27,829 bases of DNA from a virus, in the IMG/VR virus record IMGVR_UViG_3300020118_000049, positions 1 to 27,829 of that record; one strand, written 5' to 3'. Both the position numbers and the translations under genes were made by a program. The notes under the pieces were generated by a model, which had not been told where the DNA came from, did no database searches, and was given only the letters and a program-made list of their open reading frames with translations. Of this stretch, positions 1-27,829 are shown piece by piece. How positions within the stretch are numbered: the first letter of the stretch is position 1; each line of letters opens with the position of its first letter.

Positions 1-182
1 ACGGGGCCAATCTGCGCGAGGCCAATCTGGACGGGGCCAATCTGGACGGGGCCAATCTGCGCGAGGCCAATCTGCGCGAGGCCAATCTGGACGGGGCCAA
101 TCTGGACGGGGCCAATCTGCGCGAGGCCAATCTGGACGGGGCCAATCTGCGCGGGGCCAATCTGCGCGGGGCCAATCTGGAC
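1..182 (+). repeat. 15-bp tandem repeat coding for pentapeptides
   Basis: About twelve head-to-tail 15-base units share the invariant core GCCAATCTG. The variable six bases are almost always GACGGG or CGCGAG, with CGCGGG late in the array. Synonymous positions are nearly identical between units, so the array is homogeneous at DNA as well as protein level. It is coding and in frame throughout. Confidence 0.9.
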
Positions 183-422
183 GGTGAAAAAATTTCAAAA
201 AGTCCGCTGTCCGTTGTTGGCCTGCGATATTGGTGCCTGATTTCTGACGGCTTCATGCGTCTTGGCTGCAGGAGTTTCACGCATGACGCGTGGGCCAATT
301 TTAGGGACGACGAGATTTCGGATATGGACTCAGGCGCTCTTGAATTCTGGAAGCAATGGAAAGCGCCGCTGCTTGCCATGTGCGCCGCCCACAAACCTAA
401 GGGCACCATAGCTGATTGCTAA
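1..422 (+). CDS. Pentapeptide-repeat protein, 5' end outside window
   Basis: The frame is open from the first bases (codons begin at base 3) to TAA at 420-422; no start is visible, so the N-terminus lies upstream. The first 60 or so residues are uninterrupted pentapeptides of the A-N-L-x-x type, alternating [10 protein letters not shown] and ANLRG. Such repeats fold into a right-handed quadrilateral beta-helix. They are followed by about 75 non-repeat residues with a Trp/Cys-rich region ([10 protein letters not shown], then ALEFWKQWK), a tail I recall from other phage pentapeptide proteins. Known family members include DNA-mimic gyrase protectors, but most are of unknown function, and none can be assigned here. 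The sequence of promoter 432-460 begins just after the stop, so this gene probably ends the preceding transcription unit. Confidence 0.85.
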
Positions 423-431
423 CTGTTTCTC

Positions 432-460
432 TTGACCCGTCCCGCGAGGCGTGGTAGAAT
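432..460 (+). promoter_or_regulatory. Sigma-70-type promoter P1
   Basis: The -35 is TTGACC (432-437), the spacer is 17 bases and the -10 is TAGAAT (455-460), with an extended TGG just before it. It belongs to a five-member family in this window sharing the TGG-TATAMT-AGAGG core. A perfect 7-bp inverted repeat, GAGGGTC (462-468) and GACCCTC (483-489), flanks the expected transcription start and could be an operator or a 5' hairpin. The promoter serves the small-gene operon beginning at 510. Confidence 0.75.
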
Positions 461-509
461 AGAGGGTCCGGATCGCCCCCGCGACCCTCGATGATTATCG
501 GAGAGTAAA

Positions 510-788
510 ATGGAACCAGCAAACACGTTGCACGTAATACGGAAGTCAAGCAAAGAAATCCTGATTCTCAACCCGGAGACGGGCGATGGGCAGACCCTGA
601 GGGCCGACGCGACTGTAGAAATCGGCACAACAATCGTCGAATTTCTGGAAGGAAAGAAGCTTGCCGCCCCCCGACCGTACCGAGATACTAGCAACTTTCG
701 TCAAGGGGGAGCGGGCGTAACCTTTAGCGGTGGGGTTATGGTCGACCCGGCAGCCAAGCTTACAGATAGTGAAGGAGGAGAACTGTGA
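510..788 (+). CDS. Small phage protein of unknown function
   Basis: A 92-residue protein I do not recognise. The ATG is preceded by GGAGAG at a good distance and lies about 50 bases downstream of promoter P1, making it the first gene of an early operon. The N-terminal 60 residues look globular with alternating hydrophobic strands (LHVIRKSSKEILILN, then TTIVEFLEGKK). The rest is Gly-rich and polar. No signal peptide, membrane segment or catalytic motif is seen. Its TGA overlaps the GTG start of the next gene (GTGA), which indicates translational coupling. The frame is supported by this overlap chain, the promoter and the ribosome-binding site. Confidence 0.75.
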   Translation: MEPANTLHVIRKSSKEILILNPETGDGQTLRADATVEIGTTIVEFLEGKKLAAPRPYRDTSNFRQGGAGVTFSGGVMVDPAAKLTDSEGGEL

Positions 789-1492
789 CCAAAAAACCGA
801 CACTGACCCCAGAACAGGCCGAAGCGGCATCGGTGCTGGACCGAAAACGATTGATTGAGGCCGAGGAAGCCAAATTCATCAAGCAAATCGAGGATGAGGA
901 GGAAAGGGCCGCTCGTCACAATAAAGATGTCGAGGTGGCAGTGGCTGAATCCGAGGGTATGGTGAAAAAGGTCAAGAACAAAAAGAAGGAACTGGGAAAG
1001 GAAGCGGACGACGAAGGGCTGGCAATGAAAGCCATGCTGGAGTCGCTGATTTCATCTATGATCACATACCGGAGGGCCATCACAGGGGTCGATCTAGAGA
1101 AAACCGACCCGGATACGCGGGAATATGTTCGCGCCTTGATCGTGGACTGCGCCAACCACATCAAGACAGACGACAGCTGCTGGCCCCAAGTTAAACATCG
1201 TTTCCTGTATGACGTATACCTTGCGATGCGGGAAGACAGCAGGCAAGCTACTAGTTTCGACTACATCCGCCCCGGCCTGATGATCAGCGATTTCAGTGAC
1301 AAGGAGGAATACTACAAACACCGTATTCGGATTTCCAACAAGCAAAAAGAGGACGCTGATGGCAGAACCAAGATTTGCGCAGTATGTGGCGAGGTCAAGC
1401 CAGAGTCCAAGTTCAAGTTCAGGGGAGGGGCGACCTGCAACTCCTGTCGCGGTAAAGCGTACCGCAAACGCGCATCGGAGTCAGGAAAATGA
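785..1492 (+). CDS. Coiled-coil protein with C-terminal zinc-ribbon-like CxxC pairs
   Basis: A 235-residue protein starting at GTG, with a strong AGGAGGAG site (773-780) just upstream. Residues 1 to about 90 are rich in Glu, Lys and Ala and should form a long charged coiled coil. The middle is mixed. The last 45 residues hold CAVCGE and CNSCRG, two CxxC pairs separated by about 18 residues, with a basic C-terminus (KAYRKRASESGK); this resembles small zinc-binding modules found beside phage nucleases. DNA or RNA binding is an inference. I recognise no named family. The TGA overlaps the next ATG (ATGA), so the gene is coupled within the P1 operon. Confidence 0.75.
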   Translation: MTKKPTLTPEQAEAASVLDRKRLIEAEEAKFIKQIEDEEERAARHNKDVEVAVAESEGMVKKVKNKKKELGKEADDEGLAMKAMLESLISSMITYRRAITGVDLEKTDPDTREYVRALIVDCANHIKTDDSCWPQVKHRFLYDVYLAMREDSRQATSFDYIRPGLMISDFSDKEEYYKHRIRISNKQKEDADGRTKICAVCGEVKPESKFKFRGGATCNSCRGKAYRKRASESGK

Positions 1493-1806
1493 CGCTGAAT
1501 CTAGAGTTCAAGGAAGGGTCCTCTCACGCATGGCTGGTTTCCGGCGATTCTCGGGAGCTGTTCGTTACCGCGAAGCCCTGCTCGCTGGGGCACGTGCAGG
1601 GAGCACTTATGTGTTGCGTGGAATCGGACGTCATGGAGGAAGTAGAGATGTCCGAGGAAGGGCTTAAAAATCAAAGAGACCCGGATGGCATCTTTGTCTG
1701 TGTTCGCGGGATCGAGGAAACTAAGATTTACGAATGCACCAGCCACGTACGCATGCCCGGTGGCGATCTGGTCGCATTCATACGACCGATGATGACGACG
1801 CACTGA
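1489..1806 (+). CDS. Small phage protein of unknown function
   Basis: A 105-residue protein coupled to the preceding gene by an ATGA overlap. It looks like a compact soluble fold with alternating beta-like stretches (HAWLVSGDSRELFV, IFVCVRGIEETKI) and two acidic segments. No membrane region, metal motif or enzyme signature can be seen and I do not recognise it. An antisense frame of the same length exists, but the overlap with the upstream stop and the consistent direction of the operon favour the plus strand. Confidence 0.7.
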   Translation: MTLNLEFKEGSSHAWLVSGDSRELFVTAKPCSLGHVQGALMCCVESDVMEEVEMSEEGLKNQRDPDGIFVCVRGIEETKIYECTSHVRMPGGDLVAFIRPMMTTH

Positions 1807-1819
1807 GGAGCGAGCCACT

Positions 1820-1987
1820 ATGACCTCAGAACAATTTCGAGAAGCCGCTGACTGTGTTCGTGACTTACAATTTATTCAGGCTGCTGCGCTTGTGGCCACA
1901 AAGACCCAAGGGAATAAAGACAGCAAAGCTTATATGAACAGGCTGGCTGTCTTGCAACAAGTACTTGAAGAGGAGGCTTTAAAATGA
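1820..1987 (+). CDS. Small helical protein, 55 aa
   Basis: A short gene of 55 codons. ATG at 1820 follows a GAGGAG site (1805-1810) and the TGA at 1985-1987 overlaps the ATG of the next gene. The translation begins MTSEQFREAADCVRDL and ends LQQVLEEEALK, and should be nearly all alpha-helical with Ala-rich faces. It fills what would otherwise be an unexplained 177-base gap and continues the coupled operon. Function unknown. The helical character and size are typical of small phage regulators or host-takeover proteins, but nothing specific supports either. Confidence 0.7.
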   Translation: MTSEQFREAADCVRDLQFIQAAALVATKTQGNKDSKAYMNRLAVLQQVLEEEALK

Positions 1988-2370
1988 AACCAGTAGCGTG
2001 GGAATTAAGGAAAGGAAAGACCGACCGGGTGCTAGTCACCCTAACCAACAGCCCCGAATACGCTTATAACTGGAAATGTTCGGGGGAGGAGGCAGTGGAA
2101 CTGTTTACCGCCGACCAATTTGAGCAGGCGTCAGAGATTCCGGCTGGGTGGGCGTTCATTTCGGCAGATTTCTCGATGCAGGCCAGCGGGAGATCCGAAT
2201 ATGGCGGAGTGATGTTGGTGAGGGATAAAAACGAAAAACACAAATGGAATCAGTTGTCTGATGAAGAAAAGGAGTCAACCGCCCTGTACGCCAGCGGCAG
2301 CGGGAAAACTCTGCAAGAGGCCATTGTTGCTGCATCCTTAAAGGCCGTAGGGTACGGCCCGATCGACTAA
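1984..2370 (+). CDS. Conserved-looking phage protein of unknown function
   Basis: A 128-residue soluble protein starting at an ATGA overlap and preceded by GAGGAGG. It contains a GWAFISADF segment and a C-terminal helix (TLQEAIVAASLKAVGYGPI). That C-terminus resembles the ends of small proteins in which a substrate or structure is evaluated per-residue across a phage operon, but I cannot name a family. No catalytic motif is visible. It is the last gene of the P1 operon: the next 100 bases hold a new promoter. Confidence 0.7.
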   Translation: MKPVAWELRKGKTDRVLVTLTNSPEYAYNWKCSGEEAVELFTADQFEQASEIPAGWAFISADFSMQASGRSEYGGVMLVRDKNEKHKWNQLSDEEKESTALYASGSGKTLQEAIVAASLKAVGYGPID

Positions 2371-2392
2371 ACACGACCTTAATTGTTTGGTA

Positions 2393-2421
2393 TTGACACG
2401 ACGGACCTCCCGTGTTATAAT
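2393..2421 (+). promoter_or_regulatory. Consensus sigma-70 promoter P2
   Basis: TTGACA (2393-2398), a 17-base spacer and TATAAT (2416-2421) match both consensus hexamers exactly, with an extended TGT before the -10. By hexamer match it is, with P3, the strongest promoter in the window. Expected transcription starts near 2428, giving a leader of about 45 bases that carries ATTAAC (2454-2459) before the ribosome-binding site of the gene at 2474. Confidence 0.9.
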
Positions 2422-2473
2422 GGAGGTTCAGTAGGATCTGATTGGTTCATCAAATTAACTCAGGAGATTTACA

Positions 2474-2941
2474 ATGGAACAAGCTCAAGAAACCACCAAA
2501 ACCGCAATTCGCCCGGACACCAGCAAGATGGTCAAAGCCAAGGGCGGCTCTTTCCACAAAGACGACTTCCTTGGCCACGCACTGGCCGGTCTGTCCGTCG
2601 AACAAGTCAAGAGCATCGCAAACACCGTCGGCGTCGAAGTCAGCAAGTACGAGCATCTGAATCCGGGCCAGCAACGCATGACCATCGGCAACAAGCTCCG
2701 CGCCCTTACCAAGGACGTCGATGAAAACGGCCTGGACGGGGCTGCTCTGGACAAGGCAGTTGCCGCGAATGTCGAGTCTGAAAAGATTCGTGACCAGATT
2801 TCGGTTCTGGCCGAGGAAATGAAGGAAGCCGGTGCCGCCGCCAAGGCCGAAGCTGCCGCCGCCAAGGAAGCCGCCAAGGCCGAAAAAGCTGAAGCCGCTG
2901 CCGCCAAGAAGGCCGCTGCCGCCAAGCCCGAAGCCGAGTAA
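2474..2941 (+). CDS. Protein with Ala/Lys/Glu-rich C-terminal tail
   Basis: A 155-residue protein with ATG behind AGGAG (2462-2466), directly downstream of the consensus promoter P2, so probably an abundant early product. Residues 20 to about 100 form a globular region containing LGHALAGLSVEQVKSIAN and LNPGQQRMTIGNKLRAL. From about residue 118 the tail is almost only Ala, Lys and Glu in AAKAE-like units, which predicts a long charged helix similar in composition to histone-H1-like or nucleoid-protein tails. Binding to DNA or to acidic partners is an inference; the Lys charge is largely balanced by Glu, so a simple polycation role is doubtful. I do not recognise the family. An HNH gene separates it from the helicase at 3512. 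Confidence 0.8.
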   Translation: MEQAQETTKTAIRPDTSKMVKAKGGSFHKDDFLGHALAGLSVEQVKSIANTVGVEVSKYEHLNPGQQRMTIGNKLRALTKDVDENGLDGAALDKAVAANVESEKIRDQISVLAEEMKEAGAAAKAEAAAAKEAAKAEKAEAAAAKKAAAAKPEAE

Positions 2942-2951
2942 CTGAATCCCC

Positions 2952-2987
2952 ACGGTCACCGGGGGGCGACCGTAAAATCGGCCCCCC
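2952..2987 (+). terminator. Overlapping hairpins, possible weak terminator or switch
   Basis: Just after the stop at 2941 there are two mutually exclusive stems: ACGGTC (2952-2957) with GACCGT (2968-2973), and GGGGGGC (2961-2967) with GCCCCCC (2981-2987). The second is very GC-rich, but no T-run follows, so it is not a classical intrinsic terminator. It may attenuate or protect the 3' end of the mRNA. Confidence 0.4.
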
Positions 2988-3018
2988 AACCAACACACGC
3001 TTGATTAGGGATAAACAA

Positions 3019-3519
3019 GTGCCATACAAAGATAAAAGTGTCAAAAGGGCTAGAGACGCCGCCGCCTATGCCGCAGACAGAGAAGCCGGCAAAAAAAGAA
3101 ATAAAGATTGGCGGGAGGCGAACCCAGAGAAGTATGAGGAACAGTTAAAAAAACGAAGGGCAAAGGCTGTCGACCGAGAAAAAGAAAAAATCAGGCACGC
3201 CGAGTATAGGGCGGCCAATAAAGAAAAAATACGTCTAAGCAACAAAAAATACAGAGAGTTGAATCCCCACAAAATAGTTGCCCAAGGACTAGTAAGAAGA
3301 AACATTAAAAAACAAGCAACGCCAAGTTGGGCAAATCAAAATAAAATCAAGTTGATATACCGGGATGCCCGAGAGTTTAGGGCACACGGTCTTGATGTCC
3401 ACGTTGACCATATAATTCCTTTAAAAGCAAAACTAGCGTGCGGACTTCATAACGAGTTCAATTTAACGATAAAGCTCGCCCATTGGAACGACAGTAAAGG
3501 AAACAAACTAGATGTATAA
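3019..3519 (+). CDS. HNH endonuclease
   Basis: A very basic protein of about 166 residues. I chose GTG at 3019 because AGGG (3007-3010) sits 8 bases upstream; an in-frame TTG at 3001 lacks a site. Residues 1-100 are a Lys/Arg/Glu-rich helical region with repeats such as ANPEKYEEQLKKRRAK, typical of phage HNH nucleases. The C-terminal HNH core has VDHIIPLK (Asp130, His131), then CGLHNEFNL and NDSKGNK. These enzymes nick or cut DNA and often behave as free-standing homing endonucleases. The gene is visibly A-rich (43 percent GC in one sampled 60-base line, where replication genes give about 57), in keeping with recent arrival. It ends by overlapping the helicase start. Confidence 0.85.
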   Translation: MPYKDKSVKRARDAAAYAADREAGKKRNKDWREANPEKYEEQLKKRRAKAVDREKEKIRHAEYRAANKEKIRLSNKKYRELNPHKIVAQGLVRRNIKKQATPSWANQNKIKLIYRDAREFRAHGLDVHVDHIIPLKAKLACGLHNEFNLTIKLAHWNDSKGNKLDV

Positions 3520-5116
3520 GGCCGAGCTTAAAGGACCCCACATAGTATTTAACGTGGCTTTTATAGAAAACCACAAGTGCAAGTCGTCGGGTGCTCGCTT
3601 CAACCCGACAACTAAGCAGTGGCAGGCGAAAGCCAACAAAATAACTGCTGCCGCCGTCATGGCACAATTCCCAGAGAAAGATGTTGACCCGGCCATCAAA
3701 AGTTTGGCTGGTCCGTCTTTTGATATCCCTCCAATGGGTTTCGACCCCGACGAGGGTCTCCGAGTAGTCAGCCTCCGCCCCCGGCAGAGGTCGGCAATCG
3801 AGAAGGCATGGCCCTACTCCGGATTCGCGTTCTTTCATGTGATGGGCGCAGGAAAGACCGTTTCCACCATCGCGTTGGCCAACTTGCGAGCAAAGCATGG
3901 TCTTATCGACAGGCTGTTAATCATCTGCCCGACATCCATCAAGGGCGTATGGAAGAAGGAAATTGAGCGGTACTCCTCGTTGGACGCCCATCTGCAGGTG
4001 CTGGAGTCAGGCTCGCCATTGAAGAAATGGAACGGGTTCCCGATACTGGTGGTCGGCGTCGAGGCCATGTCCCAAGGGGGCGCAGCAGGGATAGCTCGAG
4101 AATTCGTCGAGGGCGGCAGGTGCATGTCCGTTATCGACGAGTCCAGCACCGTAAAGAATCACGACAGTGTGCGGACCGAGAAATGCTGGGAGATAGGCGA
4201 ACAGTCTGTGTTCAGGTTGATCCTCACCGGAACCAACGTTACCCAAGGGCTACAGGACTTGTTTGCCCAGATGTACTTCGTCGACCCGTCCATAATCGGG
4301 GAACTGTCGTACTACTCGTTCCGTAATACATACTGCGTTATGGGCGGGTTCGAGAACAAGAAAATTATCGGTTACACCAACACGGCTGTACTGCTGGACA
4401 GAATAAGGCCGTATTGTGACGTAGTGCGAAAGGGGGACATGAAGTTGCCCTCGAAGCAGTATCAAGTACGAGAGGTCAAGGCCAGTGCCGAGCAGGTCAA
4501 GGCTTGCAAAGAACTGGCCCGAGAAATGACCACGAAGCTGGGCGACAAGGAAATTAGCGTCCAGAACGCGTTGGAGGCAATGCTGAGGTTCCAACAGATA
4601 GCTGGTGGGCACGACCCCGAAGGGAATCAGCTGTCCAAGAACCCGAAGCTGACCGAACTTGTCAGCCTGCTGGGGGAGTTCGACGGCAAAGCCATTATCT
4701 GGGCAAGGTATCTTCCAGAAATAGGAACCATATCCGAGCGGCTGGAGAAGGAATGGGCCGGTTCCGTTATGACCATCACCGGGGCAGTGCCTCCGCCTGA
4801 GCGACAGCCGATGGTTGACAAATTCGAGGCCAGCAGCAAGATGCGGTTCTTGGTGGTCAACCAGCAGACCTGCGGCAAGGGATTGACTATCATTGCGGCT
4901 ACTCTATCTGTGTACTACAGCAATACATTTTCGTTAGAGGACAGAATGCAGTCCGAAGACAGAAATCATCGTATTGGCCAAGAGAACGAGGTCACTTACG
5001 TTGATCTGATGTCTGATCTTAAGGTCGACCGGACTGTAGTGACAGCACTGAGTAACAAAATGTCGGTGTCCGAGTACGTCAACAACGGACTGTTGACCGT
5101 CAGTAATCTTCTTTAA
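3512..5116 (+). CDS. SNF2-type DEAD-like helicase/ATPase
   Basis: A 534-residue superfamily 2 helicase of the SNF2 group. The ATG overlaps the end of the HNH gene. Visible motifs: Walker A VMGAGKT (Lys115), Walker B VIDESS (Asp209, Glu210; DESS instead of the usual DEAH), motif III LTGTN, motif V CGKGLTI, and motif VI QSEDRNHRIGQ (480-490), which is strongly SNF2-like. The N-terminal 90 residues (KCKSSGARFNPTTKQW) look like a small HARP/phage-type accessory domain. Phage SNF2 proteins act on DNA in replication, recombination or protein displacement; which one applies here is not shown. It belongs to the early operon with 5128-5744. Confidence 0.92.
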   Translation: MYKAELKGPHIVFNVAFIENHKCKSSGARFNPTTKQWQAKANKITAAAVMAQFPEKDVDPAIKSLAGPSFDIPPMGFDPDEGLRVVSLRPRQRSAIEKAWPYSGFAFFHVMGAGKTVSTIALANLRAKHGLIDRLLIICPTSIKGVWKKEIERYSSLDAHLQVLESGSPLKKWNGFPILVVGVEAMSQGGAAGIAREFVEGGRCMSVIDESSTVKNHDSVRTEKCWEIGEQSVFRLILTGTNVTQGLQDLFAQMYFVDPSIIGELSYYSFRNTYCVMGGFENKKIIGYTNTAVLLDRIRPYCDVVRKGDMKLPSKQYQVREVKASAEQVKACKELAREMTTKLGDKEISVQNALEAMLRFQQIAGGHDPEGNQLSKNPKLTELVSLLGEFDGKAIIWARYLPEIGTISERLEKEWAGSVMTITGAVPPPERQPMVDKFEASSKMRFLVVNQQTCGKGLTIIAATLSVYYSNTFSLEDRMQSEDRNHRIGQENEVTYVDLMSDLKVDRTVVTALSNKMSVSEYVNNGLLTVSNLL

Positions 5117-5127
5117 GGAGGCATAAA

Positions 5128-5580
5128 ATGGTAACTTACGCCGAAGCACTGGAGGACGGGAAGTTAGTGATGGACATGATGGCCTTAGATTTTATGGCCT
5201 ACAGCAACGTGTACGTCGTCGGGTCCTCATTCATATGCGGTGAAGGAAAGGATTCGGACATACTGATCCTTGTGCCCTTTATCGATAGCAACGACTGGCA
5301 GCAGGTGTACGTCGATTACTTTGAGTCCAAAGGATACAAAGTTGACGGGAACTTGCTATATGGCGGCGAATTTGTCAGCATGAAGAATGGCCGAATCAAC
5401 ATCCTTCTTACAGAATACCCTATTTTCTTCGACAGATGGGTAGCTGCTGCTCATGTGTGCCGCTATATAGACGACTTGATGCCGAAAGGAAAGATGTCCC
5501 GAAAAGTCAGGGTGGACGTCCATCAAATAATTGTCGACGGCAGAAGGCTTCCGATCCAAGACCTGTGTGTGCTGGCATGA
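5128..5580 (+). CDS. Nucleotidyltransferase-fold phage protein
   Basis: A 150-residue protein with ATG behind a strong AAGGAGG site (about 5115-5121). It shows the minimal nucleotidyltransferase signature: VVGSSF with Gly32-Ser33, followed by KDSDILILV with Asp42 and Asp44. Further on, GRINILLTEYPIFFDRWVAA matches the pattern of phage nucleotidyltransferase-like proteins, in which the third acidic strand reads N-x-I/L. Enzymes of this fold transfer nucleotides to RNA, antibiotics or proteins. The substrate is unknown here, and the phage subgroup may be inactive or have a different role. It is the third gene of a unit with the SNF2 helicase and is followed by an ATGA-coupled small gene. Confidence 0.7.
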   Translation: MVTYAEALEDGKLVMDMMALDFMAYSNVYVVGSSFICGEGKDSDILILVPFIDSNDWQQVYVDYFESKGYKVDGNLLYGGEFVSMKNGRINILLTEYPIFFDRWVAAAHVCRYIDDLMPKGKMSRKVRVDVHQIIVDGRRLPIQDLCVLA

Positions 5581-5744
5581 AACCGCACTACATTCCTCTA
5601 TGGATGGTGCGCAGGGCCATCAAGTTCTGTGCGTTGAGGATCAGGGATCAAATCGTGTGCTCGGAAAGGTTCAACAGGACCACATTCGAATTCGCCAAGT
5701 CGAGTTCAGACATTCCGCACCCGCCACGCCGCAGCGATCTGTGA
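5577..5744 (+). CDS. Small basic protein, 55 aa
   Basis: The ATG at 5577 overlaps the TGA of the preceding gene (ATGA). The product starts MKPHYIPLWMVRRAIKF and is basic, with an Arg-rich ending (PHPPRRSDL). It has one weakly hydrophobic N-terminal helix but no convincing membrane segment. Function unknown. The only support is the start/stop overlap and the lack of another gene in this stretch. Promoter P3 begins 35 bases after the stop. Confidence 0.5.
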   Translation: MKPHYIPLWMVRRAIKFCALRIRDQIVCSERFNRTTFEFAKSSSDIPHPPRRSDL

Positions 5745-5779
5745 CGCCCCTAATTGCTCCTAGTTACACACTGTTCATA

Positions 5780-5808
5780 TTGACAAGAAACACAGGGTGT
5801 GGTATAAT
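5780..5808 (+). promoter_or_regulatory. Consensus sigma-70 promoter P3
   Basis: TTGACA (5780-5785), 17 bases, TATAAT (5803-5808), with extended TGG directly before the -10. Both hexamers match consensus. The start of transcription is expected near 5815, only about 14 bases before the ATG at 5829, so the leader is very short. It would drive the HNH gene and the small genes to about 6884. Confidence 0.88.
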
Positions 5809-5828
5809 AGAGTCATGGGAGAAGGATC

Positions 5829-6275
5829 ATGGCACTAGATTTAGAAGACAGATTTTGGAATTATGTGGACCTAAGAGGACCGGATGAGTGTTGGGGGTGG
5901 TTGGGTTCTTTTGATCGGGGAGGGTATGGAAGATTCGATTCCAAAGGTGCTCACAGAGTATCGCACAGTTTAAATGTGGGGGCAATACCGGATGGAATGT
6001 GTGTTCTCCATCGTTGTGATAACCCGGCCTGTGTGAATCCGAAGCATTTATTTTTAGGTACTTGCAAAGATAACGTCGTTGATATGGTTTCTAAAGGAAG
6101 AAACGCTAAAACCACTGGGGAGGATAATTTTGGTGCCAAGCTAACTAACCAACAGGTGCTGGCCATAAGGGAAGATGGTAGAACGAACGCGACAATAGCT
6201 GCGGAGTACATGGCTGGCGTGGTTGCAATTCGTAACATTAAAACCCGCCGCAAATGGAAAAGTTTAATCAGTTAA
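5829..6275 (+). CDS. HNH homing-type endonuclease (paralogue A)
   Basis: A 148-residue protein preceded by GGAGAAGG. It follows the phage HNH_3 plan: an N-terminal RFWNYVDLRGPDECWGW module, the HNH core CVLHRCDNPACVNPKHLFLG with its metal/catalytic His and Cys residues (about 58-78), then KDNVVDMVSKGR, and a C-terminal helix-turn-helix-like segment ending TRRKWKSLIS. It is clearly related to the proteins at 8666-9103 and to the N-terminal half of 14266-15027. It sits directly behind promoter P3, so the insertion probably captured or displaced the original first gene of that unit. Expected activity: site-specific nicking or cutting of DNA. Confidence 0.9.
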   Translation: MALDLEDRFWNYVDLRGPDECWGWLGSFDRGGYGRFDSKGAHRVSHSLNVGAIPDGMCVLHRCDNPACVNPKHLFLGTCKDNVVDMVSKGRNAKTTGEDNFGAKLTNQQVLAIREDGRTNATIAAEYMAGVVAIRNIKTRRKWKSLIS

Positions 6276-6289
6276 CTAGAGGAAAGAAA

Positions 6290-6475
6290 ATGGAAAACGT
6301 GAACATGTCCGTAAAGGGCGACAAGTTGGTGATCGAGATTGACCTTAAGCATCGCGGCGAGGTCAGCTCTTCTGGTAAGTCCATCTTCGTGGCCACCACT
6401 TCTGGCGACGCCGATGTACCCGGTGCCGATGGTATGAAGATCGGCATCAACTGCTACATCCCCAACAAGAAATAA
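6290..6475 (+). CDS. Small conserved phage protein, 61 aa
   Basis: I chose ATG at 6290 because AGAGGAAAG sits just upstream and a GTTAAC leader element (6271-6276) occurs at the position seen before other genes here; an in-frame ATG at 6254 lies inside the HNH gene and has no site. The product begins MENVNMSVKGDKLVIEID and is a short beta-rich protein with SGKSIFVATTSGD and a C-terminal IGINCYIPNKK. I recall similar tiny proteins in many phage replication regions, all without known function. No motif suggests an enzyme. Confidence 0.75.
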   Translation: MENVNMSVKGDKLVIEIDLKHRGEVSSSGKSIFVATTSGDADVPGADGMKIGINCYIPNKK

Positions 6476-6485
6476 GGTGACGATC

Positions 6486-6884
6486 ATGGAAACCGCAAAC
6501 ATCATCGCCATGGCCAAGAAGATGCGCATGTTTCAGGCCGAAAAAGAGGAACTCGAAGAACGCGTCAAGTTCTTGAACATCCAGCTGGACGACATTCGTT
6601 TGAAGCAAATCCCCGACGCGATGGCCGAGTTAGAACTCAAGAGCTTGACCATCGAAGATGTTGGCCGGGTCCAGTTGGCCAACGACTGCTATGCTACTAT
6701 TGCCGACAAGGCAGCAGGTTACGCATGGCTTGAAGAAAACGGGTACGGCGGTCTGATCGTGCCGTACGTCCAGCCCTCCACTTTCAAGGCCGCTGTAAAA
6801 GAGGCCATGAAGGCCGGGCAGGAATTCCCGGAGGAGTTGTTTCGAATCCAGCCTTTCGTGCGAGCTAGCATCGTAAAGGCATAA
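6486..6884 (+). CDS. Conserved phage protein with N-terminal coiled coil
   Basis: A protein of 132 residues. ATG at 6486 is preferred, with AAGGTG nine bases upstream; GTG at 6477 is an in-frame alternative. Residues 1-45 are a coiled coil (QAEKEELEERVKFLNIQLD). They are followed by IPDAMAELELKSLTIEDVGRV and a C-terminal PSTFKAAVKEAM...PEELFRIQPFVRASI. This architecture recurs in podovirus and siphovirus early regions, close to ssDNA-binding and nuclease genes, without a proven function. Position just upstream of the 7007 gene suggests a replication or recombination accessory role, as an inference only. Confidence 0.75.
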   Translation: METANIIAMAKKMRMFQAEKEELEERVKFLNIQLDDIRLKQIPDAMAELELKSLTIEDVGRVQLANDCYATIADKAAGYAWLEENGYGGLIVPYVQPSTFKAAVKEAMKAGQEFPEELFRIQPFVRASIVKA

Positions 6885-7006
6885 GGTCATCGGGTCTGGT
6901 CATTTCCGTTCACAGGGCGGTTTCCCCCCAGACTTTGCAAACCCTGCCGGTGGGGTTGATGAGACGCCGGCACTTTTAGCAAGTTAACCAGTTAAGGAGT
7001 TTTAAA
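6885..7006 (+). other. Structured intergenic region
   Basis: At 122 bases this is the longest gene-free stretch inside the rightward block. It contains several inverted repeats: GTCTGG (6894-6899) with CCAGAC (6928-6933), AACCC (6940-6944) with GGGTT (6953-6957), and the palindrome GCCGGC near 6966. No T-run or sigma-70 promoter is apparent. It ends with GTTAAC (6983-6988) and AAGGAG before the ATG at 7007. It could be a terminator plus leader, an mRNA-processing site or an origin element. Confidence 0.4.
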
Positions 7007-7750
7007 ATGGCCAAGAAGCCCGAGAGTACTGCCGTCGCCAACCAAGTGAACGGTGTCCAAGAAGTAATGCCGGAATGGCTCCAAAAGGGCAATGCCGGTA
7101 GCGAAGACGTCGGCGCAAAAGACATGATCTTGCCGCGTGTCGATGTCATCCAAGCGCTGTCGCCGCAGATCAAGAAGTCCGACCCGGCGTTCATTGAAGG
7201 TGCCGAACAAGGAAAGATCTTCAACACGGTGACCGGAGAAATTTACGGTGACTCCGTGATGTTCGTCCCGGTGATGTTCAAGAAGGAATATGTAGTATGG
7301 AAGTTGCGCAAGGCAGGAGGCGGATTCTGCGGGGCGTTCAAGACCCTTGACGAAGCCAATGCGTTCGTTTGCGAGCAACAGAACCCAGCCGATTTCGAGG
7401 CTGTCGAGTCTCACCAGCACTTCGTCATGCTCTTGACCGAGAACGGACCGGAAGAGGCAGTGTTCTCGATGACCAAGAGCAAGCTCAAGGTCAGCCGCGC
7501 CCTCAACACGTTGGTCCAGATTGCTGGTGTTGACCGTTTCGCTAAAGCGTACCGTCTGGATGCCGTCGAGGCCAGCAGCGATAAGGGGGATTTCTGGTCG
7601 TACAAGGCTCATGTGGTCGGTTTCGTTTCCAAGGAGCTGTACGAACGCGGTCAAGGTCTGTACGAAATGATCAAGGCCGGGGCTGCGGACGTTGACCGCA
7701 GCGACGTAGACAGCGAGGCAGCGGCCCACGCACCGTCAGCGGAGCTGTAA
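7007..7750 (+). CDS. Conserved phage replication-region protein
   Basis: A 247-residue protein with AAGGAG at a good distance. The first 35 residues are flexible and contain EWLQKGNAGSEDV, then DMILPRVDVIQALSPQIK, FNTVTGEIYGDSVMFVPVMFKKEYVVWK, and a long beta-rich region. The C-terminus is acidic (DVDRSDVDSEAAA). This matches a family I recall from phage replication modules, often next to nuclease and polymerase genes. An acidic tail would suit an ssDNA-binding protein, but I see no definite OB-fold signature. Translation is coupled to the next gene by a TAATG overlap. Alternative: a structural or scaffolding role, less likely at this position. Confidence 0.6.
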   Translation: MAKKPESTAVANQVNGVQEVMPEWLQKGNAGSEDVGAKDMILPRVDVIQALSPQIKKSDPAFIEGAEQGKIFNTVTGEIYGDSVMFVPVMFKKEYVVWKLRKAGGGFCGAFKTLDEANAFVCEQQNPADFEAVESHQHFVMLLTENGPEEAVFSMTKSKLKVSRALNTLVQIAGVDRFAKAYRLDAVEASSDKGDFWSYKAHVVGFVSKELYERGQGLYEMIKAGAADVDRSDVDSEAAAHAPSAEL

Positions 7751-8172
7751 TGCAGTTAGTCTCCAGAAAATTTGCCCTGGAGAACGGGCTTCCCCGTTAC
7801 TTTACGGGGAAGCCATGTAAACACGGCCACGTATGCGAGAGAATAGCCAGTAATTGGGTGTGCGTGGAATGTAACAGAGAAAACGTCAAGAAACAGGCAC
7901 AGATTACGCCCGATAGAGTTAGGGCCAACAAATTACGTTCAGGAAGAAAACAGAATCAAGTCAAGCTGGACAGGCGAGAGGCCGCGACGGGACATAGATG
8001 GCTAAGTCAGATGATAAGGGACGCTGTAAGGAACAAGGTCATATTCAAAACCCCGTGTGAGGTGTGTGGATGCGCGAAAGTAGAAGGGCACCATGTTGAC
8101 TACAGCAAGCCCCTACAAGTAATTTGGTTATGCAGGAAACATCATAGCGAGGTGCACAATGGGATTCGATAA
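7750..8172 (+). CDS. HNH endonuclease with zinc-ribbon
   Basis: A 140-residue protein whose ATG overlaps the preceding TAA (TAATG). The N-terminal part contains CKHGHVCERIASNWVCVEC, a Cys/His cluster typical of phage HNH proteins with a GKPCKHGH motif. The C-terminal HNH core is CEVCGCAKVEGHHVDYSKP followed by WLCRKHHSEVH, giving two zinc Cys pairs and the catalytic His-His. It is a different HNH subfamily from the three paralogues at 5829, 8666 and 14266. It overlaps the next gene by 14 bases. Likely a free-standing homing endonuclease inserted between two replication genes. Confidence 0.9.
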   Translation: MQLVSRKFALENGLPRYFTGKPCKHGHVCERIASNWVCVECNRENVKKQAQITPDRVRANKLRSGRKQNQVKLDRREAATGHRWLSQMIRDAVRNKVIFKTPCEVCGCAKVEGHHVDYSKPLQVIWLCRKHHSEVHNGIR

Positions 8173-8437
8173 CACCAATCGTGGAGTTCTGTTCCAGAAC
8201 GATAAGCAGGGAGTAGCTACCAGACCAGACTATAAAGGCAGCGTTAATGTCGATGGCGTAGAATACTGGTTCAGCGGGTTTATAAAAGTGGCAGGCCCGA
8301 ATGCCAAGAATCCGGGAAGTAAATTTTTGTCGGTGTCCGTGGAAAAGAAGGACGAGAAATACCTAAAACCCAAGGAGTCGTCAGGCACCAGGCCAAAGCC
8401 GAATTTCGACGACCTTGGGGGCGATATTCCATTTTAA
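8159..8437 (+). CDS. Small protein with SSB-like DIPF tip
   Basis: A 92-residue protein beginning MGFDNTNRGVLFQNDKQG, with GAGGTG upstream of the ATG. The body is beta-rich (YKGSVNVDGVEYWFSGFIKV, then SKFLSVSVEKKD). The C-terminus, DDLGGDIPF, matches the acidic DDDIPF tip with which bacterial single-stranded DNA-binding proteins recruit partners. The protein is shorter than a normal SSB, and I cannot confirm an OB fold by eye. Position in the replication block supports a DNA-associated role. A perfect hairpin lies immediately downstream. Confidence 0.55.
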   Translation: MGFDNTNRGVLFQNDKQGVATRPDYKGSVNVDGVEYWFSGFIKVAGPNAKNPGSKFLSVSVEKKDEKYLKPKESSGTRPKPNFDDLGGDIPF

Positions 8438-8445
8438 CGATTCAC

Positions 8446-8471
8446 GGCGGACTACGGTCCGCCATCATTTT
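8446..8471 (+). terminator. Hairpin with TACG tetraloop and short T-run
   Basis: GGCGGAC (8446-8452), loop TACG (8453-8456), GTCCGCC (8457-8463): a perfect 7-bp stem closed by C-G around a UNCG-type tetraloop, an exceptionally stable RNA structure. It is followed within four bases by TTTT (8468-8471). This is probably an intrinsic, perhaps partial, terminator or an mRNA-stabilising 3' end for the 7007-8437 unit; the next gene starts only 14 bases on. Confidence 0.65.
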
Positions 8472-8484
8472 CTGGGGATAGAAA

Positions 8485-8676
8485 ATGCCTTATGCGGTTC
8501 GAGTAGGAAACGACGGATTATTAAAACAGGGTCGAGTGGACCCACTGTCAGCGACTGTTTATCACCATCCGAGTTCATACGGAAAGGCCATCAAGGCTTT
8601 CGAGGAGCGGTTTCCGGATCACAAAGGCCAGTGCAAAGCCTTCGTATGGAAACGGGGTGTCCTAAGTGAGATTTAG
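8485..8676 (+). CDS. Small phage protein, 63 aa
   Basis: A 63-residue protein with GGGGATAG before its ATG. It begins MPYAVRVGNDGLLKQG and includes HHPSSYGKAIKAFEERFPDH and CKAFVWKRG. It appears soluble and basic, with no recognised motif. Its last codons overlap the GTG of the following HNH gene by 11 bases. It is the first gene after the hairpin. It is supported by the ribosome-binding site and fit within the gene chain; function unknown. Confidence 0.6.
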   Translation: MPYAVRVGNDGLLKQGRVDPLSATVYHHPSSYGKAIKAFEERFPDHKGQCKAFVWKRGVLSEI

Positions 8677-9103
8677 CGACAGGTTCTGGTCTAAAGTGGC
8701 CGTTGCGGGTCTGGACGATTGTTGGGAGTGGACCGCATCGGTCAACAAGAACTACGGCGTTTTTTGGCTAGACGGGAAAAACGTAAAAGCGCACAGGGTG
8801 GCTTACGAATTATCTAAAGGTCCTATAGCCCCTGACAATAAAATACTTCACTCGTGCGATAACCCAATTTGTTGCAACCCAAATCACTTATCCCAAGGGT
8901 CGGACCAAGACAATTCCGATGATATGGTTGCAAAAGGGAGATCCGCTAAAGGAGAGAGAGTAGCGGCAAGTTTTTTAACGGAGGATCAGGTCAAATTCAT
9001 AAAGTCTAGCAATAAAGGCCCAACTGAGCTAGCGGCCATGTTCATGGCCACGAGATCCACTGTGAGTAAAGTAAAACTCGGCAGAACGTGGAGGCACATA
9101 TGA
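8666..9103 (+). CDS. HNH homing-type endonuclease (paralogue B)
   Basis: A 145-residue protein starting at GTG inside the end of the preceding gene. It has the same plan as the gene at 5829: RFWSKVAVAGLDDCWEW, then HRVAYELSKGPIAPDN, HNH core ILHSCDNPICCNPNHLSQG, DDMVAKGRSAKG, and a C-terminal HTH-like helix pair ending LGRTWRHI. The TGA (9101-9103) overlaps the polymerase ATG (ATGA), and the polymerase ribosome-binding site lies inside its last codons. It may therefore ride on, or control, polymerase translation. Known relatives nick DNA near polymerase genes of competing phages. Confidence 0.9.
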   Translation: MRFSDRFWSKVAVAGLDDCWEWTASVNKNYGVFWLDGKNVKAHRVAYELSKGPIAPDNKILHSCDNPICCNPNHLSQGSDQDNSDDMVAKGRSAKGERVAASFLTEDQVKFIKSSNKGPTELAAMFMATRSTVSKVKLGRTWRHI

Positions 9104-10923
9104 GGTTTTCAGAGGCTGAGTATATATCGTTCGATACGGAAACTACGGGCCTATCATGGCCCTCTGACAAGGCATTCGGGTTCAGCCTAGCTACACCGGA
9201 CGGCACGGCGGAGTATCACGACATCCGGCACTCGCCGCAGATGATCGACTGGTTCAACGACGAAATGAGCAGGTTCCGTGGGACGATAATCTGTCACAAT
9301 GCAAGTTTCGACTTCAAGATGGCCGAGGCCAGCAGCTTATATTTCCCTCTAGAGCAACTCGACGACACCGTAATCAGAGCATGTTTAATCAATGAACATG
9401 AGAATTCGTTCTCGCTAGATTACTTGTCCGAGAAGTATCTTAACGAACGGAAAGAACATGACATCTACCCCGAGTTAGCGGCCCTGTTTGGCGGCAGAGC
9501 CACTCGCGGGGTGCAGATGAAGAATTTGCACCGGGCACCTCCAGAGATTGTGCGCCCGTACGCTGTCAAGGATGCTTTGTTGACAATTCGGCTGTGGGAA
9601 TGGCAACAGGAAGAGATCAAGAAACAGGGCATCGAGAGGATAGTAGAATTTGAGCGCCGGGTCATGGTGCCTTTGATTAAGGCCGAGATGCGGGGCATAC
9701 GGGTTGATGCCGCTCGTGCTGAGAAGGCAATGGCCAAGCTGACCATAGAAATCGAGAATCAGCAGGCTGAGTTGAACTCGCTGGTGGGCGTCGATCTGAA
9801 TGTCAACAGCCCAAAGCAGGTTAAAGAGATATTCGCCCCCAAGAAGGACGAAACGGGGGAATGGGTGGCCGACAACGGGACTTATTTGAGCATGACCGAC
9901 AGTGGGAACCCGTCGTTGGATGCTGAGGCCCTGCGTTCCATGGAGGGCGATCGCCGTGCTGAGCTGATACTGTCGGTGCGGTCCACAGTAAAAACCCGTG
10001 ACACTTTCTTGGCGGGGCACGTTCTTGGGCACATGGTTGGCGACCGAGTTTATCCTAATATAAATCAGACCAAGGGCGAGGATTCCGGCACCGGCACCGG
10101 ACGACTGTCCTATACCAATCCAGCACTCCATCAGATCCCGTCCCGCAACAAGAAAGTGGCCAGCATCGTAAAGCCCGTCTTCTTGCCAGATGAAGGGTGC
10201 GATTGGATGTCCCTCGACATGAACTCGTTTGAAGTTCGCGTTTTCGGGCACTTGATCAACAATCCTACCATCAACGCCGCTTACGCTGCCAATGAACTGC
10301 TGGACCTGCACCAGTATGTGGCCGACATCACAGGACTTCCCAGAAACGCCGCCTATTCCGGTCAAGCTAATGCCAAACAACTCGACCTCTCAATGATTTT
10401 TAATTCAGGGAACGGGGCTATTGCCGATAAAATGGGAATGCCATGGGAATGGAACAGCTTCAAGAAGGACGGGAAAGTATTTAAATACAAGAAGGCCGGA
10501 CCCGAGGCCGAAGCGGTGATTGCTCGTTACCACGAGCGAGTGCCGGGGGTCAAAGAATTAGCCCAACGGGCAAAAGACGCTGCCGAAGCACATGGATACG
10601 TACAAACTAGGCATGGCCGCCGTCTGAGATTTCCTAGAAAGTACAAAACTTACAAGGCATCCGGATTGGCCATTCAGGCCACCGCAGCCGATTTGAACAA
10701 AGAAATGTGGTTATTGCTCAGCGACATGGAGCCGGAAATGCGGGGTCATTTAATTATGAACACCCACGACAGCTATGAGCTAAACGTCCCCAAGGGGACC
10801 GATGCGCTGAGCCTTAAGAATGAAATTCAACACGGAGTGCGGATCGCCAATCCTTGGTTCAGAATACCATTGGTCGTAGACTTAAATGGCGTGGGCACAG
10901 ATTACTGGAATTCTCAAAAATGA
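9100..10923 (+). CDS. dpoZ: Family-A DNA polymerase with 3'-5' exonuclease, DpoZ-like
   Basis: A 607-residue replicative polymerase. I prefer ATG at 9100, with GGAGG at 9090-9094, over an in-frame GTG at 9088. The proofreading domain is intact: Exo I FDTETTG (Asp12, Glu14), Exo II CHNASFD (Asn67, Asp71), Exo III YAVKD (Tyr154, Asp158). In the polymerase domain, motif A is LDMNSFEVR (Asp373, Glu378) and motif C is HDS (556-558; HDE in E. coli Pol I). Motif B, ANAKQLDLSMIFN, keeps Lys426 but has Gln, Leu and Phe where Pol I/T7 have Arg, Phe/Tyr and Tyr. Known 2-aminoadenine phages carry polymerases of this class (DpoZ) next to purZ and datZ. The name rests on context, not on a measured preference. 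The TGA overlaps the primase ATG. Confidence 0.88.
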   Translation: MRFSEAEYISFDTETTGLSWPSDKAFGFSLATPDGTAEYHDIRHSPQMIDWFNDEMSRFRGTIICHNASFDFKMAEASSLYFPLEQLDDTVIRACLINEHENSFSLDYLSEKYLNERKEHDIYPELAALFGGRATRGVQMKNLHRAPPEIVRPYAVKDALLTIRLWEWQQEEIKKQGIERIVEFERRVMVPLIKAEMRGIRVDAARAEKAMAKLTIEIENQQAELNSLVGVDLNVNSPKQVKEIFAPKKDETGEWVADNGTYLSMTDSGNPSLDAEALRSMEGDRRAELILSVRSTVKTRDTFLAGHVLGHMVGDRVYPNINQTKGEDSGTGTGRLSYTNPALHQIPSRNKKVASIVKPVFLPDEGCDWMSLDMNSFEVRVFGHLINNPTINAAYAANELLDLHQYVADITGLPRNAAYSGQANAKQLDLSMIFNSGNGAIADKMGMPWEWNSFKKDGKVFKYKKAGPEAEAVIARYHERVPGVKELAQRAKDAAEAHGYVQTRHGRRLRFPRKYKTYKASGLAIQATAADLNKEMWLLLSDMEPEMRGHLIMNTHDSYELNVPKGTDALSLKNEIQHGVRIANPWFRIPLVVDLNGVGTDYWNSQK

Positions 10924-13145
10924 CAGCTGATAGGATGTTGATAGACATAAAGGAAATACAAAAAGCTGACAGTCTGCCGTTCGAGGAAGCGGTTTACCAC
11001 GCAGCGATATGCTACACCAAAGCCGGTCTTCTGGTTCTTCCTCTGGAGCCAAACAGCAAGAAGCTTCCTGCCGGGGGCGGCATCAACTACATGTCAGCCA
11101 GCAACAAAGAGGCCACCATCAAAAAGTGGTTCCACCCTGACAACGGGAAGTACAGGGGGTTCAACATAGGGATCGGGTGCGGGACCAATCAGGGTGTCGG
11201 GGTGCTGGACGTAGACGCCAAGTCGATAAATGGCACCACGGGGCTGAAAGAGTTGGAAAAGATAGTGACCAAGGAAGGCCCACTGCCCCCCGGCCCCCGG
11301 CAATCGACCCCATCAGGGGGCTACCACTACTTTTACGTTTGGCAAGACAACTTCGCGTCATCTAGCAGTAAAGTGGCCAACGGGCTGGACACCCGAGGGG
11401 GAACAGCGGATCGTTGCACAGGGCACGTGGTGGCATACCCGTCAGTACTAGGCACTAAGAAGTACGCATGGGAAGAGGGCGGGGAAGTACCGGACATGCC
11501 CGAATGGTTGTCAGTAAGCTTGGGCCAGCCGTGGAAAGAGAAGCCCAAAGAGTTGTTGGAGCGTCAAGAAGTACCGGTGCACCAGATAAACAGAATGCTG
11601 ACCATAATCGACCCGGATTCCCTGTCCTATGAAGACTGGGTAAAGGCAGGAATGGCCCTAAAATCAACGTGCGGAGAAGATGGTTTAGAACTGTGGGACG
11701 AGTGGAGTGCTGGAGGGTCCAGAAGGAAGAACGATGAGTGCAAGTCTAGATGGAAGACATTCCTAGAAGATGGGCCAGTAGGGTTCGGGACGTTGCTGTT
11801 CATGGCCAAGGAAGCCGGGTGGAGGCCATTGCCGGGGGATGTGTCTAATAACAACCTAGACGCTGAAATAGAAGAACGAGTGCTGGAAATGAACAAGAAG
11901 TATGCTCTGGTTCGTATGGGCAAAAACATGATCATAGCCACGTTCGCAAATAATGGGAATAAAGAGAAGGTAGGATTCCTGTCGATGGGGTCTTTCGAGA
12001 CCATGGCAGCGCCAGATAAAGTGCAGATTCCAACCAGAAATGGGTTCTCGGAAAGACAAATGTCCGACATCTGGTTGGGCAGCAGCCAACGCAGGGCTTA
12101 CTACGACGTCGGAATTTACCCGAACCAAGACGAGCCAGCAGGCACCCTCAACATGTGGAACGGATGGGGAGTCGAGCCGTCGCAAGCAGGGTCGTGCGAC
12201 AGATACTTGACCCACATGCGGGACATAGTGTGTTCGGGGGAGGTAACTATTTACGAATGGCTATTGGACTGGATGGCCGATTGTGTACAGGACAGCAGAA
12301 ACCTTAAAGGGTCGTGCGTTGTCCTGAGAGGAATAGAGGGGTGCGGAAAGGGAGCATGGGCAGACAACTTTGGGCAGTTGTTCGGCAAGCATTACACACA
12401 CTTGATCGACGCCGAACGGATGACCACCAGATTCAACAGCTTGACATCTGACAGCATCATAGTTTTTGCTGACGAAGTTCTGTTCCCCGGTGATAGAAAA
12501 GCGGCCAACGTTTTAAAGGGTCTCATTTCAGAACGCCGAATGACCAGAGAAGCCAAGGGAATTGACAGTATAGAAGTTGACAATCTAAACCACGTAATTA
12601 TTGCCTCGAACGAGGAGTGGATAATCCCAGCAGGGCCACAGTCGAGGCGTTGGTTGGTGTTGAACGTGAATGGCAGGATGGCGAACAATAAGACCTACTT
12701 TAAAGGTTTGTGGGACGAAATGGACAATGGCGGCAGGGCGGCACTCTTGTATTTGTTGAAGCATAGGAAAGTAACTAATAACTTGCGGCTGGCCCCGACC
12801 ACCGAAGGCTTGTTAGAACAACGTCGCATGTCCCATCGTCACGACAGCCTGATGCAATTCTTTATTGAAGCCCATAGCAAGGGCGGGTTTGAGACCATGG
12901 ACGCTGAGGCCCACATGGGCGACGTCGCCGGGTGGCCCAAGAAACTCATCAAGTATGAGATGTTCAATGAGTACAGGGTGTGGTGCAAGGAAACCCGAGT
13001 AAGCACTTACGACATGTTGTCCCTGCCGGTATTCTCATCCAAGATAGCGGATTACGGATTCCAGACTGACGGGAAGATCATAAACGTTCCGGAAGCATCA
13101 GTGTTTAACGAAATACTCGAGACTAAACAAGGTCTGAAGCTTTAA
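10920..13145 (+). CDS. Prim-Pol primase fused to SF3-like (DUF5906) helicase
   Basis: A 741-residue multidomain replication protein. ATG at 10920 overlaps the polymerase stop (ATGA); an in-frame ATG at 10935 is an alternative. Residues 20-230 are an archaeo-eukaryotic primase/polymerase domain: VGVLDVDAK (Asp97, Asp99), TPSGGYHYF (His136), LDTRGG. About 245-330 resembles PriCT-2 (DSLSYEDWVKAGMAL, DECKSRW). From about 440 a DUF5906-type helicase has Walker A GIEGCGKG (471-478), Walker B IIVFADE (Asp518, Glu519), and SNEEWIIP plus an Arg pair (SRRW). Similar fusions act as primase-helicases in phages such as NrS-1. It would prime and unwind DNA for the adjacent polymerase. It ends just before promoter P4. 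Confidence 0.9.
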   Translation: MTADRMLIDIKEIQKADSLPFEEAVYHAAICYTKAGLLVLPLEPNSKKLPAGGGINYMSASNKEATIKKWFHPDNGKYRGFNIGIGCGTNQGVGVLDVDAKSINGTTGLKELEKIVTKEGPLPPGPRQSTPSGGYHYFYVWQDNFASSSSKVANGLDTRGGTADRCTGHVVAYPSVLGTKKYAWEEGGEVPDMPEWLSVSLGQPWKEKPKELLERQEVPVHQINRMLTIIDPDSLSYEDWVKAGMALKSTCGEDGLELWDEWSAGGSRRKNDECKSRWKTFLEDGPVGFGTLLFMAKEAGWRPLPGDVSNNNLDAEIEERVLEMNKKYALVRMGKNMIIATFANNGNKEKVGFLSMGSFETMAAPDKVQIPTRNGFSERQMSDIWLGSSQRRAYYDVGIYPNQDEPAGTLNMWNGWGVEPSQAGSCDRYLTHMRDIVCSGEVTIYEWLLDWMADCVQDSRNLKGSCVVLRGIEGCGKGAWADNFGQLFGKHYTHLIDAERMTTRFNSLTSDSIIVFADEVLFPGDRKAANVLKGLISERRMTREAKGIDSIEVDNLNHVIIASNEEWIIPAGPQSRRWLVLNVNGRMANNKTYFKGLWDEMDNGGRAALLYLLKHRKVTNNLRLAPTTEGLLEQRRMSHRHDSLMQFFIEAHSKGGFETMDAEAHMGDVAGWPKKLIKYEMFNEYRVWCKETRVSTYDMLSLPVFSSKIADYGFQTDGKIINVPEASVFNEILETKQGLKL

Positions 13146-13156
13146 GAAGGTTCACA

Positions 13157-13185
13157 TTGTGTGTAGGCGCGAGATGTGGTATACT
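13157..13185 (+). promoter_or_regulatory. Extended -10 promoter P4 ahead of purZ
   Basis: TTGTGT (13157-13162), 17 bases, TATACT (13180-13185), with TGG before the -10. The -35 is weaker than in P2 and P3, so the extended -10 should matter. Bases 13171-13213 match P5 (16262-16304) without gaps at about 35 of 43 positions, including GAGG (13187-13190) and CCTC (13206-13209) spaced exactly as in P5. It gives the Z-synthesis genes their own start separate from the replication operon. Confidence 0.8.
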
Positions 13186-13226
13186 AGAGGTTGGGGGCAT
13201 GGTGTCCTCATTAACGGAGATTCAAA

Positions 13227-14264
13227 ATGAGCAAAAAACTAGATGTGATCGTGGATTTACAGTTTGGAAGTACGGGCAAAGGCCTTCTGGCCGGTTACTT
13301 GGGGACAAAGAACGGCTACGACGCAGTTATTTCAGCCAACATGATGAACGCGGGGCATTCCGCATATGCCCCGGACACCGGCCAGTTGTTTGTCCATAAA
13401 GTTCTGCCCTCCGCCATTTTTGGAGAGAATCTGAAAGTAATCGGCGTGGGGCCTGGATCTGCTTTTTTTATTGACCGGCTGGAAGAGGAATGGAAGGCCG
13501 TGTGCCAGTATCGGGGTGATTTGGTGTTGTTGATCCATGAGGCGGCGTGCGTGGCCACAGACCAGCATAAGGAGGCTGAGCAGAAGACCCTCTCGCGTAT
13601 CAGCAGCACCATGCAAGGCAGCGCCGAAGCCCTGATCGACAAGATTCGCCGCAAAGAGGGTGCGACCGCCAAATACCATATCGAGCAAATCGAGCACCGT
13701 CTTGGCCAGTACGGCGGCGTCGGGGTGCTGAGCCAGTTCGAGTGGCTGACTACTTTCGCCAACAAGGATTCGATCCTGTTGGAAGGATCTCAGGGGTATT
13801 CCCTCAGCCTCAGCGCCGGATTTTACCCATACTGCACCAGTCGTGATTGCACCCCGGCCCGAGTAATTGCCGATTGTTCCTTGCCGGTTGGTTGGCTGCG
13901 CGACATTTATGGCAGCTGCCGCGTTCACCCTATCCGGGTCGGGAACACCCCCGACGGGTTCAGCGGCGATTGGTATCCGGATCAGAAGGAAATGCATTTC
14001 TCTGATCTGGGCCAGCCCGATGAATTAACCACCGTCACTAAGCGGGTTCGTCGCATCGCCACGTTCTCAGAAATCCAAATCTTCGAGGCAATGTCTATGG
14101 CCACCCCCTCGACGGTGTTCCTTAATTTCGCCAATTATAGCGCGACAGACGCCGCCGATGCTATTGATGTCATTGACGGCATCGCGCAAACGTTCGGCTG
14201 TGGCGGGGTCAAGTTGATCGGAATGGGTCCCCGCCCCTCCGAAATCCACGAAGTGGAAGAGTAA
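13227..14264 (+). CDS. purZ: 2-aminoadenylosuccinate synthetase PurZ
   Basis: A 345-residue PurA homologue, much shorter than bacterial PurA (about 430). GGAG precedes the ATG, and an ATTAAC leader element lies at 13210-13215. The N-terminal nucleotide loop reads QFGSTGKG, with Ser15 where PurA (QWGDEGKG) has its catalytic Asp; this substitution is the known PurZ hallmark. The NAGHS segment keeps the catalytic His44. Downstream are HKVLPSAIF, EGSQGYSLSL, FYPYCTSRDCTP and a C-terminal GMGPRPSE. Known reaction: dGMP, Asp and ATP or dATP give 2-aminoadenylosuccinate (dSMP), which host PurB converts to dZMP. It acts in the cytoplasm. It is first in a unit with mazZ and datZ, which supports phage-wide replacement of adenine by 2-aminoadenine. 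Confidence 0.95.
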   Translation: MSKKLDVIVDLQFGSTGKGLLAGYLGTKNGYDAVISANMMNAGHSAYAPDTGQLFVHKVLPSAIFGENLKVIGVGPGSAFFIDRLEEEWKAVCQYRGDLVLLIHEAACVATDQHKEAEQKTLSRISSTMQGSAEALIDKIRRKEGATAKYHIEQIEHRLGQYGGVGVLSQFEWLTTFANKDSILLEGSQGYSLSLSAGFYPYCTSRDCTPARVIADCSLPVGWLRDIYGSCRVHPIRVGNTPDGFSGDWYPDQKEMHFSDLGQPDELTTVTKRVRRIATFSEIQIFEAMSMATPSTVFLNFANYSATDAADAIDVIDGIAQTFGCGGVKLIGMGPRPSEIHEVEE

Positions 14265-14265
14265 C

Positions 14266-15027
14266 ATGACAAAATCATTAGAGCGAAGGTTCTGGGGAAA
14301 GGTAAAGGTGGCTGGCCCCGATGAGTGCTGGGAGTGGCAAGCAAGGAGAATAAAAAGTGGGTATGGAAGCATGAGATGGCCCACTGAGGGCAATCCGGAT
14401 TCCCAAAAGCTGGGACATAGGGCGTCATGGGAGATACACAACGGCCCAATTCCGGAAGGAATAATGGTATGCCACAAATGTGACAACAGAGGGTGTGTCA
14501 ACCCCGACCATCTTTTTTTGGGAACAGCCAAGGACAACGCTCAGGATGCAATATCGAAGGGAAGGTTTGTGCCCCCCCAAGGAGAAGAACAGTGGGCATC
14601 TAAAGTAACCAGAATTCAAGCCATGCACATAAGACACTCTAGTAAGTCTTTGGGGGCGTTGGCTTTGGAGCACGATTTAAGTAAGGCCACCGTGAGTAAC
14701 ATAAAGAAAGGAAAAATCTGGAAACCCACTAACGATGTCCTGATGGCCATGATGGATGAGGTAGTGTCTTGGATACACCCGCTGTCTCCAAGTAGGAACC
14801 CTTTTGACACTAGCATAAAGCTGGCGGGAGAGATATCAGAGCTACAACACGTTTTACATACCGGGGATGGTGATGTCGGGACCGAGGTGGCAGACTGCAT
14901 GATATTGTTGTTGGACTTATGTTTCCTGTTGAAAATAAACCCGGACCAAGAGTTGATGAAAAAGATGGGGATAAACAAAAACAGGAAGTGGCGCGAAGTA
15001 ATGGGGTGTCTGAAACATGAAAAATAA
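14266..15027 (+). CDS. mazZ: HNH endonuclease fused to MazG-like MazZ pyrophosphohydrolase
   Basis: A 253-residue two-domain protein one base after purZ. Residues 1 to about 155 are a full HNH homing-type nuclease (paralogue C): RFWGKVKVAGPDECWEW, core VCHKCDNRGCVNPDHLFLG, and HTH-like tail SNIKKGKIWKPT. Residues 160-253 are MazG-like: GEISEL (Glu189, Glu192), then EVAD (Glu207, Asp210) 14 residues on, and KNRKW. The canonical motif is EExxE-(12-28)-ExxD; the first Glu is Gly188 here. Known MazZ converts dGTP (or GTP) to dGMP (or GMP), feeding PurZ. The HNH stop codon is missing, so the frame runs straight through. Internal ATGs at 14743, 14749 and 14752 could start a free MazZ but lack a clear ribosome-binding site. 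The end overlaps datZ. Confidence 0.85.
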   Translation: MTKSLERRFWGKVKVAGPDECWEWQARRIKSGYGSMRWPTEGNPDSQKLGHRASWEIHNGPIPEGIMVCHKCDNRGCVNPDHLFLGTAKDNAQDAISKGRFVPPQGEEQWASKVTRIQAMHIRHSSKSLGALALEHDLSKATVSNIKKGKIWKPTNDVLMAMMDEVVSWIHPLSPSRNPFDTSIKLAGEISELQHVLHTGDGDVGTEVADCMILLLDLCFLLKINPDQELMKKMGINKNRKWREVMGCLKHEK

Positions 15028-15577
15028 TATCGATTCATTGATGGATTGCCAGCACGTTCGCCGCTGGTCTATGGTTCACACGGTGGCCGACAGCACAGTG
15101 GCTTCGCACTCGTTTAACGTAGCTATGATCGCCATGGCAATACGAAAGAAGATGTTCAACACCAACCACTTCAGCGAGATGGAGGTATGTTATTACGCGC
15201 TGATCCACGATGTGAAGGAAGCGCACACAGGAGACCTGCCGACCCCCACTAAAGTTCGAATGCGGGAGTGCGGGTTTGATCCCGAGAATTTTGACAAGAA
15301 CATTCCGGACGAAGATGAACCGCCGCCACACATCAAAGTAATAGTGAAGATGGCGGATATGATCGACAACTACTGTTTCATATACGAGTATGGGGCAGGC
15401 ACCAGAGCTAGAGAAGCAGCAGCAGAAGTCGAGGGGAGGCTGCGGACGGCCATTCAAGATGCCCCCTCAGATCTGCAGGCAGCAGCCGTCTACGTGCTGG
15501 AATACATAATAGAAAGAAAAAGTGGGCAAGACGAAGAAGGAAGAAAGCTTGCGGAAGACCGTGAAAGACTTAGCTAG
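15017..15577 (+). CDS. datZ: HD-domain dATP triphosphohydrolase DatZ
   Basis: A 186-residue HD-domain protein of the YfbR/DatZ type, starting inside the mazZ end (11-base overlap). Metal ligands are visible: His31 (VASHSFN), His64-Asp65 (LIHDVKEAHTGDLPTPTK) and Asp114 (KMADMID). Glu68 matches the YfbR catalytic Glu, and Arg16-Trp17 and Asp73 also match YfbR. Known DatZ enzymes strip triphosphate from dATP, leaving dA, and so keep adenine out of phage DNA. Length agrees with the family (about 175-190). Its place straight after purZ and mazZ makes the dATPase role far more likely than a general 5'-nucleotidase. The last 56 bases are shared with the next gene. Confidence 0.92.
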   Translation: MKNNIDSLMDCQHVRRWSMVHTVADSTVASHSFNVAMIAMAIRKKMFNTNHFSEMEVCYYALIHDVKEAHTGDLPTPTKVRMRECGFDPENFDKNIPDEDEPPPHIKVIVKMADMIDNYCFIYEYGAGTRAREAAAEVEGRLRTAIQDAPSDLQAAAVYVLEYIIERKSGQDEEGRKLAEDRERLS

Positions 15578-15980
15578 GTCCGTAGATTCCTCGATACTTA
15601 CGCTGTCGTGGGTCGAAAGCCCGATGACCAGTGCGGGAATACCGGACCTTAACTACTGCTGTTATGGTAGAGAGGGCTGGGTCGAGCTAAAGGCGGGGCC
15701 GGACATTGAGATCCGTCCCACCCAAGTTACATGGTTCAAGGCAAGAATAGAGGCTGGAGGATGGCCTCTGTTCCTTATAAAGTGGGGAGAAACTTACACA
15801 GTGTGCCCCGGATCTGCGGCCACCAGTCTGCGCCGGGACCCGTCCGAGGAAAACGTGTTAAGAGAGGCCAGCCGAATATGGGTTGGTCGGGTGCCCGAAA
15901 GGGAATTTTTGAGAGTGTTAAAGAATCCGGAGAAGGAATATGAAACAGCTAGAAGAAACGTTGAAGAATCGGGGCGATAG
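15522..15980 (+). CDS. VRR-NUC domain nuclease
   Basis: A 152-residue protein starting at GTG inside datZ (56-base overlap). It has a PD-(D/E)xK core of the VRR-NUC type: SAGIPDLNYCCYG (Asp42), GWVELKAG (Glu55, Lys57), and RPTQVTWFKARIEAGG (Gln68), then PLFLIKWGETYTV. Phage VRR-NUC proteins are structure-specific nucleases thought to act as Holliday-junction or flap resolvases in replication and recombination. An alternative downstream start is possible, as the GTG has only a weak AGAAAG site, but the domain needs most of this length. It continues the replication block, and its end overlaps the next gene by 41 bases. Confidence 0.85.
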   Translation: MGKTKKEESLRKTVKDLARSVDSSILTLSWVESPMTSAGIPDLNYCCYGREGWVELKAGPDIEIRPTQVTWFKARIEAGGWPLFLIKWGETYTVCPGSAATSLRRDPSEENVLREASRIWVGRVPEREFLRVLKNPEKEYETARRNVEESGR

Positions 15981-16245
15981 TTACGGTAACTTTGCCGATC
16001 TGGCTAAAATGGCCCAGAAGCTGGAAGGAATTCTTGTTGTCAGCCACATGTCGGATGTCCAGAAAGAGGTCATGGGAATGATAGCCACCAAGCTGGCCAG
16101 ATTGGTGTGCGGCGACGCTAACCATTACGATAGTTGGCACGATGTGGCTGGTTATGCAACTCTGGCGGCAGGCGATCTGGTTAAAACGATGCCTGGAAAG
16201 GAACAGTTAAATTTGGGTCATGAAACCGCTGTTGCTAGGCGTTGA
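15940..16245 (+). CDS. DUF6378-like phage protein
   Basis: A 101-residue protein whose ATG follows GGAGAAGGA and lies inside the end of the VRR-NUC gene. It contains NRGDSYGNFADLAKMAQKLEG, then MGMIATKLARLVCGDANHYDSWHDVAGYATL, a pattern I associate with DUF6378 proteins common in phage genomes. No function is proven. The conserved Lys, Arg, Asp-Ser-Trp and Asp residues hint at a MazG-like helical nucleotide-binding fold, which would fit its position after mazZ and datZ, but this is inference. It is the last gene before promoter P5. Confidence 0.75.
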   Translation: MKQLEETLKNRGDSYGNFADLAKMAQKLEGILVVSHMSDVQKEVMGMIATKLARLVCGDANHYDSWHDVAGYATLAAGDLVKTMPGKEQLNLGHETAVARR

Positions 16246-16247
16246 TG

Positions 16248-16276
16248 TTGTGCGATCCGGTCAGGTGTGGTATACT
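16248..16276 (+). promoter_or_regulatory. Extended -10 promoter P5
   Basis: TTGTGC (16248-16253), 17 bases, TATACT (16271-16276), with extended TGG. The sequence from 16262 to 16304 is a near-copy of the P4 region. GAGG (16278-16281) and CCTC (16297-16300) are 15 bases apart as in P4. It opens the accessory gene block starting at 16315. Confidence 0.8.
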
Positions 16277-16314
16277 AGAGGTTAGGGGCGAGGTGCCCTC
16301 GATAGGAGGATGGG

Positions 16315-16500
16315 ATGATCGGAGCAATTTTAATAGCAGGGCTGTCGCCACTGGGGGTGGCGGCATTCTTTAGCCGCGTGTACTTATCGTTGCCACTTAA
16401 CCACGAATACAAGCAAATTATGCTGGGCGGCAGCGAGGCTGGAGTTATGCTGGGCGTCGGTCTGATCGTTTTGTGCATATATCTGTTCTTGGATGTATAA
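16315..16500 (+). CDS. Small two-span membrane protein, 61 aa
   Basis: A 61-residue protein with a strong AGGAGG (16304-16309) before the ATG. Residues 2-24 (IGAILIAGLSPLGVAAFFSR) and about 40-60 (AGVMLGVGLIVLCIYLFLDV) are two hydrophobic segments separated by a polar loop (NHEYKQIMLGGSE). It has no signal-peptidase site. Two-span proteins of this size occur as class II holins or as early membrane effectors such as superinfection-exclusion proteins. The early rightward position, far from the lysis genes, makes a holin less likely. Function not established. Confidence 0.7.
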   Translation: MIGAILIAGLSPLGVAAFFSRVYLSLPLNHEYKQIMLGGSEAGVMLGVGLIVLCIYLFLDV

Positions 16501-16501
16501 C

Positions 16502-16615
16502 ATGAAACTTGACCCGGCAGAAAGCAAATTACTCGGCAAATTGTGGGACCAGATGCCGTCAGTAGCATTCTGGCTAGCAATTCTTTACTTACTGATGGGA
16601 TGGGGGAACCGATGA
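16502..16615 (+). CDS. Tiny single-span membrane protein, 37 aa
   Basis: ATG at 16502 lies two bases after the preceding stop, and TGA (16613-16615) overlaps the next ATG. The product begins MKLDPAESKLLGKLWDQMP, an amphipathic cytoplasmic-type start, and has one hydrophobic span, VAFWLAILYLLMGW (about residues 21-34). It lies tightly between two genes in a coupled chain, which supports it despite its size. It may work with the two-span protein next to it. Function unknown. Confidence 0.6.
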   Translation: MKLDPAESKLLGKLWDQMPSVAFWLAILYLLMGWGNR

Positions 16616-16899
16616 CCGACGAACAAAAGAAACTAGGCCACGCCTTCTTTGATGGGAAGGTGTTGCAATACAAGACTAGCACGCGAACTTGGGCAGACTG
16701 GAAAGAGAACTGTTGTCCGGACTTTGCGCATCCATATCGTGAATGGCGCATCAAGCCTGACGAGCCGAAGAAGCAGCTATACCTTTGCTTTGATGACCGA
16801 GGGATTCTTGTGTGGCAATCCATCTATCGAAGCTGCTCTGCCTCAATGATCAGAGTCCCCGAACTCGACCGCGAAGTAACTCTGCCAGAAGGAGAATAG
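16612..16899 (+). CDS. Small phage protein with eWRIKPD motif
   Basis: A 95-residue protein; ATG at 16612 overlaps the preceding TGA (ATGA) and is preferred over an in-frame ATG at 16543. It contains RTWADWKENCCPDFAHPYREWRIKPDEPKK, a Trp-rich pattern followed by the WRIKP motif seen in many small phage proteins of unknown role, and then LYLCFDDRGILVW. It has a soluble, probably mixed alpha/beta fold. The codon use becomes more AT-rich from here rightward. No function can be given. Confidence 0.7.
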   Translation: MTDEQKKLGHAFFDGKVLQYKTSTRTWADWKENCCPDFAHPYREWRIKPDEPKKQLYLCFDDRGILVWQSIYRSCSASMIRVPELDREVTLPEGE

Positions 16900-16901
16900 A
16901 G

Positions 16902-17399
16902 ATGACTGAAATTACACGATTTGAGCAAGACATGGATGGAAGCATGGAACCAGAAGAATATGGAACGTGGGTTCGATTCGATGACTATGACTCTAAAATA
17001 ACTGCCCTCCGAGCAGAGCTTGAAACAGAACGTATGCGCCTTGTTGCTTGCGGCGTAGCTGCGCCTGGTGACTTTGATGGCTGCAAGGATGAATATCGCC
17101 CTGCAAGTCTTGAGGATGCCTTGCGTCTATATGCAGCTAATACAGAACTCAAGGCAGAGAACGAGAGGCTGAAGGCTGAGTCATTAGTCAATTATGAAAA
17201 AGCATCAGCGCTATTTACTGATGAGATAGCTAGATTACGGGCTGATGTTACCGAACTCAAGCGACAGCGGGATGTGGCAATTGCATTGTTAGATGAGGCT
17301 TGTGATGACATTGAGGATTTAGTTTGCCGCGTTGGTGGAACTAACCCTAGTCAAGACACCGAGCAGTATCGTGCCGCAATCAAAGGAGTCCAATCATGA
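16902..17399 (+). CDS. Ea22-like coiled-coil phage protein
   Basis: A 165-residue protein; ATG at 16902 follows GGAG (16891-16894). After a polar N-terminus (MEPEEYGTWVRFDDYDSKI), residues 30 to about 55 and 85-140 form coiled coils (ELETERMRL, ELKAENERLKAES, EIARLRADVTELKRQR). The segment MRLVACGVAAPGDFDG resembles the AcGVVA motif of Ea22/Ead-type phage proteins. These lie in accessory early regions and have no clear function. The base composition is AT-richer (about 43 percent GC in one sampled line) than the replication genes, suggesting acquisition as part of a cassette to about 18638. Confidence 0.65.
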   Translation: MTEITRFEQDMDGSMEPEEYGTWVRFDDYDSKITALRAELETERMRLVACGVAAPGDFDGCKDEYRPASLEDALRLYAANTELKAENERLKAESLVNYEKASALFTDEIARLRADVTELKRQRDVAIALLDEACDDIEDLVCRVGGTNPSQDTEQYRAAIKGVQS

Positions 17400-18181
17400 C
17401 AATGCCTGAATTTGAACAAGCTAAAGAAGAGTGGCTATCTCACGACGAGTGGCAGTATGCTGACCGCGATGCTTGCTGGAAGTTCTTCTACGCCGCAGGA
17501 CAAGCGGAGCTGGCTGAAGTTAAAGCAGCGATGGCGGATTATGTCTTCCCTGATACCCCGCTTAGCTATTCGGTGAAAGAATTAGTAGCAAGCTACAAAG
17601 ATCGAAACGAATCTGCTGCCAAGTTTATGCAGGAACTCAATGCCACAGAGAGGGAACTGGATGAGTACAAGAAAGAAGCAGACTGGATCAGGAATAAACT
17701 CAAGTTGCCTCTTGATACGAAGCTGCTTTCTGGTGATGTAACACTAGCTGGGACAATGCACAATCTCTGCGCTAACGCTCACGGTTATGTGACTTACATC
17801 AAGACTGAAAAGTGTGATGACAAGATGGGTAAGATCGCTCGTCAAGAGGTCGAGCTAGTTGCAGCGATGAAAGAGATAGAACAGTTACGGCAGATTATTG
17901 ATGAAGAAGCCAAAGACTCCGGTGAAGTTATTCTACAACTCGCTCAAGCGCAGGCGGAGAACGAGAAGCTGCGAGAGGCTTTGATTCGACTTGATGGCTG
18001 GCTACTTGAACGAAATCTAGGCGGCCTAATGCCGGATGAGAAAGCAGCCCTATCCACCCAATCCGACAACTTCGCCCTCCTTGCGCATGACGCGAAGCTG
18101 GTGGAGAGGATTATCAACCTCTATTCGCCTGATGACACCGTTACTGATTATCAAGACAAGATGCGTGAGCTAGTGAAATGA
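17396..18181 (+). CDS. Long coiled-coil accessory protein
   Basis: A 261-residue protein coupled by an ATGA overlap (a second ATG at 17402 could also serve). An N-terminal globular part has ECWK-like residues (DRDACWKFFYAAGQAEL), then long heptad stretches (ESAAKFMQELNATERELDEYKK; ELVAAMKEIEQLRQIIDEEAKD; QAQAENEKLREALIRL). It ends with an acidic region (YSPDDTVTDYQDKMRELVK). It is similar in style to the preceding protein and shares its AT-rich codon use. Such pairs are common in accessory early regions of enterobacterial-type phages; function unknown. Confidence 0.65.
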   Translation: MTMPEFEQAKEEWLSHDEWQYADRDACWKFFYAAGQAELAEVKAAMADYVFPDTPLSYSVKELVASYKDRNESAAKFMQELNATERELDEYKKEADWIRNKLKLPLDTKLLSGDVTLAGTMHNLCANAHGYVTYIKTEKCDDKMGKIARQEVELVAAMKEIEQLRQIIDEEAKDSGEVILQLAQAQAENEKLREALIRLDGWLLERNLGGLMPDEKAALSTQSDNFALLAHDAKLVERIINLYSPDDTVTDYQDKMRELVK

Positions 18182-18429
18182 CCACGCTACTCACAGTTAA
18201 GGAAGTATCCGCCATCGCTGATGAAGTATTTCTAAAACCAAACGGAGTTCATGACTTCGCCCGAGCCATCCAGCTCGCTCTGCTGGAGAAGCTGCGCCAG
18301 GAGCCTGCTGGAATCGTCTCATGGGTTGAAAATATCTGCTGCTTTGAGCCGACAGAAGGCAATGATTACCCGACTGAATTCACTGAGTTATTCACCATCC
18401 CCTCCGCACAAGAACTGGAGCAGCAATGA
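18178..18429 (+). CDS. Small accessory protein, 83 aa
   Basis: An 83-residue protein, ATGA-coupled to the gene before and to the one after. It begins MTTLLTVKEVSAIADEVF and contains FARAIQLALLEKLRQEP, helical with a conserved-looking EFTELFTIPS end; this resembles small helical phage proteins that carry an ARAIQ-x-ALLEK helix. It belongs to the AT-richer cassette. No motif suggests activity; the frame is supported by the unbroken overlap chain. Confidence 0.6.
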   Translation: MTTLLTVKEVSAIADEVFLKPNGVHDFARAIQLALLEKLRQEPAGIVSWVENICCFEPTEGNDYPTEFTELFTIPSAQELEQQ

Positions 18430-18638
18430 TCAAAGAACTGATCGAGCGTCTAATTCGTCTCAGCCGCGTTGCTCCAACTTACGGAGAAGCCGCCGACGCG
18501 CCAGAGCGCCAAGCGGCCGAGACTGCCGAATATAAAAAGTCGTGCAGTTATGAGCATCACATGAACCAAGCGGCTGCGCTGAAAGCGGCGAAGGCCCAAC
18601 TTGAACGCGATATGGCAAATATCCATGACAAGAAGTGA
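18426..18638 (+). CDS. Small helical accessory protein, 70 aa
   Basis: A 70-residue, mainly helical protein linked by an ATGA overlap to the gene before. It begins MIKELIERLIRLSRVAPTYG and continues with an Ala/Glu/Lys-rich helix (AAALKAAKAQLERDMANIH). No membrane or metal motif is seen. It is the last gene of the coupled accessory cassette; a T-run follows the stop (18641-18647) but no clear stem precedes it. Confidence 0.55.
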   Translation: MIKELIERLIRLSRVAPTYGEAADAPERQAAETAEYKKSCSYEHHMNQAAALKAAKAQLERDMANIHDKK

Positions 18639-18647
18639 GATTTTTTT

Positions 18648-18701
18648 ATGCGAAAAACACTTTTGATCAGTCATATCAATGCTGCACTAGGGGAAGAATG
18701 A
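18648..18701 (+). CDS. Possible 17-codon leader or gene remnant
   Basis: ATG at 18648 opens 17 codons (MRKTLLISHINAALGEE) ending in a TGA at 18699-18701 that overlaps the next gene's ATG at 18698. There is no good ribosome-binding site. It may be a coupled leader peptide, a decayed gene end, or chance. I list it because it occupies the gap exactly and ends in the ATGA overlap common to this window. Confidence 0.2.
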   Translation: MRKTLLISHINAALGEE

Positions 18702-18841
18702 TGTTTGTTTACATCCGGGTTGTTGTTAAACAGTGGCTGTGCGAGCATACGGAGTACTTTGAAGACCGTAAGTGCGACGCCATCTGTCGGAATTGCGGCA
18801 AAAATTTGGGGTTCATAGGAGCAGTAAGGGGTGACAAATGA
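18698..18841 (+). CDS. Small Cys-rich zinc-binding-like protein
   Basis: A 47-residue protein; ATG at 18698 is preferred because GGGGAAG sits just upstream, rather than an in-frame start at 18635 inside the previous gene. After a short hydrophobic strand (MMFVYIRVVVKQWL) it has CEHTEYFEDRKCDAICRNCGKNLGF, with Cys-His, Cys and CxxC positions able to hold one zinc ion. Similar tiny Cys-rich proteins are frequent in phage early regions. TGA overlaps the ATG of the next gene. No defined function. Confidence 0.65.
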   Translation: MMFVYIRVVVKQWLCEHTEYFEDRKCDAICRNCGKNLGFIGAVRGDK

Positions 18842-19245
18842 CCAGTTATCTGGCCCAAATGTTGATGACGGAAATTAAGCCGCACATCCCCGGAAAACGA
18901 AAACCGGGGAAGATCCACGTTCATAATAATCACAATGTCGAGAACGCCAACGTAGAAACCCATAAAAGGGCGATGTTGCGGTACTGGAAAGCCTTCAAGG
19001 ATGAGTGGAACCCCACCCGCGTCATTGAGGAACGGATGGGAATGTCCCGATCATCAGCGCTGCCTACCCTTGTCGACTGGATGGGAAAAGGACTGGTCGT
19101 AAGGAGGCCATTGGGCGACCGCCCCTATAACCGTCGATCCGGGTGGGAATGGCGTTGGAGCGATACTACTTTGAAGGAGTTGACTGAGCTAGTAGAGCGT
19201 TCTTCTCAGACGACCCCCGAGTTGTCCCAAACCAGTAAGCCATGA
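18838..19245 (+). CDS. Probable winged-helix DNA-binding protein
   Basis: A 135-residue basic protein, ATGA-coupled to the gene before. The centre has AMLRYWKAFKDEWNPTRVIEERMGMSRSSALPTLVDWMGKGLVVRR, which reads as a helix-turn-helix followed by a beta wing (PLGDRPYNRRSGWEWRW), in the style of MarR/initiator-like winged helices. The N-terminus has a HVHNNHNV stretch. As the last rightward gene it could regulate late expression; that is inference. Its final 80 bases overlap the end of the leftward holin gene. Confidence 0.65.
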   Translation: MTSYLAQMLMTEIKPHIPGKRKPGKIHVHNNHNVENANVETHKRAMLRYWKAFKDEWNPTRVIEERMGMSRSSALPTLVDWMGKGLVVRRPLGDRPYNRRSGWEWRWSDTTLKELTELVERSSQTTPELSQTSKP

Positions 19246-19723
19246 CTGTAGTCCAGCCAGTGCCGAGGGAACCAAGCAATAGTAGGAACGCTTGGTTGTC
19301 CTCCACCTTGACGCCGGACATCATGAACCCGAGGATCGTAAAAAATCCCGTGGTGATCAGCACAGACAACAATGCTGGCAACCCACTTTGTTGGGCTATT
19401 TGCATCTTACGGGCAGAGTCCCGGTCCGTCGCCTCGACCTGAATCTGGGCAGTCTCATTGTCCAAGTTCAGCTTGACAAGATCGATATTCTGCTGTCCTA
19501 TGATCTCAGCGTGCTTCTGATCTTGTTCCCTGACCTTGGCGATGATGTCAGGAGTCATGGCCCCGGCCTGCACCACTTTAGTGATGTCGTCTTGGGAAGC
19601 CGACGGAGACAGACCGAAGGCTTGCGCCAGAGCGCCCACCGCTGCTCCGGCCAGCGGACCGCCAAGCATTGTTGCCAGAGTAGGAGCAATGCTACCTATG
19701 GCTGTTTTTAGGTCGAATTTCAT
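19166..19723 (-). CDS. Holin, 3TM (gene-transfer-agent holin-like) family
   Basis: A 185-residue leftward protein with GAGGTGA before its ATG. The N-terminus is a Gly/Ala-rich amphipathic region (IGSIAPTLATMLGGPLAGAAVGALAQ), followed by a charged stretch (DQKHAEIIGQQNIDLVKLN; TDRDSARKMQIAQQ), then two clear membrane spans, LPALLSVLITTGFFTILGFM and FLLLLGSLGTGWTTVMAYWF, and a short polar tail. This matches phage holins of the 3TM family that form holes in the inner membrane at lysis. It sits with probable lysis partners at 19727-20451. Its 3' end overlaps the convergent plus-strand gene. Confidence 0.8.
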   Translation of the reverse strand: MKFDLKTAIGSIAPTLATMLGGPLAGAAVGALAQAFGLSPSASQDDITKVVQAGAMTPDIIAKVREQDQKHAEIIGQQNIDLVKLNLDNETAQIQVEATDRDSARKMQIAQQSGLPALLSVLITTGFFTILGFMMSGVKVEDNQAFLLLLGSLGTGWTTVMAYWFGTTRGSSEKNALLAQSTPSK

Positions 19724-19726
19724 GGG

Positions 19727-20149
19727 TCACCTCACGGTAAGAAAGACTTCATCACTAGCCTTGACGATTCTCGCCACCAGCCGAACCATAGCAGCGCACT
19801 TGTAAACGCCACTTGATGAGCGGAACTCGCCAACTCCAATACAACCAAGTAGGTCTGAGGCTTTGTTTGCGCTGTGTATTTCGACATACTCAAAATTTGG
19901 CACTCCTTGGAGAAGGGCAACCTCTCCGTGTTTAGGGGAGTTGTACAGTTCAAGACGGTAACGCCCTCTGGGAATTGCTGTTCTTCCATGGATCTTCTCC
20001 CCGCCAGTTTCAAGATGACGATCTTCAAGTTCAAGCGTCTCGCACAACTTCTTGCCGTCCTGAGATAGAGTGCCTAGGGTGAACCCTTCTGCGCCTGTCT
20101 CAGACTCTTTGGAAAAGGTATCCCTGACCAAGATAAGTTCAACAGTCAT
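19727..20149 (-). CDS. DUF5675-like protein of the lysis region
   Basis: A 140-residue protein, stop three bases before the holin ATG, start overlapping the next upstream gene. It shows GKKLCETLELEDRH, then RTAIPRGRYRLELYNSPKHGEV, VPNFEYVEIHSANKASDLLGCIGVGE, the Thr-Ala-Ile-Pro-x-Gly-x-Tyr and IHxxN...GCIxVG pattern I know from DUF5675. The family is common near phage lysis genes; its activity is not settled, though His and Cys residues in the conserved core would allow catalysis, perhaps on peptidoglycan. No other endolysin is visible in the window. Confidence 0.75.
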   Translation of the reverse strand: MTVELILVRDTFSKESETGAEGFTLGTLSQDGKKLCETLELEDRHLETGGEKIHGRTAIPRGRYRLELYNSPKHGEVALLQGVPNFEYVEIHSANKASDLLGCIGVGEFRSSSGVYKCAAMVRLVARIVKASDEVFLTVR

Positions 20150-20451
20150 TTAGATGCTCCTTGAAGGGTTATCTCACAACGGGTTTCGAGCTTGGTCAAC
20201 CGCCTGTCCAACCCAGTGTATTCCGCCCGTAAATCGCGTTCAAGTTCTGATTGGGTTTTCTGGATGGCGTCGACTTTTCCGATCAACTCGGCATGAATTT
20301 TATCTACTTTCTCCGCCACTTGATCGGGTATCTCGTCGACCTTCTTCTGGATACGTTGACCTATCCAGATCAGGAGGGATATGATGGCCCCGCCGCTCAT
20401 AACTATCATCCAAAGGAGGAACGGTATGATCTCCGATGCGTGTTCAATCAC
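20146..20451 (-). CDS. Membrane-anchored coiled-coil protein, spanin- or XhlA-like
   Basis: A 101-residue protein coupled on both sides by 4-base overlaps. Residues 9-31 (IPFLLWMIVMSGGAIISLLIWI) form one membrane span near the N-terminus, followed by a long coiled coil (RIQKKVDEIPDQVAEKVDKIHAEL to RDLRAEYTGLDRRLTKLETRCEI). That layout fits an inner-membrane spanin subunit or an XhlA-like lysis helper. No lipobox for an outer-membrane spanin was seen. The lysis-gene context supports this; the exact role is inferred. Confidence 0.65.
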   Translation of the reverse strand: MIEHASEIIPFLLWMIVMSGGAIISLLIWIGQRIQKKVDEIPDQVAEKVDKIHAELIGKVDAIQKTQSELERDLRAEYTGLDRRLTKLETRCEITLQGASK

Positions 20452-20825
20452 GAGTTTCTCCTAAATTCAAAACCAAGGCTGGCGTTAGGGCACTTCCACC
20501 CGGCATACCAACGGAACTTACTGCCCCTGTGTGAGACGAATGGCACAGGGAACCAGCCAGCAACCAGCGTGATTGCGTAATTCCAACCAGGTTCATCTGT
20601 GAACACTTTGCCGGGTTCCTTTCCGTAAGCAACATTATGTTGGTCAGCGAACCCGAGAACGTACCACATCAAATTATGAAATGGATTGCGGCCAAACCAT
20701 CTCCATTCAGACCCGTAGTACCAAAGTGGAGGAATAGGGTCGTCAAGGTTCCCTGCCCAAAACAAGGGGTTAATCTTTTGCCGAGCGAAAACCTTAAACT
20801 TAGGCTCCCAATAGGCATATTTCAT
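20448..20825 (-). CDS. Conserved phage protein of unknown function
   Basis: A 125-residue Trp/Tyr-rich protein beginning MKYAYWEPKFKVFARQK. It contains PPLWYYGSEWRWFGRNPFHNLMWYVLGF, AGWFPVPFVSHRGSKFRWYAGWKCPNASLGFEFRRN. I recall similar proteins beside tail fibre and lysis genes in many phages, without a known function. The aromatic residues could form one short membrane-associated region, but no full span is convincing. Both ends overlap neighbours by four bases. Confidence 0.65.
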   Translation of the reverse strand: MKYAYWEPKFKVFARQKINPLFWAGNLDDPIPPLWYYGSEWRWFGRNPFHNLMWYVLGFADQHNVAYGKEPGKVFTDEPGWNYAITLVAGWFPVPFVSHRGSKFRWYAGWKCPNASLGFEFRRNS

Positions 20826-21175
20826 AGCCGCCTCAACAGAACCGAAACGGCAATTGCCAAGGTCTTGATCGCATCTTGCGCCTGCACCAGATTAGTGACG
20901 TTAGCATTCACCCAAGTCTGGATTTGAGCCGGGGTCATGGCTTTGAGTGCCGCCAATTTAGCATAAGCCTTCGCATCTGCAATATCTTGGGCATCCTGCG
21001 CGGCCTGAGCGGCTGCGGCGAGTTCCACCGGGGTCGGTGGGTCAACAGGGTCAGGAGTATTCCCCGCCGCCACCCAAGCAAGATAGTCTTGGTAATCTTT
21101 ATTGGTCAAAACCGCCGGAATATAGGCTCCGTCAGCAGTTCGTACAATGACGCTTGTATTTGTTAATTTGTACAT
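20822..21175 (-). CDS. Small tail-appendage-associated protein
   Basis: A 117-residue protein. I chose ATG at 21175, two bases after the tail fibre stop, with GGAG eight bases upstream, rather than an in-frame start at 21196 inside the fibre gene. It begins MYKLTNTSVIVRTADGAYIP and continues DYQDYLAWVAAGNTPDPVDPP, the standard start of phage proteins that sit behind tail fibre genes and of tail-fibre assembly proteins. It ends with Ala-rich helices. Its likely role is chaperone or accessory of the fibre. Confidence 0.7.
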   Translation of the reverse strand: MYKLTNTSVIVRTADGAYIPAVLTNKDYQDYLAWVAAGNTPDPVDPPTPVELAAAAQAAQDAQDIADAKAYAKLAALKAMTPAQIQTWVNANVTNLVQAQDAIKTLAIAVSVLLRRL

Positions 21176-21177
21176 GA

Positions 21178-22713
21178 TCAAAGCTCCGCTGACCACTGGT
21201 TGATGCTATTGATGAGCAACGTTCCGTTACCTGCAATAAGACCAGAAGCAACAGAAACCGTGAAATATGCGCCTGATGTTGTTGGATTCGGTGAAGAAAC
21301 AGAACTAACTGCCTGCGTACCACCAGCCGCCGTCGTAAGGGAACCAAGAGTCAGCGTGGTTCCTAGCGTCGGGGTTGTCCGCATGGTCACAGGGAAAGTG
21401 CTGACTATCAAGGCACTTGTTGTGCTGATTGCATGTCCAGAGTACTGCGCATTGGCAAGACAGTAGTATCGTTCGCATAAACTCAGTTCCACGCCGACAG
21501 GGCGTTGCTCGAACGGAGTAGCTGTCGCGCCCTGTTCAATCTGAACCTTGCCGAGCGTTCCCGCGTTGAACTCAATCGACATGACCGTTCCGGCGGTCTG
21601 ACCCACGATGAGCATCGGACTTGTTACGAATGACCCAGAAGGAGTAGCGCTGTTGATGCCAGCCCTAGCCTGCGCCGTTCCGGTCCACGAGAGGACATAG
21701 CTTCCGCCGGAAACATTCTTATCCTCTACGACTTGGATCAGCGTCTTGGCTGCGGCAATAGTGATCGTAGTGGAGTTGGGCAACTGTGTGAATGAGTAAT
21801 CCCCGCCCGACGCCCCGGCCTTCCACCGGTCGTGTCCGTAGATTCCTGCAGCCAGAGTTGCTGCTGACACGTACGTTCGTTGATTGATGCGGAAATCGCC
21901 GTTGAAGATGATGTTGCGAATACAGAAAGCCGATGTGCTCGGGCCACTGGTAGCCTCAACCGTATTAGGTCCAGCAGCAAGGAGGGTTTTGTTAGTAAGT
22001 ACTTCTGCTCCCGCCAACGAGGCAAAATCGGCATTGGTAAGTGCCGTATTGAACTGGGCTAGCGTTCCGGTAACACTATTACTGCCCAAGTCAATTGACT
22101 TGTTGCTCAGGGTAGCCGTACCGCTGGGGAGCACTTGTTCTGGGACAGAGGGGGTATCTGCTCTCAGCAACGCCACGTTCACCGCAGAAAGGCCGCTGTC
22201 GAGGGCACCCGAGTCCAGCGACACCACTACTGTGGTCAAGCTGGTGAACGCGGAAGATACCACGTACCCATAGACAGTGCCAGCCGACACCGAGGCCTGA
22301 ATCCGCCTGTTGACATGAAAGGTAGAGGTCAAGTTGCCGGGGACAGTAAAGGTGGTGGCGTTGACGAAGGTGGGGGTTGCCCCCGAACCCGTCCATTCCG
22401 AGGAGGACACAGTGACGTCATTGACCCCAGACACATTGTCGTAAGTGTATCCAATCACATTGTTGTTGGAATCCTCAGTGACGAACTTGTACTTCTGCCC
22501 AGACTGAAGCCAAATCTCATTCGGCACCCGGCCAGCGGAATCAAGAATGACCGGGTTGGGGTTCTGGACGGACTGCAAGCTGTCCGTCCAAGTAGCAGCC
22601 GGGGTGGTACTACCAGCAAGGAACGTGAGTATCTTGCCTCCGGCCAGCACCCGCCCTTGATTGTCGAACAACTGGGAACCGGCCCCGAACAAGGGAGAAA
22701 GGAATGCGCTCAT
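21178..22713 (-). CDS. Tail fibre / receptor-binding protein
   Basis: A 511-residue protein, GAGGTGG before ATG. Residues 1-95 (LSPLFGAGSQLFDNQGRVLAGGKILTF, SAGRVPNEIWL) form the conserved N-terminal domain that attaches phage appendages. The middle is Thr/Ser/Val-rich and repetitive (TLSNKSIDLGSNSVTG, LTNKTLLAAGPNTVEA), typical of fibrous trimer segments. From about 265, FNGDFRINQRTYVSAATLAAGIYGHDRW to KVQIEQGATATPFEQRPVGVELSLCERYY is a carbohydrate-binding-like beta-sandwich common in phage tail proteins. It should bind the host surface; no depolymerase motif is seen. Confidence 0.85.
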   Translation of the reverse strand: MSAFLSPLFGAGSQLFDNQGRVLAGGKILTFLAGSTTPAATWTDSLQSVQNPNPVILDSAGRVPNEIWLQSGQKYKFVTEDSNNNVIGYTYDNVSGVNDVTVSSSEWTGSGATPTFVNATTFTVPGNLTSTFHVNRRIQASVSAGTVYGYVVSSAFTSLTTVVVSLDSGALDSGLSAVNVALLRADTPSVPEQVLPSGTATLSNKSIDLGSNSVTGTLAQFNTALTNADFASLAGAEVLTNKTLLAAGPNTVEATSGPSTSAFCIRNIIFNGDFRINQRTYVSAATLAAGIYGHDRWKAGASGGDYSFTQLPNSTTITIAAAKTLIQVVEDKNVSGGSYVLSWTGTAQARAGINSATPSGSFVTSPMLIVGQTAGTVMSIEFNAGTLGKVQIEQGATATPFEQRPVGVELSLCERYYCLANAQYSGHAISTTSALIVSTFPVTMRTTPTLGTTLTLGSLTTAAGGTQAVSSVSSPNPTTSGAYFTVSVASGLIAGNGTLLINSINQWSAEL

Positions 22714-24041
22714 TTGCCCACCTCAAAGTTAACATGGGTTGCGTACCCCATTTCATGCAATTTTGGTAATGTCTCTTCCAGTTTCTCCCCGATATCGTCC
22801 CTGAGTATCGGGTTGGCCAAGTGAAGTTGCTTTGCTGTTTTGTAAGCCCTGCCAGTTGCCTGCTTGACGTCTTTGCCAAACCCTGTGATCACCAGAGCGT
22901 AATCCCCCGAGGTATTCCAGATTGGGCGGTTGACTGTCTTTTCTCCGTCGTGATCTGGCATGACGTCGATTTTGATCGACTGCGGGTGGAGGTGCTTCTT
23001 GTTGCCTCTAGTGACTCCGTAAATGGGGAAATCCGAGAGTTCTTCGATTTCTTTGTTACCGTGCGGAAAATCACCATGGGCCAGTACTAGGCAACAGCCT
23101 ATGTCCTCTTTGAAAGTCGTTGTGTCTTTGCCGTCGAGGGCATCCTTCATCCAGCTTATCGGATCGCCCTCTGTGGCCCCAAGCATCATGTTGGCGATAG
23201 GCCAGCCGAATCGGCAGGTGAATTCTGTTGGCCACGGGTTGCCTGATTCGTCGACCATGAACCCGATGGCAATGTCTCCGGTGTGGCCGAGCCGTACCAA
23301 CTCACTTTCAAGTTTGCCGAGAGTTTCATCCCCAATTTTGGATTCAGGGGTGAAATAAGCGATAGTTCCCATTTCACCCGTATTTGGACCATAATTGCTA
23401 CTCATAAGTTTCTTGTGTTCGAACGATTCGTTAAACTGGCCGACGAAACCTTTAGTGCCCATAAATCTGCTGACGCCAAGCTCGATGCCGGATATGAACT
23501 GCTGCAGCATTACCTCGCCCTTAGGCATCTGGCCCTGCTTTATAATCTTGTCCATCCAGTTGATCATGTCAGCGGCGTGTTTGGAAACGTAGGTAAGAGC
23601 TTTATCTTCGTTGTCGCCTAATGTCTTGAAGACCCAGTGGCCGTCCGTCTTTTCAACGTGTTTCTTGGCGTCGGCCATGGTTTTGAAAGTCTCATAGGGG
23701 GCGGCTTCAATGCCGACCTTTTCCATGATCTTCATACCATCTTTGCGACTGATTTCCAGATTGGCGGAGGCAACAGATGGGCCGAAAACCGGAAATCCCC
23801 TCTTCCGGAACGCTTCCAACTTGTCCACGTATTTGTCGTTGGAAGTGGAAATTATTAGGTCTGCCCATTTGACGCTGGGCACCCAGTTGTCGACCTTTTC
23901 AATCCCTTTGAAACCGTCGCCTGTCGCTTTGTTAATGGATGGTTTGTTATCAAGGAACCAACGCACTTGATGGCCAGCCTCCACAGCCCTCCAAGCAAAG
24001 GAAAGGCCAACGCCGTCAGTATCCACAATAAGAAGCTTCAT
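22710..24041 (-). CDS. PurD-like ATP-grasp enzyme
   Basis: A 443-residue protein with AGGG before ATG and a 4-base overlap with the fibre gene. It resembles phosphoribosylamine-glycine ligase (PurD): N-terminal MKLLIVDTDGVG, FGPSVASANLEISRK (about 86-100), FKTLGDN (Lys139), QQFISGIELGVSRF (Glu187), and YGPNTGEMGT (217-226), one of the most characteristic PurD strings. However, the PurD metal-site segment EFNxRFGDPE reads EFTCRFGWP here (Thr275, Trp280), so the Asn and the Asp-Pro-Glu are lost. Known PurD makes glycinamide ribonucleotide. The changed residues and the position in a structural operon suggest a different substrate, possibly a peptide or small-molecule ligation. Confidence 0.75.
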   Translation of the reverse strand: MKLLIVDTDGVGLSFAWRAVEAGHQVRWFLDNKPSINKATGDGFKGIEKVDNWVPSVKWADLIISTSNDKYVDKLEAFRKRGFPVFGPSVASANLEISRKDGMKIMEKVGIEAAPYETFKTMADAKKHVEKTDGHWVFKTLGDNEDKALTYVSKHAADMINWMDKIIKQGQMPKGEVMLQQFISGIELGVSRFMGTKGFVGQFNESFEHKKLMSSNYGPNTGEMGTIAYFTPESKIGDETLGKLESELVRLGHTGDIAIGFMVDESGNPWPTEFTCRFGWPIANMMLGATEGDPISWMKDALDGKDTTTFKEDIGCCLVLAHGDFPHGNKEIEELSDFPIYGVTRGNKKHLHPQSIKIDVMPDHDGEKTVNRPIWNTSGDYALVITGFGKDVKQATGRAYKTAKQLHLANPILRDDIGEKLEETLPKLHEMGYATHVNFEVGK

Positions 24042-24046
24042 TTACC

Positions 24047-25018
24047 CTATTCCTTTTTACTTAATGGGGCGCCTATCCCGGCAGATAATAAGTACCCAAC
24101 ATCGTCGGTTTTCTTCGGATCAAAATTGGCTTCGAACAATCTAACATCCTTGGGATGGAATATGGCAAATGACGGGTTTATGGTAACGTTTGATTCTAGC
24201 GGTTGGTTTTGAAAAGCACCAGACGCCGGGATGTGGCTTATGAAGAAATCTCTTGGCCTATTAAGGTCGGCGGAATCTTTCCCTTTCGACGACATCTCCA
24301 CATCGTTGGGATATAAAGCCCCTGTGCTTCCCGATTCTTGCAATTTACCTTTTTGTCCCCTACCGAGGTTATTTATTTTAGTGTCGGTAACTCTGGCCGG
24401 ATTATTCACTCTAGCCACCACCAACTTGATGTCTTCCCCGTCACGGCCATAATTAGCCTCATAGAAGGATTTCCTATGAATAGCCTGTCCGGAGTTGGGA
24501 GTAGGGTCTATGTGAAAAGCCGCTTTTTCTCCGGTCTTATTGAATTTGTTGGGGAGATCTTTGCTAAAGTCCCCATAATGCCACCCGACTAAATTATATC
24601 CTTGCTCGGACGCCCTATCCATCCTCTTAATTTCATCCTCGGTCAAATCCCTGCGCAACATTCTTTTTGCTTGATCCTGTAAGGGAACCGACCCGGCGTT
24701 CCTGCTGTCGTCTACCAGAATTTTAACCGCTCCCTCTTGGGCGGCTCTGCCCACTTTAGGGGCCAGCCCCTCTTCAAGTAAAGACATTGCCGCTTTTCCG
24801 GCCATTCTCGCGGCTCCGGACCATTGCCGAGGGCTGGCGATCTCCAAAGGGGTGGGAACATACTCCAGCCCTTCTTCTTTGTCGGTTCGAGCATCCGGTA
24901 GCTTATAACCATCTGTATTCCTAGACGCCACTGAATTCGACAACCGGCTGTCCCGAACCATTCTTTCTTGGGGGTGCCCCTTGGGAATAACTTGGGACAC
25001 GGCGTCCAACCAGTCCAT
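24047..25018 (-). CDS. Putative virion-associated ADP-ribosyltransferase-like protein
   Basis: A 323-residue protein coupled to the gene before by TAATG. The N-terminal 135 residues are flexible and helical. From about 141 the sequence YNLVGWHYGDF, then KAAFHIDPTPNSGQAIHRKSFYEAN, resembles the start of ART-PolyVal-type domains (HGT..F..., followed by a ...FHI... strand). The end, NPSFAIFHPKDVRLFEANFD (281-300), matches the phage pattern in which a beta strand is followed by R-x-x-x-A-x-F-D-P. In other phages such domains are injected with DNA and modify host proteins. The catalytic residues cannot be fixed by eye, so the call is tentative. Its place among ejection proteins supports packaging in the virion. 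Confidence 0.45.
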   Translation of the reverse strand: MDWLDAVSQVIPKGHPQERMVRDSRLSNSVASRNTDGYKLPDARTDKEEGLEYVPTPLEIASPRQWSGAARMAGKAAMSLLEEGLAPKVGRAAQEGAVKILVDDSRNAGSVPLQDQAKRMLRRDLTEDEIKRMDRASEQGYNLVGWHYGDFSKDLPNKFNKTGEKAAFHIDPTPNSGQAIHRKSFYEANYGRDGEDIKLVVARVNNPARVTDTKINNLGRGQKGKLQESGSTGALYPNDVEMSSKGKDSADLNRPRDFFISHIPASGAFQNQPLESNVTINPSFAIFHPKDVRLFEANFDPKKTDDVGYLLSAGIGAPLSKKE

Positions 25019-26976
25019 TATTTAGGCTCCTTGGTCAGCTTGCGAGGGATGCCGTCCGGTCCCAAGAATATGTCGCCCACTTTTAACTTACCCGAGGCGA
25101 AAGCCTTTTTCAACGCCGCTTCGCTGTCAATCTTTGGGGAGGACTTTTCCGGGATATGCACCTGTTTGCTGGGGCCGACTGGCGGCAAGACCGAGCTACC
25201 GGGAATGCCGTCCCGAAGGGAAATCGTGCCCATTCTCGGCATTTCCGGAGTGTGTCTGCGGACCTCGATAGCGTCCGGTTCGGGGGCAGTGGGGGTGGCA
25301 TCCGGAGGCATTTCGGCTGCGCGGGGCTGGGCTTTCGGCGGCTCGGCAGGTATCGGGGCCGAGGCGGCGGTCTTTTCTGGTAACGATCTCTCTATTACCT
25401 TTCTGGCGACAGACGGGCCCAACTTGTTGTACAGCCCAGCAACACCGGCACCTATGCCCGCAGCGGTAGGGCTGACAGAAGCAACAGCACCAGCCGCGCC
25501 GACTTTCCCGGCAGTAGCCAATTTGCCAAGCGCCCTGAAAGCAGTGTTGGTGTCGGAGGCCAATTGGCCTGAAACGTCGGCAATGTCGCCTAGAACACCG
25601 GCTTTACCGGTGGCCACAAGATCTTTGCCCTGAGAAGTAGCGGTAATCAGCCCCCTGATGGCATCGGGGTCGATCCCGGAACGTTCTGACTTGGCCACTA
25701 ACGGTTTCAGTGTCTGGGCGATGGCGTATTGCTTCCGGGCCTGATCGAACTCAGCCCGTCCAGTGTCAGTTAGGGTTTCCCGAACATGATCAAGAATACC
25801 GTCCCGCAAGTCCAACAAGTGATCTAGCGCTTGAACAGTGGCTGGGTTAGCCTTGGCGTTCCGCATCTTACCCGACAGAGAAGAATTGAAATCCTTCAGA
25901 TCGTCCCCGGAAATGACCCCATCATTGTCTTTGGCGATGCGTTCCAAATCGTCCGTCACTTGCTTGACGGTCCGGCGAACGTCTTTCGTGGAACCCCTCA
26001 TGTTGTCTGTGATGTCGGCGATTACCGGGGCAATGGCTTCGAACGGCATATCAGTGCCGCTAAAAGCGTCGCCAATCTTCTTGCCGCTGGTCAATCTGGC
26101 CTTATTCCATACGTCGCGGGTCAATAGGTCCTTTGATACGTCGCCGCCAATAGCGTCGATCATCGTTTTGTTCAAAGCAACTTTGTTGGCCTTCTTGGTA
26201 CTGGCGACGGGGACAGAATTCAAGATTTCCCCGACAGTCTTCACACCTTCACTGTGATATATGTCGTGAAGGTTGGGTGTGACCCCCATTTCCATGCCCT
26301 TCTGGGCTATGGCAGCGTCTTCGGCAGAAATCTTCGGCAGCACTCTGGCGACTCCGCTGGAGGCAAGGTCACCTGCCTTGGCTGCCGCCACGCGACCGCC
26401 TTTAAACCCGGCCAGAGACATTCCAGCATCAACCACGCCTTCCCCGATGGATTCGCCAGCAATGCGGCCCTTCTCGCCATTGACCGCCTCGCCAATAGCG
26501 CCGCCCACGTAACCCCCGGCTTTTTTGGGGGCTTCCATGACCGGGGCCAGAAGCTCTGAGGTAAGCTTTCCGCCAACAGTCTTCGGGGAATAGGTGAGGG
26601 CCGACTGAGTGCCTTTTACGGTTTCGGCCCCCTTTCTGGTTGCTTCGTCGAAATCTTCTCCGGCGACGAGGCCGTATCCGGTTCGGGCCAGCCCGGCAAT
26701 ACCAGCAACAGGCTGGGCGGCAATACTGGTGGCCATGGAAAGCGGAGTTTCGGTCACCGCACCGGCAACGGCCTTGGCCATAGAAGGGGCGTCCTTGCCA
26801 GCTTCCTTTGCTAAACTTCTGATAGTGTCTGGAGTCTTGGGTTTAGGCGGAGAGTATTCAGAAGAGTCGTGAGACATCTCCTGCTTATGTAAATCGGCCA
26901 GCCGCTGCGCTCCCTCGAAATCGCCGCTCTCGTGGGCCGTCCTTATTGCATCCAACCACTGCGATTCGTCGGCCAT
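25018..26976 (-). CDS. Large internal/ejection protein
   Basis: A 652-residue protein coupled on both sides by TAATG overlaps. It starts MADESQWLDAIRTAHESGD, an amphipathic module (compare MDWLDAVSQV in the next gene). About 50-215 is Ala/Gly-rich with membrane-like stretches (AVAGAVTETPLSMATSIAAQPVAG; GGYVGGAIGEAVNG). The centre is helical (VKQVTDDLERIAKD). About 480-515 is again small-residue hydrophobic (GKVGAAGAVASVSPTAAGIGAGV). Residues 525-620 are Pro-rich, and the end is SGKLKVGDIFLGPDGIPRK. This composition is typical of podovirus pilot/ejection proteins that cross the host envelope. No enzyme domain seen. Confidence 0.7.
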   Translation of the reverse strand: MADESQWLDAIRTAHESGDFEGAQRLADLHKQEMSHDSSEYSPPKPKTPDTIRSLAKEAGKDAPSMAKAVAGAVTETPLSMATSIAAQPVAGIAGLARTGYGLVAGEDFDEATRKGAETVKGTQSALTYSPKTVGGKLTSELLAPVMEAPKKAGGYVGGAIGEAVNGEKGRIAGESIGEGVVDAGMSLAGFKGGRVAAAKAGDLASSGVARVLPKISAEDAAIAQKGMEMGVTPNLHDIYHSEGVKTVGEILNSVPVASTKKANKVALNKTMIDAIGGDVSKDLLTRDVWNKARLTSGKKIGDAFSGTDMPFEAIAPVIADITDNMRGSTKDVRRTVKQVTDDLERIAKDNDGVISGDDLKDFNSSLSGKMRNAKANPATVQALDHLLDLRDGILDHVRETLTDTGRAEFDQARKQYAIAQTLKPLVAKSERSGIDPDAIRGLITATSQGKDLVATGKAGVLGDIADVSGQLASDTNTAFRALGKLATAGKVGAAGAVASVSPTAAGIGAGVAGLYNKLGPSVARKVIERSLPEKTAASAPIPAEPPKAQPRAAEMPPDATPTAPEPDAIEVRRHTPEMPRMGTISLRDGIPGSSVLPPVGPSKQVHIPEKSSPKIDSEAALKKAFASGKLKVGDIFLGPDGIPRKLTKEPK

Positions 26977-27829
26977 TACTTTATCCCGTATTTGGCTTTT
27001 AGTTCAGCGTCGGTAAGTTTCTTCGATTCCGGGGCGTCGGCTTTGATGCCCAATTCTTTCTTGAGGGCGTCTATGTTCCGACGAGCCTCATTAGATTTCT
27101 GGGTGTCACCGGAGGCCTGAGCCTGAGCCAGTGCGGCCTGAGCCTGAGCCATTTCTTGTTTCAGAATGGAAACTCGGTCAGTATCCCTTCCGGCCTGCGT
27201 CTCCCCGGATACCTTGGGGAAACTAGAGGGCGACGAGGAAGTGGCTGCCGGTGAGGGTGTCGCTGTTGGCGCTATCCCCCTTTCGACGAACTTGTTTTCC
27301 TTGCCGCCCAACTTCTTGCGAGCCCTCTCGGAACCTTCCAGATTGATTTCAACTTCCTTCTGGACTTGATCAAGGGCAGAAGCATATGCTTCAGCAGAAT
27401 CAGCCACTTTCAGCAGTTCCATGGCGTGGTTCAGGGAAGTTACGTTAGCGCCGCCTCGCGAAATGACCTGTTGGAATTCGTTGGCGATAGACTGGTTGGC
27501 AACCCTGAGCTTTTTGAGGTTCGGGTCGGAGATGCTTTCTTGGCCCATCTGCATCAATTGATTGAATGGGACGAAAGAGGATCTCGGAACAGCGGCAGAA
27601 GCTTCCTTGGCCAACTTGATCAGACCCGGCATGGTTTCCTCGACAGAAATCATAGAACCATACCTATGGCCAGCAGTATTGGCAGCAGCAAGGTCGAATT
27701 TCTGCGCCGCCCTACCGCTGACCACATCGTCGGGAGTGATTCCGTAGTCATCAGCGGCCCACTGGATGACTTTCTGTTGAACCATCTTGTCTTGGCCGCG
27801 AAGGGAACTCGGGTTCAACAGCCATTGCT
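26976..27829 (-). CDS. C-terminal part of a large virion protein, 5' end outside window
   Basis: The frame is open to the right edge: before a possible TTG at 27818 the codons read on as QWLL, so the true start lies beyond the window. About 284 residues are visible. LNPSSLRGQDKMVQ, AAANTAGHRYGSMISVEETMPGLIKLAKEASAAVP and SRGGANVTSLNHAMELL are patterns I recall from internal virion proteins, where they can follow a lytic transglycosylase domain (not visible here). A Pro/Ser-rich linker (TATPSPAATSSSPSS) leads to a coiled coil (ILKQEMAQAQAALAQAQ) and a C-terminal LTDAELKAKYGIK. Likely an ejection protein acting with the neighbour at 25018. Confidence 0.7.
   Translation of the reverse strand, partial: QWLLNPSSLRGQDKMVQQKVIQWAADDYGITPDDVVSGRAAQKFDLAAANTAGHRYGSMISVEETMPGLIKLAKEASAAVPRSSFVPFNQLMQMGQESISDPNLKKLRVANQSIANEFQQVISRGGANVTSLNHAMELLKVADSAEAYASALDQVQKEVEINLEGSERARKKLGGKENKFVERGIAPTATPSPAATSSSPSSFPKVSGETQAGRDTDRVSILKQEMAQAQAALAQAQASGDTQKSNEARRNIDALKKELGIKADAPESKKLTDAELKAKYGIK

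Follow-up and report, generated by a model that had tools for sequence, protein, structure and literature searches.

Genes for a probable 2-aminoadenine genome in an uncultured phage, with an HNH endonuclease module in frame with mazZ

The stretch of DNA analysed here (the window) is a 27.8-kb IMG/VR virus fragment (27,829 nucleotides) from an uncultured phage, which carries on its plus strand the full known gene set for making DNA in which 2-aminoadenine (Z) replaces adenine. DpoZ, a PrimPol/helicase, PurZ, a MazZ domain and DatZ are all present, in the gene order of phages phiVC8 and ZP6. A first-pass annotation had placed a complete Z gene set at this position, and all four Z-cluster proteins were indeed recovered there by family and PDB matches, with scores far above chance and with a characterised Z enzyme as the best PDB match of each (DpoZ 7pbk, PurZ 6fm1, MazZ 7ody, DatZ 6zpa). 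The arrangement departs in part from that annotation: DpoZ is not just upstream of purZ, the two being separated by a 2.3-kb PrimPol/PriCT_2/DUF5906 gene, and the MazZ-like domain, although present, is set off from purZ by about 450 bp of HNH endonuclease belonging to the same open frame as the domain. The reported adjacency and overlap of the three biosynthetic genes holds for the HNH-mazZ open reading frame (ORF) and datZ, which share 11 bp, but not for purZ and the HNH-mazZ ORF, which lie 1 bp apart. No tRNA genes were found.

The dpoZ gene (9100..10923, + strand) encodes a family-A DNA polymerase with a 3'-5' exonuclease; its ORF is open from GTG 9088, and we take ATG 9100 as the likely start because of its better Shine-Dalgarno match. 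The protein scores 838 bits against the NCBIfam model phage_DpoZ_1 (NF038380, cut-off 500) and 711 bits against its best PDB match, 7pbk, compared with 104 for the Klenow fragment, and it is 51–55% identical to the polymerases of Bm1, BUCT555, phiVC8 and ZP6. Residue roles for all four Z proteins were taken from the literature (PMC8342488, PMC8065100, PMC8599892). The phiVC8-type residues F438, L434, G526, S562 and R419 and the exonuclease residues D16, E18 and D75 (numbering from GTG 9088) are kept; in published numbering, L455, F459, G548, exonuclease D26, E28 and D85, and R161 and M165 of helix E2 are all identical (roles from PMC8599892). Judged by the model cut-off and these signature residues, the polymerase is probably a phiVC8-like DpoZ, with a predicted preference for dZTP over dATP. 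It is followed by a primase-helicase with PrimPol, PriCT_2 and DUF5906 domains (10920..13145, +; PF09250, PF08707, PF19263), situated between dpoZ and purZ.

PurZ, a succino-2-aminodeoxyadenylate synthetase (13227..14264, +), matches phrog_1211 at 5e-66 and aligns over the full length of the NCBIfam model amino_Aden_PurZ (NF038379) at 288.8 bits, 11 bits short of the cut-off of 300, while PurA models reach at most 107 bits. Ser15 aligns with S14 of phiVC8 PurZ and with Asp13 of E. coli PurA, bearing out the earlier description of a PurA-like protein whose catalytic Asp is replaced by Ser; the base and phosphate contacts are mostly kept, as are the published S23, T273 and T276. Grouping with bacterial PurA had been named beforehand as an outcome that would speak against a Z genome. 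In a tree of 21 sequences, whose single bacterial PurA (E. coli) sits on a long branch, PurZ instead falls among the phage PurZ sequences and away from both PurZ0 and PurA, with the IMG/VR contigs L087 and L007 as its nearest rows. By analogy with its homologues, it would make dSMP from dGMP, aspartate and ATP.

The MazZ domain (~14737..15027, +), a predicted dGTP pyrophosphohydrolase of the MazZ-1/DUF550 type, lies C-terminal to the HNH module and in frame with it. Its best PDB match is MazZ of phage S-2L (7ody, 7e-13), and it is 46–49% identical to the stand-alone MazZ of L087, L007 and L089. The metal ligands E35, E38, E50 and D53, the guanine-pocket residues I56 and D60, and R83 (S-2L numbering) are retained; Gly replaces E34, the one metal ligand reported to be variable (PMC8342488), and this is the sole exception to the conservation of published metal and catalytic residues in the Z enzymes. 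In the predicted model of the fused protein, the MazZ part has pLDDT >90 over most of its length and again matches 7ody best (TM 0.77–0.82 of the target), suggesting the MazG-HisE fold seen in that structure, while the HNH half is modelled from a shallow alignment at low confidence. MazZ is not universal, as some loci have PurZ and DatZ without a detected MazZ.

The dATP triphosphohydrolase DatZ (15017..15577, +), an HD-domain protein, matches phrog_7076 (1e-27) and, as its best PDB entry, S-2L DatZ (6zpa, 2.5e-9). H31, H64, D65, E68, D114, R16, K79 and K111 are kept, as are, in published numbering, R19, W20, H34, H66, D67, E70, P79, K81, K116 and D119; among these, H34, H66, D67, E70 and D119 form the HD metal site, in line with the HD motifs noted earlier. 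W17 corresponds to the published W20, and M19 occupies the position of I22, where ZP6 also has Met and phiVC8 has Leu. In DatZ, W20 and I22 (or a conservative change) exclude the ribose and the 2-amino group. Ser26 takes the place of Q29, which had been reported as strictly conserved; Ser and Asn occur at this position in the sister loci L087 and L089. Q29 is reported to be structural and not catalytic, and we do not treat it as defining.

Two further genes follow. One encodes a VRR-NUC-like nuclease (15522..15980, +; phrog_2165, 2e-14), which comes after datZ in most phiVC8-like Z loci and which profile searches placed downstream of purZ in 59 of the 74 distinct PurZ loci with enough downstream sequence; it had no Pfam match, and the name VRR-NUC is our own reading. 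The other, a DUF6378 protein (15940..16245, +; PF19905, 8.5e-8), marks the end of the Z operon. DUF6378 was found in 25/74 loci and never alongside DUF5664 (both in 0/74; hypergeometric 2.6e-5 by simple count), a mutual exclusion that is not significant after allowing for relatedness on a PurZ tree. We considered DUF6378 as a MazG-like or DUF5664-like nucleotide hydrolase, but comparing its profile with those of DUF5664 and MazZ produced no match, and its four-helix model (pLDDT 87) had no NTP pyrophosphohydrolase among its PDB matches.

The HNH module ahead of MazZ (14266..14724, +) is of the homing-endonuclease-like HNH_3 type and forms residues 1–153 of the fused ORF (14266–15027, +), a single frame of 253 codons without a stop; the first-pass annotation had seen MazZ but overlooked this fusion. 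The module matches PF13392 (3e-14) and phrog_1872 (5e-31), is 36–44% identical to other HNH genes of the window and of L007, and has intact motifs (HNH and CHxCDN...C.NP.H), with H70, N79, H82 and the zinc cysteines in place. It begins where sister phages start mazZ: in L087, L088 and L089 a free-standing mazZ (102 aa) starts at the purZ stop, which leads us to read the HNH as an insertion, and in these three contigs and L007 the purZ/mazZ site is free of HNH. Its intact motif and patchy presence among relatives are as for free-standing HNH homing endonucleases. A location inside a group I intron was rejected, as no Rfam match appeared in the window or, at relaxed threshold, in the locus. A second HNH gene (8666..9103, +; PF13392, 1.6e-8) abuts dpoZ, its stop overlapping the dpoZ start (ATGA) and its last codons holding the dpoZ ribosome site GTGGAGGCACATATG, and in L007 a different HNH is found at the mazZ/datZ junction, at the datZ start. 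With HNH genes at mazZ and dpoZ in the window and at datZ in L007, we read the pattern as homing endonucleases settling at the 5' ends of Z genes.

The fused frame rests on a single contig and may reflect a functional protein, an intermediate stage or a sequencing error of one or two bases. Profile searches of all fetched loci found HNH and MazZ in one frame in the window only (0/86 other PurZ loci), an exact search of viral contigs for the junction pattern, which may leave out near copies, gave no match, and with P0004 as query the matches listed were all to the HNH half, with no further HNH-MazZ fusion among them. The rarity of the junction would fit an artefact of sequencing or assembly, or else an indel of very recent origin, with the HNH ending at its own stop, mazZ translated separately and the Z cluster unchanged. 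Other HNH proteins of this set end at the equivalent point (in WRHI or WKSLIS, followed by the stop), and an out-of-frame TAA lies just at the HNH end, in TGGAAACCCACTAACGATG. Against this, 253 codons spanning two conserved domains are read without interruption, and the internal ATGs before MazZ (14743, 14749 and 14752) lack a good ribosome site, leaving MazZ without a well-preceded start of its own. We consider such an artefact or indel a serious contender, though less likely than not. A bolder proposal goes the other way: HNH-MazZ would be a real two-domain protein, and the HNHs at dpoZ, mazZ and datZ would recognise the regions where Z genes begin and cleave Z-for-A DNA, as ZTGC-adapted nucleases spreading among Z phages by taking their targets' start codons. 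This we regard as unlikely.

We assign a probability of about 0.92 to the reading of this cluster as the replication and nucleotide operon of a Z phage like phiVC8, with an HNH inserted at the mazZ start and in frame with mazZ. Points on the other side are the PurZ score below the model cut-off, the replacements at DatZ Q29 and MazZ E34, and the dependence of the fusion on one contig. The structure matches, the kept residues, and Ser15 of PurZ together with its grouping among phage PurZ make a Z genome very likely for this phage; family scores, gene order and the PurZ tree likewise support, at the sequence level, the earlier proposal of a Z-DNA phage. That PurZ is instead a PurA paralogue converting IMP to adenylosuccinate, as an auxiliary purine gene, would fit its PurA Pfam domain and a PurD-like ATP-grasp gene in the window that hints at purine metabolism (and that had no match in 40 Z-phage records). 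However, Ser stands at the essential Asp position, the best structural match is phiVC8 PurZ (6fm1, 6e-84), with archaeal-type PurA structures only at 3e-12, the tree places the protein in the PurZ set, and datZ, mazZ and dpoZ accompany it, so the chance of this is very small. It is also very improbable that the Z genes are relics, or partly inactive, in a phage with ordinary A-DNA, as was proposed for phiJL001, where a DpoZ-like polymerase occurs without Z synthesis genes (PMC8599892). The HNH insertion could impair MazZ; yet all four Z genes are intact with their catalytic residues, the biosynthesis genes missing from phiJL001 are present, and PurZ-DatZ loci can do without a detectable MazZ.

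In the proposed pathway, MazZ (made, provided the frame is genuine, as the C-terminal half of a fused HNH-MazZ product) would convert (d)GTP to (d)GMP, PurZ would join dGMP and aspartate, using ATP, into the dZMP precursor, and host enzymes would finish dZTP; DatZ would destroy dATP, and DpoZ, preferring Z, would make ZTGC DNA. The sequence itself shows the genes with their order, homology and active-site residues; what the enzymes do, and that the virion holds Z, is extrapolated from characterised homologues, and the HNH homing endonuclease would be an addition at the mazZ start, on top of an ordinary Z cluster. The earlier statement that such a set suffices needs care: published work on the S-2L triad reports conversion of a significant quantity of E. 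coli adenine (PMC8342488), and the steps from dSMP to dZTP use host enzymes (PMC12884076).

Simple searches found 86 other distinct PurZ loci (87 with the window), most with the same genes, and the gene set recurs in scores of contigs; PurZ alone as query found no relatives in viral contigs, which an alignment query did find. The Z-DNA pathway was worked out in 2021, and the window is a further example of it, not a new system, in a survey that shows the pathway to be common in metagenomes. Z-containing DNA resists many restriction enzymes, and this phage would presumably share that resistance. The HNH insertions offer a new angle on Z phages, since any homing endonuclease living in such a genome should need to cleave DNA that contains Z. 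If this holds, these enzymes would serve as tools for Z-DNA, and a phage with replaced adenine would still be subject to its own selfish genes.

The window shares with phiVC8 and ZP6 the order dpoZ-primase-purZ-mazZ-datZ-nuclease-DUF6378, including a DNA primase gene at the position of its primase-helicase, at 51–55% identity in DpoZ and 46–49% in PurZ; DUF6378 is likewise present in phiVC8, ZP6, BUCT555 and Bm1. Whereas phiVC8 and ZP6 have a short MazZ-2, the window has an S-2L-like MazZ-1 behind an HNH nuclease. The S-2L triad (purZ, mazZ, datZ) has the same enzymes in the same order, with the MazZ and DatZ site residues kept, but its MazZ stands alone, and S-2L lacks DpoZ and uses PrimPol instead (PMC8065100). 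The DUF5664-DUF550 fusion of Acinetobacter phage SH-Ab 15497 likewise has MazZ (DUF550) forming the C-terminal half of a longer polypeptide, although its N-terminal partner is a dATP/dGTP diphosphohydrolase and not an HNH nuclease. The nearest relatives, the IMG/VR contigs L007, L087, L088 and L089 (PurZ 58–66% and DpoZ 73–75% identical), have a free-standing mazZ, unlike the window. Finally, the ShiLan element of phage methylases consists of an HNH within a host gene whose frame is unbroken (PMC11855218); in both cases an HNH lies in or beside a phage gene, the host frame stays open and signs of an intron or intein are lacking, but the ShiLan HNH is in another frame inside the gene, while that of the window is at the 5' end and in the same frame.

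The 27,829-base IMG/VR record probably represents a fragment of a virus genome, and a megablast search of 50,697 collected phage records returned no match. Its left two thirds lie mainly on the plus strand and carry nucleases, a helicase, SSB, the polymerase, the primase and the genes for 2-aminoadenine (Z) DNA, and the right third, on the minus strand, carries a tail fibre and further, mostly unassigned genes. This phage is rich in nuclease genes: the first 15 kb alone contain five or more of the HNH or endonuclease VII-like kinds (785–1492, 3001–3519, 5829–6275, 8666–9103 and 14266–14724). Beside the tail-type genes, a minus-strand gene (22710–24041) encodes a PurD-like ATP-grasp protein with DTDGVGLSFA where E. 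coli PurD has its GNGGREHA-like start motif; its substrate may therefore not be phosphoribosylamine. A search of 40 other Z-phage records for this gene gave no match, and the best phage relative (37%) is in MW202796, which has no PurZ in its annotation.

The complete Z gene set proposed in the first-pass annotation was confirmed by model score, structure matches and published residues. DpoZ, probably starting at ATG 9100, scored 838 bits against the NCBI DpoZ model (cut-off 500), with 7pbk as its closest solved structure (711 bits, compared to 104 for the Klenow fragment). PurZ (13227–14264) is 50% identical to that of Burkholderia phage Bm1 and 46% to that of the Vibrio phage phiVC8, and its closest structures are phiVC8 PurZ followed by S-2L PurZ; for DatZ and the MazZ domain, they are the S-2L enzymes 6zpa and 7ody. 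Between dpoZ and purZ lies a primase of the PrimPol/PriCT_2/DUF5906 kind, and phiVC8 and the Alteromonas phage ZP6 likewise have a DNA primase there. Directly upstream of purZ (13157–13185), we observed a promoter-like stretch (TTGTGT-17-TATACT, with TGG preceding the −10), a consensus resemblance under the scan threshold; phiVC8 also has an annotated predicted promoter upstream of purZ.

We mapped published functional sites, in reference-enzyme numbering, onto PurZ and MazZ (PMC8342488), DatZ (PMC8065100) and DpoZ (PMC8599892). PurZ has Ser15 (window numbering) at the PurA Asp position and keeps the aspartate-loop threonines. MazZ retains E35, E38, E50, D53, I56, D60 and R83, with Gly in place of E34, the one metal ligand reported as variable (PMC8342488). 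DatZ retains the HD site, R19, W20, P79, K81 and K116; Ile22 is Met, as in ZP6, and Q29, reported invariant (PMC8065100), is Ser, as in the sister contig L087. DpoZ retains exonuclease residues D26, E28 and D85, helix E2 residues R161 and M165, and clade residues L455, F459 and G548. In a 21-sequence tree, the window's PurZ falls with L087 and another sister contig, L007, within the phage PurZ set, with PurZ0 separate and E. coli PurA, the single bacterial PurA sampled, on a long branch; PurZ therefore does not group with bacterial PurA, the outcome named beforehand as contradicting a Z genome. Residues and tree position together support the interpretation as a Z-DNA phage. On a long branch, Flavobacterium phage MaF61 (L256:968–2311) has a PurA-like protein of ~447 residues, annotated as adenylosuccinate synthetase, in which Ser replaces the catalytic Asp (FGSSGKG), possibly a further PurZ-like type.

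MazZ occurs in an unusual context. An entire HNH_3 endonuclease occupies residues 1 to ~153 of the open frame 14266–15027, and the MazZ domain (~158 to 253) follows with no intervening stop; the predicted model of the MazZ half has the 7ody fold (TM 0.77–0.82 of target). The sister contigs L087, L088 and L089 have a stand-alone mazZ of 102 residues that starts at the purZ stop, whereas in the window the ATG there opens the HNH. The native mazZ start is absent, and none of the internal ATGs at 14743, 14749 and 14752 has a good ribosome site. We favour a real, translated fusion at a probability of roughly 0.6, a judgement rather than a computed value. The single frame, known from one contig, may instead reflect a one- or two-base error: the other HNH proteins end with a stop at the position equivalent to the junction, where a TAA stands out of frame in the window. 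Profile searches over all loci found HNH and MazZ in one frame in the window alone, and the literature searched does not describe this architecture. Fusion and error alike leave MazZ intact and do not affect the Z-DNA reading.

HNH genes also stand at other Z-gene starts. The window HNH at 8666–9103 shares its end with the dpoZ start (ATGA), and its final codons contain the dpoZ ribosome site. In Arthrobacter phage Suppi, an HNH gene is annotated between polymerase and PurZ0, and locus L152 has one immediately upstream of purZ. At the datZ start of L007 (7125–7700), an inserted HNH, 36% identical to that preceding MazZ in the window, opens where L087 has the datZ ATG; L007 datZ runs on in another frame, its usual start having only ATT/ATC behind AGGAG. 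Searches of the window with intron models, also at a relaxed threshold, gave no match. On the simplest reading, these would be homing endonucleases that settle where genes meet, which is known from phages (PMC10448857) and, in a frame-keeping form, from the ShiLan element (PMC11855218).

Alignment-based scans of viral contigs for DpoZ and for PurZ yielded 80 loci apiece, and 87 distinct PurZ loci remained after duplicate removal, including the window and five named phages. PurZ relatives were also observed in metagenome-assembled bacterial bins (L246–L251; Verrucomicrobia, Alpha-, Gamma- and Deltaproteobacteria, Gottesmanbacteria), probably Z-phage contigs binned together with their hosts. Among 74 loci with at least 4.5 kb of downstream sequence, datZ is present in 71, MazZ of type 1 or 2 in 61 and a nuclease gene after datZ in 59; thus, the Z set is a common cassette. 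In the window, DUF6378 (15940–16245) follows the nuclease gene and closes the operon, a slot it also holds in phiVC8, ZP6, BUCT555, Bm1, L002–L005, L007, L008, L011, L012 and others. Other Z phages have DUF5664 there, a demonstrated dATP/dGTP diphosphohydrolase (PMC12884076). DUF6378 occurs in 25/74 loci, DUF5664 in 21/74 and both together in none (hypergeometric 2.6e-5); on the PurZ tree each label switches several times, and a pairwise test was not significant. DUF6378 is predicted to form a four-helix bundle, which matched nothing in the PDB; comparisons of profiles and of folds gave no link to nucleotide hydrolases. The diversity of Z cassettes in sequenced phages has already been described (PMC12884076, 2026), and the present cluster is a further case of this known cassette, with HNH-MazZ as the one architecture unmatched among the loci and papers searched.

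Follow-up and report, generated by a model that had tools for sequence, protein, structure and literature searches.

The window analysed here is a single metagenomic contig of 27,829 bases, the only one from which the whole fusion described below is known. Five genes follow one another on its + strand in the order dpoZ, primase, purZ, fusion and datZ. The 2-aminoadenine DNA polymerase gene dpoZ (9100–10923) matches NF038380 with 838 bits against a cut-off of 500, and the primase/helicase gene (10854–13145), recognized by Prim-Pol and PriCT_2 profiles, follows it as in ZP6 and phiVC8. The 2-amino-adenylosuccinate synthetase gene purZ (13227–14264) was likewise assigned by profiles; its product scores 288.8 bits with NF038379, just below the cut-off of 300, and shares 50% identity with the PurZ of Burkholderia phage Bm1. 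The dATP triphosphohydrolase gene datZ (15017–15577), also identified by profiles, overlaps the end of the fusion ORF. Because DpoZ exceeds its NCBIfam cut-off and PurZ resembles that of Bm1, the window appears, judged by its genes, to come from a 2-aminoadenine phage with the phiVC8/ZP6 gene order and MazZ-1 in place of MazZ-2. A further purine gene may be present at 22710–24041 on the - strand, where a 443-residue protein resembles phosphoribosylamine-glycine ligase (GARS/PurD, PF01071, 1e-14).

The interval between purZ and datZ, the usual place of a stand-alone mazZ gene, is occupied by an ORF at 14266–15027 (+ strand) that encodes 253 amino acids in a single frame without a stop. Residues 1–154 (14266–14727) constitute an HNH_3 nuclease domain with a C-terminal helix-turn-helix (HTH), and residues 156–253 (14731–15024) constitute a MazZ-1 (d)GTP pyrophosphohydrolase domain. 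The earlier note had described a complete HNH nuclease with an HTH tail running without a stop into a complete MazG-like domain, and this is borne out by the open frame and by matches to HNH_3, to PHROG families, to cyanophage S-2L MazZ and to its crystal structure (PDB 7ody). The ORF does not end in a stop codon of its own after the HNH part, as a free-standing homing endonuclease gene would; its frame continues into MazZ. It stands as a genuine, and rare, in-frame HNH–MazZ fusion.

The HNH part has the features of a homing endonuclease. The HNH_3 profile matches residues 51–93 (3e-14, 52.7 bits, curated cut-off 24.8), PHROG HNH families match residues 3–154, and an alignment with 21 relatives shows that the HNH invariants H70, N74, N79 and H82 and the cysteine positions are all kept. 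The HTH part aligns with the same 21 relatives and forms helices at residues 116–148 in the predicted fold; its Pfam match, to HTH_26, is weak (0.15). The AlphaFold model has a mean pLDDT of 90 over this part, falling to 64 at residues 150–155, and its best match among solved folds is I-HmuI (1u3e). Two free-standing kin of the fused HNH lie in the same window, with 41% and 38% identity, and the fused HNH is of the ordinary homing type. It probably nicks the HNH-less purZ–mazZ junction of related phages. The HNH profile ends at W152. Of 41 other full-length relatives of the HNH, 35 have their stop no more than 10 residues from the equivalent position, so that the earlier observation that the tail ends where free-standing relatives stop is confirmed.

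In the MazZ part, residues 155–253 match the MazG-like PHROG 1247 (7e-6 to 3e-6), and the domain is 40% identical to S-2L MazZ (tblastn, 3e-6) and matches 7ody at 4e-12, while a search with the Pfam MazG profile PF03819 did not detect it. AlphaFold predicts it with pLDDT values of 94–98 and gives it the two-strand hairpin that S-2L MazZ has at its C-terminus (PMC8342488); in Foldseek, 7ody is the top hit (TM-score on the target 0.82–0.88). An alignment to 78 MazZ-1 domains equates E189, E192, E207, D210, I213, D217 and R240 of the fusion with S-2L residues E35, E38, E50, D53, I56, D60 and R83. The first six of these are invariant in the 78 domains and R83 is present in 77, so the strictly conserved metal ligands and guanine residues of MazZ-1 are all kept in the fusion. 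The MazZ part is predicted still to convert (d)GTP to (d)GMP for PurZ.

The glycine that the earlier note pointed out at the first glutamate of the EExxE motif was read correctly. This residue, Gly188, stands at the position of S-2L E34, the only metal ligand for which a lack of strict conservation is reported (PMC8342488). Glutamate is found here in 65 of the 78 domains and in all six nearest relatives; the other 13 domains have Lys, Ser, His, Ala, Gln or Gly, with Gly in four, Bm1 among them. Because the position varies in this way across MazZ-1, we attach no meaning to the substitution and reject the idea that it marks a dead or altered enzyme. From its distribution, Gly188 is a recent change in the lineage of the window that has precedent elsewhere in MazZ-1.

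Phages related to the window lack the HNH gene at this junction. These relatives of MazZ and PurZ were recovered by alignment searches, two single-protein scans of viral contigs having given none. By PurZ identity, the nearest are L134 and L135 (66%), L136 (65%), L137 and L138 (63%), L139 (58%) and L140 and L141 (56%). In all eight, a stand-alone mazZ of about 100 codons comes immediately after purZ. Such presence and absence at one site is the pattern of a homing endonuclease. L134, L135 and L137–L141 have the order polA–primase–purZ–mazZ–datZ seen in the window. L136 has a different HNH gene, 37% identical, one junction on, between mazZ and datZ, a second, independent event in the same cluster. 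This free HNH (L136:5326–5790, IMGVR_UViG_3300030010_000037) took the place of the datZ start: no in-frame ATG, GTG or TTG precedes the conserved part of that datZ, and only an ATT or ATC lies behind GAGGAG.

Among the 78 distinct MazZ-1 domains of a tree, the MazZ part branches with L134 and L136 (support 98/85 for a set of five), and trees of PurZ, DpoZ and primase give broadly the same grouping. Identities between the window and these relatives are 73–76% for DpoZ, 68–73% for primase, 63–66% for PurZ, 55–60% for DatZ and 50–52% for MazZ. We considered whether mazZ had been replaced horizontally together with the HNH and rejected this: since the MazZ part branches with the same phages as purZ, the data argue for insertion rather than replacement. 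Of the five genes, MazZ shows the longest terminal branch, and relative-rate tests are mostly non-significant (p from 0.0005 to 0.7, depending on the choice of relatives); faster evolution of MazZ after the fusion is therefore only suggested.

The two parts meet within codons 154–159 (PTNDVL, 14725–14742, + strand), a segment delimited by the stops of the HNH relatives and by the alignment of the relatives' mazZ starts. The start codon of the relatives' mazZ aligns without gaps with fusion codon 156 (14731–14733). The boundary between the two parts thus falls, give or take a few codons, at the place expected for the end of the HNH gene and the beginning of mazZ. A TAA at 14730–14732 (+ strand), shifted by one base from the HNH frame, is a candidate remnant of the old HNH stop; the present frame would have arisen from a one-base shift or from a point change of that stop. 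A TAAC common to both flanks was considered as an insertion mark and dismissed, four bases being too short to count.

The same TAA, out of frame by one base just where the HNH stop would be expected, raises the question of whether HNH and mazZ are in fact separate genes and a one-base sequencing or assembly error masks the HNH stop. Such a hidden error is unlikely, since it would need an indel confined to about 18 bases, which hold no long homopolymer, between two frames verified by homology, one up to W152–K153 and the other from codons 156–162 on. The longest run that the HNH shares with the rest of the window is 12 bases, which makes a repeat-driven misjoin unlikely, and the gene order flanking the ORF agrees with that of the relatives on both sides. 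We consider an artefact highly improbable.

A different objection is that the frame is continuous and yet yields two proteins, with MazZ made mainly by internal initiation at ATG 14743, 14749 or 14752, or by reinitiation, and the HNH present as an occasional or degraded extension. Three in-frame ATGs (14743–14754, + strand) do lie at the old mazZ start, and one of them encodes M162, which aligns with an invariant methionine of the relatives. The start of the fusion itself, one base past the purZ stop, has a weak Shine–Dalgarno sequence (-3.3 kcal/mol, inside the random range), and for this reason low-level internal starts may operate alongside the fusion. However, the three ATGs have Shine–Dalgarno energies of 0.0, 0.0 and -1.8 kcal/mol, against a median of -2.2 at random positions, whereas the mazZ start has a site of -4.3 to -12.4 kcal/mol in all five relatives; for reinitiation, there is no upstream in-frame stop. 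MazZ as a predominantly separate product is thus possible but unlikely.

What happens downstream of other HNH genes bears on the same point. A usable downstream start lies near 33 of the 43 HNH ORF ends examined, in 11 of these cases as an ATGA overlap. A second HNH_3 homing endonuclease gene of the window (8666–9103) lies directly upstream of dpoZ, and its last codons, TGG AGG CAC ATA TGA, both supply a Shine–Dalgarno sequence and overlap the likely dpoZ start. That start, ATG 9100, has a Shine–Dalgarno energy of -9.3 and overlaps the HNH stop as ATATGA. A third HNH_3 gene (5829–6275), the one 41% identical to the fused HNH, is followed by a small gene with an ATG at 6290 and its own Shine–Dalgarno of -6.0. 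Longest-ORF starts had given the impression that all HNH insertions in the window destroy the next Shine–Dalgarno sequence; we rejected this generalization, the likely true starts at 9100 and 6290 having good sites. Because MazZ is without a Shine–Dalgarno sequence of its own, unlike the genes that follow the other HNHs of the window, most of it is probably synthesized as the fusion.

The explanation that we regard as probable is that a free-standing HNH gene inserted at the mazZ start of a 2-aminoadenine phage and that its stop was lost or shifted, leaving HNH-HTH and MazZ as one polypeptide. The earlier proposal that a homing gene arrived at the start of mazZ is supported, with the gene now running on past the point where its relatives stop; this rests on the empty sites, the domain boundaries, the normal place of MazZ in its tree and the missing separate Shine–Dalgarno sequence. 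In this sequence of events, the homing endonuclease gene would have entered between purZ and mazZ, and its stop codon would then have been lost or moved out of frame. The ribosome-binding site of mazZ would have been lost to mazZ and would now serve the HNH, and the in-frame fusion could keep MazZ production in step with PurZ and DatZ. The HNH part would be a passenger while the MazZ part kept its role, and loss of the HNH would now be harder than excision of a stand-alone gene.

Another possibility is that the HNH-HTH has been domesticated and is retained along with MazZ for some use by the phage, such as cutting adenine-containing host or rival DNA for nucleotides, or serving as a dGTP-gated nuclease. 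Retention of all conserved residues in both domains is consistent with such an enzyme, as is the repeated fusion of MazZ-1 to other partners, several of them nucleotide enzymes. Yet the arrangement occurs in one phage only among 115 distinct purZ-linked MazZ-1 domains, and the HNH, an ordinary one of the homing type, has close relatives that are free-standing, two of them in the window itself. We judge domestication very unlikely. The wider search for MazZ–HNH fusions suggested by the earlier note was carried out, and among 157 distinct MazZ-1 domains, of which 115 lie next to purZ, that of the window alone shares its ORF with an HNH. No second copy of the fusion was found in the viral contigs scanned, a bacterial genome scan gave MazG-like proteins without HNH, and no HNH–MazZ fusion was found in open-access text. 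Within those 157 domains, this is so far the unique example of a mobile gene tied to a Z-DNA enzyme.

The fusion combines two known kinds of arrangement, the insertion of a homing gene at a gene junction and the N-terminal fusion of MazZ-1. Like the free-standing phage HNH homing endonucleases (the I-HmuI fold, T4 mobA–mobE, and the HNH beside terminase in Hafnia phage Ca, PMC8861465), it has an HNH_3 domain with a C-terminal HTH and is inserted between genes of a conserved operon, at a site that is empty in relatives. Those described have their own stop and leave a start to the next gene, whereas the fusion reads on into the next enzyme. A review describes the homing genes of T4-type phages as lying between genes or as breaking up host genes (PMC2988022). 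In the cases of mobE in nrdA of phage Aeh1 and mobA in T4 gene 60 (PMC2988022), the homing gene likewise disturbs an essential nucleotide or DNA enzyme that is still functional, but there the host gene is split, while mazZ in the window remains in one piece, with the endonuclease added to it. Fusions at the N-terminus of MazZ-1 are known and common (PMC8342488), and a DUF5664–DUF550 fusion is known (PMC12884076). S-2L MazZ and the DUF5664/PF18909–DUF550 fusions of phages SH-Ab 15497 and PMBT28 share with the window the same domain, the purZ–datZ place and a tolerance of N-terminal fusion; the partner in those fusions is a nucleotide enzyme, in contrast to the homing endonuclease found here.

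As a rule, homing endonucleases are passengers whose loss does a phage no harm. Joined stably and in frame to a Z-DNA pathway enzyme, the selfish gene in this natural case would have tied its own loss to the loss of something important, and how such elements persist becomes a directly testable question. The addiction and the nucleotide-sensing nuclease suggested in the earlier note are likewise testable hypotheses. The HNH part is also an enzyme expected to work on DNA with 2-aminoadenine, which is resistant to many restriction enzymes. A stronger reading, which we consider unlikely, is that the fusion acts as a unit in which the endonuclease is inseparable from the enzyme needed for the Z genome and the oligomerization or (d)GTP state of MazZ alters the HNH part, for example, by bringing several HNH domains together or by limiting nicking to times of Z-DNA synthesis.

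In the collected loci, MazZ-1 carries at its N-terminus PF18909 (dGTP diphosphohydrolase N-terminal domain), a weakly matching kinase-like domain, a domain about 70 residues long, or a short extension. The kinase-like domain (MVCGHGRHGKD, with a weak match to deoxynucleotide monophosphate kinase) precedes MazZ-1 at L197:5068–5856 and L212:5092–5847, and this partner was not found in the open-access literature searched. The domain of some 70 residues lies between purZ and mazZ in L117, L119, L122, L123, L125–L131, L133 and L209–L211; it has no Pfam match, with L119 as the test case, and is common to a large group of Z-phage contigs. Another HNH of the same class as that of the window, at L003:3995–4741, also continues in frame, into a cysteine-rich tail of 106 amino acids.
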